A DNA stretch of 64,000 bases, taken from positions 1 to 64,000 of the forward strand of contig NZ_JAUSBX010000063.1 of the NCBI RefSeq assembly GCF_030651835.1. The letters run 5' to 3'. Source of the stretch: Methylicorpusculum sp. Its GTDB lineage: Bacteria; Pseudomonadota; Gammaproteobacteria; Methylococcales; Methylomonadaceae. Shown here one piece after another: positions 1-64,000 of this stretch (position 1 is the first letter of the stretch; each line of letters opens with the position of its first letter). Made by a program: the position numbers and the translations under genes. Under the pieces are notes generated by a model. It worked only from the letters and a program-made list of their open reading frames with translations. It was not told the DNA's origin and made no database searches.

Positions 1-14
1 CGCTTGAAATAGAA

Positions 15-111
15 GGTGTAGGTGATTGATTGAAAAGGCTTCTGCAACAGGGATGTTGCAGAGAGCTACAAGGATGTATTCATGCGTCCTTTGAAATCAA
101 GCACCTACACC
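15..111. repeat. Palindromic repeat with two inner hairpins
   Basis: Outer arms 15-30 and 96-111 pair at 15 of 16 positions. Between them lie a perfect hairpin CTGCAACA/TGTTGCAG (42-61) and a weaker hairpin (71-90). The architecture, outer stem plus two inner hairpins, matches the other palindromes in this window, but the core sequence differs. It could be a REP/BIME-like element or the transcript end of a gene left of the window. Confidence 0.6.
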
Positions 112-153
112 CAATAAAATAGGAAGGGGTGAGCAGATACGCAGGAACTTCAT

Positions 154-1113
154 TTGTTGGATAAAGTTATGAGTCTTTTTGTTCGATTCGCTTCACTCAT
201 TCTGTCTGAGTTCTTCAGAATTGCTGTACTTACGCTAATAGGAATACTGCCGTTTTCAGTGAGAGCGACGGACATTGAACCCCGGTCCTATTCCAATATT
301 CCCATCGGCCTTAACTTTTTGGTTACCGGATACGCTCACACCAGTGGTAATGTCACTTTCGCACCGTCAGTACCCATCACCAACGGTAAATTAGAAACGC
401 ATAGCGCTTTCCTTGCCTATGTCCGTTCGCTGGATTTTTGGGGGAAATCGGGCAAGATTGACATCATCATTCCCCATGCCTGGATATCCGGTGAAGCGGA
501 CGTATTAGGAGAAACGAGGACGAGAGAAGTTGGTGGTTTTGCCGATCCGCTCGTGCGTTTATACGTGAATATTTATGGCGCTCCCGCGTTGTCAATGAAA
601 GAATTTGCCAACTATCAGCAGGACACCCTTGTCGGCCTTAGTCTTGCGGTGTCAGCGCCAGGCGGACAATACGACCCTACAAAACTGGTCAACATCGGCA
701 CCAATCGCTGGTTTATCAAGCCCGAACTGGGCATTTCCAAGGCGTGGGGTCCATTGACCGCCGAGATCGCTGCCGGAGCCTTCATCTTCACCGACAACGA
801 TGAGCCGTTTCAAGGAAAAAACCTGGAACAGGACCCCCTTTATTCGCTTCAAGCGCATCTGATCTATAACGTGACCCGCGGCATCTGGGTGGCTTTCGAT
901 ACCAATTACTATACCGGTGGAGAAACCACTAAAGATCAAATAGAAGGCAATAATCTTCAAGAAAACTGGCGTGTCGGCGGCACACTGGCGCTTCCTCTCA
1001 GCAGACAATTCTCGGTAAAACTCTACGGGAATACCGGCGTTTACTCTCGAACCGGCAGTAACTTCGACATCGTCGGAATGGCTTTCCAATTCCGCTGGGG
1101 AGAAGGGTTATAG
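154..1113 (+). CDS. Outer-membrane protein, MetA-pathway-of-phenol family
   Basis: The 319-residue product has an N-terminal hydrophobic segment (about residues 20-38) resembling a signal peptide ending near VRATD. The remainder is rich in alternating hydrophobic/aromatic strands, as in an outer-membrane beta-barrel. Its overall look, including the closing strand GMAFQFRWGEGL, fits the family called putative MetA-pathway of phenol degradation (transporter-like). Members are usually annotated as transporters, but substrates are mostly unproven and I assign none. The chosen start is a TTG at 154 with AGGAA about 8 bases upstream; an ATG at 169 is the alternative. It stands alone, with no same-strand neighbour until 4430. 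Family assignment is from sequence impression only. Confidence 0.7.
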   Translation: MLDKVMSLFVRFASLILSEFFRIAVLTLIGILPFSVRATDIEPRSYSNIPIGLNFLVTGYAHTSGNVTFAPSVPITNGKLETHSAFLAYVRSLDFWGKSGKIDIIIPHAWISGEADVLGETRTREVGGFADPLVRLYVNIYGAPALSMKEFANYQQDTLVGLSLAVSAPGGQYDPTKLVNIGTNRWFIKPELGISKAWGPLTAEIAAGAFIFTDNDEPFQGKNLEQDPLYSLQAHLIYNVTRGIWVAFDTNYYTGGETTKDQIEGNNLQENWRVGGTLALPLSRQFSVKLYGNTGVYSRTGSNFDIVGMAFQFRWGEGL

Positions 1114-1215
1114 AGAACGGATACCGGCCAACTTTGTATAAAATTTGGGTTATGCCTTTTGACCTCATTGTCCGGCTAGTCATGAACCGCATCCTACGGC
1201 CCTGTGTTTCCCAGA

Positions 1216-1563
1216 TTAGCCTAACGGTTTTAGTTTTTGCAATTCCTTGATATGCTCGCTGAGGCCCAGGGCCTTATCGACATCAAGTTGTATTGCAATA
1301 CCGGTGCCTAAACTTTCATCAAGATTGCCGGCTTCGGTAACGGCTTCTAAGATGCAATCGGCGCGTCTTTCCTCGGCCAAAATGAGTACGACAGCTCTAG
1401 GGTTTAATATTTCTAGGCCGAAAATACCGAAAACCTTTTCCAGTCCTTGACCTCGAGCCTTGTTGATGATCGTCGCGCCCGTCGCACCGGCGTTTCTGGA
1501 AGCATCAAGAACTTGTTCGGTTTTGTCTTCATCGACGAAGACCATGATTAATTTGAAGCGCAT
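1216..1563 (-). CDS. PII-like signalling protein
   Basis: The 115-residue protein begins MRFKLIMVFVDEDKTEQVLDAS and contains GATGATIINKARGQG followed by a strand-rich C-terminal half. This is the ferredoxin-like layout of PII/GlnB-type proteins, where a T-loop follows the segment before the glycine-rich stretch. It lacks a clear uridylylated-tyrosine T-loop, so it is a PII-like rather than a canonical GlnB/GlnK protein. It follows the CPA2 antiporter gene on the same strand, 257 bp downstream. PII-like proteins are often encoded beside the transporters they regulate, so control of the antiporter is a reasonable inference. The ligand is unknown. Confidence 0.75.
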   Translation of the reverse strand: MRFKLIMVFVDEDKTEQVLDASRNAGATGATIINKARGQGLEKVFGIFGLEILNPRAVVLILAEERRADCILEAVTEAGNLDESLGTGIAIQLDVDKALGLSEHIKELQKLKPLG

Positions 1564-1754
1564 ATATTTCCTGATCGCATCGGCTAATTTACGGTTAATG
1601 AATGCAATAAAGGCTCATTTATACCGAAACCTCCTCAAACCGGCAAGGTGGATCAGTGCCAAATGTTACCATCAAGCAATTGCGTAATTGCAAGACTTGC
1701 CCCATCGTTTCTCTTTTTGACCGCATTGTCAGTCAAGTCATGCACAGCAACTCG

Positions 1755-1824
1755 GTAAGATGTGGTGAAGAACGAACCGCCATCGGTCGCGATTGATGCG
1801 GTTCCTATCGTCACCTCAGCCTAC
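1755..1824. repeat. Palindromic repeat overlapping the antiporter stop codon
   Basis: Inner stem GAACCGC (1774-1780) pairs with GCGGTTC (1798-1804). Looser outer arms 1755-1770 and 1809-1824 pair at 12 of 16 positions. Eighteen bases of the core (1787-1804) are identical to part of the repeat at 53222-53292. The right arm includes the TAG stop of the antiporter gene (1821-1823), so the element sits exactly at the gene end and may act as a 3' hairpin for it. Confidence 0.6.
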
Positions 1825-3803
1825 TTCCCTTTGCCGATTAGCTTTCTTTCGACACGATCTAAATTGCCAGGCGTCCCGAATAGGACAACCACATCATCTT
1901 CCTCTATAACAAGATCGAGCGGTTCGGACTCTCGAAGTCCTTGTCTGACCAGCGACGATACGATCACACCTTCCAATTCCAGTTCCTTTAGTTTTTTCCC
2001 TACAATGCTACTACCCGAAGAAATAGATACGGATCTCAGACCATCGGCAATAACCCTATTGAATTCATCCAAAAAGTCCTCCTCGCCACGGTAAAATTCG
2101 TGTAATAGCCGATAACGGCTTGCTCGTTGCTGCTGCATGCGACGCACTACCCGAGTGAACGGCACATTGAGTAGTAATAAGGCATGAGAAGCTATCATCA
2201 AACCGGCTTCAAGCGCTTCCGGCACCACCTCCGTAGCACCGGCCTGCCGCAATTCTTCAACGTGAGTTTCATCGCGAGTACGAACCATAACGGGTAAATC
2301 GGGGCGTAGAGCGCGAACATGGTGAAGAATCTTCTTTGCCAACAAAACATCGTCATAGCTGATAACGATCAGCTTCGCGGTATCGAGACCAACCGCTTCA
2401 AGAATATCCCGTTCAGACGAATCAGCGTAATAAACCGGTTCACCGGCAATATGCGCGGCTTTGACCCGTGACGAATCCAGATCGAGAGCGACATAGGGTA
2501 TCTTTTCTTCTTCCAAAAAATGTCCCACGCTCTGACCTATTCGTCCGTAGCCACAAATAATCGCGTGATCGCGAAGATGCTTCGTTGTTTCCGCATCGAC
2601 CGGATAGGTTTCCGGGTCAACCTGAAGTTTGTGCTGCCGCACAAACAATCGGGCCAAGACATGGTTATAGCGAATAAGAAAAGGGGCAACGATCATCGAA
2701 AACAGCACCGAGGTAAATACAATCTGCGCGTGTTGATTTGTTAAGGCATGCACGTCGAGCGCAATGGCCAGCAAGGCGAAACCGAATTCACCGCCTACCG
2801 CTAACAGAAGTCCGGTACGCCATGCCGTAAGACCGTCGAGCCCTGACAAACGCACGATCAAGGCGACCAATAGCGTTTTCGATACCAGCATAGTAGCTAC
2901 ACCGACCAAAGCCCATTGCCAATTCTGCGGTATCGAGGAAGGGTCGAACAACATCCCGATACTGACGAAAAACAAACCAATAAGAACATCGCGAAACGGC
3001 CTGATTGTCGACTCCACCTGGTGTCGGAACTCGGTTTCGCCCAGCATCATGCCGACCAGAAAAGCACCGAATGCCATCGACAGCCCCAAACGGTTGGTTG
3101 TCCAGGCGGCCAATAACGACACGAAGAGCACGGTCAACGTAAACAGCTCGGTGGAGCGTCGGGCGACAACGGTATGAAACAGCGGTCGCAATAACCAGCG
3201 ACCAAGCACGAACACCAGCAAAAACGCCAGAACGGCTTTGGCCATTGCCCAACCCAACGCCTCGAATAACACGCTGACATCGTCATCGATGCTGCTCAAA
3301 ACCGGGATAACGACCACGAACGGCACCGCCGTCACATCCTGAAACACCGACATCGCTACGCCCAAACGACCATGGCGGCTATGTTCATCGCCTTGCTCGG
3401 CTAGTTGCTTGCTGATAATGGTGGTCGAGGATTGCGCGAACACCGCGCCGATGACAAAAGCGGTAACCGGAGGCAAACCCAGCCACCAACTTGCCCCGCC
3501 GATCACGGCCGTCGTAAGCAACACCTGTCCGGTGCCTAACCCCAATACTTGGCCTCGTAATGCATGGATCTGCGGCAAGGAAAAACTCAAGCCAATCGTG
3601 AACAACAGAAACACGATGCCGAATTCGGCGACTTCTCGAATTTGTTGAACTTCAATAACGGGGCCGGGCGTATGCGCCCCGAATAGTACGCCGACCAAGA
3701 GATATCCTATGCTGGACGGAATATGTAGCTTCTGAAAGAGAACGACTACAGCCACCGAGGACCCAAGCAGTAAGAGTAAGTGTATCAAGGGTTGATCTAT
3801 CAT
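1821..3803 (-). CDS. CPA2 monovalent cation:proton antiporter with RCK domain
   Basis: The 660-residue protein resembles KefB/KefC-type antiporters exchanging K+ or Na+ for H+ across the inner membrane. About 12 hydrophobic segments fill residues 5-385. A Rossmann nucleotide-binding TrkA-N/RCK domain follows (about 408-530), with its fingerprint IICGYGRIGQSVG. A TrkA-C-like domain (about 575-655) completes the protein. The architecture and length are normal for the family; the ion is not readable from sequence. The gene starts with ATG at 3803 and ends inside a palindromic repeat. A PII-like gene follows on the same strand, suggesting a second-messenger or nucleotide-controlled transport unit. 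Confidence 0.9.
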   Translation of the reverse strand: MIDQPLIHLLLLLGSSVAVVVLFQKLHIPSSIGYLLVGVLFGAHTPGPVIEVQQIREVAEFGIVFLLFTIGLSFSLPQIHALRGQVLGLGTGQVLLTTAVIGGASWWLGLPPVTAFVIGAVFAQSSTTIISKQLAEQGDEHSRHGRLGVAMSVFQDVTAVPFVVVIPVLSSIDDDVSVLFEALGWAMAKAVLAFLLVFVLGRWLLRPLFHTVVARRSTELFTLTVLFVSLLAAWTTNRLGLSMAFGAFLVGMMLGETEFRHQVESTIRPFRDVLIGLFFVSIGMLFDPSSIPQNWQWALVGVATMLVSKTLLVALIVRLSGLDGLTAWRTGLLLAVGGEFGFALLAIALDVHALTNQHAQIVFTSVLFSMIVAPFLIRYNHVLARLFVRQHKLQVDPETYPVDAETTKHLRDHAIICGYGRIGQSVGHFLEEEKIPYVALDLDSSRVKAAHIAGEPVYYADSSERDILEAVGLDTAKLIVISYDDVLLAKKILHHVRALRPDLPVMVRTRDETHVEELRQAGATEVVPEALEAGLMIASHALLLLNVPFTRVVRRMQQQRASRYRLLHEFYRGEEDFLDEFNRVIADGLRSVSISSGSSIVGKKLKELELEGVIVSSLVRQGLRESEPLDLVIEEDDVVVLFGTPGNLDRVERKLIGKGK

Positions 3804-4144
3804 TATTGAGGTTTATATTTTTGATTTTATTTTAAAAAGCCGAGGAACAGGCTTAGGAAGCAGGCATCTGGATTGTATCAGCCAAGCCGGGCACGGACAA
3901 CGGGCATGACGGTTAGACGAGAAGCGTAACATTGAGCCACCCAATAACCTGTATTACTCAATAAACTAATTCTCAAAACAAATTTTGGGGTTTTTCCGGA
4001 TTCACATTCTAACGAGTTAATCTCTTGATCCTTTTATTAACCGGGTGGCGCTTTAAAGAAGGGTTACCGGCCAATTAACTTGCCAATAACTTTATTGAGG
4101 CAGACAATTCGAATCCTACCGTTGGTTTGGATACTTTCCAGCCA
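3804..4144. other. Non-coding gap upstream of the antiporter
   Basis: No plausible gene was seen on either strand in this stretch between the antiporter start and the MITE-like element. It should hold the antiporter promoter, reading leftward, but no convincing -35/-10 pair stands out. The sequence is moderately AT-rich with no strong repeats. Confidence 0.5.
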
Positions 4145-4306
4145 CTAAGGATATCGCTATAACTAACTTCCCCCTTTGAAAAAAGGGGGATCGAGGGGGG
4201 ATTTATTAAAAACTCTCCCCCTGCCTCTCTTTTTCAAAGAGGGAGGATAATCGTGCGGTTCGACACAATCCGAATTCCGGGAAGTTATTTATGACGGAAT
4301 CCTAAG
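4145..4306. mobile_element. MITE-like element, copy A
   Basis: A 162-bp non-coding element has imperfect terminal inverted repeats of about 27 bp (20 of 27 matching), running inward from CTAAGGATATCGC on the left and CTTAGGATTCCGTC on the right, both ending AACTTCC. Inside are a hairpin built from a C-rich/G-rich pair (CCCCCTTT and AAAGGGGG, near 4170-4190) and a second hairpin near 4215-4245. Its right 55-60 bp recur, inverted and nearly identical, at 6775-6835 beyond the channel gene. It carries no transposase, so it would be non-autonomous. No target duplication could be recognised. Confidence 0.65.
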
Positions 4307-4429
4307 CCCTTAATTTTGCGATGACCGAGAAAAGCCTATGCTCTTTTTATATCTTAATTAATGAGTCTTTTTGACTGAAACAAACCCATGACTTGCACTG
4401 ATTTATATTTGCCTTGCAAAGCCTTATTT

Positions 4430-6727
4430 ATGAATCGCTTGCGCTTGTGGATTGCTATTGCTTCGGTATTGACTTTACTATTGAGCCACAGTGAAGCTGG
4501 CGCGGTTTCACTTAACTTTAATGCCAAGCAGCCATCCAAAGCACTGGACGCAGTGGATCTCTCTGCCGATCCGGCGGAACTGATTGTCGACATAGAAAAA
4601 AGGCTGGCTGATACTCGAGCAGAACTGGCAGACGAGCAGGCCAATGCTCAAGCAGGTAAAGCACACACGGACGCTCCAGAAGGCCTATTTCATCGTAACC
4701 TGTTTTTGCAAATACTGATTCACGCTTATGAAGTGCAGCTAGAACGCATCAGGGACTTACAGGATCAGCAAAAGCAGTTTGTTCGCTGGCAAAACGACAG
4801 CAATGCTCAGGCAAATAAAGATAACCAGACGCCTTTTTCGTTTCTCTTCGAAGACGACTTACGTGAGACACTGGCGATTCAAGCTAAACGTCTTGACAGA
4901 TTTGGAGGCATGCTGATTTCTATAGAACAGGAAGCCGCGCGCCGGATCTCAGTGATGAAAGAGTCCGCAACCAAACTTCGGCAACTTAATGAAGAATTGG
5001 AAAGTAGTCAGGGTGACAATAAAGCGCTGATCAGCGAAAAGCGCACAATAGCGCTGCTTAAAAACCGCCTTGACGCTATCCGCTTATTGGCAGCACAGAT
5101 TGAATCACAGCGCATTAAACTGGCCATTCAGCAAATAACCAGCAAGCGTGACTTCGCCGAAACTCAAAGAACAAAATTTCGAGCGCGATCACAACTGACC
5201 GAGCAGGATATGGAGACTGTACGCAGCAATATTCAGGCAGAACAGAAAAACCTGGTTACCGAGCTTGAAAAATCGGCCGCCGAAATTGGCACCGATAAAG
5301 TGCCGACAATATCAAAGCATAATTCCGTTAATAGCCAAACCCAAGCAGCCATTCATAGCATTCACTTGTTGCAGCAGAATCATAAGGAAACCTCTGAACT
5401 CAAGTTTCAGGGATTGCAATCGATGCTGGAGTTCCTGCAATTACGGCAAATGATATGGGAATTTCGCTGGTCGTCCTTAAGGGAAGTTGAGCGAGAAAAT
5501 GCCCGGAAAGCTTATGAACAAATTGCCCAATGGCAAAAAAATTTGGAAGTGGTTCGAGACTATGTCAAGCAAATGCGATTTCTGGCCCTGGATAACGCTA
5601 CCGATCATTTAAAACCATCCATCAATTTAACCTCCTTCGAAGCGCTGCAGACTCAAGAACTTCAAAACCTGGATGTCGACCGTATCTATATACTGTCTCG
5701 TTTACTGGCGGTGCTCGAATCAAACGAACATCTGTTGCTTCGCACCAAACAAGACCTTGATGAGCGTTTTCAGATCAAATCCAGATCGGAACGCTGGTCT
5801 GAGCTGGTGTTAAGCATCAACGAAACAGCCTCAGCCCTTTGGGAGTACGAGCTTTTTACGGCTGAAGATAATATTGAAGTCGACGGCAAAAAAATCACCG
5901 GAAAACGCAGTATCACTGTCGATAAAGTGGTCACTGCGTTACTGATTCTGATTGTTGGTTACTGGATCGCAGTAAAACTGGCCGTATCCATTGAAAAACT
6001 GTCGGTGAACCGTTTTGCTATGGACGCCAGTCTGGCACGAATCGCCAAGCGCTGGATCCTTTTTGTCGAGCTCATCATACTCGGGACCATGAGTCTGATG
6101 TTAGTTCACATTCCACTGACTGTATTTGCCTTTATGGGCGGCGCAATGGCTATTGGCGCCGGATTTGGCATGCAGAATTTGCTGAAAAATCTGATCAGCG
6201 GCCTGATGCTTTTACTGGAAAGGCCTTTTAGGCCTGGCGACTTGGTGGAAGTCGGCGGTATTCGTGGACGTATCACCGATATCGGCATGAGAAGTTCGCA
6301 TATCCGCGACGGCAATGGAATTGAAACCTTGATTCCCAACAGCACCTTTATTGAGGAGAAAGTCACTAATTGGACACTGAGCAATCAATCCGTACGTATT
6401 GCCGTCAAAATAGGCGTGGCATACGGATCACCGGTTCAGGAAGTCACCGATATTCTGCGCGAAGCCGCCGAACGGCATGGATTAATTGAAGATAAGCCCC
6501 CGCCGCAGATCTTATTCGAGGATTTTGGCAGTGATGCGCTGATATTTGGTCTTTATGTTTGGCTGGAATTAAGCCCGGAGGTCGACTGGCGCGTGGTGGC
6601 CAGTGATTTGCGCTATATCATCAATAAAAAATTCGCCGCCAGAGGCATTTCAATGGCCTTTCCGCAACGCGATGTTCATCTGGATATTAATCAGCCGATA
6701 GATATCCGGGTTTTAAACAATACCTAG
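4430..6727 (+). CDS. MscS-family mechanosensitive channel with large periplasmic domain
   Basis: The product resembles MscK/MscM-type channels that release solutes under membrane tension. Starting at ATG 4430 gives a clean signal peptide (MNRLRLWIAIASVLTLLL). A long helical, coiled-coil-rich periplasmic region (about 40-490) follows. Hydrophobic segments surround VVTALLILIVGYWIAVKLAV and RWILFVELIILG. The MscS pore helix (AFMGGAMAIGAGFGMQNLLK) then leads into the cytoplasmic beta domain (FRPGDLVEVGGIRGRITDIG). At about 765 residues it is shorter than E. coli MscK, with fewer transmembrane helices. An in-frame ATG at 4388 would add 14 residues ahead of the signal peptide and is less likely. 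The gene sits alone between two inverted MITE-like copies. Confidence 0.88.
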   Translation: MNRLRLWIAIASVLTLLLSHSEAGAVSLNFNAKQPSKALDAVDLSADPAELIVDIEKRLADTRAELADEQANAQAGKAHTDAPEGLFHRNLFLQILIHAYEVQLERIRDLQDQQKQFVRWQNDSNAQANKDNQTPFSFLFEDDLRETLAIQAKRLDRFGGMLISIEQEAARRISVMKESATKLRQLNEELESSQGDNKALISEKRTIALLKNRLDAIRLLAAQIESQRIKLAIQQITSKRDFAETQRTKFRARSQLTEQDMETVRSNIQAEQKNLVTELEKSAAEIGTDKVPTISKHNSVNSQTQAAIHSIHLLQQNHKETSELKFQGLQSMLEFLQLRQMIWEFRWSSLREVERENARKAYEQIAQWQKNLEVVRDYVKQMRFLALDNATDHLKPSINLTSFEALQTQELQNLDVDRIYILSRLLAVLESNEHLLLRTKQDLDERFQIKSRSERWSELVLSINETASALWEYELFTAEDNIEVDGKKITGKRSITVDKVVTALLILIVGYWIAVKLAVSIEKLSVNRFAMDASLARIAKRWILFVELIILGTMSLMLVHIPLTVFAFMGGAMAIGAGFGMQNLLKNLISGLMLLLERPFRPGDLVEVGGIRGRITDIGMRSSHIRDGNGIETLIPNSTFIEEKVTNWTLSNQSVRIAVKIGVAYGSPVQEVTDILREAAERHGLIEDKPPPQILFEDFGSDALIFGLYVWLELSPEVDWRVVASDLRYIINKKFAARGISMAFPQRDVHLDINQPIDIRVLNNT

Positions 6728-6774
6728 CTGACTGCGACAGGCGACAGGCTCAGTACGAACTGAACTGCCTTATC

Positions 6775-6911
6775 CTAAGGATTACGTCATAAATAACTTC
6801 CCGGAATTCGGATTGTGTCAAACCGCACGATTATCCCAGCAAATCTCAATTTGAAGGAAAAAAGGGTTGGGAGAAGCTTTTCGAGGAAGTTATTTGTAGC
6901 GATATCCTAAG
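6775..6911. mobile_element. MITE-like element, copy B, ending over a stop codon
   Basis: This 137-bp element has the same ends as copy A: CCTAAGGATTACGTC at the left and the inverse of CTTAGGATATCGC at the right, each followed inward by AAATAACTTCC. The left 60 bp match the right end of copy A in inverted orientation with only a few differences. The middle (about 6838-6887) matches one arm of the palindromic repeat at 14527-14577 at about 47 of 50 positions, so the element looks chimeric. Its right terminus includes the TAG stop codon (6907-6909) of the GGDEF/EAL gene. Confidence 0.65.
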
Positions 6912-9900
6912 ACCCCGCTTGTCCGGTCAATAGCAGCGCAATTTCTTCTGCGGGTGCCGGTTTGGAGATCAAATAACCCTGGCCATAATCGCAACCGGCG
7001 GCCAGTAATAACTGAAATTGCTGTTCGGTTTCGATGCCTTCGGCGATCACTTTGAGCCCCAGTTTATGGGCTAACACTATAATCGCTTCACACAAAGCTC
7101 TGTCACCTTCATCACTGGCCATATTCCGGGTGAACGTCTGGTCAATCTTGAGATAATCAATATCGAATTTTTTCAGGTACGAAAGCGCTGAATAGCCGGT
7201 GCCAAAATCATCCAGAGCCACTTCTATGCCGGCGTCGCGATAAGCAAACAAATGCTCGCGAGTGCCGTTGCTGGTATCCAGCAACAAGCCTTCGGTAATT
7301 TCTATCACAATGCTGTCTCCTGATAGGCCCAGTTCGTTCAGGTAAACACACCAATCGCCAGAGCTTTGATTATGTTTGTCAAACTGTACCGGCGATTTAT
7401 TGACCCCTATTTTAAAATGAGGAAAATATTGGTTTCGCCACTCCCCGGCTTGTTTGGCCGCAACTCGAAAAACCCAATCACCGATGTCGTTAATCAATCC
7501 GGTTTCTTCCGCCAACGGGATAAATTCAGCGGGACTCACCATGCCGCGAACCGGGTGCTGCCAGCGAATCAAGGCTTCTGCCTTGTGAATCTTGCCGCTG
7601 CTCATTTCAACAATCGGTTGATAGAACAACAAAAACTCGTCATTTGCCAGCGCATGGCGCAAATCATTGGTCAGCCGCATCCGGTTCTGCGCGAATTGCT
7701 CCATCTCTACGGTAAAGTAGTTGTAGCGATTGCGGCCTAGTTGTTTGGCGCTGTACATGGCCTGATCGGCATTTTTTATCAATTGTTCGGAGTCGGTTGC
7801 ATCCTGCGGATAAAAAGTGATGCCAATACTGACCGAGATATAAACCCGTTCTTCACCCAGACTGAATGGCTCGGAGAGTTTTTCTAAAATGCCCTGAGCA
7901 ACCCGGTCGACACTGAACTCTGAATCGAGAGCGCTGAGAATGATGGTGAATTCATCGCCTCCCAACCGCGCAACGGTATCGGCTTGCCGAACACAGCCCA
8001 GCAGGCGATTAGCGGCTTCCTGTAACAGGATATCGCCCATACCGTGTCCCAAGGTATCGTTGACCTCCTTAAAATGATCCAGGTCCAACAGAATAACCCC
8101 CAAGCAGTGACCGCTACGTTGGGCTTTTTTGATTTCCTGATCCAGCCGATCCTGGAACATGCGCCGGTTTGCCAAATCGGTTAAAGGATCATAATTGGCC
8201 TGCCGCCAAATAGTTTGCTCGGCTTGTTTTTGCGCGGTGATTTCAGAGAACATCGCCACCCGTCTTTCGACCGCACCATCAGTACCGTAAATACTGTTGA
8301 TAACCAACCATTCGTGATAGATTTCACCGTTTTTGCGCTGATTCCAAATTTCCCCTTGCCAGTGCCCTGTTAATGTCAGTGAATGCCACATCGTCTGGTA
8401 AAAATCAGAATCGTGGCGGCCTGACTTCAGTAAATCCGTTGATTTGCCCAATACTTCCTGTTCGCAGTATCCGGTCAAGCGGGTAAATGCTTCGTTGACC
8501 GCTATTATTTTATTTTTGGCATCGGCCACGATCACGGCCTCTCCTATCGCCTTATAAACCATGGCCATCAGCAGCATTTCATGTTCAATGTGCTTGCGTT
8601 CACTGATGTCCAGAATCGACACGATGAGCGACCGCTGATTATCGAGTTCTATCGGTGTCAGACTGATCTCCACCGGAAACTCCGAGCCGTCCTTGCGCAA
8701 GGCTTTTAAAGTCCGGCTTTGTCCCATTGGTCTGGACTTGTTCTCTCTCATAAACTGTGCACGCTTATGGTCATGCCCATGACGGGCGCCCATAGGCACC
8801 AGTTCATCAACGCTTAGACCGATCAAATCGCCCAGAGGGTAGGCAAAAATTCTGGATGCCGGTTCATTGGCAAATTTGATTAAGCCATTTTCGGCCACCA
8901 GCAACATGGCCTCCGGAGAGCCGTCGACAATTTTTGACAATTGCGCCCATTGTATTTGCTTGCGGTCGGTAATGTCGGTTTGTGTGCCTATCATGCGCAA
9001 GGCTTTGCCGGTAGGATCACGACTGACAACCAATCCGCGCGTCAAAATCCAGCGATATTCTCCATCGCCGTGTTGGGCGCGATGTTCATTGCTGAAGCGC
9101 TTAGTTTGATTGTTGAGATGGGCGTTTAAATCCGCATTCATCCGCTCAAGATCTTCCGGATGAATGGTGGCTTCCCAGTTGCGGTAGTAATCCTCTCTAT
9201 CCAGTTCAGAAAAGCCGAGAATTTCGATACAGCGAGGCGATAGAAACACTTTGCCGGTTGACAAGTCCCAATCCCAGACCCCGTCACCGCCGCTTTCCAA
9301 GGCAAATTTCCAACGTAATTCACTCTCCAATAACAGTTGTTCGTATTGCTTGCGTTCGGTGATATCGATCGATATGCCGCAAACAGCGTTAATTTTGCCA
9401 TGAGCATCACATAACGGGAATTTATGCGATAGATAGGTATGAACGCTGCCATCCGGATGCGGCACATTTTCCTCATAAACTTGCGGCTGTCCACTGCCCG
9501 CAACCTGCCGGTCATTTTCCCGCATGGCATAAGCCTGTTCAGCAGAAAACACGTCGAAATCAGATTTGCCTTTTATCGTGTCGTTATTTACGGCAAACAG
9601 ATTTTCGTAACAGTGGTTGACGAATAAATAGTTGCCATCCAGATCTTTGCTGTAGATAACCGTCGGCGAATTATCCACGATGCTTTGCAACCGAGTTTCA
9701 CCTAACAACGGCGCCTGAACTGATTGCTGGATTTCCCGGTTAAGCTCATCGAGATCATCGGCAGAGTTAAGAGGGCGACGGCGTTGTTCAATTATCAAAC
9801 CCAGAATAATGCCTGTAATGGATAACCCCATCAACAATGACAATTGCCGCCACAAAACCGTTGTTGGCATATCGCCGGCAAACAACACCCAAACCAGTAT

Positions 9901-9978
9901 TGCAACCAGAGCATGCGCAACGGCCAGGCCGGTAATAGATAGGAGTTCCTTACGTGTGTAGTTTAATAATTGTTTCAA
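6907..9978 (-). CDS. Membrane PAS-GGDEF-EAL cyclic-di-GMP protein
   Basis: The 1023-residue protein begins with two membrane helices (about 13-34 and 44-64). Four PAS-type sensor modules follow (about 95-210, 220-345, 345-465 and 470-590), several ending in the typical ITERKQ/ITDRKQ linker. A GGDEF domain with intact RLGGDEF and an EAL domain with intact EALIRW complete it. Both catalytic signatures being intact makes it potentially bifunctional, synthesising and degrading cyclic-di-GMP; which activity dominates cannot be read from sequence. The gene ends at a TAG within the terminus of MITE copy B, so the last residues may have been reshaped by that insertion. No operon partner lies within 460 bp. 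Confidence 0.93.
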   Translation of the reverse strand: MKQLLNYTRKELLSITGLAVAHALVAILVWVLFAGDMPTTVLWRQLSLLMGLSITGIILGLIIEQRRRPLNSADDLDELNREIQQSVQAPLLGETRLQSIVDNSPTVIYSKDLDGNYLFVNHCYENLFAVNNDTIKGKSDFDVFSAEQAYAMRENDRQVAGSGQPQVYEENVPHPDGSVHTYLSHKFPLCDAHGKINAVCGISIDITERKQYEQLLLESELRWKFALESGGDGVWDWDLSTGKVFLSPRCIEILGFSELDREDYYRNWEATIHPEDLERMNADLNAHLNNQTKRFSNEHRAQHGDGEYRWILTRGLVVSRDPTGKALRMIGTQTDITDRKQIQWAQLSKIVDGSPEAMLLVAENGLIKFANEPASRIFAYPLGDLIGLSVDELVPMGARHGHDHKRAQFMRENKSRPMGQSRTLKALRKDGSEFPVEISLTPIELDNQRSLIVSILDISERKHIEHEMLLMAMVYKAIGEAVIVADAKNKIIAVNEAFTRLTGYCEQEVLGKSTDLLKSGRHDSDFYQTMWHSLTLTGHWQGEIWNQRKNGEIYHEWLVINSIYGTDGAVERRVAMFSEITAQKQAEQTIWRQANYDPLTDLANRRMFQDRLDQEIKKAQRSGHCLGVILLDLDHFKEVNDTLGHGMGDILLQEAANRLLGCVRQADTVARLGGDEFTIILSALDSEFSVDRVAQGILEKLSEPFSLGEERVYISVSIGITFYPQDATDSEQLIKNADQAMYSAKQLGRNRYNYFTVEMEQFAQNRMRLTNDLRHALANDEFLLFYQPIVEMSSGKIHKAEALIRWQHPVRGMVSPAEFIPLAEETGLINDIGDWVFRVAAKQAGEWRNQYFPHFKIGVNKSPVQFDKHNQSSGDWCVYLNELGLSGDSIVIEITEGLLLDTSNGTREHLFAYRDAGIEVALDDFGTGYSALSYLKKFDIDYLKIDQTFTRNMASDEGDRALCEAIIVLAHKLGLKVIAEGIETEQQFQLLLAAGCDYGQGYLISKPAPAEEIALLLTGQAGS

Positions 9979-10236
9979 AAAAAACCGGCCCCGATAAGGT
10001 TAATGAAAAAATATCAAAATCTGGATTTCTCGAACGGCTTGGTACTCAGACCATGGCTAAAGCAAAATCCTTGGCATAAGGTAGCGAAAGGTAGCGAAAC
10101 GAAACCTGTTTGCCGTTAAGTACATACCTTACTCCGATTTTTGGCTACGCATAAGCAGGGAAATCTCATAATTTTTTGCCGGCAAACATTCATAAATACA
10201 AAACATAACCTGGTTATAAAGATGCTTCAGCAACAA

Positions 10237-10336
10237 CGTCTTTCCGGCAGAGATTGCCGGAATCCAGAGCACAAGGATGTGTTCGGCGCTCGCCATCCAT
10301 GGCATCTGGATCTCGACATTCCCTGCCGAGATGACG
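10237..10336. repeat. Palindromic repeat, third sequence type
   Basis: Outer arms 10237-10250 and 10323-10336 pair at 11 of 14 positions. Nested inside are CCGGCA/TGCCGG (10244-10260) and ATCCAGA (10262-10268) with TCTGGAT (10305-10311). The 13-base string CGATTTTTGGCTA occurs as a direct repeat on both sides of this region (about 10135-10147 and 10335-10347). The rest of the 9979-10443 gap shows no gene. Confidence 0.5.
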
Positions 10337-10443
10337 ATTTTTGGCTAAGCTGATTGATCTTTATAAACTGGAAACATAATGAACGATAAGGAGACAAAAC
10401 AAAGTTTAATCCCTATCAAAATCCGGTGACTTTTTATTAGCCA

Positions 10444-10719
10444 TTAGGTCTCTCTGTCATCATGAGGCCGCCGATGAACCAATTCAATCGCCTGCCTGAT
10501 TGCTTTTGAGGCGGCATCCATCATTTGCGTGTATTGGCTTTCGGTGAGATTGGCTGATTTATCCGCAGCATTTCGAACGTAACAGGGCGGCAGTTGATTG
10601 AGAACCAGGCATGCCACATCTTCCAGAAACGCGCGGGTCAGCGGCTCTGAAGAACCTTCATTAAGTTTCCATAGCTGATCAATGACCAACTGCTCGTAAT
10701 AATTACTTATATCCAGCAT
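10444..10719 (-). CDS. ComFB-like small protein
   Basis: Starting at ATG 10719 gives 91 residues; AGGAG lies just upstream, which decides against the in-frame ATG at 10794. The sequence MLDISNYYEQLV, then DVACLVLNQLPPCYV, matches the signature of the late-competence ComFB family (a D-x-A-x-x-LN-x-LPP-x-Y pattern). ComFB-type domains are known outside competence systems, and some have been connected with cyclic nucleotide binding. Competence is therefore not implied. A cyclic-di-GMP enzyme is encoded downstream on the same strand, 465 bp away; a link is speculative. Confidence 0.7.
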   Translation of the reverse strand: MLDISNYYEQLVIDQLWKLNEGSSEPLTRAFLEDVACLVLNQLPPCYVRNAADKSANLTESQYTQMMDAASKAIRQAIELVHRRPHDDRET

Positions 10720-10884
10720 GAAATCTCCTGTGAATCTGATAGGTGACTCTGAAGTATAAGCATAAAAACGCATATTGCTGGGCTCTAAAGGCAATCAGCA
10801 CATCTTCAGCAAAATGACGGATCTGGTTCGCATTGCCGATGAAGCCAACTTACTCCCTTTTGATTGAAAAACCGTCTAAGAATA

Positions 10885-10991
10885 GAAGGTATGGGATGTG
10901 TCTATCGAGGACCGCCGTGAACCCCTCCATGGGGGCTTGACGGCAGCAATCCTTGCTGCCGACATCCTCGCTAGCCACACCCCATACCTTC
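10885..10991. repeat. Clover-like palindrome, shared core, copy 1
   Basis: Outer arms 10885-10904 and 10972-10991 pair at 18 of 20 positions. The core holds two hairpins, CCCC/GGGG around a CATG loop (922-934 of this kilobase) and GGCAGCAA/TTGCTGCC (10942-10960). The core sequence recurs at 14581-14625 (inverted), 36880-36930 and 37075-37127, whereas these outer arms do not. No gene was recognised between 10720 and 11166. Confidence 0.75.
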
Positions 10992-11166
10992 ATAAAGTTA
11001 ACCATTTTTTGAGTATAAATGTGAAAACCCGCCAAGCCTCGAGTCTTAACATCGACCGCGAACCGGTCATGTTCTTATTTTTCTGATCGGTTCCGCACCC
11101 GCTCAGCTGACGGCCCAATAAAATTCCGATGAACTGTGACACACAACCACTCTTTTTAAAGACAAC

Positions 11167-11343
11167 ATGAAACGTATAGACCACTTTTTGACTTGGTCCG
11201 CAGTCCTATTAACCGCCTTATGCTGGATTTGGGCTCAACTCTTTGGCTATGTATCTCCAGCTTGTTCCCTGGTTTCCCCCTTGTTATTACTTGGCAGTCT
11301 GTTTTTTTCATACCGGGGCCGTAATAGCTGGAAATTAAAGTAA
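11167..11343 (+). CDS. Small predicted membrane protein
   Basis: A 58-codon frame begins MKRIDHFLTWSAVLLTALC and ends with a basic tail (YRGRNSWKLK). It contains two hydrophobic stretches, about residues 8-28 and 32-50, as expected for a two-pass small membrane protein. The positive charges at both ends favour an inside-inside hairpin topology. The ribosome site is weak (AAAGA about 8 bases before the ATG). The next short gene starts 10 bp downstream, so the pair may be co-transcribed. No family is recognised, and coding status rests on composition and topology alone. Confidence 0.45.
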   Translation: MKRIDHFLTWSAVLLTALCWIWAQLFGYVSPACSLVSPLLLLGSLFFSYRGRNSWKLK

Positions 11344-11352
11344 CAGACACGC

Positions 11353-11547
11353 ATGGCTGAGCTTGAAAATGTGATGTCAAGCTATCAGTTACTCTCCGAT
11401 CAAGCTATGGATTATGCAGAAAACCAGTTTTCGATTCTGGAGCAGGATAGGGATTCCGCACTTCAGACAATTCAAGAATCGGTATCCAAACTGTCCGGAA
11501 ATTTGACCCGAGTAGGCAATCATTTACACACAGCCAATCCGGGATAA
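11353..11547 (+). CDS. Hypothetical small helical protein
   Basis: The 64-residue product (MAELENVMSSYQLLSDQAMD...) is acidic, has no cysteine, and is predicted to be almost wholly helical, with a heptad-like pattern in the middle. It follows the small membrane-protein gene by 9 bp. No ribosome-binding site is obvious, so translation might be coupled to the gene before it. No function is assigned. Confidence 0.4.
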   Translation: MAELENVMSSYQLLSDQAMDYAENQFSILEQDRDSALQTIQESVSKLSGNLTRVGNHLHTANPG

Positions 11548-11901
11548 AGAAGATGTTGAAATTTCAGGGGTAGATTTATTCTGAAAGGGCAACGCAAAAA
11601 CAGGGCATTTCACAATAAACTGTGTCAATTGCACTATTTTCAAATTTAAAGCGAACGTGCATTAACGGCTGTATTTCGATTTATATAGCACTTGATTTCA
11701 AACAGATTGCGTCAATTCAATACAAAATAGGACTCTTATTTTTTGACAAAATAATTTATTGAGGCAAAATCCATACCGATGGAGGCGGCTAAATGTCGCG
11801 CGGCAAAATGCCACATTTTCAGAGGTTAGCGTTGCCGTTAGACTGCGCTTCGACTCTTGTATGCACTCTTCACGAGAACAGAGTTGAAATCCTTCCTCTC
11901 A
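11548..11901. other. Gap with a possible small RNA or leader
   Basis: No gene was recognised. TTGACA at 11743-11748 could be a -35 box, but the hexamer 17 bases downstream (AAAATC) is a poor -10. A transcript starting near 11780 would run about 150 nt to the strong terminator at 11902-11930. It could be a small RNA or an attenuated leader of the gene at 11966. Confidence 0.3.
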
Positions 11902-11930
11902 ATGCGGCCTCTCCGGCCGCATCTTTTTTT
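11902..11930 (+). terminator. Rho-independent terminator
   Basis: A perfect 8-bp GC-rich stem, ATGCGGCC (11902-11909) with GGCCGCAT (11915-11922), has a five-base loop and is followed by C and seven T. It lies 35 bp before the next gene's start codon at 11966 and 355 bp after the previous gene. Confidence 0.85.
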
Positions 11931-11965
11931 CAAACATTCCGTTAAATCCTGGATGGAGGTACACC

Positions 11966-12583
11966 ATGTCTATTTTTGATAATCCTGATTTTTTATCCAT
12001 TCAACCGCTTGATTTAGAAAACAAGCTTTATAAGCCTACCGCCCAGTTATTTGTCCACGTTAAACAACAGACCACAACCGCTTATCAAGAGCTCAAGGAC
12101 GTTTTGCTAGAGGCGCACAGCTTTATTTCAGTGGAGGCCAAGCAGGTTTATGAGCATCCCGGCGAAACACTGAATGACTGGTATCAACTGGCCTTAGACA
12201 ACGGGACAGCCACCTATCAGGAAGTACTGCCTAAATTAGCCGCGTCCTATCAGCAGGTTGAGAGCGGTTTAATTGACTTGAATGCTCAATCCAAAGCCTT
12301 TTGGTCAGCTTTCTATGCCGATCCGGAAGCGTTTTCTGTCAGTTTGATCGAGCCCTTATTGGCACAACTCAATGGTTTATTGACTCAAAGTCAAAGCCAT
12401 TTAAGTTCATTGACGGGGCAAGTCGAAACCTATCTGATCACTACTTATTCCAACCTGTTACAGGTGTCCGATTTATTGATGCAGCAACCGATGAATACGA
12501 TCAATGCTGTTTATCAGAATTCGCTTGCTGCCTTGCTTGATATCTATGCTCACATCATTTCGTCGCTGCTTACCCTGGCTTGA
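11966..12583 (+). CDS. Hypothetical helical protein
   Basis: The 205-residue product has no signal peptide and no cysteine. It is predicted to be almost entirely amphipathic helix rich in Gln, Leu, Ser and Tyr, with repeated TYQE/TAYQE/SYQQ patterns. The composition recalls phasin-type granule-surface or other helical-bundle proteins, but there is no diagnostic motif and I do not assign it. Translation is well supported by TGGAGG about 8 bases before ATG 11966. A strong terminator immediately upstream means it either has its own promoter downstream of the terminator or is controlled by read-through. It converges on the SCO-MauG gene with only 13 bp between stops. Confidence 0.7.
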   Translation: MSIFDNPDFLSIQPLDLENKLYKPTAQLFVHVKQQTTTAYQELKDVLLEAHSFISVEAKQVYEHPGETLNDWYQLALDNGTATYQEVLPKLAASYQQVESGLIDLNAQSKAFWSAFYADPEAFSVSLIEPLLAQLNGLLTQSQSHLSSLTGQVETYLITTYSNLLQVSDLLMQQPMNTINAVYQNSLAALLDIYAHIISSLLTLA

Positions 12584-12596
12584 TCTCGCCATCCAT

Positions 12597-14483
12597 CTAA
12601 TCAGCATCACTGACCGGCGCAGCAAATGCGTCGGCAACCAATTCATCGGTATTGTCACCTGTCAGTGATTTTAAAAAAGAGACCAGATCATTGACCTCCT
12701 GATCACTTAATTTTAAAGGTTGTATTAATGGATCCAGGTTTTCATTAGCGATGCCTCCGCGATTGTAAAACTCGACAACGGCTTTAAGCGTGGCCAATGA
12801 ACCGTTATGCATATAAGGCGCCGTCAAAGCGGCATTACGCAAGGTCGGTGTTTTGTATTTCCAGCGGTCTTCGGGATTTTGCGTCACTTCATAACGCCCC
12901 AGATCATTGGCTTTTGCTTCCGAAACCTGCGCGATCAGATCCCTATCCACGTCAATGAAAATACCGGGAGCCACCTGGATTTTTCTTTTCGCATCGGGTG
13001 TGCCCATCGCTTCGAGATAACCGATTCCGGTATTGTGGAAGGTATTATCGGTTAATAAGGCGTCATGAGAGCCAATAGTGTGGCAGGCTGAACAGTTAGC
13101 TTTACCGGTAAAGAGTGTTAATCCGCGTTGTTCCGCCCCAGTCAAGGCGCGCTTATCATTGCCGTATTGCCATCGATCGAAAGGCGAATTGCCGGAAACT
13201 AGCGATCGTTCATAACTGGCTAAGGCCATGCCTAAAGTTTCCATGCTGGGGCCTTTGCCAAAGACTTTGGCAAATTGTTCTGCATAATCATCGGTAACGT
13301 TGAGCTTGTCGATGACATAACCGATGGACGGGTTGGCCATTTCATTGTGAGCTAACAACGGTCCCCACACTTGTTGTTCAAGCGTTGACTCTCGGCCGTC
13401 ATGAAATAATACGGTGGAATAACCTACGTTATAAAGGGTCGGACTATTGCGTTTAACACTGCGGCCTTCAATCCCCACCGCCGTAGCCATTTCGTTGCTG
13501 GTAAAACCTTGTTCGGGAATATGGCACATCGCGCAAGAAAACGTATTATTGAGCGACAGGCGGCGGTCATAAAACAGCTTTCTGCCTAACTGAATTTTTT
13601 CATTGGTCACTTTATTTTCAGCCGGTTGCGGCATGGCGGGCAAGCCCAGCGGAGGTGTTCGAACACGTTTCATCAAATCCGCTGATCGACCCGTTCTGTG
13701 ACTCAGCGCTAGGCTTTGTGTGACGTAACCGGTTTTTTCATAGCTGGTTTTATAGTCACCCGGTCTATAGGGGTTAAGCGGATTGGAAACCTCTAATCGG
13801 GGATCTGAAGACTCGTTTTTATTTAGCAGGGTTTTGATGTCATTGATCAAAGTGTCCGGATGAAGAAAAGATGTGCTGTAAATATTGCGAATGTGTTTAT
13901 CGGTATCGATCAGATAAACGCGCAGAATATGCGAATAAGTCCCCGTGAATTCGCCTTTTTCATCATAGACTTTCTGAATGTTTTGTTTATAGCTGGACAA
14001 AATGGGTTGCAGTTCTTGCTCAGATACCGTCGTCAAAAAATGCCAGTCCACACCGTTACCGCTAAGTCCCTCACTGTATTGCCGCATTTTATCGGGCGTG
14101 TCATGGCCGGGATCGAAACTGAGGGTGACAAGCCGGACAAGCGAGGCCAGTTCCGGATCTTTTTGCAGCCGGTTTTTAATTTTATGAAATACCGCCGTCG
14201 CCAATGGACAGCCGTTAATATCGCTGCAGGTGGAATAAATGAAACTGAGCAGAACCGGCTTATCGCCCATCAAACTGTGCAGTTTTATGGGCTTGCCATC
14301 GCTGGTCAGAACGTTGCCATCATCAGCTGAGCCGATGGCCGGAAGACTGTAACTGCCCACAGAGGGGGGGGAAAACTCCAAGGCGCCGTAGCCGGGTGCC
14401 ACCGTTTGCGGACTGTTACCGGCATACGCTGCTGACACACCCGATATCAGCAACCCTAACACCATCAATTTCGACGTTTTCAT
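12597..14483 (-). CDS. SCO1/SenC-MauG fusion, last gene of the methanethiol oxidase cluster
   Basis: The 628-residue protein has a signal peptide (ending near AYAG) and two domains. The N-terminal part (about 55-225) is an SCO1/SenC thioredoxin-like copper domain with STCSDINGCPLA, a CX5C pair rather than the usual CX3C, and a later candidate copper-ligand His in TYSHILR. The C-terminal part (about 260-615) is a dihaem MauG/cytochrome-c-peroxidase domain with two CXXCH sites, CAMCH and CSACH. In the characterised Hyphomicrobium mtoX operon, SCO and MauG-like proteins are encoded separately beside the methanethiol oxidase. Here they form one polypeptide. A role in copper delivery and/or cofactor maturation of MtoX in the periplasm is inferred. 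It is transcribed after mtoX with a 259-bp repeat-bearing gap. Confidence 0.88.
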   Translation of the reverse strand: MKTSKLMVLGLLISGVSAAYAGNSPQTVAPGYGALEFSPPSVGSYSLPAIGSADDGNVLTSDGKPIKLHSLMGDKPVLLSFIYSTCSDINGCPLATAVFHKIKNRLQKDPELASLVRLVTLSFDPGHDTPDKMRQYSEGLSGNGVDWHFLTTVSEQELQPILSSYKQNIQKVYDEKGEFTGTYSHILRVYLIDTDKHIRNIYSTSFLHPDTLINDIKTLLNKNESSDPRLEVSNPLNPYRPGDYKTSYEKTGYVTQSLALSHRTGRSADLMKRVRTPPLGLPAMPQPAENKVTNEKIQLGRKLFYDRRLSLNNTFSCAMCHIPEQGFTSNEMATAVGIEGRSVKRNSPTLYNVGYSTVLFHDGRESTLEQQVWGPLLAHNEMANPSIGYVIDKLNVTDDYAEQFAKVFGKGPSMETLGMALASYERSLVSGNSPFDRWQYGNDKRALTGAEQRGLTLFTGKANCSACHTIGSHDALLTDNTFHNTGIGYLEAMGTPDAKRKIQVAPGIFIDVDRDLIAQVSEAKANDLGRYEVTQNPEDRWKYKTPTLRNAALTAPYMHNGSLATLKAVVEFYNRGGIANENLDPLIQPLKLSDQEVNDLVSFLKSLTGDNTDELVADAFAAPVSDAD

Positions 14484-14526
14484 AATGTAAATTCCGGAAT
14501 TTATTGCAAACGGTGATTAAGAACCC

Positions 14527-14688
14527 AGCAATTCTCAATTTAAAGGAAAAAAGGGTAGGGAGAAGCTTTTCGAGGATGTCGGCAGCAGGGATGCTGCCGT
14601 CAAGCCCCCAATGAGGGGTTTACGGCGTTTCTCGAAAGGCTTTTCCCAGCCCAAAGTGACATTGAAAATATCAAACTGGAAATTGCTG
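14527..14688. repeat. Clover-like palindrome, shared core, copy 2 (inverted)
   Basis: Inner arms 14558-14574 and 14631-14647 pair well (GGGAGAAGCTTTTCGAG against GGGAAAAGCCTTTCGAG), and an outer CAGCAATT/AATTGCTG pair closes the element. The core has GGCAGCA/TGCTGCC (14581-14598) and CCCC/GGGG (about 14605-14618). It lies between mtoX and the SCO-MauG gene, so it would be folded within a shared transcript. It could stabilise or partially terminate the upstream mRNA. Confidence 0.75.
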
Positions 14689-14742
14689 TTAAGAACCTGT
14701 TTTATCAACAGGTTCTTAATCAGGACAAGCCGAGGCATTACC

Positions 14743-16131
14743 TCATGGATGTTTAGCCAAGACCGATTGTTGAACGGGTAAATTTGCAGCATATAAAGAG
14801 TATGCGCCAAACCGCATTTGATGCGCCCGGCCCAGTTTTTCCTTGATGAAATCAATAGCAAATTGCTGTTTCAAGGCTTTGCCGTCCCAATGGTACAGTT
14901 TGAAGAACTGCTCATTGTCAGTGCCTTTTTTGTCCCAATTGGCCAGCAATGAAGAGGTGTAATAAAGCCGTTTACCATCCCAGCTGGAGGAGACCATATT
15001 GACTTGAGCGCCAATTTTTTCCTCGTATATTTGCTTGGGATTAAACGGGTCGGAAATATCGAAACCACGGGTTTTGCCGTCCATGAACGTATTGACCCAA
15101 AGCATTTTGTCATCACTGGAGATGGAAATATCGACAGGTAGCGGAATCTTGCTGGGCTCACCGATATCGGCAACCGCTTTGGCTTGCCATGCACCTTCTT
15201 TATCTTCGTAAATCAACCAGATTTTTGAAGTAAGTGCGGTGCTGGTGAAGCAATAATTATTATTGGCACCCCATGCACATCGAATTTCCAGGGGCGCGCC
15301 GGGCACATCAAGCACTTTTTTAGGTTTACGGGCATGAAGATCCCACTGCACAACCGTATTGCCGAAACGCTTCATGGCTTCCTGATCATTAAGCATTTTG
15401 CCGAAATCCATCATGTAATTCGACCAACCGGTAAACGAGGAGGTCAGCATCAGGTTACGCCGGGGCAACACACGCACATCGTAGCCGTAACCGTCGGCAT
15501 AATTTCCGGTTTTAACCGCGCCTTGCAGATTACTGTCGGTAGGTGTCCAGTAAGTCGACACATACTCACCTTCATTGGTGTATTCAACCAATCCGGTACG
15601 GCCGCCATGATCCTTGTTGTTGGATAATCCGGTGATCATCATCCGGCCCGGTAACGCATAGGTCGTGTGAGGACCCACGACACCACCGCTTTTGGCGACA
15701 AAGTCGGTAATGACTTTAGTCAACTTGGGTTTAGCTGGATTGGTATGCACATCGAAAATAAAAATCTTGTTGGTATCCAGGCCGCCTGCCCATAAATAAT
15801 GACGGTCATCGGTAAAACCGGAGTGATGCGCTTCATTGCGTCCACCAACGGACAAGGTATTGATGACTTTTCCGTAGCTGGCCGATTTAGGATTGACGTC
15901 AACAGTGACCAATTTGTCTTGCTCATCGCCCACCCCTTCCATGCCTAATGTCCAGACATAAACGAAATCTTCCTGGCCTACAATTTTGGCCATATAAGGC
16001 GACATACAGGTTTCATCGGCTTGCACCGACAATGAGCCCAGGCCGGATAGTGCGATTGTCGATACGGCAAAAAAACTGACTTTTAACAAATTTCGTAGCG
16101 GTTGTGCGGGTTTAATCATTTTTGTTTTCAT
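14743..16131 (-). CDS. mtoX: Methanethiol oxidase (SBP56 family)
   Basis: The product belongs to the selenium-binding-protein-56 family, whose bacterial members include the periplasmic, copper-dependent methanethiol oxidase converting methanethiol with O2 to formaldehyde, sulfide and H2O2. Family features include VGGRNEAHHSGFTDDRHY and the repeated beta-propeller-like strands. Starting at ATG 16131 gives 462 residues with a Sec signal (cleavage near SVQA-DE); an in-frame GTG at 16161 would only lengthen the N-terminus. AAGAAGAG lies about 10 bases upstream of the ATG. The neighbours, a SCO-MauG fusion, DUF4242 and TetR, support the enzyme assignment over a generic selenium-binding role. It could supply formaldehyde to C1 metabolism while detoxifying methanethiol. 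Confidence 0.88.
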   Translation of the reverse strand: MKTKMIKPAQPLRNLLKVSFFAVSTIALSGLGSLSVQADETCMSPYMAKIVGQEDFVYVWTLGMEGVGDEQDKLVTVDVNPKSASYGKVINTLSVGGRNEAHHSGFTDDRHYLWAGGLDTNKIFIFDVHTNPAKPKLTKVITDFVAKSGGVVGPHTTYALPGRMMITGLSNNKDHGGRTGLVEYTNEGEYVSTYWTPTDSNLQGAVKTGNYADGYGYDVRVLPRRNLMLTSSFTGWSNYMMDFGKMLNDQEAMKRFGNTVVQWDLHARKPKKVLDVPGAPLEIRCAWGANNNYCFTSTALTSKIWLIYEDKEGAWQAKAVADIGEPSKIPLPVDISISSDDKMLWVNTFMDGKTRGFDISDPFNPKQIYEEKIGAQVNMVSSSWDGKRLYYTSSLLANWDKKGTDNEQFFKLYHWDGKALKQQFAIDFIKEKLGRAHQMRFGAYSLYAANLPVQQSVLAKHP

Positions 16132-16239
16132 GGTGTCTGCACTCTTCTTGTAGTTTTTCACGCGGCGCCAAAGACCCAGGGCCAGTTTGGCATCCAGTAT
16201 TTGCTTAACCTTTTTAGACTCCTCTTTGTGTTGACTGAA

Positions 16240-16512
16240 TTATTCGCTGGTGGTGGGATCGATGATGGTTTTGATTTGGGAAATTCGGTTGACAGGAAAT
16301 TCGCCCTGTTCAGCGTGCTCGCGGATGGCTGCTTCATCAGGCGCGATATAAATGCAATAAATTTTATTGTCCGTCACATAACTCTCAAGCCATTGAATAT
16401 AAGGCCCCATGTTCTTTAGGATGCTGCATGATTTCTGGGAAATGTGCTGCAACTGATCGGCTGACAATGCGCCTGCATTGGGTATTTCTCTTTCGATGAT
16501 GAATTTGGGCAT
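16240..16512 (-). CDS. DUF4242 small protein
   Basis: The 90-residue protein, beginning MPKFIIEREIPNAGALS, matches the DUF4242 family of ferredoxin-like fold proteins, one member of which is described as a nickel-binding protein. It contains cysteines (KSCSI and IYCIY) and the typical IYIAPDEAAIREHA segment. AAGGAG lies 6 bases before ATG 16512. It is the first gene after tetR, with a candidate operator 22 bp upstream of its start, and precedes mtoX by 108 bp. A metal-handling or chaperone role for the methanethiol oxidase cluster is inference. Confidence 0.75.
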   Translation of the reverse strand: MPKFIIEREIPNAGALSADQLQHISQKSCSILKNMGPYIQWLESYVTDNKIYCIYIAPDEAAIREHAEQGEFPVNRISQIKTIIDPTTSE

Positions 16513-16527
16513 GGTGCTCTCCTTATT

Positions 16528-16550
16528 TTAAATGACTGGTCGTCTTAATT
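16528..16550 (-). promoter_or_regulatory. Candidate TetR operator before DUF4242-mtoX
   Basis: GACTGGTCGTC at 16534-16544 has the same GAC-N5-GTC palindrome and the same 3' extension (TTA) as the site in the tetR promoter (17174-17184). It lies 22 bp before the DUF4242 start, next to a possible -10 (TAAAAT, reading leftward). Repression of the oxidase genes by the TetR protein is the natural reading. Confidence 0.6.
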
Positions 16551-16563
16551 TCGGTTAAAAAAA

Positions 16564-17160
16564 TCAGGGTCTGAATAAGTCGTTCAGTAAGTTGTCGATG
16601 CAGTATTTTAAAGGGCTGGTTGATTTTTCAATTTTCATCCTCAACAACGCGCCCTGCCAGCTGTCGACCAGCAAGTTGGCCATCTCTTCCGCTGATTTAT
16701 CAGTTCTGATGGTTCCTTGTTCTTGAGCCTGCTGCAGAGCTGTTCTTAAAAGATCACGGTAGCGTTTAACGGCAACCTGTAATGATGCCTGGCAGAGCGG
16801 ACTGGTATCGCTGATTTCGCCCATTAAATTGCCTAACAGACATCCGCCTTTAAATTCCGCTTTTTCAGCACCCTCAATGAGTTCGGCATAATAGCGTGCG
16901 AGCGCACCCAGCGCATTTCCGTCATTGTTCTGCATGTGTCCGGAAAGTTCCTGGATAAAAGGCTCGATATAGTGCTGAATAACTTCAGCTCCAAAGTTTT
17001 CCTTGCTACCGAAATAATTATAAAAGGACCCTTTTGGAATATTGACGGCGTCCAAAATCTCCTTCAATCCTGTGCCGTGATAACCTTGAGCCATGAGTAA
17101 GGCAACACCTTGGCTCAACAAGTTTTCACGATTGATTTGTTTTTGATTTTTTTCTGCCAT
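16564..17160 (-). CDS. TetR-family regulator of the methanethiol oxidase cluster
   Basis: The 198-residue protein has an N-terminal helix-turn-helix (about 15-60: GYHGTGLKEILDAVNIPKGSFYNYFGSKENF) typical of TetR. Its ligand-binding C-terminal domain contains GGCLLGNLMGEIS, a pattern I associate with AcuR-like TetR proteins that sense small electrophilic or organosulfur-related metabolites. ATG 17160 is chosen over an upstream TTG (17166) because a good -10 hexamer ends only 6 bases upstream, which implies a leaderless mRNA starting at or next to the ATG. An operator-like palindrome in its own promoter and another before the next gene suggest autoregulation and repression of DUF4242-mtoX-SCO/MauG. 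The inducer is unknown; methanethiol or a related sulfur compound is a guess. Confidence 0.88.
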   Translation of the reverse strand: MAEKNQKQINRENLLSQGVALLMAQGYHGTGLKEILDAVNIPKGSFYNYFGSKENFGAEVIQHYIEPFIQELSGHMQNNDGNALGALARYYAELIEGAEKAEFKGGCLLGNLMGEISDTSPLCQASLQVAVKRYRDLLRTALQQAQEQGTIRTDKSAEEMANLLVDSWQGALLRMKIEKSTSPLKYCIDNLLNDLFRP

Positions 17161-17166
17161 GTGCAA

Positions 17167-17196
17167 ATAATACGACCGGTTGTCTTATTGTGTCAA
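17167..17196 (-). promoter_or_regulatory. tetR promoter with operator in the spacer
   Basis: Reading leftward, TTGACA (17191-17196), an 18-base spacer and TATTAT (17167-17172) form a strong sigma-70-type promoter. The 19-bp palindrome with half-sites ATA-GAC and GTC-TAT is centred in the spacer (core 17174-17184). Bound repressor would block RNA polymerase directly. The -10 lies 6 bases before ATG 17160. Confidence 0.75.
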
Positions 17197-17284
17197 ACAT
17201 TCATTTTCCTCAGCAAGAAAAATTGCCGGATAATCAAAGTTACACTACTATCAGCAATCATTAATTTTCAGGAGAGTTAGAAGC

Positions 17285-17554
17285 ATGAACGATCAAAGTT
17301 TGGGCGAAGACGATGATGACAATGCTGAATCAGGCAAAGATATCCATCCTTTAGCCAAGTTAAGCGTCGTCGCGGTAGGAACAAAAATTGGCGCTACGGT
17401 TATTTTGAAAATGGCCAAACACCCTATTTTGCTATTCGGCATGGGCATTATCAGTGGCTATTACATCAACAAAAACAGAAAAGAGATTATTGCGGCTGTT
17501 GAAGACGTCAAACAATACACGGTATCGATTGGTAAGAAAAAGGATGAGAATTGA
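17285..17554 (+). CDS. Hypothetical small membrane protein
   Basis: The 89-residue product has an acidic N-terminus (EDDDDNAES) and a hydrophobic central region (about 26-60, with HPILLFGMGIISGYYINKN). A mixed-charge cytoplasmic-looking tail (KKDEN) ends it. The ribosome site AGGAG lies about 12 bases before ATG 17285. It is divergent from tetR and converges on yggS. No family is recognised; one or two membrane passes are predicted. Confidence 0.6.
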   Translation: MNDQSLGEDDDDNAESGKDIHPLAKLSVVAVGTKIGATVILKMAKHPILLFGMGIISGYYINKNRKEIIAAVEDVKQYTVSIGKKKDEN

Positions 17555-17586
17555 TCTTCCGCCCAAGACTTAACCGGACCAGCCTT

Positions 17587-18264
17587 TTAGTTGCGCTCGC
17601 CGAACAACGCTGTTCCGATTCTCACGATGGTTGAGCCTTCTTTTATTGCCGCTTCCAAATCATCGCTCATACCAAAAGAAAAGGTATCGAGCTGGGGTAA
17701 ATTTAACGCCGTAACGGCCTCATAAAGCGAGCGATAGGGGAGGCATTGACGAGTAAATTCAGTTTCAGGTGCCGGTATCGCCATCACTCCCCTGACGACT
17801 ATATTGGGCAACCTTAAAGCCTCATCAACAAACCCGGCGAGCTCCTGCAAATCAATGCCGGACTTGGTATTTTCATGGCTGATGTTAACTTGCAGACAAA
17901 TGTTTAAGGGCGGCAAGTCAGACGGACGCTGTTCGCTCAAGCGTTGCGCTATTTTTAATCGATCGACGCTATGCACCCAATGAAAATGACTGGCAATTTG
18001 TTTGGTTTTATTCGATTGGATCGGCCCGATGAAATGCCAGATGATATTGAAAGCGCTCAAGGCTTGTTGCTTTGCAAGCGCCTCCTGAAGATAACTTTCG
18101 CCAAATTGCCGTTGCCCGGCTTTGTAAGCCTGAGCGATGATGGATGCCGATTTGGTTTTGCTGACGGCCAGCAATTGAACGGAGCCCGGCAGCCTGTGGT
18201 ATTTGGATTCAGCCGCGCTTATCCGGGCTTTTATCTGACTTAATTGTTCGGCAATCACTATCAT
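17587..18264 (-). CDS. YggS/PLPBP-family pyridoxal phosphate homeostasis protein
   Basis: The 225-residue protein matches the YggS family of cytoplasmic, single-domain alanine-racemase-fold PLP-binding proteins involved in B6 homeostasis. The cofactor lysine is in LLAVSKTKS. Further family segments are FGESYLQEA, WHFIGPIQSNKTK and SFGMSDDLEAAI, and the C-terminus is IRIGTALFGERN-like. The length is normal. It is divergent from pilT, as commonly seen in gammaproteobacteria, while its usual neighbours proC and yggT lie 12 kb away here. Confidence 0.95.
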   Translation of the reverse strand: MIVIAEQLSQIKARISAAESKYHRLPGSVQLLAVSKTKSASIIAQAYKAGQRQFGESYLQEALAKQQALSAFNIIWHFIGPIQSNKTKQIASHFHWVHSVDRLKIAQRLSEQRPSDLPPLNICLQVNISHENTKSGIDLQELAGFVDEALRLPNIVVRGVMAIPAPETEFTRQCLPYRSLYEAVTALNLPQLDTFSFGMSDDLEAAIKEGSTIVRIGTALFGERN

Positions 18265-18382
18265 GGTGGACTGGTTTTATGAAAAGGAGGGGTATTACAC
18301 AATACCGCTTCAAAAAATCAAAGACTTAGTCTAGGCTTAAACCTGTTTAATTTTCAACACAAGGCTAGTTCCAGAGGATTTT

Positions 18383-19420
18383 ATGGATATTGCTGAACTT
18401 TTGGCTTTTTCGGTTAAAAATAACGCATCGGATTTACATTTGTCGGCCGGTTTGCCGCCAATGATCCGGGTTGATGGAGACATCAGGCGCATCAACATTC
18501 CCTCGCTTGATCACAAGGAGGTCCACGCGCTCATTTATGACATCATGAATGATAAGCAACGGCGGGATTATGAAGAATTTCTTGAAACCGATTTCTCTTT
18601 TGCATTACCGGGCGTGGCACGTTTTCGTGTTAACGCGTTTAATCAGGACCGGGGCGCTGCCGCAGTATTCAGAACGATTCCTTCCAAAGTGCTGTCTTTG
18701 GAAGATCTCAATGCCCCCAAATTCTTTGAAGAAGTAACCAAAAAGCCCAGGGGGCTGGTATTGGTCACAGGCCCGACAGGCTCCGGAAAATCAACAACGC
18801 TGGCGGCGATGATTAACCATATCAATACCAATGATTACGCCCATATCCTGACGGTTGAGGACCCTATCGAGTTTGTCCATGAAAGCCAGAAATGTCTCAT
18901 TAACCAACGGGAAGTCCACAGAGATACCCTCGGCTTTACCGAAGCCTTACGTTCCGCTCTGCGGGAAGATCCGGATATTATTCTGGTAGGCGAAATGCGC
19001 GACCTTGAAACCATCCGGCTGGCATTGACCGCGGCGGAAACAGGACACTTGGTTTTTGGCACATTGCATACCACATCGGCGGCAAAAACCATTGACCGGA
19101 TTATCGATGTTTTTCCGGCAGCAGAAAAGGATATGATCCGGTCCATGTTGTCAGAATCCTTGCAGGCGGTTATCTCTCAAACACTGCTCAAAAAAGTGGG
19201 CGGCGGACGTATCGCTGCGCATGAAATCATGGTTGGAACACCCGCGATCAGAAACCTGATTCGTGAAGCCAAAGTGGCTCAAATGTATTCAGCCATCCAG
19301 ACCGGCAGGAAAGAAGGTATGCAAACCCTGGATCAAAATTTGAAAGAAATGGTGGACAAAGGGCTGGTAACGGCGAAAGCCGCGATGACTAAATCGGTTA
19401 ACAAAGACATGTTCCGCTGA
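18383..19420 (+). CDS. pilT: Type IV pilus retraction ATPase PilT
   Basis: The 345-residue protein is a hexameric cytoplasmic ATPase that powers pilus retraction. It contains SDLHLSAG at the N-terminus, Walker A GPTGSGKST (about 130-138), an Asp box (LTVEDPIE), Walker B (DIILVGEMRD) and the His box (GHLVFGTLHT). The AIRNLIREAK segment, typical of PilT C-termini, is intact. The length is as usual for PilT. It is followed by pilU after 10 bp, forming the standard pilT-pilU operon, divergent from yggS. Confidence 0.97.
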   Translation: MDIAELLAFSVKNNASDLHLSAGLPPMIRVDGDIRRINIPSLDHKEVHALIYDIMNDKQRRDYEEFLETDFSFALPGVARFRVNAFNQDRGAAAVFRTIPSKVLSLEDLNAPKFFEEVTKKPRGLVLVTGPTGSGKSTTLAAMINHINTNDYAHILTVEDPIEFVHESQKCLINQREVHRDTLGFTEALRSALREDPDIILVGEMRDLETIRLALTAAETGHLVFGTLHTTSAAKTIDRIIDVFPAAEKDMIRSMLSESLQAVISQTLLKKVGGGRIAAHEIMVGTPAIRNLIREAKVAQMYSAIQTGRKEGMQTLDQNLKEMVDKGLVTAKAAMTKSVNKDMFR

Positions 19421-19430
19421 GGCAATCAAC

Positions 19431-20555
19431 ATGGATTTCAAGCCATTACTGGAAATCATGGTCCAGCAAAAAGCATCCGACTTGTTTATTACAACCGGTC
19501 GGCCGCCTACCATAAAAGTCGACGGCAAATTAATTGAGCTGTCAAAATCCAAATTGAACCCCCAGCAAACTGAAGCCATCGTCACCGGCATCATGAACCA
19601 ACGGCAAAAGGATGAATTTGAAAACACCAAGGAATGCCAGTTTGCGATCAGTTACACTGATTTAGGCCGTTTCAGGGTCAGCGCCTATACTCAGCGCGAT
19701 TCGCCGGGCATGGTATTGAGACGGATAGAAACGCATATCCCTGATGCCGAAGAATTGAATTTACCACCGATACTCAAATCATTGGTGATGAATAAACGGG
19801 GACTGGTTCTTTTTGTCGGGGGAACAGGAACCGGTAAATCAAGCTCCCTCGCGTCACTGATCAAATACCGCAACCAGAATACCTCAGGGCATATTATCAC
19901 TATAGAAGATCCGCTTGAGTTCATGCATCCGCATCTGGGCTGCATAGTCACTCAACGCGAGGTAGGCATGGATACCGAATCGTATGAAGTCGCTTTAAAA
20001 AATACGCTGCGGCAGGCGCCGGATGTCATTTTGATCGGCGAGGTCAGAACCCGCGAAACCATGCAACAGGCTATTACTTTTGCCGAAACAGGGCATCTGT
20101 GTTTAACCACATTACATGCGAACAATGCCAATCAGGCCATTGACCGTATACTGCATTTTTTTCCCGATGAAATGCATGGACAGTTGTTTATGGATTTATC
20201 GATGAATCTTCGCGGCATTGTTGCCCAGCAATTGATTGCGCGCGCGGATGGCAAGGGCCGCTATCCTGCAGTGGAAATACTGATCAACACACCGTTAGTA
20301 TCCGACTATATACGAAAAGGTGAAGTGCATAAGCTTAAAGAATTAATGAAAACTTCGCGTGAGCAGGGCATGCAAACTTTCGATCAGGCCCTCTACGATC
20401 TCTATGTGGCAGGCAAGATCAGCTATGAAGACGCGCTCAATTCTGCAGATTCAAGAAATGAAGTTAGGCTGATGATCAAACTGGGGGCAGAAAGTCTGGC
20501 GGGTGGTTCAGAAATGAATTTACAGGAGGAAGATGATCTTAACCGGCTTTACTGA
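19431..20555 (+). CDS. pilU: PilT-dependent retraction ATPase PilU
   Basis: The 374-residue secretion ATPase is paralogous to PilT and assists pilus retraction. SDLFITTGRPPT is at the N-terminus, with Walker A GGTGTGKSS, ITIEDPLEF and DVILIGEVRTRETM, and the His box HLCLTTLHANN. The acidic C-terminal extension (EEDDLNRLY) is typical of PilU and absent from PilT. It starts 10 bp after pilT and is presumably co-transcribed. Confidence 0.96.
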   Translation: MDFKPLLEIMVQQKASDLFITTGRPPTIKVDGKLIELSKSKLNPQQTEAIVTGIMNQRQKDEFENTKECQFAISYTDLGRFRVSAYTQRDSPGMVLRRIETHIPDAEELNLPPILKSLVMNKRGLVLFVGGTGTGKSSSLASLIKYRNQNTSGHIITIEDPLEFMHPHLGCIVTQREVGMDTESYEVALKNTLRQAPDVILIGEVRTRETMQQAITFAETGHLCLTTLHANNANQAIDRILHFFPDEMHGQLFMDLSMNLRGIVAQQLIARADGKGRYPAVEILINTPLVSDYIRKGEVHKLKELMKTSREQGMQTFDQALYDLYVAGKISYEDALNSADSRNEVRLMIKLGAESLAGGSEMNLQEEDDLNRLY

Positions 20556-20622
20556 TGCTGTTAAATCAGCCGCCTATTGCAACGTTTAACGCCTAACCCC
20601 GCTATTTTGTCTCCCGTATTTT

Positions 20623-20657
20623 CCTGATGTCCGAATGGTATGGTTTCGGATATCAGG
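20623..20657. terminator. Hairpin between convergent pilU and djlA
   Basis: CCTGATGTCCGAA (20623-20635) pairs at 12 of 13 positions with TTCGGATATCAGG (20645-20657). It lies between the convergent stops of pilU and the DnaJ-like gene and could act in both directions, but neither side has a clear T-run. Confidence 0.5.
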
Positions 20658-20660
20658 GCT

Positions 20661-21473
20661 TTATCGTCCTGATTTTCGAGCTTCGGTAATGGTTTCATAG
20701 GCTTTTCGAATACGTTGGGTTTTTTCTTTGGCCAACGTCATCATTTCTTCAGGCAATCCTTTCGCGACGAGTTTATCCGGGTGATGCTGACTGATTAAGC
20801 GGCGGTAGGCTTTTTTGATATCGCTGTCTGAAGCGTCAGAAGTTAGGCCTAATATGGCGTAAGCATCACTGAGATTCCCTTTTTTTGGGGCCGGATACTG
20901 ACTTTGCTGCTGATGAGAATAAAACCGTTGTTGAGCATTGACTTGCAACTTGATGCGTTCGTATTCAAAACGTGAAATGCCCAGCCGATGACAGATATGT
21001 AAAAGAAGATGGTCCTCTATGGCATGCAATTGACCGTCTGCCAGCGCAGACTGTAATTGAATTTCTAAAAACATTCTGATCAAATTCGTGCGACGGTGGC
21101 ATTCCTGGCGAAACTGATCCAGCACATCATCCAAAGGAAAATCATTACTTTTGCCTTGCTGAAACAAATTAATCGCGGCCGTGCGCATGGCCTCTGATAA
21201 AGCCAGCTGGGTCATGATTTGTTTGGCCATGTTGATTTCCGCTTCGGAAACCCGGCCATCGGCTTTGGCAATATGCCCCATGACAGAAAATGTGGCCGTA
21301 AAAAATGCCATTTGCACCCGATGCGCATCACCAGGCCCGAGGGACTCCTCAGTTACCGAATGATCGATACCCACATCGAATTGATGTCCTAAAGAGGCGC
21401 CTAAAATGGCACCCAGCGGGCCTCCCATCAGAAAGCCAAATGCACCGCCAAAGATTTTACCTAGCCAACTCAT
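20661..21473 (-). CDS. djlA: DjlA-like membrane co-chaperone
   Basis: The 270-residue protein has an N-terminal glycine-rich membrane anchor (KIFGGAFGFLMGGPLGAILG). A TerB-like acidic helical domain (about 45-170: ATFSVMGHIAKADGRVSEAEI) follows, then a C-terminal J domain with HPD (SQHHPDKL). This is the architecture of DjlA, which stimulates DnaK at the inner membrane. ATG 21473 is chosen because MSWLGKIFGG aligns with DjlA starts; an in-frame TTG at 21527 would add 18 residues. It is divergent from purC, with the two starts about 70 bp apart. Confidence 0.93.
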   Translation of the reverse strand: MSWLGKIFGGAFGFLMGGPLGAILGASLGHQFDVGIDHSVTEESLGPGDAHRVQMAFFTATFSVMGHIAKADGRVSEAEINMAKQIMTQLALSEAMRTAAINLFQQGKSNDFPLDDVLDQFRQECHRRTNLIRMFLEIQLQSALADGQLHAIEDHLLLHICHRLGISRFEYERIKLQVNAQQRFYSHQQQSQYPAPKKGNLSDAYAILGLTSDASDSDIKKAYRRLISQHHPDKLVAKGLPEEMMTLAKEKTQRIRKAYETITEARKSGR

Positions 21474-21542
21474 GGATATGAAACTCAAGGAACAAAACGA
21501 TGTTAGAATTATGCCATTAATTTTCAATTCAAGTGAGGCATT

Positions 21543-22436
21543 ATGAGCGCGCCGTCGGTTCTATTCGAATCATCTTTATCAAACCTTAAGCTGATCGCTC
21601 GCGGCAAGGTGCGTGATATTTACGCAATTGATGACAAGCACATGCTGATTGTCACAACGGATCGCTTATCGGCTTTTGATGTGATACTCCCGGACCCTAT
21701 TCCCGGTAAAGGCCTTGTTTTATCGCATGTTTCCCATTTTTGGTTCGAAAAAATGGCGCATATCCTGCCCAATCATTTATCCGGAATGTCTTTGGCAGAA
21801 GCGGTTCCTGATGCGGCCGAGAGAGAGCAGATTGAAGGGCGCGCCATTGTTGTCAAAAAATTAAAACCTTTACCGGTTGAGGCTATTGTCCGCGGCTACA
21901 TTATAGGTTCAGGATGGAAAGACTATCAGGCATCAGGCGCTATTTGCGGCATTCAGTTACCTGAAGGCTTGCAGCAGGCCCAGCAATTACCGGAACCTAT
22001 TTTTACGCCCTCGTCAAAAGCCGCAGTGGGCGATCATGATGAAAATATTTCGTTCGCCCAAACCGTCGCTTTACTCGGCGAGTCAATGGCGGAGCAGGTT
22101 CGTCAGGCCAGTTTAGCTATCTATAAAGAAGCTGCCGCTTATGCCTCCGAAAGAGGCATTATTATTGCAGATACCAAATTTGAGTTTGGCTTGGATGAGC
22201 AAGGCGCTTTGCATCTGATTGATGAGGTTTTAACGCCCGACTCGTCAAGGTTCTGGCCTGCCGATCAATACCGGGTAGGCATCAGCCCGCCCAGTTATGA
22301 CAAGCAATATATCCGGGATTATCTTGAAACGCTGGCTTGGGATAAAATCCCCCCGGCACCTCATTTACCCGATGAAGTGATTAAGCGCACTGCTGAAAAG
22401 TATCATGAGGCAGAGCTGCAGTTGACGCGTTCTTGA
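21543..22436 (+). CDS. purC: SAICAR synthase
   Basis: The 297-residue enzyme catalyses ATP-dependent ligation of CAIR with aspartate in purine synthesis. Family segments include [13 protein letters not shown] near the N-terminus, [28 protein letters not shown], and [13 protein letters not shown] with the catalytic region [15 protein letters not shown]. At about 297 residues it is the longer form rather than the about 237-residue E. coli type. A GAGG ribosome site precedes ATG 21543. Confidence 0.96.
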
Positions 22437-22455
22437 TGTTAGATATTTCCTGGGT

Positions 22456-23130
22456 TTACAGCAAGCCGTGCTCGGCAAATGAATAAGGCTGGCCGTCACC
22501 GATGATAAAATGATCCAGCAACCTGATATCGAACAGCGACAAAGCTTGTTTTAGTTTATCGGTGATTTGTTTATCCGCCTGACTGGGTTCGTTAATTCCA
22601 GAGGGGTGATTATGAGCAAAAATCACTGCCGCTGCATTATGATGCAGGATACGCTTGACGACTTCCCGGGGATAAACAGCGGCACTGTCAATCGTGCCCC
22701 GGAACAGTTCTTCAAGCTTGATCACCCGATGTTGGTTATCGAGAAATAAACAGGCAAAAACTTCATAGCTGTATCCTCTTAATTGGGCGCTAAGGTAAGC
22801 CCGGGTAATCTCCGGACTGGTCAAGGCGTCACCTCGTTGAAGGATCTCGTGAAAATGGCGCCTGGCCATTTCCAGTACCGCTTGCATTTGTGCATATTTT
22901 GCCGGACCCAGCCCATTACTTTGACAAAAGCGTTGCTGGTTGGCGTCTAATAAGGTGCGTAGCGAACCGAATTCGATCAGCAAGGTCCGAGCCAGATCAA
23001 CTGCCGTCTGACCGGGCGTGCCTGTACGTAGAAAAATCGCCAGTAACTCGGCATCGGTCAAAGAACCTGCGCCTTTTTGCAGTAACTTTTCTCTTGGCCG
23101 CTCATCTGCCGGCCAGTCCTTAATTGTCAT
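22456..23130 (-). CDS. radC: RadC/JAB-family protein
   Basis: The 224-residue protein has an N-terminal helix-hairpin-helix-like part ([20 protein letters not shown]). A C-terminal JAMM/MPN metalloprotease-like domain follows with the complete motif HNHPSG...PSQAD and the upstream Glu in [12 protein letters not shown]. The name RadC is historical; a direct DNA-repair role is doubtful. The length is normal, and it converges on purC with 19 bp between stops. It is divergent from coaBC, the usual gammaproteobacterial arrangement. Confidence 0.93.
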
Positions 23131-23207
23131 GGAACCACTCCATCAGACCTAAAATTTAAGGATAGGAGAAATTAGCTATACTTGCCATAATGACGAGTTG
23201 GTTTTTT

Positions 23208-23236
23208 TTGACAGTGAAAACGGGTTAATTTAAAAC
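23208..23236 (+). promoter_or_regulatory. Candidate coaBC promoter
   Basis: TTGACA (23208-23213), a 17-base spacer and TAAAAC (23231-23236) form a plausible sigma-70 promoter. Transcription would begin near 23243, giving a short leader of about 20 nt before the proposed coaBC initiation site. Confidence 0.5.
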
Positions 23237-23264
23237 TCTTTGATTTTTAAAAGTTGAGCGAACC

Positions 23265-24467
23265 ATTATTAACAAGCATATTTTACTCGCCGTATCAGGC
23301 GGTATTGCGGCCTATAAAGCAGCGGAACTGGTCCGGTTATTACGGAAACAGGCCTTTGACGTGCGTGTCGTTATGACAGAATCCGCACAAGCCTTTATCA
23401 GTCCGCTGACTTTTCAGGCATTATCGGGCCACCCAGTCGGTACCCGCTTGCTTGATGAAGACCAGGAACATGTAATGGGGCACATCAGTCTGGCGCGTTG
23501 GGCGGATAGCGTGCTCGTTGCTCCGGCTACGGCCAATTGCATCGCCAAATTCAGCCATGGCTTGTCTGATGACTTGGTATCGACGCTTGTTTTAGCTGCA
23601 ACCTGCCCTGTTTTTATAGCGCCGGCAATGAATCAGGCGATGTGGAATAAAGCCGTGACACAAGAAAATGTGGCTCGCCTTAACCGGGATGGATTCAGAT
23701 TTATTGGCCCTGCGTCCGGTGAACAAGCCTGCGGAGAAATCGGATACGGCCGTATGGCCGAACCGGATGTCATCTGCGAGACGCTTTCACGATTTTTCTG
23801 CCATTGCGATCTATCCGGTAAAAAAGTGCTGATCAGCGCGGGGCCAACTCGCGAGCCTATTGACCCGGTCCGCTTCATCACCAATCGAAGCTCCGGAAAA
23901 ATGGGCTATGCCATTGCAGAGGCCGCCATCGAAGCCGGTGGAATCGTCACATTGGTTAGCGGCCCCGTTGCGTTACCGCCGCCCAAATATTGTCAGATCA
24001 TCAATGTCGAATCTGCTGCGCAAATGCATGAAGCCGTTATGGCCAGTGCGCCCAACAGCGATGTTTATATTGGTGCCGCTGCAGTGGCTGATTACAGCCC
24101 CAACACCCATCAACCGGAAAAAATCAAAAAAATCGAAAACACGCTGATTCTTGAGTTGTTTAAGACCCGGGATATTCTTGCCGAAGTGGCTGCATTACCG
24201 GTACAAAGACCGTTTACCGTCGGATTTGCCGCAGAAACACACGATCTGGAACGCTATGCAAAGGATAAATTAGCGAAAAAAAATGTTGATATGATTGCGG
24301 CTAATTGGGTGGGCAAAGACCAGGGCGGTTTTGACAGAGATCAAAATGCGCTGCAGGTCTATTGGAAGGGAGGGGGAAAACAATTGGAAATGACGGATAA
24401 AACCCAGCTGGCCAGACAACTAATAAATTTAATCGCAGAGAAAATGAATGAAAAAAATACAAATTAA
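23265..24467 (+). CDS. coaBC: Bifunctional CoaBC with non-canonical start
   Basis: The product is phosphopantothenoylcysteine decarboxylase/phosphopantothenate-cysteine ligase of coenzyme A synthesis. The N-terminal flavoprotein domain needs the segment [20 protein letters not shown], encoded from 23277. However, the frame has a TGA at 23241-23243 and no ATG, GTG, TTG or CTG between it and that segment. The likeliest initiators are ATT at 23265 or 23268, with a weak GAG 6 bases upstream. The first in-frame ATG (23361) would delete the conserved flavin-binding start. The CoaC motif PAMNQAMW and the CoaB segments ([25 protein letters not shown]) are intact. It overlaps dut by 20 bp. A sequencing error is the alternative explanation. 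Confidence 0.9.
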
Positions 24468-24903
24468 AGTTATGGATGACCGACTTGGCGACCAAATTCC
24501 ATTACCTGATTATGCGACTTCAGGATCAGCAGGACTCGATTTAAGAGCGTGTCTCACGGAACCGCTTACCTTAAATCCAGGTGAAACAAGCCTTATTCCT
24601 ACCGGCATCGCCATTCATATTGAAGACAAACATCTGGCGGCAATGATTTTACCAAGGTCAGGATTAGGCCATAAACACGGCATCGTATTGGGTAATTTAG
24701 TAGGACTTATCGATTCCGATTATCAAGGTCAAATTTTTGTGTCTTGCTGGAACCGGGGGCAAACCACTTTTCAAATAGAAATCGGCGAGAGAATAGCGCA
24801 GATGATTTTTGTTCCCGTGGTACAAGCTGAATTTGAGCGTGTGGAATCGTTCGATCAAAGTATGCGCGGTGCCGGCGGCTTTGGTCATACCGGTAGAGAA
24901 TAA
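24448..24903 (+). CDS. dut: Deoxyuridine triphosphatase
   Basis: The 151-residue trimeric enzyme hydrolyses dUTP to dUMP and pyrophosphate, limiting uracil in DNA. All five family motifs are visible, including [10 protein letters not shown]-like ([11 protein letters not shown]), [33 protein letters not shown], and the C-terminal [11 protein letters not shown] arm that closes the active site. It overlaps the end of coaBC by 20 bp, the conserved dfp-dut arrangement, and is followed by the algC-like gene after 15 bp. Confidence 0.97.
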
Positions 24904-24918
24904 TTACTCGGGAGCACA

Positions 24919-27429
24919 TTGATGGAACGCATCTTTTTGACATTATCCGCCATTGCAGTAATTCTGGTCATAGTGGCCGGCGGAGGCGTATTTTGGGCTT
25001 CATCCATTTTTATCAATCAGGCAAAAGAAGCCTCCTCTGCTTCTATTGGAACCGGTGCTGCTTTTGGTATTTCTGCGCAAATTGACCAGCTGAACAGTGT
25101 GCTTGTCAAGATGGCTCAAGATCCTGATGTGATCGGCGCAATCGACAGCAAAAATCCGGACCTGATCCGTGCCGAAGAACACAAGCTGACTAATTTATTG
25201 CCAAGCGCACTGACTATCAGGTTGCTAAGACCTGGCGTTGATCAATTGGATACCAGCCGTATTCCCCATATGGGCTTTGCTGACCTTGATATGGTCAGAG
25301 AGACCGTTAATGCTCACCAAATGCCTGCAGTTCAGGGTGATGCAGGACCTAATCGGCATCTGGCCTTGACCGCAAAAGTGGTTAATGACGGACGCGTCAT
25401 TGGCATTATTCTGGCCAGCCTGAGCTATGACTTTTTGAATGAAAGCTTAAAGGTAGCACCAATTAAAGATCAGTTGATTATATTGAAACAAGCGGATTTT
25501 GAACTGGCGAGCACGGGCAATAAATCGCTAAAAGGCAACGCAGACAAAAACACGGTTAATGTTGCCAATACCGGTTGGATGATTGAAGTGTGGTATGAGG
25601 GCGGCGCATCAATAGGCGAAGCCGGACTTATATTTGGAATTGTGGTTGCCTGCTGCCTGCTTATTTTATTGGCCTTTTTTGTCAGTTACCGAAAAACGTC
25701 GGATATGCTCTCGCACGACCAGAGCAGCGTACTGTTGGCTGTTAAAGATTTGATGACGGGTAATGCTCATGGCAATTACCCTGTTCATCTGACGGAAATG
25801 AGCATCATCATTTCAACGCTGGTTCAATTTAAACGGGTTATGGATCACCACGATGACCCCCTGGTACAGGATGACAATTTAGATATTGATGGTTTTTTTG
25901 AGCAGTCCAGCTTTGCCATTGAAGAAATCTCCTTTGATGATGTGAGCGAACCTGAAAAAGAAAAACTGGCTACAAAACCGAAAGAAAAACCCATCGCGAT
26001 GTCCCACGAATTTGCCATTCCACAAACTGTTGTGCCTGCGCCTGTTAAACGCGGCGTACCGGATGAAATTTTCCGAGCTTATGACATTCGCGGCATTGTT
26101 GACAAGACCCTGACTAAAAGCATCGTTTATGACCTTGGCCGGGCGCTCGGAACAGAAATAAGAAATAACGACTGTAAAACCGCTGTTATAGCCAGAGACG
26201 GACGTAACTCCAGCCCGGCATTTTCTGAAGAGCTAGCGAAAGGTCTTGCTTCTACCGGCTGTGATGTCCTCGATTTGGGCATGGCTCCTACACCTCTTTT
26301 ATATTTTGTGGTCCAGCATACCGAAGGACGCTCAGGCGTGATGATCACCGGCAGTCATAATCCTGCCGACTACAATGGCTTAAAAATGGTCATTCAGGGC
26401 GACACCCTGGCAGCAGAGAGAATTCAGGACATAAAGAAACGCATGGAAGAGGAAGATTACAAGACCGATACTCGCGGGGAAATTGACCAGAACAGCATGT
26501 TTGTCTCTGAATATATCGGCATTATTTCCGAAGATATTAAATTGGAGAGAGACTTAAAAGTTGTGTTGGATTGCGGTAATGGCGTCGCGGGTGATATTGG
26601 CCCGGTTCTTCTAAAAACATTGGGCTGTGACGTTATAGAGTTGTTTTGTGATATTGACGGTAACTTCCCCAATCATCATCCGGATCCCAGTAAACCTGAA
26701 AACCTTCGTGACCTGATCAAAGCGGTAAAAGAGCACGAAGCTGATTTGGGTATCGCCTTCGATGGCGATGGTGACCGTCTGGGTATCGTCGATTCGGATG
26801 GCAATATCATTTGGCCGGACCGGCAAATGATGATTTTTGCAAAAGATGTTCTATCCAAAAAACCGGGCTCTGAAATCATCTTCGATGTTAAATGTTCGAA
26901 GCATTTGGCCGATCAAATTGTAAAATACGGCGGCCGTCCACTGATGTGGAAAACCGGACATTCTTTTATGAAAGCCAAGCTTAAAGAAACAGGCGCCAAA
27001 CTGGCGGGAGAAATGAGCGGACATATCTTCTTTAACGACCGCTGGTTCGGTTTTGACGATGCCTTGTATTCCGCAGCCCGAATGCTGGAGATTATCTCGG
27101 CAGATTCGCGTTCCAGTGCCCAAATTTTTGCTGAAGTTCCAAACAGCATCAACACCCCGGAATTAATGGTTCACATGGTTGAGGGCGAAAATGTCAACTT
27201 CATGAATGCGCTGATTGCCAAAGCTGATTTAAAAGGCTGCAAGATCACACAAGTGGATGGTTTCAGAGCTGATTTTACTGATGGCTGGGGACTGGTAAGA
27301 GCGTCCAATACCACGCCTTCACTGGTATTGAGGTTTGAAGCGGACTCTCAGCATGCTTTAAAGCGCATTCAAAATGAATTCAAAATGCTGATGACACGGA
27401 TTAAACCCGATATAGTATTGCCTTTTTAA
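24919..27429 (+). CDS. algC: Phosphomannomutase/phosphoglucomutase with membrane sensor-like N-terminus
   Basis: The C-terminal half (about 375-836) is an alpha-D-phosphohexomutase with the catalytic serine loop TGSHNP, metal loop DGDGDRLG, sugar loop GEMSGH and phosphate-binding RASNTTPSLVLRFEA. It interconverts mannose- or glucose-1- and 6-phosphates for polysaccharide precursors. The N-terminal half is a membrane module: a helix (about 7-30), a periplasmic cache-like region, a second helix (about 235-257) and an acidic linker. This long AlgC form occurs in pseudomonads and methanotrophs. It lies in the conserved coaBC-dut-algC-argB order, 15 bp after dut and 19 bp before argB. Confidence 0.92.
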   Translation: MMERIFLTLSAIAVILVIVAGGGVFWASSIFINQAKEASSASIGTGAAFGISAQIDQLNSVLVKMAQDPDVIGAIDSKNPDLIRAEEHKLTNLLPSALTIRLLRPGVDQLDTSRIPHMGFADLDMVRETVNAHQMPAVQGDAGPNRHLALTAKVVNDGRVIGIILASLSYDFLNESLKVAPIKDQLIILKQADFELASTGNKSLKGNADKNTVNVANTGWMIEVWYEGGASIGEAGLIFGIVVACCLLILLAFFVSYRKTSDMLSHDQSSVLLAVKDLMTGNAHGNYPVHLTEMSIIISTLVQFKRVMDHHDDPLVQDDNLDIDGFFEQSSFAIEEISFDDVSEPEKEKLATKPKEKPIAMSHEFAIPQTVVPAPVKRGVPDEIFRAYDIRGIVDKTLTKSIVYDLGRALGTEIRNNDCKTAVIARDGRNSSPAFSEELAKGLASTGCDVLDLGMAPTPLLYFVVQHTEGRSGVMITGSHNPADYNGLKMVIQGDTLAAERIQDIKKRMEEEDYKTDTRGEIDQNSMFVSEYIGIISEDIKLERDLKVVLDCGNGVAGDIGPVLLKTLGCDVIELFCDIDGNFPNHHPDPSKPENLRDLIKAVKEHEADLGIAFDGDGDRLGIVDSDGNIIWPDRQMMIFAKDVLSKKPGSEIIFDVKCSKHLADQIVKYGGRPLMWKTGHSFMKAKLKETGAKLAGEMSGHIFFNDRWFGFDDALYSAARMLEIISADSRSSAQIFAEVPNSINTPELMVHMVEGENVNFMNALIAKADLKGCKITQVDGFRADFTDGWGLVRASNTTPSLVLRFEADSQHALKRIQNEFKMLMTRIKPDIVLPF

Positions 27430-27433
27430 GTGA

Positions 27434-29329
<1,896 letters not shown>

Positions 29330-29498
29330 AAGTAGTTAAGCGCTATTAAAATTGTTAGGCATCAAGAACAACAACATTTTTTGGTGTGGCTTGGAAAAGT
29401 CACTTTGTTATAAATTACCCGATAATTAATGGGTAAACTTTTTATTGGTGCGATTGTAGAAGAAAAATTACTTCCCTGTATACCTTTATCCCATCGGC

Positions 29499-30074
29499 TT
29501 AACCAATTAACCCAGCCAATTGGTGAAGCGGAGGCAACAGCACCATTTTAGCCAGTTGCAGTAAAATCAGAGCCGCCAAGGGTGTTAAATCAACGCCGCC
29601 AAAATTCGGGATGAAACTGCGGCATAATCTGAGTAATGGCTCGCTCAGGCTATAAAGTAATGAAGATGCTGCATCAAAAGCCCCTGGATTGAGCCAGCTC
29701 AATAAAGCCCGTGCAAAAATCGCAAATATAAAAATATTGAGAAGCAGCGAAATCACTTGCGTAAACGACAGTATCAACAAAGCGGCAAAGCCGATTGACA
29801 CACCTTTTAACAAAAGAATGGAAAAATCGGCCGTCATTTGTAAAATCATCACCAAAACCAGCGAGGAAGTGTCTATTTTTCCAACTGATGGAATAAACCT
29901 GCGCAATAATTTGATGGGAGGATGGGTTGCTTTTACCAAAAACTGAGAAATGGGATTGTAAAAGTCAGCGTTACTCCATTGCAGGAGAAAACGTAACATG
30001 ACGGCTAAAATGTACAGCGAAAATAAAGTGTCAATCAGAAATATCGCCGGATTTGACATATATGAAGTATCCAT
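29499..30074 (-). CDS. YggT-family membrane protein
   Basis: The product of about 191 residues contains two YggT repeats, each with a hydrophobic pair and the signature (RFLLQWSNADFYNPISQFLVKAT; ALLSWLNPG...LRLCRSFIPNFGGVDLTPL). Four to five membrane passes are expected. YggT proteins accompany proC and are linked to cell shape and osmotic stress, without a defined biochemical activity. ATG 30074 is preferred over 30080 because GGGAGA then sits 6 bases upstream. It overlaps the proC stop (TGATG), suggesting translational coupling. Confidence 0.9.
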   Translation of the reverse strand: MDTSYMSNPAIFLIDTLFSLYILAVMLRFLLQWSNADFYNPISQFLVKATHPPIKLLRRFIPSVGKIDTSSLVLVMILQMTADFSILLLKGVSIGFAALLILSFTQVISLLLNIFIFAIFARALLSWLNPGAFDAASSLLYSLSEPLLRLCRSFIPNFGGVDLTPLAALILLQLAKMVLLPPLHQLAGLIG

Positions 30075-30898
30075 CAGCATTCTCCCAGTTGTTTGGACAT
30101 TTCAATTGAGCGGTCTTTGGCCGCTTTGATTGCTTTTTCAACAAGACTTGAAAAACCGGCTTGCTCGAAAGTTTCTATCGCCGCCTGCGTCGTGCCGCCC
30201 GGTGATGTGACCCGTTTGCGTAATTGCTCGGGCGATTCGCTAGCCTCCAGGGCAATTTTTGCAGCGCCTAAAGCGGTTTGCTGAACCAGTAATCGGGCCG
30301 TCTGTTCATCCATACCCAGCTCCAGTGCCGTTTTTTCCATTGCTTCCATCAACAGGAAAAAGTAAGCCGGCCCACTGCCCGAAATAGCAGTAACGGTGTC
30401 GAGCTGGCTTTCTTCATCAAACCATAAAGAAACACCGACAGAGCGCATGATATTTTCGGCCAGATCTCGCTGCTCTGCGCTCACATTGGCATTGGCATGC
30501 AAGCCTGTTGCTCCGGTTAATACCAATGCAGGTGTGTTCGGCATACAGCGGACAATTGCTACTTTTTCTCCCAGCCAATGACTCAAGGATCTTTGCGGTA
30601 TTCCTGCCGCGATAGAAACGACGAGTTGTTGCTGGTTTATATGGGGCGCAATGTCTAGTGATACTTCTTTGATAACTTGTGGTTTAACAGCTAAGACAAT
30701 GATTTCGACTTTTTCGGCCAGCGTTTTGTTACTGTCCGCTATGTTAATCTGATGTCCTGCCGCCAAAGCTTCTGCGGCCTGATGGTTGACATCATGGACC
30801 CAGAGATCGCTGAAAGAATGGCCGCTGGCTATGAGGCCGGCAATAAGACTGGAGGCCATGTTGCCACCACCGATAAAACCAATTTTTTTCGTTTTCAT
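30074..30898 (-). CDS. proC: Pyrroline-5-carboxylate reductase
   Basis: The 274-residue NAD(P)H-dependent enzyme performs the last step of proline synthesis. It has the N-terminal Rossmann motif IGFIGGGNMASSLIAGL, the middle segment VRCMPNTPALV, and the conserved C-terminal SGSGPAYFF and VTSPGGTTQAAI. The length is normal. It is followed by yggT with a stop/start overlap. Its frequent partner yggS is encoded elsewhere in this window. Confidence 0.97.
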   Translation of the reverse strand: MKTKKIGFIGGGNMASSLIAGLIASGHSFSDLWVHDVNHQAAEALAAGHQINIADSNKTLAEKVEIIVLAVKPQVIKEVSLDIAPHINQQQLVVSIAAGIPQRSLSHWLGEKVAIVRCMPNTPALVLTGATGLHANANVSAEQRDLAENIMRSVGVSLWFDEESQLDTVTAISGSGPAYFFLLMEAMEKTALELGMDEQTARLLVQQTALGAAKIALEASESPEQLRKRVTSPGGTTQAAIETFEQAGFSSLVEKAIKAAKDRSIEMSKQLGEC

Positions 30899-30988
30899 AG
30901 TAAGACGGTTTAATAATGAGTTAATGGTATTCTACCCTATATAAGGTTGATGCGATAAATCACAAGGCCCCTACTTTTTTTCCTTACC

Positions 30989-31981
30989 ATGATTGACACG
31001 ATTTATATTGAAGAAAGTATCGCAAATCACCCCAGAGTGGATGAAATCTGCGCCCGATTTCCTGCTGCACGCAAAATCGCTTGTCAGCGTTATGGGGAAG
31101 TGTTTAATCCCCGCGCTCAGAATTTCCGTCTGCAAAAGCTGAAACCGGCACTGATCCTGGCTGAAAAGTATCAGCGATTTGTGCTTGAGGCACCCAGCGG
31201 ATATGGGATAGGTGCCCAAAAGAATTATTATTTTTCCCATATGCTCAATTGCCTGTATGACTGCCGGTATTGCTTTTTACAAGGCATGTACCAATCGGCG
31301 CACTATGTGTTATTCGTAAACTATGAGGACTATCAACAGGAAATTCTGCGCATCGCCCAAAGCGCCGGTAATGAAATGACGCATTTTTTTTCAGGTTATG
31401 ATTGCGACAGTTTGGCTTTGGAGCCGGTCACCGGTTTTGCCGAATCGTTTTTACCGGTGTTTGAAACATTGCCTAATGCCTGGCTGGAGTTAAGAACCAA
31501 GAGCACCCAGGTCAGAACATTGCTGGAGCGCCAGCCTCAACCTCGCTGTGTAGTCGCATTTAGCCTATCGCCTGACACCGTCGCCAAAGCAATTGAGGAC
31601 AAGGCTCCAACGCTGGACAGACGCTTGATTGCCTTATCCAAACTACAGGCAGCGGGATGGCCGATTGGTTTACGATTTGATCCCTTGATTTACTACCGGG
31701 ATTTTAAATCCGATTACCGGCAGTTTTTTGAACAGGTTTTTTCGGTTATTGACCTAAACCAATTGCATTCGGTCAGTCTCGGCGTTTTCAGATTACCGGA
31801 GCACTACTTTAAAAAGATGCACAAGCTCTATCCCGAGGAAAAATTATTTTCCGGACCGCTGATTAGCGCTGCAGGCAAGGTGTCTTATTCTGCCGATCTT
31901 GAGCAGGACATGATTACTTATTGCCGCGACGAGTTACTCAAATTCATACCGGAGGAAAAATACTTTCCATGCCAGATATAG
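30989..31981 (+). CDS. Spore-photoproduct-lyase-like radical SAM protein
   Basis: The 330-residue protein has CLYDCRYCFLQ, the CX3CX2C cluster ligating the radical-SAM 4Fe-4S centre. Surrounding segments (PSGYGIGAQKNYYFSHMLNC, FFSGYDCDSLALE, LELRTKS, VAFSLSP, GLRFDPLIYY) are characteristic of the SplB family. In spore formers SplB repairs the thymine dimer called spore photoproduct. Here there is no sporulation, so the substrate is uncertain, although repair of a similar lesion in desiccated or resting cells is conceivable. The 13-bp overlap with the SDR gene downstream suggests a functional pair. Confidence 0.88.
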   Translation: MIDTIYIEESIANHPRVDEICARFPAARKIACQRYGEVFNPRAQNFRLQKLKPALILAEKYQRFVLEAPSGYGIGAQKNYYFSHMLNCLYDCRYCFLQGMYQSAHYVLFVNYEDYQQEILRIAQSAGNEMTHFFSGYDCDSLALEPVTGFAESFLPVFETLPNAWLELRTKSTQVRTLLERQPQPRCVVAFSLSPDTVAKAIEDKAPTLDRRLIALSKLQAAGWPIGLRFDPLIYYRDFKSDYRQFFEQVFSVIDLNQLHSVSLGVFRLPEHYFKKMHKLYPEEKLFSGPLISAAGKVSYSADLEQDMITYCRDELLKFIPEEKYFPCQI

Positions 31982-32694
31982 CAAGAACCATTTTGGTGAC
32001 CGGCGCAAGTTCGGGAATAGGCCGCGCGATAGCCAGAAAACTACTGGACCAAGGGCATACTGTCATCGGTGCATCCAGAGATTGCAGCCAATTCACTAAA
32101 GTGCGGCCTCATTTTTATCCCTTTGAAATGAATTTAAGCCAGTTAACATCTTTACCCGATGCCGTTCAGCGCTTACTGAAGACTTACCCCGCTATAGACG
32201 CCGCTGTTTTATGCGCAGGCAGGGGGCAGTTTGGCTCATTGGAGGAGTTTTCCTATGCTCAGTTAGAAGCGTTGATAACCCTCAATTTTACCAGCCAGGC
32301 TTTTCTGACCCGGGCGCTGCTGCCCCATTTCAAGCGCCAGTCAAACAGCGATATCATTTTCATCGGTTCGGAAGCGGGCTTGCGCGGCGCGCAAAAAGGC
32401 AGTATTTACTGCGCCAGTAAATTCGCAATACGCGGCTTTACTCAAGCGCTACGTGAAGAATGCTCAAAAAGTCATTTAAGAATCGCATTGATTAATCCCG
32501 GAATGGTCAAAACACCTTTTTTTGATGCGCTATCGTTTATGCCTGGATCTTCGGAAGGTCAATATATAAGGCCTGAAGATGTTGCCGATGCGGTTTTATA
32601 TGTCCTGGCTTCAAACACGGCTATCGTGATCGATGAAATCAATCTGAGCCCGCTTAATAAAGTGATCAGCTTTAAAAAGGAAACGAAAATTTAG
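31969..32694 (+). CDS. Short-chain dehydrogenase/reductase
   Basis: The 241-residue Rossmann-fold oxidoreductase has TGASSGIG at the cofactor site, the NAG-equivalent CAGRGQF, catalytic Ser (FIGSEAG) and YxxxK (YCASK). The start at ATG 31969 (MPDIARTILVTG) is preferred because GGAGG lies about 12 bases upstream; an in-frame ATG at 31921 would lie deep inside the preceding gene. The absence of an acidic residue after the second strand (ASRDCSQF) suggests NADP(H). The substrate is unknown; it overlaps the radical SAM gene. Confidence 0.9.
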   Translation: MPDIARTILVTGASSGIGRAIARKLLDQGHTVIGASRDCSQFTKVRPHFYPFEMNLSQLTSLPDAVQRLLKTYPAIDAAVLCAGRGQFGSLEEFSYAQLEALITLNFTSQAFLTRALLPHFKRQSNSDIIFIGSEAGLRGAQKGSIYCASKFAIRGFTQALREECSKSHLRIALINPGMVKTPFFDALSFMPGSSEGQYIRPEDVADAVLYVLASNTAIVIDEINLSPLNKVISFKKETKI

Positions 32695-32913
32695 GACCTT
32701 GTTAAAAATCGCCATCTCACTTATAAAGTGAAACCAAACTCTTTTCCGGCAGCATAATTTACTCTTTGTGAAAATAAGCTTACTGCAGAGCTTTTATCGG
32801 GAGAGTAAAATGTTCAGCGAATTTAGCTGAGTTCCTCGCATGAGCTGAGGGTGATAAGCTTGATTTTCTGGACCCTTCGTTGGGAATTGAAGCGTTTAAA
32901 CTAGAGATCCAAA

Positions 32914-33417
32914 ATGTTAAATCTAATAAAAATGAAAGCCATGATCTGGTTTTTGCTGGGTTTTGCCGGCTGTGTATTCCTTATGTCCATGGGCGCTTAC
33001 TTTCAGTTTGTCGGCGGACTTGAGCCCTGCCCTCTCTGCATTTCCCAGCGCATAGGCATCATGTTAACAGGCTTGGTTTTTTTAATTGCAGGACTCCATA
33101 ATCCAGCAGAAAAAGGCCGTAAAATCTATTCAATTCTAGGAACCCTGGTCGCTTTATGCGGCGGAGCGGTTTCGATCAGACACATCTGGATTCAGCATCT
33201 TCCGCCCGATGAAGTGCCCGAATGCGGCCCAGGCATTGAATACATGATGGAAAACTTTCCATTGTCTGAAGTCATCAAACAAATGCTGAGCGGTACCGGC
33301 GATTGCGCTAAAGTCGACTGGACCCTGCTGGGTTTCAGCATGCCGGCCTGGACATTGGTCGCGTTTTTAATGCTGGCCGGACTCAGCTTGTTGCAATTTT
33401 GGAATTCTAACGGTTAA
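32914..33417 (+). CDS. dsbB: Disulfide bond formation protein DsbB
   Basis: The 167-residue inner-membrane protein has four hydrophobic segments. It carries the two periplasmic cysteine pairs of DsbB: CPLC in EPCPLCISQRIG, and the separated pair CGPG...CAKV in the second loop. It reoxidises DsbA and passes electrons to ubiquinone. The length is normal. The 219 bp upstream hold no gene, only a small TCACTT/AAGTGA hairpin near 32717-32731. A secreted methyltransferase-like gene follows 17 bp downstream. Confidence 0.95.
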   Translation: MLNLIKMKAMIWFLLGFAGCVFLMSMGAYFQFVGGLEPCPLCISQRIGIMLTGLVFLIAGLHNPAEKGRKIYSILGTLVALCGGAVSIRHIWIQHLPPDEVPECGPGIEYMMENFPLSEVIKQMLSGTGDCAKVDWTLLGFSMPAWTLVAFLMLAGLSLLQFWNSNG

Positions 33418-33434
33418 AAATAAGGATAAATGTT

Positions 33435-34241
33435 ATGAAATTGATATTGTACAAATTACCGGCATTGCTGCTTTTATTGATATGCAGTGCACAAGCTCAA
33501 TCAGAAATGAATTTATCCCAAGCCATTGAGGGGACTCATCGATCTGCTGAAAATAAAGCCCGTGACCGTTACCGGCATCCGGAAGAAACCCTCCGTTTTT
33601 TTGATGTTCAAAACACCATGACTGTGGTCGAGCTTTCCCCCGGTGCAGGATGGTATACCGAGATTCTGGCCCCTTATTTAAAAGACAAGGGCATGCTATA
33701 TGCGGCACACTTTTCAGAAACCGCAAAAATACCTTACTTTATAAAGAGCCTGACAGACTTCAAGTCCAAGTTAGCCGCTAATCCGGAAATATACGGAGCG
33801 GTTGAATTAACTGCTCTGCAACCGCCTGAATTTACAAACATTGCTCCCGAAGGGTCCTGCGACAGGGCGTTGACATTCCGCAATGTGCACAACTGGATGA
33901 AAGACGGCCAAGCGGAAGCGGTCTTCGCTGCGGCCTACAAAGCACTTAAACCGGGCGGCATTTTTGGAGTGGTAGAGCATCGCAGCTTACCTGATGCAAC
34001 ATTGGATCGGCAAATCACCTCCGGTTATGTCAGCGAAAATCAAGTCATCACTTATGCTGAAAAGGCAGGGTTTAAATTACTGGAAAAAGCTGAAATCAAT
34101 GCCAACCCCAAAGATACCAAAGATCACCCTATGGGCGTCTGGACCTTGCCGCCTGCATTAAAACTAGGCCAGCAAAACAGAGCACATTACCTGGATATCG
34201 GGGAGAGCGATCGCATGACTTTAAAATTCATTAAACCTTGA
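33435..34241 (+). CDS. Exported class I methyltransferase-like protein
   Basis: The 268-residue protein has a clear signal peptide (KLPALLLLLICSAQA). A SAM-dependent methyltransferase fold (about 45-230) follows with motif I VVELSPGAGWYTEILAPY, the DRALTFRNVHNWM segment, and LKPGGIFGVVEHR. It matches the group described as predicted methyltransferases with a signal peptide. Methylation in the periplasm lacks an obvious SAM source, so either the fold has another role or the signal is not cleaved. It follows dsbB by 17 bp, perhaps co-transcribed. Confidence 0.8.
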   Translation: MKLILYKLPALLLLLICSAQAQSEMNLSQAIEGTHRSAENKARDRYRHPEETLRFFDVQNTMTVVELSPGAGWYTEILAPYLKDKGMLYAAHFSETAKIPYFIKSLTDFKSKLAANPEIYGAVELTALQPPEFTNIAPEGSCDRALTFRNVHNWMKDGQAEAVFAAAYKALKPGGIFGVVEHRSLPDATLDRQITSGYVSENQVITYAEKAGFKLLEKAEINANPKDTKDHPMGVWTLPPALKLGQQNRAHYLDIGESDRMTLKFIKP

Positions 34242-34283
34242 GAGAACATAAAATTAACTAAATGCAATGAAAAAAATTAATTG

Positions 34284-34299
34284 TGTGAAACAGCTCACA
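34284..34299. promoter_or_regulatory. Perfect CRP-type palindrome
   Basis: TGTGA-AACAGC-TCACA matches the CRP consensus half-sites exactly. It lies 43 bp after the methyltransferase-like gene and about 230 bp before priA, in an AT-rich gap. Further downstream is an exact DnaA-box sequence TTATCCACA (34466-34474) with a near match TTATCCATC (34450-34458). No gene was seen in 34242-34527. Confidence 0.5.
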
Positions 34300-34527
34300 A
34301 AGTTACACACAGTTAATTATTGCTGTTTAGTTGAATGAAAAATCTTTTTCGTATTTTTTTAGCGCAATTAATATTCCCAGATCACTGATATACATTAGCT
34401 TTTATCAATAACTCACTTCTTTGATGACGGCAACAAAATAAATACTTAATTATCCATCCACAGAGTTATCCACAGCCTGCGTCAATAATTATCCTAATGA
34501 ATCAAGCCCAAACAATTACCGCACGTA

Positions 34528-36762
34528 ATGAGGTGCATGACTAACTCATACGCAACTGAAGAGCCTATTTTTAAAATTGCTGTTTCAGTCCCGCTGTATC
34601 GCCTCTTTGATTATCGCGCGCCGGAAAATCTGGAATCTATAGACTTGAAGCCCGGTATCAGAGTCGAGGTTCCATTTGGAAAAGCATTAAAAGTTGGTGT
34701 CCTGGTTGAAATCGTTTGGCAGACCGATAGACCGTTAGAAAAACTCAAACGAATTGCCCGGATCATAGACGACGTTCCGTTATTGTCCGGCCTAGATTTA
34801 CAGCTGTTGCATTGGGCCGGCAATTATTATCATCATTCCATCGGCGAGGTTATTGCCGCCGCTTTTCCTGTGGGATTAAGGAACGGGAAACCTGCAAAAT
34901 CAGGACAGGAAAAACGCTATGGCTTGACTTCGGCCGGTCGGAATTTGGAGCCTTCCGCGCTTAAACGCGCGCATAAACAACGTTTATTACTGGAAAAATT
35001 CCAGGCATCGCCCAACAGTTTATCCGAATCGGATTTGTCTGAAACCGAAGGTCACTGGCGCCTTTTATTGAAGAGTCTACTGGAAAAGCAGCTGGTATTT
35101 ATTGACGAAAACAGCGCGCCGGTTGACCGCGCCGCTTTGCTGCAAGCTCCGGAATTACTGCCCAATCCGGCCCAGCAGTCGGCGATTGATGCGATCAGAG
35201 GCGCATTGGGAGAATTCCGGGTATTTCTGCTGGAAGGCGTCACCGGCAGCGGAAAGACCGAAGTGTACATGCAGATCATTCGATCAGTGCTTGAATCAGG
35301 ACGCCAGGTGCTGATTCTGCTGCCTGAAATCAGCTTGACACCGCAATTGGAACACCGTTTCAGACAACGCTTTGCCTGCCCGGTTGCCGTCACTCATTCG
35401 AAACTGACCAACCAGCAGCGTCAAACCGCCTGGTTATCCATGCAGACAGGCAAAGCATCCATCCTGCTAGGTACGCGCTCGGCCTTACTGACACCACTTA
35501 AATCACCCGGCTTGATCATTCTGGATGAAGAGCATGACGCCTCTTTCAAACAGCAGGAGGGCTTTCGTTTTTCAGCGCGTGATATTGCCGTCATGCGGGC
35601 AAAACTTTTACATGTACCCGTTGTTTTGGGCTCGGCGACGCCTTCGCTGGAGAGTTATTTCAATGTTGCCCAGCAGCGTTATACGCTGCTGCATTTATCG
35701 CAAAGAGCCGGAGTCGCGGTTGCTCCTGCCTGCCATCTGCTGGATATACGTAATAAAAAACTGAATGGCGGCCTGTCAGAACCGCTGATCAGTGAAATTA
35801 GCGCGACGCTGGCCAGACAGGAACAAGTACTGATTTTTCTAAACCGCCGAGGCTTTGCTCCGACCTTGATTTGTCACGCGTGTGGCTGGGTTGCACGATG
35901 TAAACGCTGTGAAGCAAACTTGGTCGTTCATATGGATCAGCGTGTGTTGCGCTGTCACCATTGCGGCCATGAACAGCCGTTACACCATCAGTGCCCTGCC
36001 TGCAAAGCCGTCGATGTGATGCCTTTAGGCTTGGGAACTGAACGCGTGGAGCATGTCCTGCCCGATTTGTTTCCGGGTAAAGCCATCATCCGTCTGGATA
36101 GGGACACGACACAGCGAAAAGGCGTTTGGGAGCAGTATATTGACAAGATCAACCGAAATCAGATCGATATCATTATCGGCACGCAAATGCTCGCAAAAGG
36201 CCATCATTTTCCAAATGTCACGCTGGTCGTTTTGCTGGATGCCGATAGCGGTTTATTCAGTATTGATTTTCGAGCCACCGAGCGCTTGGCGCAGCTGATT
36301 GTTCAGGTTGCCGGACGCGCAGGCCGCGCAGAAAAGCCGGGTAAAGTCATTTTGCAGACCAGACACCCCGAACACCCTCTCCTGCTCACCTTGCTGAATG
36401 AACAATACGGCAATTTTGTTACTGCAACCTTGAATGAACGCCGGGCAGCCGGTCTTCCTCCCTATAGCTTTCAGGCTTTATTAAGAGTCGAGTCAAATCA
36501 ACCTGAGCAGACCACACAGTTTTTCGAATCAGTTGCCAAAATCATTCATCAAACGGCCGATAAAAGCCTGCAAGTGCTAGGGCCAGTCCCTGCGCCGTTG
36601 GCGAGAAAGGCGGGACGCTACCGTTATCAATTATTGTTTCAAAGCGCACAACGAAAACCATTGCACCGGTTTTTGGACACTTTTTTGCCCGCACTGGAAA
36701 AGCTTGCCAGTGCCAGAAAAGTTCGCTGGTCAATTGATGTTGACCCGATTGACCTTTATTAA
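34528..36762 (+). CDS. priA: Primosomal replication-restart helicase PriA
   Basis: The 744-residue 3'-to-5' DNA helicase reloads the replisome at stalled forks. It has the N-terminal DNA-binding domain (VSVPLYRLFDYRAPE), Walker A GVTGSGKTEVY, DEEHD, and GSATPSLES. A zinc-binding cysteine array follows (CHACGWVARCKRC, CHHCGHEQPLHHQCPAC), then the helicase motif QMLAKGHHFPNV and QVAGRAGRA. All are intact. An alternative ATG at 34537 would shorten the protein by three residues. Two clover-like palindromes follow downstream. Confidence 0.97.
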   Translation: MRCMTNSYATEEPIFKIAVSVPLYRLFDYRAPENLESIDLKPGIRVEVPFGKALKVGVLVEIVWQTDRPLEKLKRIARIIDDVPLLSGLDLQLLHWAGNYYHHSIGEVIAAAFPVGLRNGKPAKSGQEKRYGLTSAGRNLEPSALKRAHKQRLLLEKFQASPNSLSESDLSETEGHWRLLLKSLLEKQLVFIDENSAPVDRAALLQAPELLPNPAQQSAIDAIRGALGEFRVFLLEGVTGSGKTEVYMQIIRSVLESGRQVLILLPEISLTPQLEHRFRQRFACPVAVTHSKLTNQQRQTAWLSMQTGKASILLGTRSALLTPLKSPGLIILDEEHDASFKQQEGFRFSARDIAVMRAKLLHVPVVLGSATPSLESYFNVAQQRYTLLHLSQRAGVAVAPACHLLDIRNKKLNGGLSEPLISEISATLARQEQVLIFLNRRGFAPTLICHACGWVARCKRCEANLVVHMDQRVLRCHHCGHEQPLHHQCPACKAVDVMPLGLGTERVEHVLPDLFPGKAIIRLDRDTTQRKGVWEQYIDKINRNQIDIIIGTQMLAKGHHFPNVTLVVLLDADSGLFSIDFRATERLAQLIVQVAGRAGRAEKPGKVILQTRHPEHPLLLTLLNEQYGNFVTATLNERRAAGLPPYSFQALLRVESNQPEQTTQFFESVAKIIHQTADKSLQVLGPVPAPLARKAGRYRYQLLFQSAQRKPLHRFLDTFLPALEKLASARKVRWSIDVDPIDLY

Positions 36763-36845
36763 AAATGCCGGCTATAAACGCAGTCTTGTGAGCTGGCTTT
36801 ATAGCCATGACAGCAACTCCATGTTTGAACTTTTATGCGGCTTGA

Positions 36846-36950
36846 GGGAAGGCGAAAGCCTTGCGAGGAAGGCCTTAGACCCATCGATGGGGGCTTGACG
36901 GCAGCATCCCTATCCCTGGTGCCGACATCCCCGCAAAGCTTACGCCTCCC
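36846..36950. repeat. Clover-like palindrome, shared core, copy 3
   Basis: Arms 36846-36868 and 36929-36950 pair with one single-base gap. The core has CCATCGATGG and GGGGGCTTGACGGCAGCATCC, the latter shared with the copies at 10.9, 14.6 and 37.1 kb, although the second inner hairpin (around 36900-36923) is degenerate here. It lies in a 495-bp gene-free gap after priA. Confidence 0.7.
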
Positions 36951-37010
36951 CTTTTTTATCATCAAACGGGGAATTACTGATTGCCATTATGCTTGCAAGT
37001 AGGTTGCTGA

Positions 37011-37174
37011 CAGCAATTCTCAGTTTGATCTTTTCTGCGTCATTTTAGGCTGGGAAAAGCCTTTTAAGGATCGCCGTAAACCCTTCCATGGGGGCTTGAC
37101 AGCAGCATCCCTGCAGCCGACATCCTCAAAAAGCTTCCCCCAGCCCTTTTTTTTGTTCAAATTGAGAATTGCTG
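37011..37174. repeat. Clover-like palindrome, shared core, copy 4
   Basis: Outer CAGCAATTCTCA (37011-37022) pairs with TGAGAATTGCTG (37162-37173). Inner arms 37048-37070 and 37123-37145 (GGCTGGGAAAAGCCTTT... against GGCTGGGGGAAGCTTTT...) pair well. The core shares the CCATGGGGGCTTGAC and CAGCATCCCTGC segments. It resembles copy 2 including its outer arms, but in the opposite orientation. It lies upstream of argS. Confidence 0.75.
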
Positions 37175-37257
37175 GGGTTGCTGATGTTTGAATGGATAAT
37201 CAACGGTCTTTAGTGGATAATAATTCGTTATTTTTGACTTAGAGCAACAAAGCCGTA

Positions 37258-39018
37258 ATGAAACAAAAATTAGAGGCGCTGATTCTCACTGCTGTTGATA
37301 CGTTAAAAAATGAAGGCGTAATTGACGCGGGAATAACTCCCAAAATTACTATAGAAAACTCTCGAGATTTGCAGCATGGGGATTTCGCAACCAATGTCGC
37401 CCTGGTCCTTGCAAAACCTGCCAAATCAAACCCCAGGGCATTAGCCGAAAAGATTGTTGCCGCTTTGCCCAAAGATGAACTGGTGTCACGCATTGAAATA
37501 GCGGGACCTGGATTTATCAATTTTTTTATTAACCCCGATGCCCAATTTCAAATTGTCAGTCAAATCCTGGATCAGGGTGCCAAGTTCGGGCTGAGCCAGA
37601 CAGGTGCAGGCCAAAAAGTGCAGGTTGAGTTTGTCTCCGCCAATCCCACAGGACCTTTGCACGTTGGTCATGGACGGGGCGCCGCTTATGGATCGGTGGT
37701 CGCCGATTTGCTTGAAGCGGCGGGATTTACCGTGCATAGGGAATACTATGTGAATGATGCAGGAAGGCAGATGGATATTCTGGCAACCAGCATCTGGTTG
37801 CGCTATCTGGCTGAATGCGGCGAAGTGGTCCCTTTTCCGACTAACGGTTACCGGGGTGAATATGTGCGTGAAATCGCCGGGGATATTCACAAGTCTGCGG
37901 GTAATGATTATCGCAGACCGGCTGAACTTATAGTTGAAGATATTCCACCCGATGAACCCCAAGGCGGTGATAAGGAAACGCATATTGATGCACTGATCGC
38001 CCGGGCTAAAACCTTGTTAGGCGTTAGCCTTTATGAGGATTTTTTCCAAATTGGGCTCAAAACCATATTGCAGGATATTCGCCAGGATTTGGCAGAATTT
38101 GGCGTGAATTATCAGGAATGGTTTTCCGAACGCTCGCTGATGGAAAGCGGTGCGGTCGAAGAGGCTCTGGATCGTTTACGGCAAGCCGGTTATCTTTACG
38201 AGCAGGACGGCGCAACCTGGTTTGCCTCCAGCCGTTTAGGCGATGAAAAAGACCGCGTTGTGATTCGTGATAATGGCCAGATGACTTATTTTGCCTCCGA
38301 CATTGCCTATCACATGAACAAGCTGGATAGAGGTTACGATAAAATTGTCAACATCTGGGGCGCCGATCACCATGGCTACATTCCCAGAGTTAAAGCGTCG
38401 ATTGAAGCTTTAGGCGCGGATGCGTCAAAATTGACGGTGTTGCTGGTTCAATTTGCCGTGTTGTACCGGGGCGAAGAAAAAGTGCAAATGTCCACACGCT
38501 CCGGTGAGTTTGTCACATTAAGACAGTTGCGTAACGAAGTTGGACAGGACGCCGCCCGCTTTTTCTATGTCATGCGCCGCTCAGAGCAGCATATGGATTT
38601 TGACCTTAAACTGGCCACCTCCAAATCCAATGAAAACCCCGTTTACTATGTTCAATATGCCTACGCACGGGTTTGCAGTGTGCTGAGGCAGCTGGATGAA
38701 AAAAACTGGGAACGGGACATTACGCTGGGTATGGATAATCTGAATTGTCTGCGTGAAGAGCATGAGATGGCGCTATTAACCACGCTGGCGCGTTATCCTG
38801 AGGTATTGGAACGCTCGGCGCTGATGTACGAACCGCATCAACTAGTCCATTATTTACGGGATTTGGCGACTGAATTCCATACTTACTACAATGCCCACCA
38901 ATTTTTGGTTGAAGACCCGGTTATTCGTAACGCCAGACTCAATTTAATTTGCGCAGTCAAGCAGGTACTGTCTAATGGTTTGCTACTATTAAAAATTAAT
39001 ACGCCAGAGGCCATGTAA
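37258..39018 (+). CDS. argS: Arginyl-tRNA synthetase
   Basis: The 586-residue class I synthetase has the N-terminal additional domain. The HIGH-equivalent is HVGHGRG in [19 protein letters not shown], and GADHHGYI and [13 protein letters not shown] follow. The DALR anticodon-binding domain (about 460-586: [17 protein letters not shown] and [19 protein letters not shown]) completes it. The length is normal. Its final TAA overlaps the ATG of the SPOR gene (TAATG), the usual argS-SPOR pairing. Confidence 0.97.
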
Positions 39019-39614
39019 TGTCCAGAGATTATAAAAACCGGGGGAGGGGCAGAGTCGTCAAAAAGGCGCCGTCTGCGATTGCCGGCTGGAAATGGGTGGC
39101 GATAGCGGGAATCATCGGCGCGTTCGGCATTTTTTTATTTTCTCTTAAAGACAATAAAACGGATCAAACCGCTGAGCAACCAGCACTTAACACTGCAGAA
39201 CCCAAGACTCAAATCGCCCAAACCAAACCGGTGGCGCAAAAACCAAAACCGGTTGAAGAAAAAAAAGCCGAAGAGCCTCATTTTGATTTTTACACTATTT
39301 TGCCGGCAAAAGAGGTGGTTATACCCGAATATGAAATCAAAACGCGGGTTAGAGAAGAGCGCGTCGGCAAGGCAAAAGAGTCCAAATATACCTTACAGGC
39401 AGGATCGTTTCGGGATTTTGCCGATGCAGACCGGTTGCGGGCAAAACTGGCGCTAATGGGACTGGTCGCCCGGGTTGAAAAAGCCAAAGTCGGCGATGTG
39501 ATTTGGAACCGGGTAAAACTGGGTCCTTACGAACAAATGAGCAGTGTCACAACCATCAAGGACCGCCTCAAGAAAAATGGCATTGATGCCATGGTAACAG
39601 AAGGCGGACGCTAG
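39018..39614 (+). CDS. SPOR-domain cell-division protein (FtsN-like)
   Basis: The 198-residue bitopic membrane protein has a basic cytoplasmic N-terminus (RDYKNRGRGRVVKKAP) and one membrane helix (about 27-45). A Pro/Lys/Glu-rich periplasmic linker leads to a C-terminal SPOR domain (about 125-198: YTLQAGSFRDFADADRLRAKL). SPOR domains bind septal peptidoglycan stripped of peptides. The location behind argS and the size suggest the FtsN-like protein of this lineage, but FtsN identity is not proven. It is translationally coupled to argS by TAATG. Confidence 0.88.
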   Translation: MSRDYKNRGRGRVVKKAPSAIAGWKWVAIAGIIGAFGIFLFSLKDNKTDQTAEQPALNTAEPKTQIAQTKPVAQKPKPVEEKKAEEPHFDFYTILPAKEVVIPEYEIKTRVREERVGKAKESKYTLQAGSFRDFADADRLRAKLALMGLVARVEKAKVGDVIWNRVKLGPYEQMSSVTTIKDRLKKNGIDAMVTEGGR

Positions 39615-39638
39615 ATTTCATGCTCCATGAGGTAAACA

Positions 39639-39953
39639 ATGAGCTTTTATAAACATCATCTGTTTTTTTGTACCAACCAACGAGAAAACGGCGCCGCCTG
39701 TTGTGCCGACTTTAACGCGCAAGAGCTGCGCGATTATGCCAAAGAGCAGGTCAAGGCATTAAAGCTGAGCGGACCCAAAAAATGCCGGGTCAACAATGCC
39801 GGCTGTTTGGACCGTTGCGCTCAAGGTCCTGTGCTTGTGGTTTACCCGGAAGGCGTTTGGTACAAATACAGCAGTAAAACCGATATCGACGAAATCATTA
39901 CGGAACATCTGCAAAAAGGCCACATTGTTGAAAGGCTTTTAATTGATCAATAA
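39639..39953 (+). CDS. Thioredoxin-like 2Fe-2S ferredoxin
   Basis: The 104-residue protein contains the four-cysteine pattern of thioredoxin-like 2Fe-2S ferredoxins: FFCTNQRENGAACC in the N-terminal half and CRVNNAGCLDRCAQGP in the second. The C-terminal part (VLVVYPEGVWYKYSS) completes the thioredoxin-like fold. It is probably a soluble cytoplasmic electron carrier, with the partner unknown. The gene begins 24 bp after the SPOR gene and may belong to the argS transcript. Confidence 0.88.
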   Translation: MSFYKHHLFFCTNQRENGAACCADFNAQELRDYAKEQVKALKLSGPKKCRVNNAGCLDRCAQGPVLVVYPEGVWYKYSSKTDIDEIITEHLQKGHIVERLLIDQ

Positions 39954-40071
39954 ATGTGACAAAAGATGCCTAGCGCTTTAATCTGGTTCAAATTGCCTTA
40001 AGTTGCACGCTGATTAACGATTCCGGTAAAGAGCCAAGAAACGGCTACACTTTCTCCTGTTGCAACCTGTT

Positions 40072-40107
40072 ACTCTTAACACTTGAATCAAACGTTAAGA
40101 GTTTGAT
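40072..40107 (+). promoter_or_regulatory. Mutually exclusive hairpins upstream of rmlA
   Basis: ACTCTTAAC (40072-40080) pairs perfectly with GTTAAGAGT (40094-40102). ATCAAAC (40087-40093) pairs perfectly with GTTTGAT (40101-40107). The two stems overlap and cannot form together as drawn. Alternatively the sequence is a protein-binding palindrome. It lies 42 bp before the rmlA start. Confidence 0.4.
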
Positions 40108-40148
40108 CCGCTTCGAAAACGAATTCCTATTTTAGAGAGATTAGCACC

Positions 40149-41039
40149 ATGAAAGGTATTATTCTGGCAGGGGGCACCGGCACTCGGCTCTATCCGATCA
40201 CAAAAGGCGTTAGTAAACAGTTAATGCCTATTTACGACAAGCCGATGATTTATTATCCGCTTTCTGTGCTGATGCTGGCGGGCATCACCGAAGTGTTGAT
40301 CATCTCTACGCCGCATGATTTACCGCTTTTTCAAGCTTTATTGGGTAGTGGCGAAGAAATCGGCATGACCTTCAGTTATAAAGTTCAGCCCTCACCCGAC
40401 GGACTTGCTCAAGCATTTATACTGGGCGAAGAATTTATTGGTTCCGATAGCGTATGCATGGTGTTGGGGGACAATATTTTTTACGGTCACGGCTTGAGTA
40501 AAATGCTGGGCAGAGCGATTTCCCATGTTGAAGAACGGCAGAAAGCAACGGTATTCGGCTACTATGTCAAAGACCCCGAACGTTATGGCGTTGCCGAGTT
40601 TGATAGCGATGGTGACGTTCAAAGTATCGAAGAGAAACCCGCGCAACCGAAAAGCAATTATGCCGTCGTCGGACTTTATTTTTATCCGAACAATGTTGTC
40701 GATATCGTCAAAACGCTTAAACCTTCCGCTCGAGGTGAGCTCGAAATTACCGGCTTAAATCAGCTTTACCTTGACCAAGGCAACCTTAAAGTGGAACTGA
40801 TGGGACGCGGTTTTGCCTGGCTCGATACCGGTACCCATGAATCCTTGATGGAAGCTTCCAATTTCATACAAACCATAGAAAACCGGCAAGGTTTGAAAGT
40901 GGCGTGTATTGAGGAAATCGCTTATGAACAAGGTTATATTTCCAAAGAACAATTGCTCGAACTGGCGCAACCGCTTAAAAAGAACCAATACGGTCAATAT
41001 TTGATTCATCGAGCCAGTCAAGGGAGGATTGTGAAATGA
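40149..41039 (+). CDS. rfbA: Glucose-1-phosphate thymidylyltransferase
   Basis: The 296-residue nucleotidyltransferase makes dTDP-glucose, the first step of dTDP-L-rhamnose synthesis. Motifs include [43 protein letters not shown] and [19 protein letters not shown]. The length is normal. It overlaps rfbC by 4 bp (ATGA). Possible alternative leader hairpins lie just upstream. Confidence 0.97.
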
Positions 41040-41608
41040 AGTTTAGCGTAACCGCATTACCTGACGTTGTTATCATTGAACCACAAATTTTCGGCGACCA
41101 CAGAGGCTACTTTATTGAGACCTTCCGGCAGGACAAACTGGATGACTTTCTAGGTTATAAAATCAACTTCGTACAGGACAATGAGTCCAAATCGGGCGTC
41201 GGCGTTCTGAGAGGCCTGCATTATCAGCTGCCACCGGCGGCGCAAACCAAACTGGTCAGAGTTATCCAAGGAAAAGTGCTGGATGTAGCCGTCGACATCA
41301 GAAAAGGCAGCCCCAGCTTTGGGCAGCATGTAGCCGTCGAGTTATCCGGTGACAATAAGCGCCAGATGCTGGTTCCTCGGGGGTTTGCCCACGGTTTTGT
41401 GGTGCTGGAGGAAGATACGGTCTTTGCTTATAAAGTCGATAACTACTATTCGCCGGAAAATGACAGAGGCATAGCTTTTGACGACCAGGCGTTAGGCATC
41501 AACTGGCAGATTAAAAAAGACCGGCTCCAACTATCAGCTAAAGATACCCGGCAACCGCTGCTCAATGACGCGGAAGTATTTGAATACGGTGGTTCATTGT
41601 ATGACTAA
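41036..41608 (+). CDS. rfbC: dTDP-4-dehydrorhamnose 3,5-epimerase
   Basis: The 190-residue cupin-fold epimerase carries the catalytic His in RGLHYQ and substrate-binding segments [10 protein letters not shown] and [27 protein letters not shown]. The length is normal. It acts on the 4-keto-6-deoxyglucose intermediate that RmlB would produce, but rmlB is not in this cluster. It overlaps rfbA by 4 bp and rfbD by 8 bp. Confidence 0.97.
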
Positions 41609-42479
41609 AACGTTGCTAGTAACCGGCGCACAGGGTCAACTGGGCAGTGAACTTCGTTTGTTAAGCCCTAAACACCCTGACTTATCGTTTACGTTTATCG
41701 GCAGAGACGATATTGATTTGAGTCAGCCTGAAGCTATCCAGGCCTATTTCAAAGACAAAACCTTTGATGTCATCATCAATTGTGCCGCCTACACGGCTGT
41801 CGATAAAGCCGAATCAGAACCGGCTCTGGCAAAGTCGATCAATGCCGATGCCGTCGAAGTCCTGGCAAGCATCGCCAAAGAAAAAAATAGCGCCATCATC
41901 CATATTTCTACCGATTATGTTTTTGACGGTAAAAATTACCGGCCTTACCTCGAAACCGATAAGACTGATCCTCAAAGCGTTTACGGGCAAACCAAGTTGG
42001 AGGGTGAACAGGCCTTGCAGAACATTAATCCGCCCAAATCCCTCATCATCAGAACTTCCTGGGTTTATTCCAGTTTTGGCACTAATTTTGTCAAAACCAT
42101 GCTGCGCCTCGGTAAAGAAAGGGAATCGCTGGGTGTTATTTTCGATCAGGTTGGTACACCCACGTATGCCCGCGATTTAGCGCATGCGATTTTAACCCTC
42201 GTCGTAAATCCGCAACTTTACGCGCTGACTGCCACCGAAATTGTCCATTACAGCAATGAAGGTGTGTGCAGTTGGTATGATTTTGCCACAACCCTATTTG
42301 AACTTTCCGGTCAGACCTGTCAGGTCAATCCTATCGAAACCAAAGACTACCCCACCCCCGCCACGCGGCCCCATTACAGCTTGCTCAACAAAACAAAGAT
42401 AAAGCAGCAATTTGGCATTTCAATTCCTTACTGGAAAGAGAGTCTGGCTGAATGTTTGAGTCTTCTGAAACCGTCTTGA
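41601..42479 (+). CDS. rfbD: dTDP-4-dehydrorhamnose reductase
   Basis: The product of about 292 residues is a Rossmann-fold reductase completing dTDP-L-rhamnose. It has VTGAQGQLGSEL near the N-terminus, NCAAYTAVDKAE, STDYVFDG, the YxxxK pair in VYGQTKLEGE and RTSWVYSSFGTNFVKTML. ATG 41601 is chosen over 41565, which would lie well within rfbC and precede the nucleotide-binding strand. The gene order A-C-D lacks rmlB. It converges on folE2. Confidence 0.96.
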   Translation: MTKTLLVTGAQGQLGSELRLLSPKHPDLSFTFIGRDDIDLSQPEAIQAYFKDKTFDVIINCAAYTAVDKAESEPALAKSINADAVEVLASIAKEKNSAIIHISTDYVFDGKNYRPYLETDKTDPQSVYGQTKLEGEQALQNINPPKSLIIRTSWVYSSFGTNFVKTMLRLGKERESLGVIFDQVGTPTYARDLAHAILTLVVNPQLYALTATEIVHYSNEGVCSWYDFATTLFELSGQTCQVNPIETKDYPTPATRPHYSLLNKTKIKQQFGISIPYWKESLAECLSLLKPS

Positions 42480-42528
42480 TGATCATGAGGATGCTTTTAT
42501 AACCCCGAATGATGAGGGTCACAATTAT

Positions 42529-43335
42529 TTAAGCCTGCCTTTTGTCCCGCTCAATCAGCGCATAGGCTGAGTGATTGTGGATAGACTCGAAATTTTCCGA
42601 TTCGACGACATAAGCGCTGATGCGAGGCTCTGCATCCAGGCGGCTTGCCACATCCCGCACCATGTCTTCGACAAATTTGGGATTATCGTAGGCATACTCG
42701 GTGACGTATTTTTCATCGGGCCGTTTTAGCAACCCATAGATCTGACAAGAAGCTTCCTGTTCAACCAATTCTATCAACTCCTCCAGCCAAACAAAATCTT
42801 CAATCAGTACCGTTAAGGTGACATGTGAGCGCTGATTGTGGGCGCCCCGATCCGAAATGGTTTTGGAACAAGGACAGAGGCTGGTCACCGGCACGATCAC
42901 TTTGATCCGTGTCTGTATTTGAGTGCCGGTAATTTCGCCGATCAGACTGACCTGATAATCGAGCAAACTGCGCACCCCGCTGACCGGTGCGGCTTTGTCG
43001 ATAAAAAACGGAAAGCGCATTTCGATATAGCCTGATTCGGCATCCAGCCGTTCCGTCATTTCCGTCAACATCTGCCGGAACGAGGCGACGCTGATTTCCC
43101 GGTCATGCTGATTGAGTATCTCAACAAAACGCGACATGTGAGTGCCTTTAAAATCATGCGGCAAATTGACATACATATCGAATACAGCAATCGTATGCTG
43201 CTCGCCTTCTGCACGGTCTTTAACCCGAACCGGATGGCGAATAGCCTTGATACCGACTTTATCAATGGCAATGCGTCTTGCATCGGGAATGCCCTGCACA
43301 TCTTTTAACAGGGATTTAGGCATAATCTGATTCAT
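42529..43335 (-). CDS. folE2: GTP cyclohydrolase FolE2 (type IB)
   Basis: The 268-residue enzyme makes dihydroneopterin triphosphate, the entry to folate and, in these organisms probably, methanopterin-type pterins. It belongs to the FolE2 family with [22 protein letters not shown], containing the metal-ligand cysteine. FolE2 works with metals other than Zn and is classically induced in zinc shortage to replace FolE. It is the last gene of the Zur-linked unit, 20 bp after a COG0523 gene, which supports that role. The length is normal and a dedicated promoter is not visible. Confidence 0.95.
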
Positions 43336-43355
43336 CTTTTCATCCAGGTTTAAGT

Positions 43356-44327
43356 CTAAGGCGTTTGCTCTCGCAGCCGAGACATGATTTCTTCGGCCAA
43401 ACCTTTAATTTCGCCGGTCGTAATGAGTACCAAACGCCCCCGGTTGCCGGTTTCAGCGCGATTTGGCAGCGGAACGGGTGGAAACAGTCTTCCGGTGATG
43501 CCATGCACGGCCAAAGGCTGGCTGTGTTCAAGAGTAAACACAACCCCTTTAAGCCTGACAATGTGTTCGCGATGCTCGTTCAGCAAATTTTCCAGCACGG
43601 TTTGCAGGCGTGGCCAGGCCATCGGATGATCAAAATGCAGGGAGATACTGCTAAAGCCGTGATCGGGTCCATCAATGGCAGCAAGTGAGTCGACCGCCCG
43701 AAATTTGCTGCCAAAATTGAGCAGCGCTTCCGGGTCAAATCCGCCATTGACAACCTCCAGACGTGGCGTTGCCGGGGCCAATTCATTGAGTCTGTCCTGT
43801 AAGCGCAGGATCTGTTCAGAATTAGCCAGGTCAGTTTGCGTGATCACCAGTTTATCCGCCCAGGTTATCTGAGCCTGGGCCTCGGGAAACCGGTTCAGAT
43901 AATCATCGGCGGCAATGGCCGAAACAGTCGCGATCATGCCTTGATAATGGTATTTGGTCGATAGCCAGCGTTCATTCAACAAGGTATCGAGAATAGGTTC
44001 AGGACTGGCGACACCGCTGGTTTCGATAAAAATCCGGCTGAACGGTTTATCGGATTTGCCATCCCAGGCCATGCGCAGGTTTTTAAGCAACGGCGCCAGC
44101 GCCCCCCGCACCTGACAGCATAGGCAACCGCCCGATAAGGTGGTCAATGGAATATTGCGTTCCTTGATGAGTTGTTGATCGATGGGCGTCGCACCAAACT
44201 CGTTGATAATAACGGCAGAATGCGGCTGATGTTGCAGTAAGCGGTTCAATAGCGTCGTTTTACCGCTACCCAGAAAGCCGCTGAGCACCACTACAGGTAT
44301 GCGTTCGACGTTTTTTGACTTGATCAT
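43356..44327 (-). CDS. COG0523 metal-chaperone GTPase (first of three)
   Basis: The product of about 323 residues is a CobW/COG0523 G3E GTPase with Walker [11 protein letters not shown] and the metal-binding [10 protein letters not shown] (CXCC). Switch segments [12 protein letters not shown] and a guanine-specificity TQTD-like loop precede a C-terminal CobW domain. Such proteins are proposed to insert scarce zinc or other metals into clients. ATG 44327 is preferred since it overlaps the fhcA stop (ATGA); an upstream in-frame ATG lies at 44357. It lies directly between fhcA and folE2. Confidence 0.93.
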
Positions 44328-45994
44328 GAATGGCTTGCCAGATAAGGCGTTCCACACGAATGCCTGATAAATCGCTCGTTATCGGATTGATTAAAACTGA
44401 CATCGGCTACGGCAAAACTATCTAACTTCAGATTGTAAAACTGATCGTAATAGAGTTGCAGACGCCGTTCGATTTGTTTATCGAACTCTGGCTGCACAAT
44501 TTGAGCCGTGCCGTTGCGCCGTCCGACAATCTCACCATCTTTAACCACCAAATGCCCGTTTTTAAACACGAGAGCGGCATGACCGAACATTGCCGCTTTG
44601 TCCGCTTGTTCAGTGTAAACGGCAATATCGGCAACGGCACCCGGCATTAAATGCCCCCGATCCGCCAAACCTAACAATTGGGCCGCTGCGGTCCGGGTCA
44701 TGATCGCAATGTCATACAAGGTAAATTCTTTATGCAGATCTTTAAGCAGCGACATTGCGACCGCTTCCTGATTCAACTGCGCCATGCACTCCAGGCGATA
44801 GTCTTTATCCATTAATAACCGGATCAGAAAAGGGTACATGGTAAAAGGTCCGCCATTGGGATGATCGGTTGTAAAAAACAGCCGCCAGGGGTCTTCTGCC
44901 AGCAGAAATATCTCCAGGCCGATTAACCACTGCAAACTATTGACGAAACTGGACTCTTTATAGCAATAAGGGACAACGCCGCCGCTACCCTCGCATTCAG
45001 CATCCAAGGCCACCCATTTGTTGGGTGAGGCGTCATGTCTGCGGCTGTATTGGGCGATCACGTCCCCGGAAATCGTCACTGTTTGCGCAAATAGAACCTG
45101 CCCTACGTCCATTGTAATATTCGGATGTTTTTTGAAGCCATCAATCAACTTGGCCGCAGCCGTCGAAAATCCGCGATTGCCTTCGTTGCCGTACCCGTAA
45201 AACTGGATATGCGCCAAATGCATTGGCAAGCCTTGGGCGGCCTCCATGGTTGCCAGCGCAGTATCGACATTGCCGGGAATGCCTAAATTATTGCAATGCA
45301 CATGAACCGGATGTGGAAGCTGGATTTCACAAGCGGCACGTTGCAAGGTTTGCAAAATATGCCGCGAACTGACACCGTATTCAGGAACCTGATCATCAAG
45401 GTCAAAGCTGCGAGCATTTGACTTAAACGCATTCGCGCCACCGGCGTTAATAACTTTTAAACCCAGGCAGCGCGTGGCATGCAACGTCCAGGCTACGTAA
45501 TCGTTAATCTGATTTTGAGCAACTCCGGTCCGTAATAAGCGCAATAAATAATCATCATTACCCAGTATCGCAAGTCCTGCTGTATCGATGATAGGAATAT
45601 CCGCCATTTGCAGATGCGCATCCAGAGCATTAATCGGCAGCACAGCCGGTTCAACAACTGTCGTATAACCCATGAGCGCATAGCGGTAACCGGTTTCTGT
45701 CGCCGACCAACGGGCCGTGCTGAACGGATGGTTGAGCTTGCGGGCCAGAAAATTGCGGTGTTGTTCGGGCAATAACAATCGGGCGGTATTGACGTTGCCC
45801 CCGGCAATATGACTATGAATATCAATGGCACCGGCCATGACGACTTTCCCGGTTATGTCATATTCCACATCGGCAAGGCTGGCAGATTCGGGATGATTGA
45901 CAATGACACCGTCGCGAATATAAATATCGCTGACAACACCTTCTTGCTTTTGGGCCGGATCGTATATTCTTCCGCCTTTTAACCGAATCAACAT
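44324..45994 (-). CDS. fhcA: FhcA/FmdA-like formyltransferase/hydrolase subunit A
   Basis: The 556-residue amidohydrolase-fold protein is homologous to formylmethanofuran dehydrogenase subunit A. In aerobic methylotrophs FhcA with FhcB, C and D releases formate from formyl-tetrahydromethanopterin in formaldehyde oxidation. Metal-site motifs appear intact: DIHSHIAGG (HxH), a lysine in NAFKSN, HVHCNN, LAHIQFYGYG and FFTTDHPNGG. FhcB, C and D are absent nearby; instead it lies between COG0523 genes in a Zur-linked unit. It may be an alternative subunit for zinc shortage, or the genome's only copy relocated. It starts at ATG 45994, 48 bp after the second COG0523 gene. Confidence 0.92.
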   Translation of the reverse strand: MLIRLKGGRIYDPAQKQEGVVSDIYIRDGVIVNHPESASLADVEYDITGKVVMAGAIDIHSHIAGGNVNTARLLLPEQHRNFLARKLNHPFSTARWSATETGYRYALMGYTTVVEPAVLPINALDAHLQMADIPIIDTAGLAILGNDDYLLRLLRTGVAQNQINDYVAWTLHATRCLGLKVINAGGANAFKSNARSFDLDDQVPEYGVSSRHILQTLQRAACEIQLPHPVHVHCNNLGIPGNVDTALATMEAAQGLPMHLAHIQFYGYGNEGNRGFSTAAAKLIDGFKKHPNITMDVGQVLFAQTVTISGDVIAQYSRRHDASPNKWVALDAECEGSGGVVPYCYKESSFVNSLQWLIGLEIFLLAEDPWRLFFTTDHPNGGPFTMYPFLIRLLMDKDYRLECMAQLNQEAVAMSLLKDLHKEFTLYDIAIMTRTAAAQLLGLADRGHLMPGAVADIAVYTEQADKAAMFGHAALVFKNGHLVVKDGEIVGRRNGTAQIVQPEFDKQIERRLQLYYDQFYNLKLDSFAVADVSFNQSDNERFIRHSCGTPYLASHS

Positions 45995-46042
45995 GTTTTG
46001 GGTCCCATTAACTCAGAATAATTATTTGAACCACGAAATTTA

Positions 46043-47029
46043 CTAAATTCGGCATTCATCTAATGCACTAAAAAACGCTTCACGGGGCAAATTGCGGCCG
46101 ATGAACACCATAACGCTTTTGCGATTTTCGTCTATTGCCCAGGGCTTGCCGAAATCATAATTCATCAACATATGTACCCCTTGATAAATTACGCTGGATT
46201 CATGGCCTTTGATATTCATGATGCCTTTGTAGCGAAGCATATCCTGCCCATAAATACGAATCATCGCATCCAGGAAGGCAAGAATGCGTGAAGGATCAAA
46301 TGCCTGATCGCTTTGATAGACGAATGAGGTAACCTCATCGTCATGTTCATGACTCACGTCGACAAGAAAATCAGGCTCAATTTCCAAAATCGTTTGCAAA
46401 TTAAAGCCGCTAATATCGAGGATGTCACTCAAATTGCACTCACCAAAATTAGCCTGTTGAATCGGCGCACGCGGATTCATCGCTCGTAATCGCTTTTCCA
46501 GGTTATTCAGGCTTACCGGTTCTGACAAATCACTCTTTGTCAGCAGCAAACGGTCGGCAAACGCGACTTGTTCCTGGGCTTCATGATGTTCATCCAGTTG
46601 TTGTTGCGCGTGCTTGGCATCGACAACGGTGATAATCGCATCCAGCGAATAAAATTCTGCAATAGCTTCTTCGACAAAAAAGGTTTGGGCGACGGGCGCA
46701 GGATCCGCTAAACCGGTTGTTTCGATAATGACCCGGTCGAAATGAATTTGCCCGGTTTTACGCTTTTCGCTCAACTCACCCAGAATGCGCACCAAATCAC
46801 CACGTACCGTACAACAAATACAACCATTATTCATTTCGACAATTTGTTCATCCCCTTGAATCAAGAGATCGTTATCGATACCTTCCTCGCCGAATTCATT
46901 TTCAATGACAGCGATCCGCTTCCCATGCTCCTCGGATAAGATGCGATTCAATAAGGTGGTTTTACCGGCCCCCAGAAATCCGGTCAGAATGGTTACGGGC
47001 ACTGGATCGTGTTGATTTGACTCGGTCAT
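46043..47029 (-). CDS. COG0523 metal-chaperone GTPase (second)
   Basis: The 328-residue G3E GTPase resembles YjiA-type proteins, with Walker [22 protein letters not shown], the CXCC loop in [21 protein letters not shown] and TKSDL. A His/Asp-rich stretch (VSHEHDDE, about 224-231) before the C-terminal CobW domain could bind metal. Its length is normal. It precedes fhcA by 48 bp and follows the DUF1826 gene after 104 bp. Confidence 0.94.
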
Positions 47030-47133
47030 GCAGAATCTCCGGGTTATAGCTTAACGATAGGAACAGAGGAACGATTGTTGCGTTTTAACTGGCTCTCAAT
47101 AACGAGTGAGCAGGCAATTTTCAGTTAGAACCA

Positions 47134-47802
47134 TCAGGCAAAATCCAGGGTGAGCAGTAACCGCCGTGGCAGATCGGCGCTGAGTTTTGGCGAACGATGC
47201 ACGGCACCGTGCAGTTCGTTACCTGTCCAATTGCTGCCTTTCAAAAGACCGACCGAATACGCCGGCATGGTATGAATAAAGCTTGAATCACTCACCATTC
47301 CTGATGAGTCATCTTTTGAATCATGCCTGACAAGAACCGGTTTTATGCGCTTAACCTCTTTGTCCTCAAGCCATTCAGTCCCTATGCCGCCGTAAGTCGA
47401 AACCAGTCGGCACGGAACCGCATCGACATGAAACTTCGGGCACATCGGGCGATCCAGGGTACGCAGGCGCAAACCCACCCGTTTAAGATCAAACAAATCG
47501 CAAAACAAGGTAGTCAGATGAGCAATGTCCTGACAAAAAGCGGGATAGCCTTCGAGGTGGCTCGCCGCAGGTATCAGCCTGGAAAAATCAAACGTATTGA
47601 CCGGCAAATTCTCGATAACGCCGATATCGACAGCGCTTTGCAGCAACTCGCCGATAAAGGCTTCAACACCGGGATCTATTGCCCGATTTATCTGGCAAAT
47701 GTTAACGCTGTCTTCATAAATTCGCGTCAGATCGGCTAAATCATCCGAAATTATCGCTTCTGAATAGGCCGGTTTAAAAATAGTGCGGGGATTGGCGGAC
47801 AT
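47134..47802 (-). CDS. DUF1826 protein
   Basis: The 222-residue protein matches DUF1826, a family noted in zinc-regulated COG0523 neighbourhoods. CPKFHVDAVPCRL and a later HGAVHRSP give an HxD...H pattern resembling the iron triad of 2-oxoglutarate oxygenases. That similarity is my inference. The C-terminus RRLLLTLDFA is strand-like. It lies 28 bp after the ZigA-like gene, so co-transcription is likely. Confidence 0.85.
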   Translation of the reverse strand: MSANPRTIFKPAYSEAIISDDLADLTRIYEDSVNICQINRAIDPGVEAFIGELLQSAVDIGVIENLPVNTFDFSRLIPAASHLEGYPAFCQDIAHLTTLFCDLFDLKRVGLRLRTLDRPMCPKFHVDAVPCRLVSTYGGIGTEWLEDKEVKRIKPVLVRHDSKDDSSGMVSDSSFIHTMPAYSVGLLKGSNWTGNELHGAVHRSPKLSADLPRRLLLTLDFA

Positions 47803-47830
47803 TATTTCTTCCTCATTCTCTCAAGGTGTT

Positions 47831-49057
47831 TTATTCCATCTCAGCCGGAGCCGGTTCAAGCCACTGTGGAAAATTATCCTGAAACTGTCGCCAGGCTTCA
47901 GGGCCAAGGTCTAATTCTTCATCGGACAGCAGGCAATTATCCAACTCTTGCCGGGTTTGATCGGCATTGACATTTTGACCAATAAAAACCAGTTCCTGAC
48001 GGCAATCACCGAACCGCGTCTGCCAGTTGGCTTTAATATCGGCAATGTGTTCTTCCGGCCATTCGGACTCAGGCACTGAAGCCCACCAGCGTCCGGCACA
48101 GCCGTGCTGCATCATGCCGCCGGCTTGTGACCAGGTGCCTACCCATTCGGGCCGTGATGCCAGCCAGAAAAACCCTTTGGAACGCAGCAAGGTACCGTTA
48201 TCCCAATCGCCCTCATGCAAATAGTCATAAAACCGGCCTGGATGAAAAGGACGGCGGGCGCTGTAAACAAAACTGGCAATGCCGTATTCTTCGGTTTCGG
48301 GCTGATGCTCGCCGCGCATTTCTTTTAACCAGCCCGGCGCTTGCGCGGCTTTGTCAAAATCGAATGTCCCTGTGTTTAATAATTTAGCGAGCGGTGCCTG
48401 CCCCATGACCATAGGAATGATCTCTGCATCGCGGTTTAGCTGCCGCAGTATGGCTGTCATATTGGCTATTTCATCGGTACTGACCAAATCGATTTTAGAA
48501 ATCAAAATGACATTACTGAATTCAATTTGATCGACCAGCAGATCGGCGATATTGCGCTCGTCATCTTCGCCTAATTCCGCATTGATTTCTTTCAATGATT
48601 GCGCTTCCATGTAATCACGCATGAAATTGACGGCATCAACGACAGTCACCAGCGTATCCAGTTGAGCAATATCCGATAAACTGGTGCCAAGTTCGTCCCT
48701 GAAAGTAAAGGTTTCAGCTATCGGCATCGGCTCTGCGATACCGGTTGACTCGATCAGCAAATAATCAAAACGACCTTCTTTAGCCAATTTTCCGACTTCT
48801 ACCAATAAATCTTCGCGCAATGTGCAACAGATACAACCGTTGCTCATTTCGATCAGTTTTTCCTCGGAGCGGCTCAACGATAATTCGTTCTTAACCAATG
48901 CCGCATCGATATTGACTTCACTCATATCATTAACAATCACGGCAATCTTCAAATTTTCCCGATTGTTCAGGATATTGTTCAACAACGTGGTTTTCCCTGC
49001 GCCTAAAAAGCCGGACAGGACTGTGACGGGGAGTTTGCGTGGAAAATCTTCAAGCAT
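47831..49057 (-). CDS. ZigA-like COG0523 zinc metallochaperone GTPase (third)
   Basis: The 408-residue COG0523 protein is of the long form seen in ZigA and related Zur-regulated members. It has Walker [28 protein letters not shown] in [22 protein letters not shown] and SKIDLV. An extended C-terminal CobW domain contains [13 protein letters not shown]. It is the first gene of the unit, with TTGAGG 9 bases before ATG 49057 and a Zur-box-like palindrome just upstream. It probably allocates zinc to essential clients under shortage. Confidence 0.93.
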
Positions 49058-49075
49058 CTTAAAACCTCAATGAAT

Positions 49076-49106
49076 TTTACAAATGTTATAACATAACCTT
49101 TGTAAA
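49076..49106. promoter_or_regulatory. Zur box
   Basis: A 31-bp palindrome begins TTTACAAATG and ends CCTTTGTAAA, centred at 49091. The inner 23 bp match the gammaproteobacterial Zur consensus (GAAATGTTATA-N-TATAACATTTC) at 18 of 22 defined positions. Reading leftward, TATAAC within it could be the -10 of the COG0523-led unit, so zinc-loaded Zur would block transcription. Divergent hemW starts 80 bp away. Confidence 0.82.
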
Positions 49107-49185
49107 GCGCAAAACACTTCCCCTCTAAATTTAGAACCCGTGAGTGTTACACTAGCTTTTTATTCAACAGCAACCGTAAACCGAT

Positions 49186-50316
49186 TTGATCCCGCTTAGC
49201 CTTTATATCCATATTCCCTGGTGCATCAGAAAATGCCCTTACTGTGACTTTAATTCCCATGCAGTCAAGAGCGAACTTCCTGAACAGCGCTATGTCTCCG
49301 TGTTACTAAACGATCTGGAACATGATCTTCAGCATTTTGCTATAGCCCGACCGATCAACAGTATTTTTATCGGCGGAGGAACGCCAAGCCTGTTTTCACC
49401 CGAAGCGCTCAATAGCTTATTGGAAGGTATTAAACAGAAAGTCGGTTTTTCGGATAATCCGGAAATAACTCTGGAAGCCAATCCCGGCACTTTTGAGCTG
49501 GATAAGTTTGCAGAGTTTAGAGCACTAGGGATTAACCGCCTGTCAATCGGTGTTCAGAGTTTTAATGACACCTTGCTGCAAAAACTCGGCCGGGTACATT
49601 CGTCTAAAGAAGCGATTCGTGCCGCTGAAACAGCGCATCAGGTAGGATTTAACAATTTTAACCTGGACTTGATGTTTGGACTGCCCGCTACGGACAATCA
49701 TAGCAGCCGGACAGACGTTGAAATGGCGATCAAACTGAACCCCGCACATATTTCGTTTTACCAGCTTACGCTGGAACCCAATACCTTGTTTCACAAGTTT
49801 CCACCACAATTGCCCGATGATGAGCATATCTATGCGGAGCAACAGGCATGTCAACAGGAGTTAGCCGATCACCAATACGGCCAGTATGAAATTTCAGCTT
49901 ACAGTAAGCCTGGTTTCGAGTGCCGCCATAATCTTAATTATTGGCAATTTGGCGATTATCTGGGTATCGGCGCGGGTGCACATGGCAAAATAAGTACTCA
50001 TCTGCCAAAGGGCATATTCCGCACCGCCAAACCCAAAAGCCCCGAAATTTATCAAGCCCAAACGCATCTTCAACCGAGCGTCGCGATAGGAACCGATGCG
50101 TTGGCATTGGAATTTCTAATGAACCAGCTTCGGCTTAAAAAAGGCTTTACGCTGAGCCAATATGAACGCATGACAGGATTGAGCGCCGAATCGTTGCAAC
50201 CCGCATTAGCCGAGTGCCTCAGTCTCGGTTTGATCAGTCATGAAGAGACTATTTACAAATGCAGCGAAAAAGGCTGGAATTTTCTGGACTCCGTGCTCGA
50301 AAGGTTCATTCGTTAG
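49186..50316 (+). CDS. hemW: HemW-like radical SAM haem chaperone
   Basis: The 376-residue protein has the radical-SAM cluster CIRKCPYCDFNSH and family segments FIGGGTPSLFSP, LGINRLSIGVQSFND and LDLMFGLP. It lacks the N-terminal extension of true oxygen-independent coproporphyrinogen oxidase HemN, which favours HemW. HemW binds haem and is thought to insert it into respiratory proteins. The start is a TTG at 49186; no ATG lies upstream of the conserved YIHIPWC. It is divergent from the Zur-linked unit and could share its regulatory region. Confidence 0.92.
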   Translation: MIPLSLYIHIPWCIRKCPYCDFNSHAVKSELPEQRYVSVLLNDLEHDLQHFAIARPINSIFIGGGTPSLFSPEALNSLLEGIKQKVGFSDNPEITLEANPGTFELDKFAEFRALGINRLSIGVQSFNDTLLQKLGRVHSSKEAIRAAETAHQVGFNNFNLDLMFGLPATDNHSSRTDVEMAIKLNPAHISFYQLTLEPNTLFHKFPPQLPDDEHIYAEQQACQQELADHQYGQYEISAYSKPGFECRHNLNYWQFGDYLGIGAGAHGKISTHLPKGIFRTAKPKSPEIYQAQTHLQPSVAIGTDALALEFLMNQLRLKKGFTLSQYERMTGLSAESLQPALAECLSLGLISHEETIYKCSEKGWNFLDSVLERFIR

Positions 50317-50382
50317 CCCTCGCGGGTTATACTAATCGCTGCACTGACAATCATTAAGCCCTCATTCGGAAGCACTCAACCT

Positions 50383-51042
50383 ATGCTAGCGTTTCAAAAA
50401 GACTTTATTCACTACACCTTGGACTGCGGCGTACTCAAGTTTGGTGAATTCCAGCTCAAGTCAGGCCGTATCAGCCCCTTTTTTTTCAATACCGGTTTAT
50501 TTAAAACCGGCGCGCAATTGGGCAAATTGGGCGAATTTTATGCACATGCGCTCATTGAATCCAAATTACCTGTCGACGTCTTGTTCGGCCCCGCATACAA
50601 GGGCATCCCGCTGGTCTGCGCAACGGCAATCGCTTATGCGCGGCTGGCCGGACAAGATATTCCGTTTGCGTTTAACCGTAAAGAAGCGAAAGACCATGGC
50701 GAGGGCGGCACTCTCGTTGGCTCGGAATTGGCTGGTAACATTCTGATACTCGATGATGTCATTACTGCCGGAACCTCAGTCAGGGAGTCTGTCACCCTTA
50801 TCAGAGCCGCAAATGCCAAACCGGCCGGCGTTCTGATTGCGCTGGATCGTCAGGAAAAAGGTGAAAACCAATTCTCGGCCACTCAAGAAGTTAGTGCCAC
50901 TTTCGACATGCCTGTATTTTCTATAATAAGCCTAGAGCACATTATCGAATATCTGAATGAACAGCCTGAAGCCAACCACTATTTAGAGAAAATTAATGCT
51001 TACAGGGAACAGTATGGCGTCACAAATTCTCGTACCGGATGA
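50383..51042 (+). CDS. pyrE: Orotate phosphoribosyltransferase
   Basis: The 219-residue enzyme converts orotate and PRPP to OMP in pyrimidine synthesis. It has LKSGRISPFFFNTGLF, AYKGIPLVCATA, NRKEAKDHGEGG and the PRPP loop ILILDDVITAGTSV. The length is normal. The gene follows hemW after 66 bp on the same strand and precedes the dynamin-like gene by 107 bp. Confidence 0.97.
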   Translation: MLAFQKDFIHYTLDCGVLKFGEFQLKSGRISPFFFNTGLFKTGAQLGKLGEFYAHALIESKLPVDVLFGPAYKGIPLVCATAIAYARLAGQDIPFAFNRKEAKDHGEGGTLVGSELAGNILILDDVITAGTSVRESVTLIRAANAKPAGVLIALDRQEKGENQFSATQEVSATFDMPVFSIISLEHIIEYLNEQPEANHYLEKINAYREQYGVTNSRTG

Positions 51043-51149
51043 TTTATAGCCGCAGCGGACTAACAGTAATCAAGATATAGTCTACAATTACCCCGAAACA
51101 GGTTTTACCGACTTGACCCCTGCAGACCAGTGACAGCAAAAGGCTTGCC

Positions 51150-53096
51150 ATGAGGAACTTGGAATTTAAAGAACAACTGCACGAATATTCGCAGTGGCGC
51201 AGCCAATTGATACAAGCCATAGAAATGTATCAGGAATGGCGGCAACGTTATGCCATGAACGATATTCACAGCACTGAAATGCTGCTTAATATTCTACATG
51301 GCCTTGAATCTGACCGGATTACACTGGCGTTTGTTGCAGAGTTTTCCCGTGGAAAAACAGAACTGATTAATGCTCTGTTTTTTGCAGAAACCGGCGTCCG
51401 TTTACTGCCCTCTTCACCCGGCCGCACCACCATGTCGCCTACCGAACTTTTTTATGATGAAAAAGGGGGGCATTATATTCGCTTACTCAATATTGAGAGC
51501 CGTCTGGAAGACATTTCTCTCAGCGAGTACAAAAAAAAGCCGGAACGCTGGAACCAGATTGATCTGGATTTTGATTCCCCCACTCAAATGCAGGAAGCAT
51601 TCAAAGAGTTAGTCGCCACCAAACGAGTGCCTCGCGAAGTCGCTGATAAACTGGGGCTTTGGAATGAAAAAGAGGCCGCTGAACAAGGCATCGTCAATCC
51701 TGAAACAGTAGAAATTCCTTGCTGGCGTCACGCGTTGATAAGTTTTCCTCACCCCTTACTTAAGGAAGGCTTGTGCATACTCGATACCCCGGGTTTAAAT
51801 GCGCTGGGCACCGAGCCCGAGCTGACGTTGAATATGCTGCCCAGTGCTCAAGCCATTATTTTTGTTTTGGCTGCCGATACGGGCGTCACCAAGAGCGATC
51901 TGGAAATGTGGCGTAACCACGTCAGTAACACGCGTGGCGAGCGAAAGCAGGGCCTGGCCGTAGTCATGAACAAAATTGATGCCATGTGGGATGATCTGGC
52001 GGGTGATTCAGGTTATGAAGCTTCGATAAAATCTCAAATCAAAACCTGCGCATCCATTCTGAATATTGATGAATCCTTGGTTTTTCCTGCCTCCGCCAAA
52101 CAAGCCTTATTGGCTAAAGTTAAATCGGATGATGCCTTATTGCTAAAAAGCCGGTTGTTCGCACTGGAAAATTACCTCGCGAATGACATTCTCAAGCAAA
52201 GACGCAATATTATTCTCAGCACTATCAAACGGGATATCGGCTTCCTGGTGACCGAATCCTCCAATTTAACCGACACGAAGCTGAGTAATGCTTCAAAACA
52301 ACTGGAAGAGTTCAAGAAGATAGATTTTGAAAATCATGAAATGACTGACAAACTGATGGCGGAAACCCGTGATCGTCAGCAACATTACATGTTGAATATT
52401 GAGAATTTTCAAGCCAGCAGAAAAGTGTTTAGTGTTCAGGCCAAAATATTGGTTGATTCCCTGTCTAGCGAACGCATTGATGAAATAATCAAAAATATGC
52501 GTATCGAGATGGCTAAAAGCCTAACGACTTATGGAATGAAACAGAGCATGCGCAAATTATTCGACGAATTGCGCGAAGTCTTACAGGACTGCGTCGATAC
52601 CACAAATGAAACGCGGAGACTGGTCAAAGCTATTCATAAAAAATTCCAGGATGAATACGGGTTTAAGGAAATAGAACCCCAGCTGTTTTCGATCAAGCAG
52701 TACCAATTCGAACTGGAACAAATATTTGAAGAAGGCGAGGCGTTTCGAAACAGTGCTCGTACGACAATGACCGAACAAAGCATCGTGATCAATAAGCTCT
52801 ATTCAACTCTGATTAATAGAGCCAGGACGATATTGAAAACAGCCAACAAGGACGCTACAACATGGTGCAATAGCGTGCTAACGCCACTGATGCATCAGAT
52901 TAAAGATCATAAAAAGCAAATTGAAAGCCGTTTGCAGATGCTGAGGAAAATCAACGAGTCAAAAGGCAGTGTAGCGGAGAACATTACACAACTGGAACAA
53001 GAACTTGAACCGTTGAAAAGACAAAGGAATGAGCTGAGTACCATTATAAAAGCCATGCAAATGGAACCGCCTCCCTCTATGATCGAAAATAATTGA
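51150..53096 (+). CDS. Dynamin-like GTPase
   Basis: The 648-residue protein has an N-terminal helical segment and a GTPase domain (about 55-340). Its G1 motif is AEFSRGKTELINAL (a GxxxxGKS/T variant with Ala in the first position). G2 is around SPGRTTMSPTE, G3 is DTPGLNALG and G4 is NKID. A long helical/coiled-coil region (about 360-640) resembles the middle and effector segments of bacterial dynamin-like proteins. Such proteins remodel membranes, and roles in division, envelope stress or phage response are known for different members. There is no membrane helix. It stands alone before a terminator, so no context clue is available. Confidence 0.85.
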   Translation: MRNLEFKEQLHEYSQWRSQLIQAIEMYQEWRQRYAMNDIHSTEMLLNILHGLESDRITLAFVAEFSRGKTELINALFFAETGVRLLPSSPGRTTMSPTELFYDEKGGHYIRLLNIESRLEDISLSEYKKKPERWNQIDLDFDSPTQMQEAFKELVATKRVPREVADKLGLWNEKEAAEQGIVNPETVEIPCWRHALISFPHPLLKEGLCILDTPGLNALGTEPELTLNMLPSAQAIIFVLAADTGVTKSDLEMWRNHVSNTRGERKQGLAVVMNKIDAMWDDLAGDSGYEASIKSQIKTCASILNIDESLVFPASAKQALLAKVKSDDALLLKSRLFALENYLANDILKQRRNIILSTIKRDIGFLVTESSNLTDTKLSNASKQLEEFKKIDFENHEMTDKLMAETRDRQQHYMLNIENFQASRKVFSVQAKILVDSLSSERIDEIIKNMRIEMAKSLTTYGMKQSMRKLFDELREVLQDCVDTTNETRRLVKAIHKKFQDEYGFKEIEPQLFSIKQYQFELEQIFEEGEAFRNSARTTMTEQSIVINKLYSTLINRARTILKTANKDATTWCNSVLTPLMHQIKDHKKQIESRLQMLRKINESKGSVAENITQLEQELEPLKRQRNELSTIIKAMQMEPPPSMIENN

Positions 53097-53104
53097 TAGC
53101 CCTG

Positions 53105-53135
53105 GTGAAAAGGTGGTTAATTTCACCTTTTTCAC
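53105..53135 (+). terminator. Hairpin after the dynamin-like gene
   Basis: GTGAAAAGGTG (53105-53115) pairs with CACCTTTTTCAC (53124-53135) with one bulge, nine bases after the stop. The T-run is inside the stem rather than after it, so termination is likely but not textbook. Confidence 0.6.
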
Positions 53136-53221
53136 TGCTTCCTCGACTGAAACCCCATCCATCCGGTAAATCTCACAGTCATTCCTGATGGCATCGCCCC
53201 CTCTTTAAGCCCTTTCAACTC

Positions 53222-53292
53222 GTAGGATACGATAAACAGCGCGCACCGCATCGGTTCGCGATTGATGCGGTTCGTGCCCCACCGTATCCTAC
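53222..53292. repeat. Palindromic repeat sharing a core with the 1.8-kb copy
   Basis: Perfect outer arms GTAGGATACG (53222-53231) and CGTATCCTAC (53283-53292) enclose ACCGCATC (53245-53252) and GATGCGGT (53264-53271). The segment TCGCGATTGATGCGGTTC also occurs at 1787-1804, where the outer arms differ. The rest of the 53097-53502 gap holds only the terminator hairpin and the start region of the next gene. Confidence 0.7.
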
Positions 53293-53502
53293 CGCCCTGT
53301 TAAATTTCATGCTAATTCTGGATTGGCATTCCTGACTTTAAGCCCTTCCAGAAAGATTTGAATAAACTTCTACCCGCACCTGATGACAATACAAGGTAAA
53401 ATCGTCTGTGAGATTAATGAGACGTAATGGTCTATTCTTTGCCGAACGATGCATTGATATGACTTGGCGTTGTCTAGCCACACTCATTCAGAGGAGAGAT
53501 TT

Positions 53503-54363
53503 GTGGGAAGATATGATTTATATGAACGAAAAAAGCCAATAGGTTTAATCATAACCCTATTGATAATTTTAATGGCTGCAATCGCCGCAGGGGCCTGGTT
53601 TTATTTTAATCCACAAGAAGTTGAGAGCGCTAATTCGGGATTGACGACTCAAGAGTTGGCCTTGCCTGTTGCAACCATTCAGGAACAAGGCTCGTCAGCC
53701 AACGCACTCAATTTATCGTCTGAAACCTTGCCGAAAATCAGTACGGAAGAACCCTCATTGGGCAGTGACCAAGCGTTGCCTGCATTGGAAAATAGCGATG
53801 ATTTTTTCCGAGAACAGGTTGCCAGATTATCACCGGGTTTTAGCCCATGGTTAAAAGAGGACGAGCTCATTAGAAAGTTTGTCATCATCGTTAACGATTT
53901 TTCTCAAGGGCTTAGAATTTACAAGCATATGAAACCGTTTACTTTAACGGAAGCTTTCATTGCAGAAAAAGATAACCAAGGCCTGTACCTCTCGCCTAAA
54001 AGCTATCAACGCTACAATCAAATGGCTTCAGCCATTGACGACATTAATGTTAAAGATGGCTTACAAACATTTCGAACTTTGAATGCGCTTTTTCAACAGA
54101 TTTTCAAAGAATTCAGCTATCCGGAAAGTTACAGTGTGGATGATCTTTTCCAAAAAGCCGCTGCCGAAATTTTGACCGCTCCGGTCATCGACTCACGTAT
54201 TGCTTTGACCAAGGCCAAGCTAGGCTATAAATTTAATGACCCAAAACTTGAGACGCTTAATCCTGTGCATAAACAGATGATCAGGATGGGGCCTCAGAAT
54301 ACCCGAATCATTCAAAATAAACTGCGCCTGTTGACCGAAGGCCTCGCCAACATGATGCCATAG
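53503..54363 (+). CDS. DUF3014 membrane-anchored protein
   Basis: With the GTG start at 53503 (AGAGGAG about 8 bases upstream), the product is about 286 residues. An in-frame TTG at 53464 is less likely. It has a short cytoplasmic part (GRYDLYERKKPIG), one membrane helix (about 14-36) and a low-complexity periplasmic linker. The DUF3014 domain (about 100-285) includes LPALENSDDFFREQVARLSPG, FVIIVNDFSQG and LYLSPKSYQRYNQM. The function is unknown; periplasmic location is expected. It converges on the giant kinase, with a shared terminator hairpin. Confidence 0.82.
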   Translation: MGRYDLYERKKPIGLIITLLIILMAAIAAGAWFYFNPQEVESANSGLTTQELALPVATIQEQGSSANALNLSSETLPKISTEEPSLGSDQALPALENSDDFFREQVARLSPGFSPWLKEDELIRKFVIIVNDFSQGLRIYKHMKPFTLTEAFIAEKDNQGLYLSPKSYQRYNQMASAIDDINVKDGLQTFRTLNALFQQIFKEFSYPESYSVDDLFQKAAAEILTAPVIDSRIALTKAKLGYKFNDPKLETLNPVHKQMIRMGPQNTRIIQNKLRLLTEGLANMMP

Positions 54364-54374
54364 CTTTATAAACC

Positions 54375-54416
54375 GAACCAAGCAGGGGCAAAAAATGGTT
54401 CACCCCTGCTTGGTTC
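54375..54416. terminator. Bidirectional hairpin between convergent genes
   Basis: A perfect 14-bp stem, GAACCAAGCAGGGG (54375-54388) with CCCCTGCTTGGTTC (54403-54416), has a 14-base loop. It lies between the DUF3014 stop and the kinase stop (54415-54417), overlapping the latter. There is no flanking T-run, but its strength and position favour a two-way terminator. Confidence 0.75.
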
Positions 54417-57400
54417 AACTGCTTGGATGAAACTTGAGCCTGAAATCCTGATCAGCCAAAGCAGGAATTTTATCTTCCGATACAGGCGGACTAAAATAAT
54501 AGCCCTGAACCTGGTGACAACCCAAACCCCGCATGACGAGTGCCTGTTCGATGGTTTCAACACCTTCGGCAACCAATGTATAGTTGAGCGCATTGGCAAG
54601 ACCGATAATGGCTCCCAGCATAAGCGGGGTCTGATGACTGGAAAGAACATCCTGAACAAAGACCTTATCCACTTTCAGGGTGTCAATCGGTAGCTCTTTA
54701 AGAGAGGCCAGTGATGAAAACCCGCTACCAAAATCATCAATAGCGATCCTTACGCCAATTTCCCTCAGTTGCCTGAATACAGTCAGATAACTTTCCTGTT
54801 GCATCGCATTTTCAGTCACTTCGAGCTCCAGAAATCGTCCTGAAATGCCGGTTTTATGCAAAATTTCACGAACCGTAGCCAATAACTCAGGGTCACGAAA
54901 ATGAAATGGAGAAATATTGACCGATACGGATAGCGAACTCCAACCGGCTGCATGCCAAATAGCCAACTGTGAACAGGCGGTTGTCAGCACCCATTTCCCC
55001 AACTCGATAATAAGGCCCAGATTTTCAGCCAGCGCAATAAACTCAAAAGGACTCACTAAACGTCCATCCGGATGTTGCCATCGTATCAAGGCCTCAACGC
55101 TGACCATTTTGCCGGTTTGCAGTGTAATTTGCGGCTGGTAGTACAGGATAAATTGCTGCTTTTCAAATGCTTCTCGAAGTTGCTGTTCTTTTTTCATCCG
55201 CTGTTTGACTTGCAAGGTCATTTCCGGCGTATAAAAAGCATAGCGTTGTTTACCGGCTTGCTTGGCCGAATACATCGCGGCGTCAGCGGCCTTCATAATT
55301 TCAATTTCATCACGCCCGTCTCGCGGATAAATAGCAATACCGATACTGACGCGCGGTCTCAGCAAATTGCCATCCAAGTTCAATGGCAGGTTAATTTGGT
55401 TTAAACACCGTGTCGCAACTTCCGCCACACTCTCTTCATCGATGATGTTATCTACGATGATACAAAATTCGTCACCGCCCAGGCGTGCAGCAAAATCAAT
55501 GTCTCTGATGACCAGCTTGATACGCTGGGCAATCGCTTTCAAATATTGATCGCCGACATTGTGGCCAAGGCCGTCGTTAATATCTTTAAATCCGTCCAGA
55601 TCAAGATACAGAAACGCAAATTGCTCGTTGCGCCGGGCCGCGCTCTTAATAATGCCATCCATGCGTTCATGATAATAAGTCCGGCTGGCCAGTCCGGTCA
55701 GATTATCGAAATAAGCCAAGCGGTGTATCTGTTTTTCTGATTCTTTTTTATGAGTGATGTCCTGAACGGTTCCAGTGATAATAGGATTGCTTAAATCAGT
55801 TATCGCTTCAATTTCCTGATGAACAAAAACAATTTCGTACGGCGTAATTTGCAGGCGATATTCGGTATGCTGAATGGAGGGGTTATTTATCGAATTACGG
55901 ATGATATTGCTGACGAAACTACGATCCTCTGCATGAATGAGCTCTAAAAAATCTTCTAAGGTGTTATTGAACTGATTCGGATTGATCTCGCAAAGTTTTG
56001 CCAAGTGGGATGACAGCTTAAAGTGATTGTTTTTGCTGTCCCAGGTCCAGTAACCTAAGCGCGCGATGCGCTGGGCGGCATCCAGTTGAAGCTTGCTGCT
56101 TCTGAGTTCAGATGTGATTTGCCCGGTCCGTAATATAAATTGCAGGCGATGAGTCAGGATGGTGTAGTTTAACGGCTTGACAACGAAATCCGTAGCGCCG
56201 GCGGCAAAGGCCTTATTGATCGATTCGGTGTCACCCAGGCCGGTTGTCATAATAATAGGGACATCAGCCAAATCCGGAAGGGCTTTAAGTTGCTTACACG
56301 TTTCAAAACCATCAAGCTCATCCATCATTGCATCCAATAGAATGAGATCAGGGATGGTTTCTTGTGCCTTGATGAGCCCTTCTTTACCGTTGGCTGCCAT
56401 TTCGATTTGAAATCCGGACGAGCGAAGCACTTCACTGATCACCAATCTGAAACTGGCATCATCGTCAACCAACAAGATGCGCTGCCATGACTTTTCTGCC
56501 TGGACAGTTTGAGTTAAACGCATTTCAAAAGGGTTGATAGCCTCATGTAAAGCGGCTATGACGGTAGGCAGTTCGTCTGTCAGCGCTTCAACTCTAAGCG
56601 GCATAACATCCAATAAATTCTTCCTGGCTTTGGTTTCTATTTCGTCCGCCAGTTTAGCGATTGAATCAGCACCAATGTTAGCCGATGCGGATTTAAATGC
56701 GTGGGCCAATGAAGCTAACAACGGTGCATTTCTATCGTAAAGTGCGTCCCGGATTTTTTCAATTTCTGCTGCGGCACTATTCAAATAAAGTTCGACAGCC
56801 TTGTTCAGTAATGAAGAGCCGTCTTCAGTCCTGATTTCCCGTAATTGGTTCAGGGCATCAAGATTTAAAATGTCCAAACGAGATTGATCACTGTTCAATC
56901 GGTTAAGATGGGAGCCGCTTTGAGGTTTATCGCTGGGCTTCAACCATTTTTCCAGCTCTGCCATAATTTGTTTTTTGTTAAATGGCTTACTGATATAGCC
57001 ATTCATGCCTGCGGCCTGGCATTGCTCCATGATGCCTTTCTGTACGTCGGCAGTCAGCGCAATAATCGGCAAGGCCTCGTAATTTTTGCCTGACTGCTGA
57101 CGAATCATGCGAGTCGCTTCAAAGCCATCCATAGTCGGCATGTGACAATCCATTAATACTAAATCGTACTGTTTGTTTTTGACGGCCTCGACGGCCTCTA
57201 GTCCGTTATTGGCAATTTCCACATCGCAACCGACCGCTTTGAGCAAGCCCAAACCGACTTCCTGATTGATGATGTTATCCTCAGCTAATAAAACGAGACC
57301 TTGCAATGACTTTCCTGAACTAAAGAGTGAATCACCCTTTCCGTCATTATTTAACGGGGTGCTGCCGGTTAACTCAAGTAAGCATTGCAAGAGTTGCTTT

Positions 57401-59430
57401 TGAAATATCGGCTTGCTCAGGGTTCGAAAGATGCCGTATTCGGAGTATTTTTCGAAATCCATTCCCAAGGCATCAGAACTTAACATGATCTGCTGCAAGG
57501 GTTTTATCAGGGGATCGTTTTTAATGCTTTTAGCGAGGGTCAGTCCGTCCATGTAAGGCATGTGCCAGTCCAATAATGCAATCTGATAAGGCTGTCCAAT
57601 CGCTGAGGCCTGACGGAGGTCTTGCAGGGCTTTTTCTCCGTTATCGACGGTTTGAACCTGTACCCCCCAATAACTCAATAGGTCGAACAAAATATCGCGA
57701 TTGGTCACATTATCATCGACGACCAGTATTTTAAGATTTTTGAGAACCGAAAGTTCCGGAAGCCGGTTCTCTGCAAGCTTACCTTTTTGCATTGTCAAAC
57801 AAAAGTAAAAGCAGGCGCCGTTGCCCGGCGTGCTGATTAATTGCAAATCGCCGCCCATCAATTGAACCAGCTTGCGTGAGATGGTCAACCCAAGTCCCGT
57901 GCCACCATGTCGCCTTGTGATAGAGCCGTCAATTTGAGTGAAACTCTCGAATATGGCTTGTTGTTGCTCGAAAGGAATACCCGGACCGGTATCGGTTATC
58001 TCAAATTTGAGCTGTATGCTTTCAGACGTTTCAATAGGCTCCAACGGCCGGACTTTAAGCTCAATCTGACCCTGTTCGGTAAATTTGACCGCATTACCCA
58101 TTAAATTAATCAGAACTTGTCGTAATCGCTCCGCATCACCTACCACTTGAATGTGTAAGTCATAGGGCAAATTAAGCAGGAGTTCCAGATTTTTTCTATT
58201 GGCTTGGTCAGTCAGAATTTCCGTGGTTTCTTCCAGTAGACGGCTTAAACAAAATTCCGTTTCGTTGAGCTTGAATTTACCGGCTTCAATTTTGGAAAAA
58301 TCAAGAATATTGTTGATGATGCTCAATAATGATTCTGCCGAACGAAAAGCGGTTTCTGCCAGCCGCTTTTGGCGGGGATCGAGTTCCGTGTTCAGCAACA
58401 GTTCGGTCATGCCTAGCACGCCATTCATAGGCGTTCTGATTTCATGGCTCATGGTGGCTAGAAATTCGCTTTTTGCTTTGCTGGCCGCTTCCGCACCCTC
58501 TTTCCCTTTTAAAGCTTCTTCGGTGGTCTGCTGTAGCTGAATATTTTTATCAAATAATTCGGCTGTGCGATCGGCCACCTGTCTTTCGAGATGAAGCCGA
58601 TACTCGTCCAGCTGTTTGTCGCGGCGCTCTATTTCGCCCAACATTTTGTTGAAAACACTGGAAAGCAGACCAAACTCATCCGTTCCGGATTGAACAACAC
58701 GGACGGTGTAGTCTTTTTTAGAAGAGACCGTATCCATGACCTTCATTAAATTCATCAAGGGCATGGAAAATATTTTCTGAAGCCGCGCAGACAAAAGCAA
58801 TATCAACAATAGACTGCCGAAACTAGCCAATTCCACAATGAAATAAAAAGTACTCAGATCTTTGTTTAGCTTTGACAGATCATTAATGAGATGAACTGAA
58901 CCTATGGTTTGCCCATTCAGTGTGATGGGATAGAGCAGATGCAAAAATCCCTGGTCATCATACTCAAAATTATCAATAGCCTCAGCGGAGCTGGTTCCGC
59001 GCCAATAGTCGGATTTTAAACGAGCCAGCCGGCCGATTTCGTTTTGTTCAGATACCGAATTAAGAGGTTTGGATAATTGAGAGATTACTTTGGCTTCAGG
59101 CCATGACTTCTGAAAATCCGGATGCTGCTGGAATGAGGCGAAGGGTTGTCCTTTTATTGTGTAAATATAAGCCGCCACAATATCCTGACGCGAAGAAAAT
59201 CCGGCTAATGAACCTTCCGCCGTTTTAGGGTCGTTAAAAGCCAATGCCGCCGAACTGCTCCATGAGAGAACGCTGGCTAAAGAGACCAATTCACCTTCAA
59301 CAGCCCGCTTGATGCTTTGATATTGAAACGTCACCATTGCGCTAGTGACTAACAGCATGGCGAAAATGGCTGTAAAAGCCATTATCAAAATGAGCTTAGT
59401 GCGAATTGAAAGGTTGCCTATTCTAAGCAT
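54415..59430 (-). CDS. Giant hybrid histidine kinase with HPt, GGDEF and EAL
   Basis: The 1671-residue inner-membrane protein has the following order: membrane helix (about 13-33), periplasmic sensor resembling the CHASE8 type of YfiN, second helix (about 190-215), HAMP, coiled coil, HisKA ([13 protein letters not shown]), and HATPase ([13 protein letters not shown]). Then come REC1 (ALLDWHMP), REC2 (VLMDCHMP), HPt ([14 protein letters not shown]), REC3 ([13 protein letters not shown]), PAS, GGDEF (RLGGDEFCI) and EAL (EALIRWQHP). All phosphoacceptor and catalytic signatures appear intact. It could pass phosphate within one chain to a receiver coupled to cyclic-di-GMP synthesis or breakdown. 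It lies 12 bp after yfiR, which supports periplasmic control by the YfiR-like protein. Confidence 0.93.
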
Positions 59431-59442
59431 TATCCATGTCCT

Positions 59443-60042
59443 TTAGGGATTAGCAGTGATCACATTAGCCACTTTTAGCAAACGGGCACTCATTATGAAA
59501 CCCGCTTGCCGAGCTAAATCAAGGTTGATATTTAAGGTTAATTTATCGTTATTTTTTTGCAGGTTCACGATGCCTTTGAAGGTCGTTAATCCCTCCGTAT
59601 CGTCGACCGTAAGAATGGGCTTGCCTAATGCTGCAGCATGAAGCTGAGCGAGTTGAAGCCTATCCTGACCACTGATAAAAACAATATGACAGTCATCAAT
59701 GTTCCGGTTACGATTGATATTGAAAATGGCGACGGAATGTGAGCCAATCTTTTTGGCTGAAAGCTGCTCAAAGGCTTGCTGCACGGTATTGTCACCAATC
59801 ACGCAAAACCGTAAATCTTCATCTTCGCTTTTAAATGCATGCTCAGGCCATTCTGTGAATATCGCAAGATTGAGTGTCACTGCGGTTTTAACTGCAAACT
59901 CTTCCAGTGTTTCTGCATTAACGCTTGCGCATGAAAATGCGCCCGCCCATAACAGAGCGGCAAATACAAAAGACCGCGATTTTGGGGGGAGTCGATTATT
60001 ACCCCCCCCGGCCTTTCGAATGGACATTGAAATGGCAATCAT
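59443..60042 (-). CDS. YfiR-like periplasmic regulator (DUF4154)
   Basis: The product of about 199 residues has a signal peptide (SFVFAALLWAGAFSCASVNA) and a DUF4154/YfiR domain (LNLAIFTEWPEHAF, FCVIGDNTVQQAFEQL, CHIVFISGQDRLQ, KPILTVDDTEGL, ARLLKVANVI). In Pseudomonas, YfiR in the periplasm holds the diguanylate cyclase YfiN inactive. The start is uncertain: ATG 60042 or 60027, or a TTG at 60099 overlapping the receptor gene. No good ribosome site is seen. A G8 tract (60002-60009, C on the plus strand) and a G6/C6 tract lie just after the start. Confidence 0.88.
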   Translation of the reverse strand: MIAISMSIRKAGGGNNRLPPKSRSFVFAALLWAGAFSCASVNAETLEEFAVKTAVTLNLAIFTEWPEHAFKSEDEDLRFCVIGDNTVQQAFEQLSAKKIGSHSVAIFNINRNRNIDDCHIVFISGQDRLQLAQLHAAALGKPILTVDDTEGLTTFKGIVNLQKNNDKLTLNINLDLARQAGFIMSARLLKVANVITANP

Positions 60043-60086
60043 CGTTAAAGAAGCGCTATAAACCCATTCATCACGAATATTTTCGA

Positions 60087-62102
60087 CTAAAATTGCCAAG
60101 CCAGCTTGCCATAGAAACCTCTCTGATTTTCGTTGGGTTGCACAAAATTTTCACCGATATATTCCAGCTGACTGTCATTCAGTAAATTTTGACCAACTAG
60201 CGAGAGTTCGACGTCTTTGTGGACCCGCCAACCCAGACGCATATCCATCGTGATATAGCTTTCAACAGGTGCTACGCCGACTACGGTGAAGGCACTGGCA
60301 TCATCGGTATAACGCAACCAAATATCCCAGCTGATATCCTTCCACGGGTTGATTGAAGAGCGTAATGAAACCTTGTGCTGTGGTGAAACAGCCTCTTGAT
60401 AATACTCACTGTTGTGAAGATGGGTTTCAATAAAGCTGTAGCTCAAATCCCAACGCCAGTTGTCCCTCATTTGCCAGACTAACGAGGTTTCAACCCCGTA
60501 AGTCTCTCCCGAATTGCCATTGTCAATAATAAAGGGTTGAGTAATATACGGAGTATTTACCGTCGGCGGGACAGGCTGCCCGGGACTAAATGAACGCAAA
60601 CTTTCATACTCATTAAAAAATGCCGAGACATCCAGGGAAAATAATTTGGCAAAAGTAAAGCGGTAACCCACTTCGTAGGCGAGTAATTCTTCTGAATCAA
60701 AGCTTTTAGAACCGTTTACAGTCGCTTCTACAGGAAAAGGCGGGAAAGGCGATTGTCCGGCAGGAATGATGCTTCCACGCAGTGTCATATCCGAATCAAT
60801 ACGAGAGGGGATTCTGACTGCTCTGGAAACTGCTGCCCAGGCCTTATGTGAGGGATGCGGCGTCCACATTAGACGTGCGGTAGGCTGATATTCAAAGCCG
60901 GTGTAATCATTATGTTCAAATTTTGAACCCAGCGTGAGCCACAAGGTATTGTCAACCAGACTGATTTCATCCTGTAAAAAAGCACTGAAATACTGGTCGC
61001 CTCGGTTTTGTGGATCAAAAGAAATTGCCGGCGTCCTATCAAATCGAGTTTCGGATTCAGAATAACGGTAACCTCCCCCCCAAATAATGTCATTCCAGCC
61101 GTTCAGGGCAAAGCGGTGCTGAAAGTCAATGTCGTAGGTGTTGCGTACTTCATGGATATAAATATCTTCCCTATCATACCGATCATAGAAAAGTTGCAAA
61201 GTATAACTGGAGGTGGACGAAAAGGTATGCTGCAAGCGTCCTACCACATTAGCGCCATGGGCTTGGGCTTTATCGTTGACAAAAGCGATGCCATTCGGCG
61301 TATCAAAAGCGGGATAGTTTAGCTTTTGGTTGAAATTACTATGGTATGCGTCGCCTTGAACGGTAAACGCATCCGCATTGGTGACTAATGAATCGACTCT
61401 GAAACCGCCTTGCACTTTGTCCCAATCATCATTCGATCTGGATTGGTCTTGACTGATCAATTCATCTCTTTTGAAGCCTTTCATATAGACCCGTCCGGTG
61501 GTATCTTCACCTAACTGAGTCCCGTAACGCGCAGAACCGAACCCAAGCTCTTCGGTTCCGCCACCGCCTGTCACTAAACCACCTTGAGTATCGGCTGAAT
61601 GCTTGGTAATAATATTGATCACGCCATTGACTGCATTGGCACCCCATAGCGCGGCACCAGGTCCTCTGATGACCTCAATGCGATCGATATCTTCCATCAT
61701 GACGTCTTGCATTTCCCAATAAACACCTGAGAATGCCGGAGTATAAATATTACGCCCATCAATCAACACCAGCAGTTTGTTGGCGAAGCGACCATTGAAA
61801 CCTCGGGATGAAACCGCCCACTTATTGGAATCAATACGAGCAACATCTATACCGGGAGCCATACGTAATGCATCAGGGATAGTGGTAACGCCGGACCGCT
61901 TAATATCTTCATTGCTGATGACAAAAATAGCGGCCGGTGCATCGGAAAGCGACTGGGCTTTTTTGGAAACGGAGGTTACCTTGACATCTAAGAGTTCTTC
62001 AAGATCAAGTGCGTAAACATCGCTGGCTTCCTCCGCGTTGATGGCCTGAGAAGCAAGCATCCAAACTATCAAGCCAAATATAAGGATAACGGTCTTGTAC
62101 AT
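60087..62102 (-). CDS. TonB-dependent outer-membrane receptor
   Basis: The 671-residue protein has a signal peptide (ILIFGLIVWMLASQAINA). A TonB-box-like region is followed by a plug domain (about 45-165: SDAPAAIFVISNEDIKRSG, GFNGRFANKLLVLIDGR, RIEVIRGPGAALWGANAVNGVINIIT). A beta-barrel ends in FYGKLAWQF, a terminal aromatic as required for outer-membrane insertion. It has no N-terminal signalling extension. The ligand is unknown. It leads the unit receptor-yfiR-kinase, suggesting that substrate passage or occupancy is reported to the downstream phosphorelay and cyclic-di-GMP protein. Confidence 0.92.
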   Translation of the reverse strand: MYKTVILIFGLIVWMLASQAINAEEASDVYALDLEELLDVKVTSVSKKAQSLSDAPAAIFVISNEDIKRSGVTTIPDALRMAPGIDVARIDSNKWAVSSRGFNGRFANKLLVLIDGRNIYTPAFSGVYWEMQDVMMEDIDRIEVIRGPGAALWGANAVNGVINIITKHSADTQGGLVTGGGGTEELGFGSARYGTQLGEDTTGRVYMKGFKRDELISQDQSRSNDDWDKVQGGFRVDSLVTNADAFTVQGDAYHSNFNQKLNYPAFDTPNGIAFVNDKAQAHGANVVGRLQHTFSSTSSYTLQLFYDRYDREDIYIHEVRNTYDIDFQHRFALNGWNDIIWGGGYRYSESETRFDRTPAISFDPQNRGDQYFSAFLQDEISLVDNTLWLTLGSKFEHNDYTGFEYQPTARLMWTPHPSHKAWAAVSRAVRIPSRIDSDMTLRGSIIPAGQSPFPPFPVEATVNGSKSFDSEELLAYEVGYRFTFAKLFSLDVSAFFNEYESLRSFSPGQPVPPTVNTPYITQPFIIDNGNSGETYGVETSLVWQMRDNWRWDLSYSFIETHLHNSEYYQEAVSPQHKVSLRSSINPWKDISWDIWLRYTDDASAFTVVGVAPVESYITMDMRLGWRVHKDVELSLVGQNLLNDSQLEYIGENFVQPNENQRGFYGKLAWQF

Positions 62103-62439
62103 GATATTTCGGGTCAGGGGAAAACAAAGGGGTGCTGGCCGGTTAAGTTTAGACTAAATCCATTAATCCTTTTTTGATGCCCCTAAAATGAGCCGGGATG
62201 AATTGATAGATCTCCATTTATCCCGTTAAAAGAATCAATCAGCGGCCAAATAGATTACGATTTTCCGGCTGACAGGCATTCCGGTTAAAAATGAGTGAAT
62301 GCCGCATCTGAAACACTTCACTTGTTATATACTTCGCGCGGTCAAAAACCATAAAGATCCAATATCTTCCGACTAAAGTTTTCCGGGTAAATTGAGTCTT
62401 TCCTAAAACTATTTTTAAATTCAGAATAATTACAACTCT
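62103..62439. other. Divergent intergenic region of receptor and ppnN
   Basis: This gap of 337 bp between two divergent starts holds no gene. TATACT near 62328-62335 may be a -10 for ppnN with a leader of about 100 nt, but no good -35 accompanies it. No clear Fur box or riboswitch was recognised upstream of the receptor. Confidence 0.35.
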
Positions 62440-63810
62440 ATGAAAAGTAATGTCGTCGATGCACGCATTTCCCCTGAAAGTCATTTGTCGGTATTGTCCA
62501 AAGCTGAAGTCAATAAATTACTTGATACCAGTCAAGGCGGCTTGTATCAGTTGCTCAGAAGCTGTTCTTTAGCCGTTCTCAATTGCGGCAGCGCAATGGA
62601 TGATGGCAAAGAATTATTGGAGCAGTATCAATCATTTGAAATTGCCGTAATTCAAGAACAAAGAGGCATCAAGTTGGCGTTGAAAAATGCTCCAGCCAAT
62701 GCCTTTGTCGATGGACATATGATCAAAGGGATTAAAGAGCATCTGTTTAGCGTGTTACGTGACATCATTTATGTCAGTGATGAAATCAATGAAAATCCGA
62801 AATTTGATTTACAAACAACCGATGGCGCAACCAATGCCGTTTTTCATATTTTGCGAAATGCCGGGGTACTGCGCGCTCAAACCGACCCGAAATTGGTCGT
62901 TTGTTGGGGCGGGCATTCCATTTCCCGCGAGGAATACAACTATACCAAGCAGGTCGGTTATGAACTGGGCTTAAGAGGTATGGATATTTGCACCGGATGC
63001 GGTCCCGGTGCGATGAAAGGTCCAATGAAAGGCGCGACCATAGGCCATGCCAAACAGCGGATCTCTATGGGCCGTTATGTCGGCATTACTGAGCCCGGCA
63101 TTATTGCTGCAGAAGCGCCTAATCCCATCGTTAATGAATTAGTGATTCTGCCTGATATTGAAAAACGTCTTGAAGCGTTTGTCAGAGCTGGACACGGGAT
63201 CGTCGTTTTTCCAGGTGGAGCCGGTACTGCCGAAGAAATTCTTTATTTGCTGGGCATCTTGCTACATCCGGACAATGTCGAAATCCCTTTCCCGTTGATT
63301 TTTACCGGCCCTAAAGCTTCTGAAACTTATTTTAAACAGATCCACCAGTTTATAGGTGATACTTTAGGTCTTGAAGCCCAGCAACGTTATAAAATCATTA
63401 TTAATGATCCGGCAAGGGTTGCTCGTGAAATGAGAGAAGGGCTCAAATCGGTCAGAGAATATCGAAAACACCGAGATGATGCTTACTACTTTAATTGGTC
63501 TATTACAATCAGTCCTGAGTTTCAGCAACCCTTCGAACCGCATCATGAAAACATGAGCAATTTAAAGCTGCACGTTAATCAGCCTCGTCATCATTTGGCA
63601 GCCAATCTGCGGCGGGTTTTTTCGGGTATTGTTGCAGGCAATGTCAAAGCCGACGGCATAAGAGCCATTGAACAATTCGGCCACTTTGAAATAAAAGGCG
63701 ACGCCGAAATCATGGATCCTGTGGATCAATTATTAAAAGCCTTTATATCCCAGCAGCGCATGAAGCTGCCGGGAAAAACCTATGTTCCTTGTTATCAGAT
63801 CGTAAAATAA
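62440..63810 (+). CDS. ppnN: PpnN-type nucleotide 5'-monophosphate nucleosidase
   Basis: The 456-residue protein has the three-part layout of E. coli PpnN (YgdH). An N-terminal DUF4478-like domain (about 1-130) comes first. A LOG-like Rossmann domain (about 145-330) follows with VCWGGHSI and the signature PGGAGTAEE. A C-terminal DUF3412-like domain (about 335-456) ends it. PpnN cleaves purine nucleotides to base and ribose-5-phosphate and is stimulated by (p)ppGpp in E. coli. The length is normal. It is divergent from the TonB receptor. Confidence 0.94.
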   Translation: MKSNVVDARISPESHLSVLSKAEVNKLLDTSQGGLYQLLRSCSLAVLNCGSAMDDGKELLEQYQSFEIAVIQEQRGIKLALKNAPANAFVDGHMIKGIKEHLFSVLRDIIYVSDEINENPKFDLQTTDGATNAVFHILRNAGVLRAQTDPKLVVCWGGHSISREEYNYTKQVGYELGLRGMDICTGCGPGAMKGPMKGATIGHAKQRISMGRYVGITEPGIIAAEAPNPIVNELVILPDIEKRLEAFVRAGHGIVVFPGGAGTAEEILYLLGILLHPDNVEIPFPLIFTGPKASETYFKQIHQFIGDTLGLEAQQRYKIIINDPARVAREMREGLKSVREYRKHRDDAYYFNWSITISPEFQQPFEPHHENMSNLKLHVNQPRHHLAANLRRVFSGIVAGNVKADGIRAIEQFGHFEIKGDAEIMDPVDQLLKAFISQQRMKLPGKTYVPCYQIVK

Positions 63811-63828
63811 TTCAAGGTGCTAAGAAAT

Positions 63829-63999
63829 TTACTCGTTTACTTTAACCAGCCAGCCACCGGTTCCTTTACATTGATTGGGACCGTTCGCTGTAATGTTGAT
63901 TCTTGCGAAGCTACCGGCTAATGAGTTGGGAAGTTTTCCGGATACATTATATTTACCGCCTTTGGGCGTCACTGTAATGTCAACCGGTTGATTTTTGAT
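63829..63999 (-). CDS. 3' end of an unidentified gene
   Basis: A minus-strand frame open from the window edge encodes 56 C-terminal residues ending NGPNQCKGTGGWLVKVNE, with its TAA at 63829-63831. Alternating hydrophobic strands, Asn, Thr and Gly, and a lone cysteine suggest a secreted or envelope beta-rich protein. The gene is truncated by the window edge, so no family can be named. It converges on ppnN with an 18-bp gap. Confidence 0.6.
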   Translation of the reverse strand: MKNQPVDITVTPKGGKYNVSGKLPNSLAGSFARINITANGPNQCKGTGGWLVKVNE

Positions 64000-64000
64000 G

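Follow-up and report, generated by a model that had tools for sequence, protein, structure and literature searches.

A SCO1-MauG fusion gene beside mtoX in Methylicorpusculum sp. and the genome-wide partnership of its family with methanethiol oxidase

Described fusions and the Methylicorpusculum locus

The closest described systems come from two papers on methanethiol oxidase (MTO), the product of mtoX. According to the text and the Figure 2 legend of Eyice et al. (PMC5739008), the SCO1 and MauG domains are joined within one gene in, for example, Methylophaga thiooxydans. The portions of a 2019 paper that deal with this organism (PMC6548844) describe SCO1 fused to a MauG-type peroxidase, with a predicted signal peptide, in both of its mto clusters, report that these fusion genes are induced on DMS and propose that MTO is processed by SCO1/MauG fusion proteins. 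In the same portions of these papers MTO is stated to contain Cu (PMC5739008, PMC6548844) and to be periplasmic (PMC5739008). Both papers have SCO1-MauG fusions beside mtoX, and in its main point the present finding is already published: such fusions were described between 2017 and 2019 and are common in methanotrophs. A transcriptome paper on Methylococcus lists, in its relevant sections, several MauG-family genes, none of which could be matched to the fusion gene.

The window, by which we mean the whole stretch of 64,000 nucleotides analysed (contig NZ_JAUSBX010000063.1 of a Methylicorpusculum sp.), has both marks of the published mto-cluster fusion, namely SCO1/SenC and CCP_MauG domains in one ORF and mtoX as its neighbour (Table 1). 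The ORF runs uninterrupted from ATG to stop, and mtoX is the next gene upstream on the same strand. The initial annotation had recognised both domains and their fusion in one protein, which is borne out by the Pfam searches and by the single 628-aa ORF; it had also held that factors encoded separately in the known mtoX operon are covalently joined here, and the fusion is indeed real, but the fused form had been published before, in the passages cited above (PMC5739008, PMC6548844). The gene is thus a real, well-formed member of the published fusion family. With the M. thiooxydans fusions, as the same passages describe them, it shares the two domains, a position downstream of mtoX, the proposed role in MTO maturation and, judging by its leader, probably export; it differs from them in its methanotroph-type genome, in the TetR regulator and PF14026 gene upstream, and in a multi-copy repeat between mtoX and the fusion gene.

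Table 1. Features of the mto locus in the window (positions are those of the window)
Feature	Position	Strand	Basis
sco-mauG fusion gene, 628 aa	12597..14483	-	ORF, Pfam and NCBIfam searches
Sec-type N-terminal leader, about residues 1-21, ending AYA	14421..14483	-	judged by eye
SCO1/SenC domain, residues 60-197	13893..14306	-	Pfam PF02630, 54.7 bits, cut-off 22.8
CX5CP motif CSDINGCP, residues 86-93, probable Cu-binding cysteines	14205..14228	-	sequence and alignment
His185, distal His of SCO half	13929..13931	-	invariant: 97/97 fused, 10/10 split rows
CCP_MauG dihaem domain, residues 295-443	13155..13601	-	Pfam PF03150, 177.4 bits, cut-off 25.6
Haem motif 1 CAMCH, residues 317-321	13521..13535	-	invariant in 107-row alignment
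His361, at MauG inter-haem Trp93 position	13401..13403	-	alignment
Haem motif 2 CSACH, residues 464-468	13080..13094	-	invariant in 107-row alignment
Tyr573, at MauG axial Tyr294 position	12765..12767	-	PDB match and alignment
Self-complementary multi-copy intergenic repeat, 160 bp, between mtoX and fusion gene	14530..14689	.	sequence search
mtoX, methanethiol oxidase; ATG start at 16131 also possible	14743..16161	-	NCBIfam NF052453 equivalog, 790.3 bits, cut-off 650
Small PF14026 (SCO4226-like) gene, upstream of mtoX	16240..16512	-	Pfam
TetR-family regulator; best NCBIfam model AcuR, below its cut-off	16564..17166	-	Pfam and NCBIfam

Homologues of the PF14026 and TetR genes lie beside mtoX at many methanotroph loci, including genomes in which the fusion gene is elsewhere. 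Further copies of the repeat are found in the window at 37010-37170 and 36810-36957, with partial ones at 10902-10970 and 6841-6890, and at least 41 matches, itself included, occur in the organism's own genome at 75-100% identity, most at 84-94%, with 40 of the 232 candidates scored. Its appearance is that of a MITE- or REP-like element within the operon. Directly downstream of the mtoX stop lies a hairpin with 13-bp arms (14689-14719), which may uncouple expression of the fusion gene from that of mtoX.

Related loci were gathered in one scan of a species-genome collection, the best 80 of 216 related stretches being kept. In all of these 80, which come from other assemblies, the SCO and MauG parts lie in one ORF; this rules out a frameshift or an assembly join, the artefacts that the initial annotation had considered, as the source of the fusion. 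As the scan was made with the fused protein and retained just the best stretches, the 80 loci give no ratio of fused to split forms. Alignment A1 left out three of them (L026, L080 and L088). For the alignment of 107 rows (97 fused, 10 split), duplicates were dropped by their last 200 residues, as were rows with a MauG part below 300 bits, among them the split pair L208 (294 bits) and the broken L143 and L145. A paralogue with three TAG stops in the window's own genome (L002) was set aside as unremarkable because an intact 355-aa dihaem ORF is present there. At two loci a second, free-standing MauG-like gene follows the fusion gene in tandem (L085, 7924-8856; L088, 2084-3391).

The copper and dihaem halves of the protein

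Like the SCO1/SenC chaperones (PF02630), whose Pfam cut-off it passes, the N-terminal half has two Cys and a distal His, which we take to be the expected third Cu ligand of SCO proteins. It departs from them in carrying a C-terminal dihaem domain and in having CX5CP in place of CX3CP, the typical copper motif of SCO1/SenC. The CX5CP form is found in 96 of 97 fused rows and in all 10 split rows of the 107-row alignment, R. pomeroyi included, and at 79 of the best 80 of 216 loci, the exception (L080) being without the first 114 query residues; among 12 low-scoring SCO ORFs from the same data, 10 have CX3CP and two have no such motif. The site therefore does differ from that of generic SCO proteins, as the initial annotation had remarked in calling it unusual, but being near-universal in fused and split rows it is the rule within this group and not a peculiarity of the window gene. 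A full-text literature search pairing 'SenC' with 'CX5C' returned no paper. An additional SCO gene, of the CX3CP type, lies near the mto cluster in L073 (3603-4175) and L076 (2535-3101).

In the dihaem half, residues 453-607 also match Cytochrom_C (Pfam PF00034, 34 bits, cut-off 21.3). The nearest NCBIfam model is MbnH (TIGR04039), with 251.8 bits against a cut-off of 362.85, followed by MauG (TIGR03791), with 196 bits against an equivalog cut-off of 443.85; neither cut-off is passed, and for comparison an annotated mau-cluster MauG scores 554.1 bits on TIGR03791. The AlphaFold2 model of the fusion protein (mean pLDDT 79, pTM 0.60, residues 312-343 and 367-385 below 50) has as its top PDB fold match 6e1c, the title of which is MauG-like protein associated with copper homeostasis and which is presumably MbnH. 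MbnH makes kynurenine on MbnP, and MauG is the TTQ-forming enzyme of methylamine dehydrogenase. The window protein thus resembles the MbnH family in its best model and its best fold match, and differs from it in scoring below the cut-off, in its fusion to SCO and in its MtoX neighbour.

The axial Tyr294 of MauG corresponds to Tyr573 (the ends of the PDB match pair 298-575 with 12-296, and alignment A3 was used besides), and Gln103, Pro107 and Glu113 correspond to Gln371, Pro375 and Glu381 in the alignment. In the order Tyr, Gln, Pro and Glu, the equivalents are kept in 96, 95, 93 and 95 of the 97 fused rows, and in every one of the 10 split rows. The axial Tyr is thus present in 106 of 107 rows, the remaining one (L071) being incomplete. 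Bacterial cytochrome c peroxidases have an axial Met at the six-coordinate haem, which in the window protein is replaced by Tyr. Five further dihaem proteins from the window's genome were aligned as well; in them the axial residue is Met in three, His in one and Tyr in one, and the inter-haem position of MauG Trp93 holds Trp in four and Leu in one. In the fusion family 96 of the 97 fused rows and 8 of the 10 split rows carry His at this latter position; L129 has Val there, L135 Ala and L127 Leu. Where MauG has its surface Trp199, every row has Ala or Gly, and the aligned annotated mau-cluster MauG has Ala too.

The part of PMC6405878 that treats these haems reports a Tyr-His ligated haem in MauG and the necessity of Trp93 for TTQ formation; it also reports that BthA, with Ser at this position, still forms bis-Fe(IV), so that a His there is compatible with MauG-like chemistry. 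The name MauG, given in the initial annotation, is apt as regards the dihaem CCP_MauG domain and the equivalents of Tyr294, Gln103, Pro107 and Glu113, and less so as regards the score below the equivalog cut-off, the His for Trp93, the fusion to SCO and a neighbour that is MtoX rather than MauA.

The dihaem half could instead be a peroxidase that removes H2O2 made by MtoX, with maturation left to the SCO half only. Methanethiol degradation is described in PMC6548844, in the portion consulted, as yielding H2O2, the catalytic Glu, Gln and Pro are conserved, and BthA turns over peroxide with a Tyr-His haem and no inter-haem Trp (PMC6405878, same part). We nevertheless regard this reading as unlikely, given the axial Tyr shared with MauG where three of the five same-genome proteins have Met, the MauG-like 6e1c as nearest fold, and the statement in the relevant section of PMC10936201 that R. 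pomeroyi MTO makes no H2O2, yet a dihaem gene follows its mtoX.

Partnership with MtoX across genomes

At 42 of the best 80 of 216 loci mtoX is present as well, in 39 cases on the same strand with at most 362 bp between the frames and in three at a distance of 1.4 to 5.3 kb. It is absent from the fetched DNA of the other 38, some of whose contigs end nearby; in methanotrophs the fusion is often unlinked from mtoX. Searches of these 38 whole genomes recovered an MtoX match elsewhere in 32 (weakest best E 1.9e-101), four of them by fragments only (G001, G013, G025 and G027), and recovered no mtoX in six MAGs whose completeness is not given (G004, G017, G018, G032, G035 and G036). The linkage to mtoX on which the initial annotation had relied therefore holds for the window gene but fails at 38 of these 80 loci; a fusion widespread in the absence of mtoX, which would have spoken against the annotation, is not what the 32 genomes display.

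A sample of 274 genomes of the class contained 27 with a match to the SCO query, 25 of them strong (E <= 1e-41) and two weak (E 3e-13 and 4e-14, both CX3CP). All 25 strong-match genomes carry MtoX, which is above the cut-off in 23, fragmented in G159 and present as pieces in G212. The sole other genome with MtoX of this type, G279, has it cut at a contig edge and has no SCO match, and no SCO match was found in the other 14 class genomes with weak matches to the MtoX model (co-occurrence over the 274 genomes, Fisher p 1.4e-34, kinship ignored). In a sample of 349 genomes of the phylum, which overlaps the first, also counts the window's genome and is likewise uncorrected for kinship, all five genomes with MtoX-type SBP56 have SCO (E <= 1e-33), fused in the window and split in the other four. 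Strong SCO matches are found in none of the 25 genomes of this sample with canonical SBP56, G470 among them having a single weak match of the CX3CP type; in a further four genomes the SBP56 matches are all marginal or odd. A distant SBP56 in G298 (L174), with a hydrophobic leader-like N-terminus and W70, is possibly an intermediate, and its genome has no SCO match at E 1e-12. This co-occurrence (25/25 in the class, 5/5 in the phylum, 32/38 among the unlinked) gives good support to the proposal of the initial annotation that the two halves share a single client, MtoX.

The covalent joining is less constant. The 25 strong-match genomes of the class comprise 17 fused, six split and two broken or unclear cases (G066 and G212), and on a 46-row tree of the joined domains, on which L209 is a long branch of unsure placement, the careful method gives at least four changes of state, at least three of them forced by starred branches. 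A single origin of the fusion is accordingly unsupported, gains and losses being indistinguishable. The SCO part of L209 lies in a 567-aa open frame, and we considered whether its label as split was wrong; this was rejected, as that frame has no haem motif and a separate dihaem ORF exists. The link to MtoX is thus firmer than the covalent fusion.

These counts bear on two further explanations. One is that the SCO half acts as the cell's general copper chaperone, for example for CuA of cytochrome oxidase, and that the linkage to mtoX is a regulatory convenience: apart from the fusion, the window's genome has no SCO1/SenC match, and it has two COX2 matches. We judge this improbable, since 249 of the 274 class genomes are without a strong match, presence tracks MtoX, and a second SCO of the CX3CP type is found nearby in some carriers (L155, L167, L073 and L076). 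The other, that the pair matures a third, unidentified periplasmic protein besides MtoX, takes its strength from the 38 loci without mtoX in the fetched DNA. It appears very improbable, as no recurrent neighbour with an evident client role occurs at these loci, the biggest clusters of neighbours (7 and 5 ORFs) are by eye a SWIM-domain ORF and SecA, and mtoX is present in 32 of the genomes; a new client beside the unlinked fusion genes was rejected for want of a consistent neighbour.

MtoX as the presumed client

MtoX was aligned as 93 rows, among them the window sequence at least twice, with six intermediate or partial sequences and with 25 canonical SBP56 whose genomes have no strong SCO match. 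The four His proposed as Cu ligands (window residues 112, 113, 165 and 447) are kept in MtoX and in canonical SBP56, and since the latter retain all four without a maturase, the Cu site alone demands none. W70, W124 and W394 are present in 93/93 MtoX rows and have a Trp within four residues in 0/25 canonical rows; of the six intermediate or partial rows only L174 has W70. W246 and W355 are also found in 93/93 MtoX rows and are never Trp at the same column in the 25 canonical rows, yet all 25 have a Trp within four residues. The pair W223/W386, proposed to form TTQ in RpMTO in the relevant section of PMC10936201, aligns with W246 and W409 of the window. W409 is also present in 21/25 canonical rows, and the W246 column is Pro in 25/25 of them, with a Trp three residues earlier in three rows inspected.

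Should the dihaem half act on Trp, its natural candidates are the clade-specific ones, and on alignment grounds we place W70, W124 and W394 as candidate substrates beside the published pair. The tie between these Trp and the maturase is a correlation only, as any clade has invariant residues of its own, some of them unrelated to a maturase. MtoX differs from canonical SBP56 also by export, as judged by crude hydrophobicity of untrimmed N-termini, and this difference by itself could account for the need for a copper chaperone in the periplasm. Cys52 of MtoX is conserved in 93/93 rows and falls on the unread X of DETXNSPF, the N-terminal sequence of purified MTO published in PMC5739008 (same passages). 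Nitrous oxide reductase and hydrazine synthase were among the matches of the MtoX model, amid many unrelated propellers of similar Z, and were set aside.

We consider it probable that the fusion is an exported two-headed maturation factor dedicated to periplasmic MtoX. From the domains and motifs observed we infer a copper transfer in which the SCO half, through Cys86, Cys92 and His185, would carry copper and deliver it to the four His of MtoX. With one haem presumably Tyr-His ligated, the MauG/MbnH-like half would use peroxide to reach a high-valent dihaem state, and this state may oxidise one or more Trp of MtoX, a substrate suggested by co-occurrence and residue conservation, to yield a Trp-derived cofactor or copper ligand. 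The fusion would hold both steps, in whichever order they may follow, on one scaffold, but would be optional. This maturase role is supported by the mtoX gene on the same strand, by the co-occurrence in genomes, by the conserved Tyr, Gln, Pro and Glu and the 6e1c fold match, by a partnership that stays while the fused or split state changes at least four times, and, from the parts of the two papers already quoted, by the Cu of MTO and the DMS induction of the M. thiooxydans fusion genes (PMC5739008, PMC6548844). Against it stand the His at the inter-haem Trp position, the canonical SBP56 that keep the four His in the absence of such a maturase, the six MAGs among the 38 without mtoX, and the fact that the fusion is the sole SCO match in a genome with COX2 matches. 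According to the section of PMC10936201 on expression, R. pomeroyi MTO remains able to degrade methanethiol when E. coli BL21 makes it from a plasmid bearing that one gene, so that the maturase may be non-essential or may boost a low basal activity.

More tentatively, and as a possibility that we hold with considerable doubt, the SCO-MauG family might be a third kind of MauG-like protein-modifying enzyme, distinct from both MauG and MbnH and with an inter-haem His replacing the Trp, which would carry out a non-TTQ modification of MtoX at the clade-only Trp (W70, W124, W394, perhaps W246 or W355) coupled to copper loading by the CX5C-SCO half. Such a scheme, if true, would account for canonical SBP56 managing without a maturase although they have the same four His.

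Taken alone, the fusion contributes little beyond published knowledge; what is added to print is the genome-wide partnership with MtoX, the group-wide CX5CP, the swap of His for Trp and the few Trp named as candidates. In the sulfur cycle methanethiol oxidase is a key step, and its cofactor is unsettled; the tight genome-wide partnership makes the question of a maturase testable, and the clade-specific Trp list offers a small number of residues to inspect.
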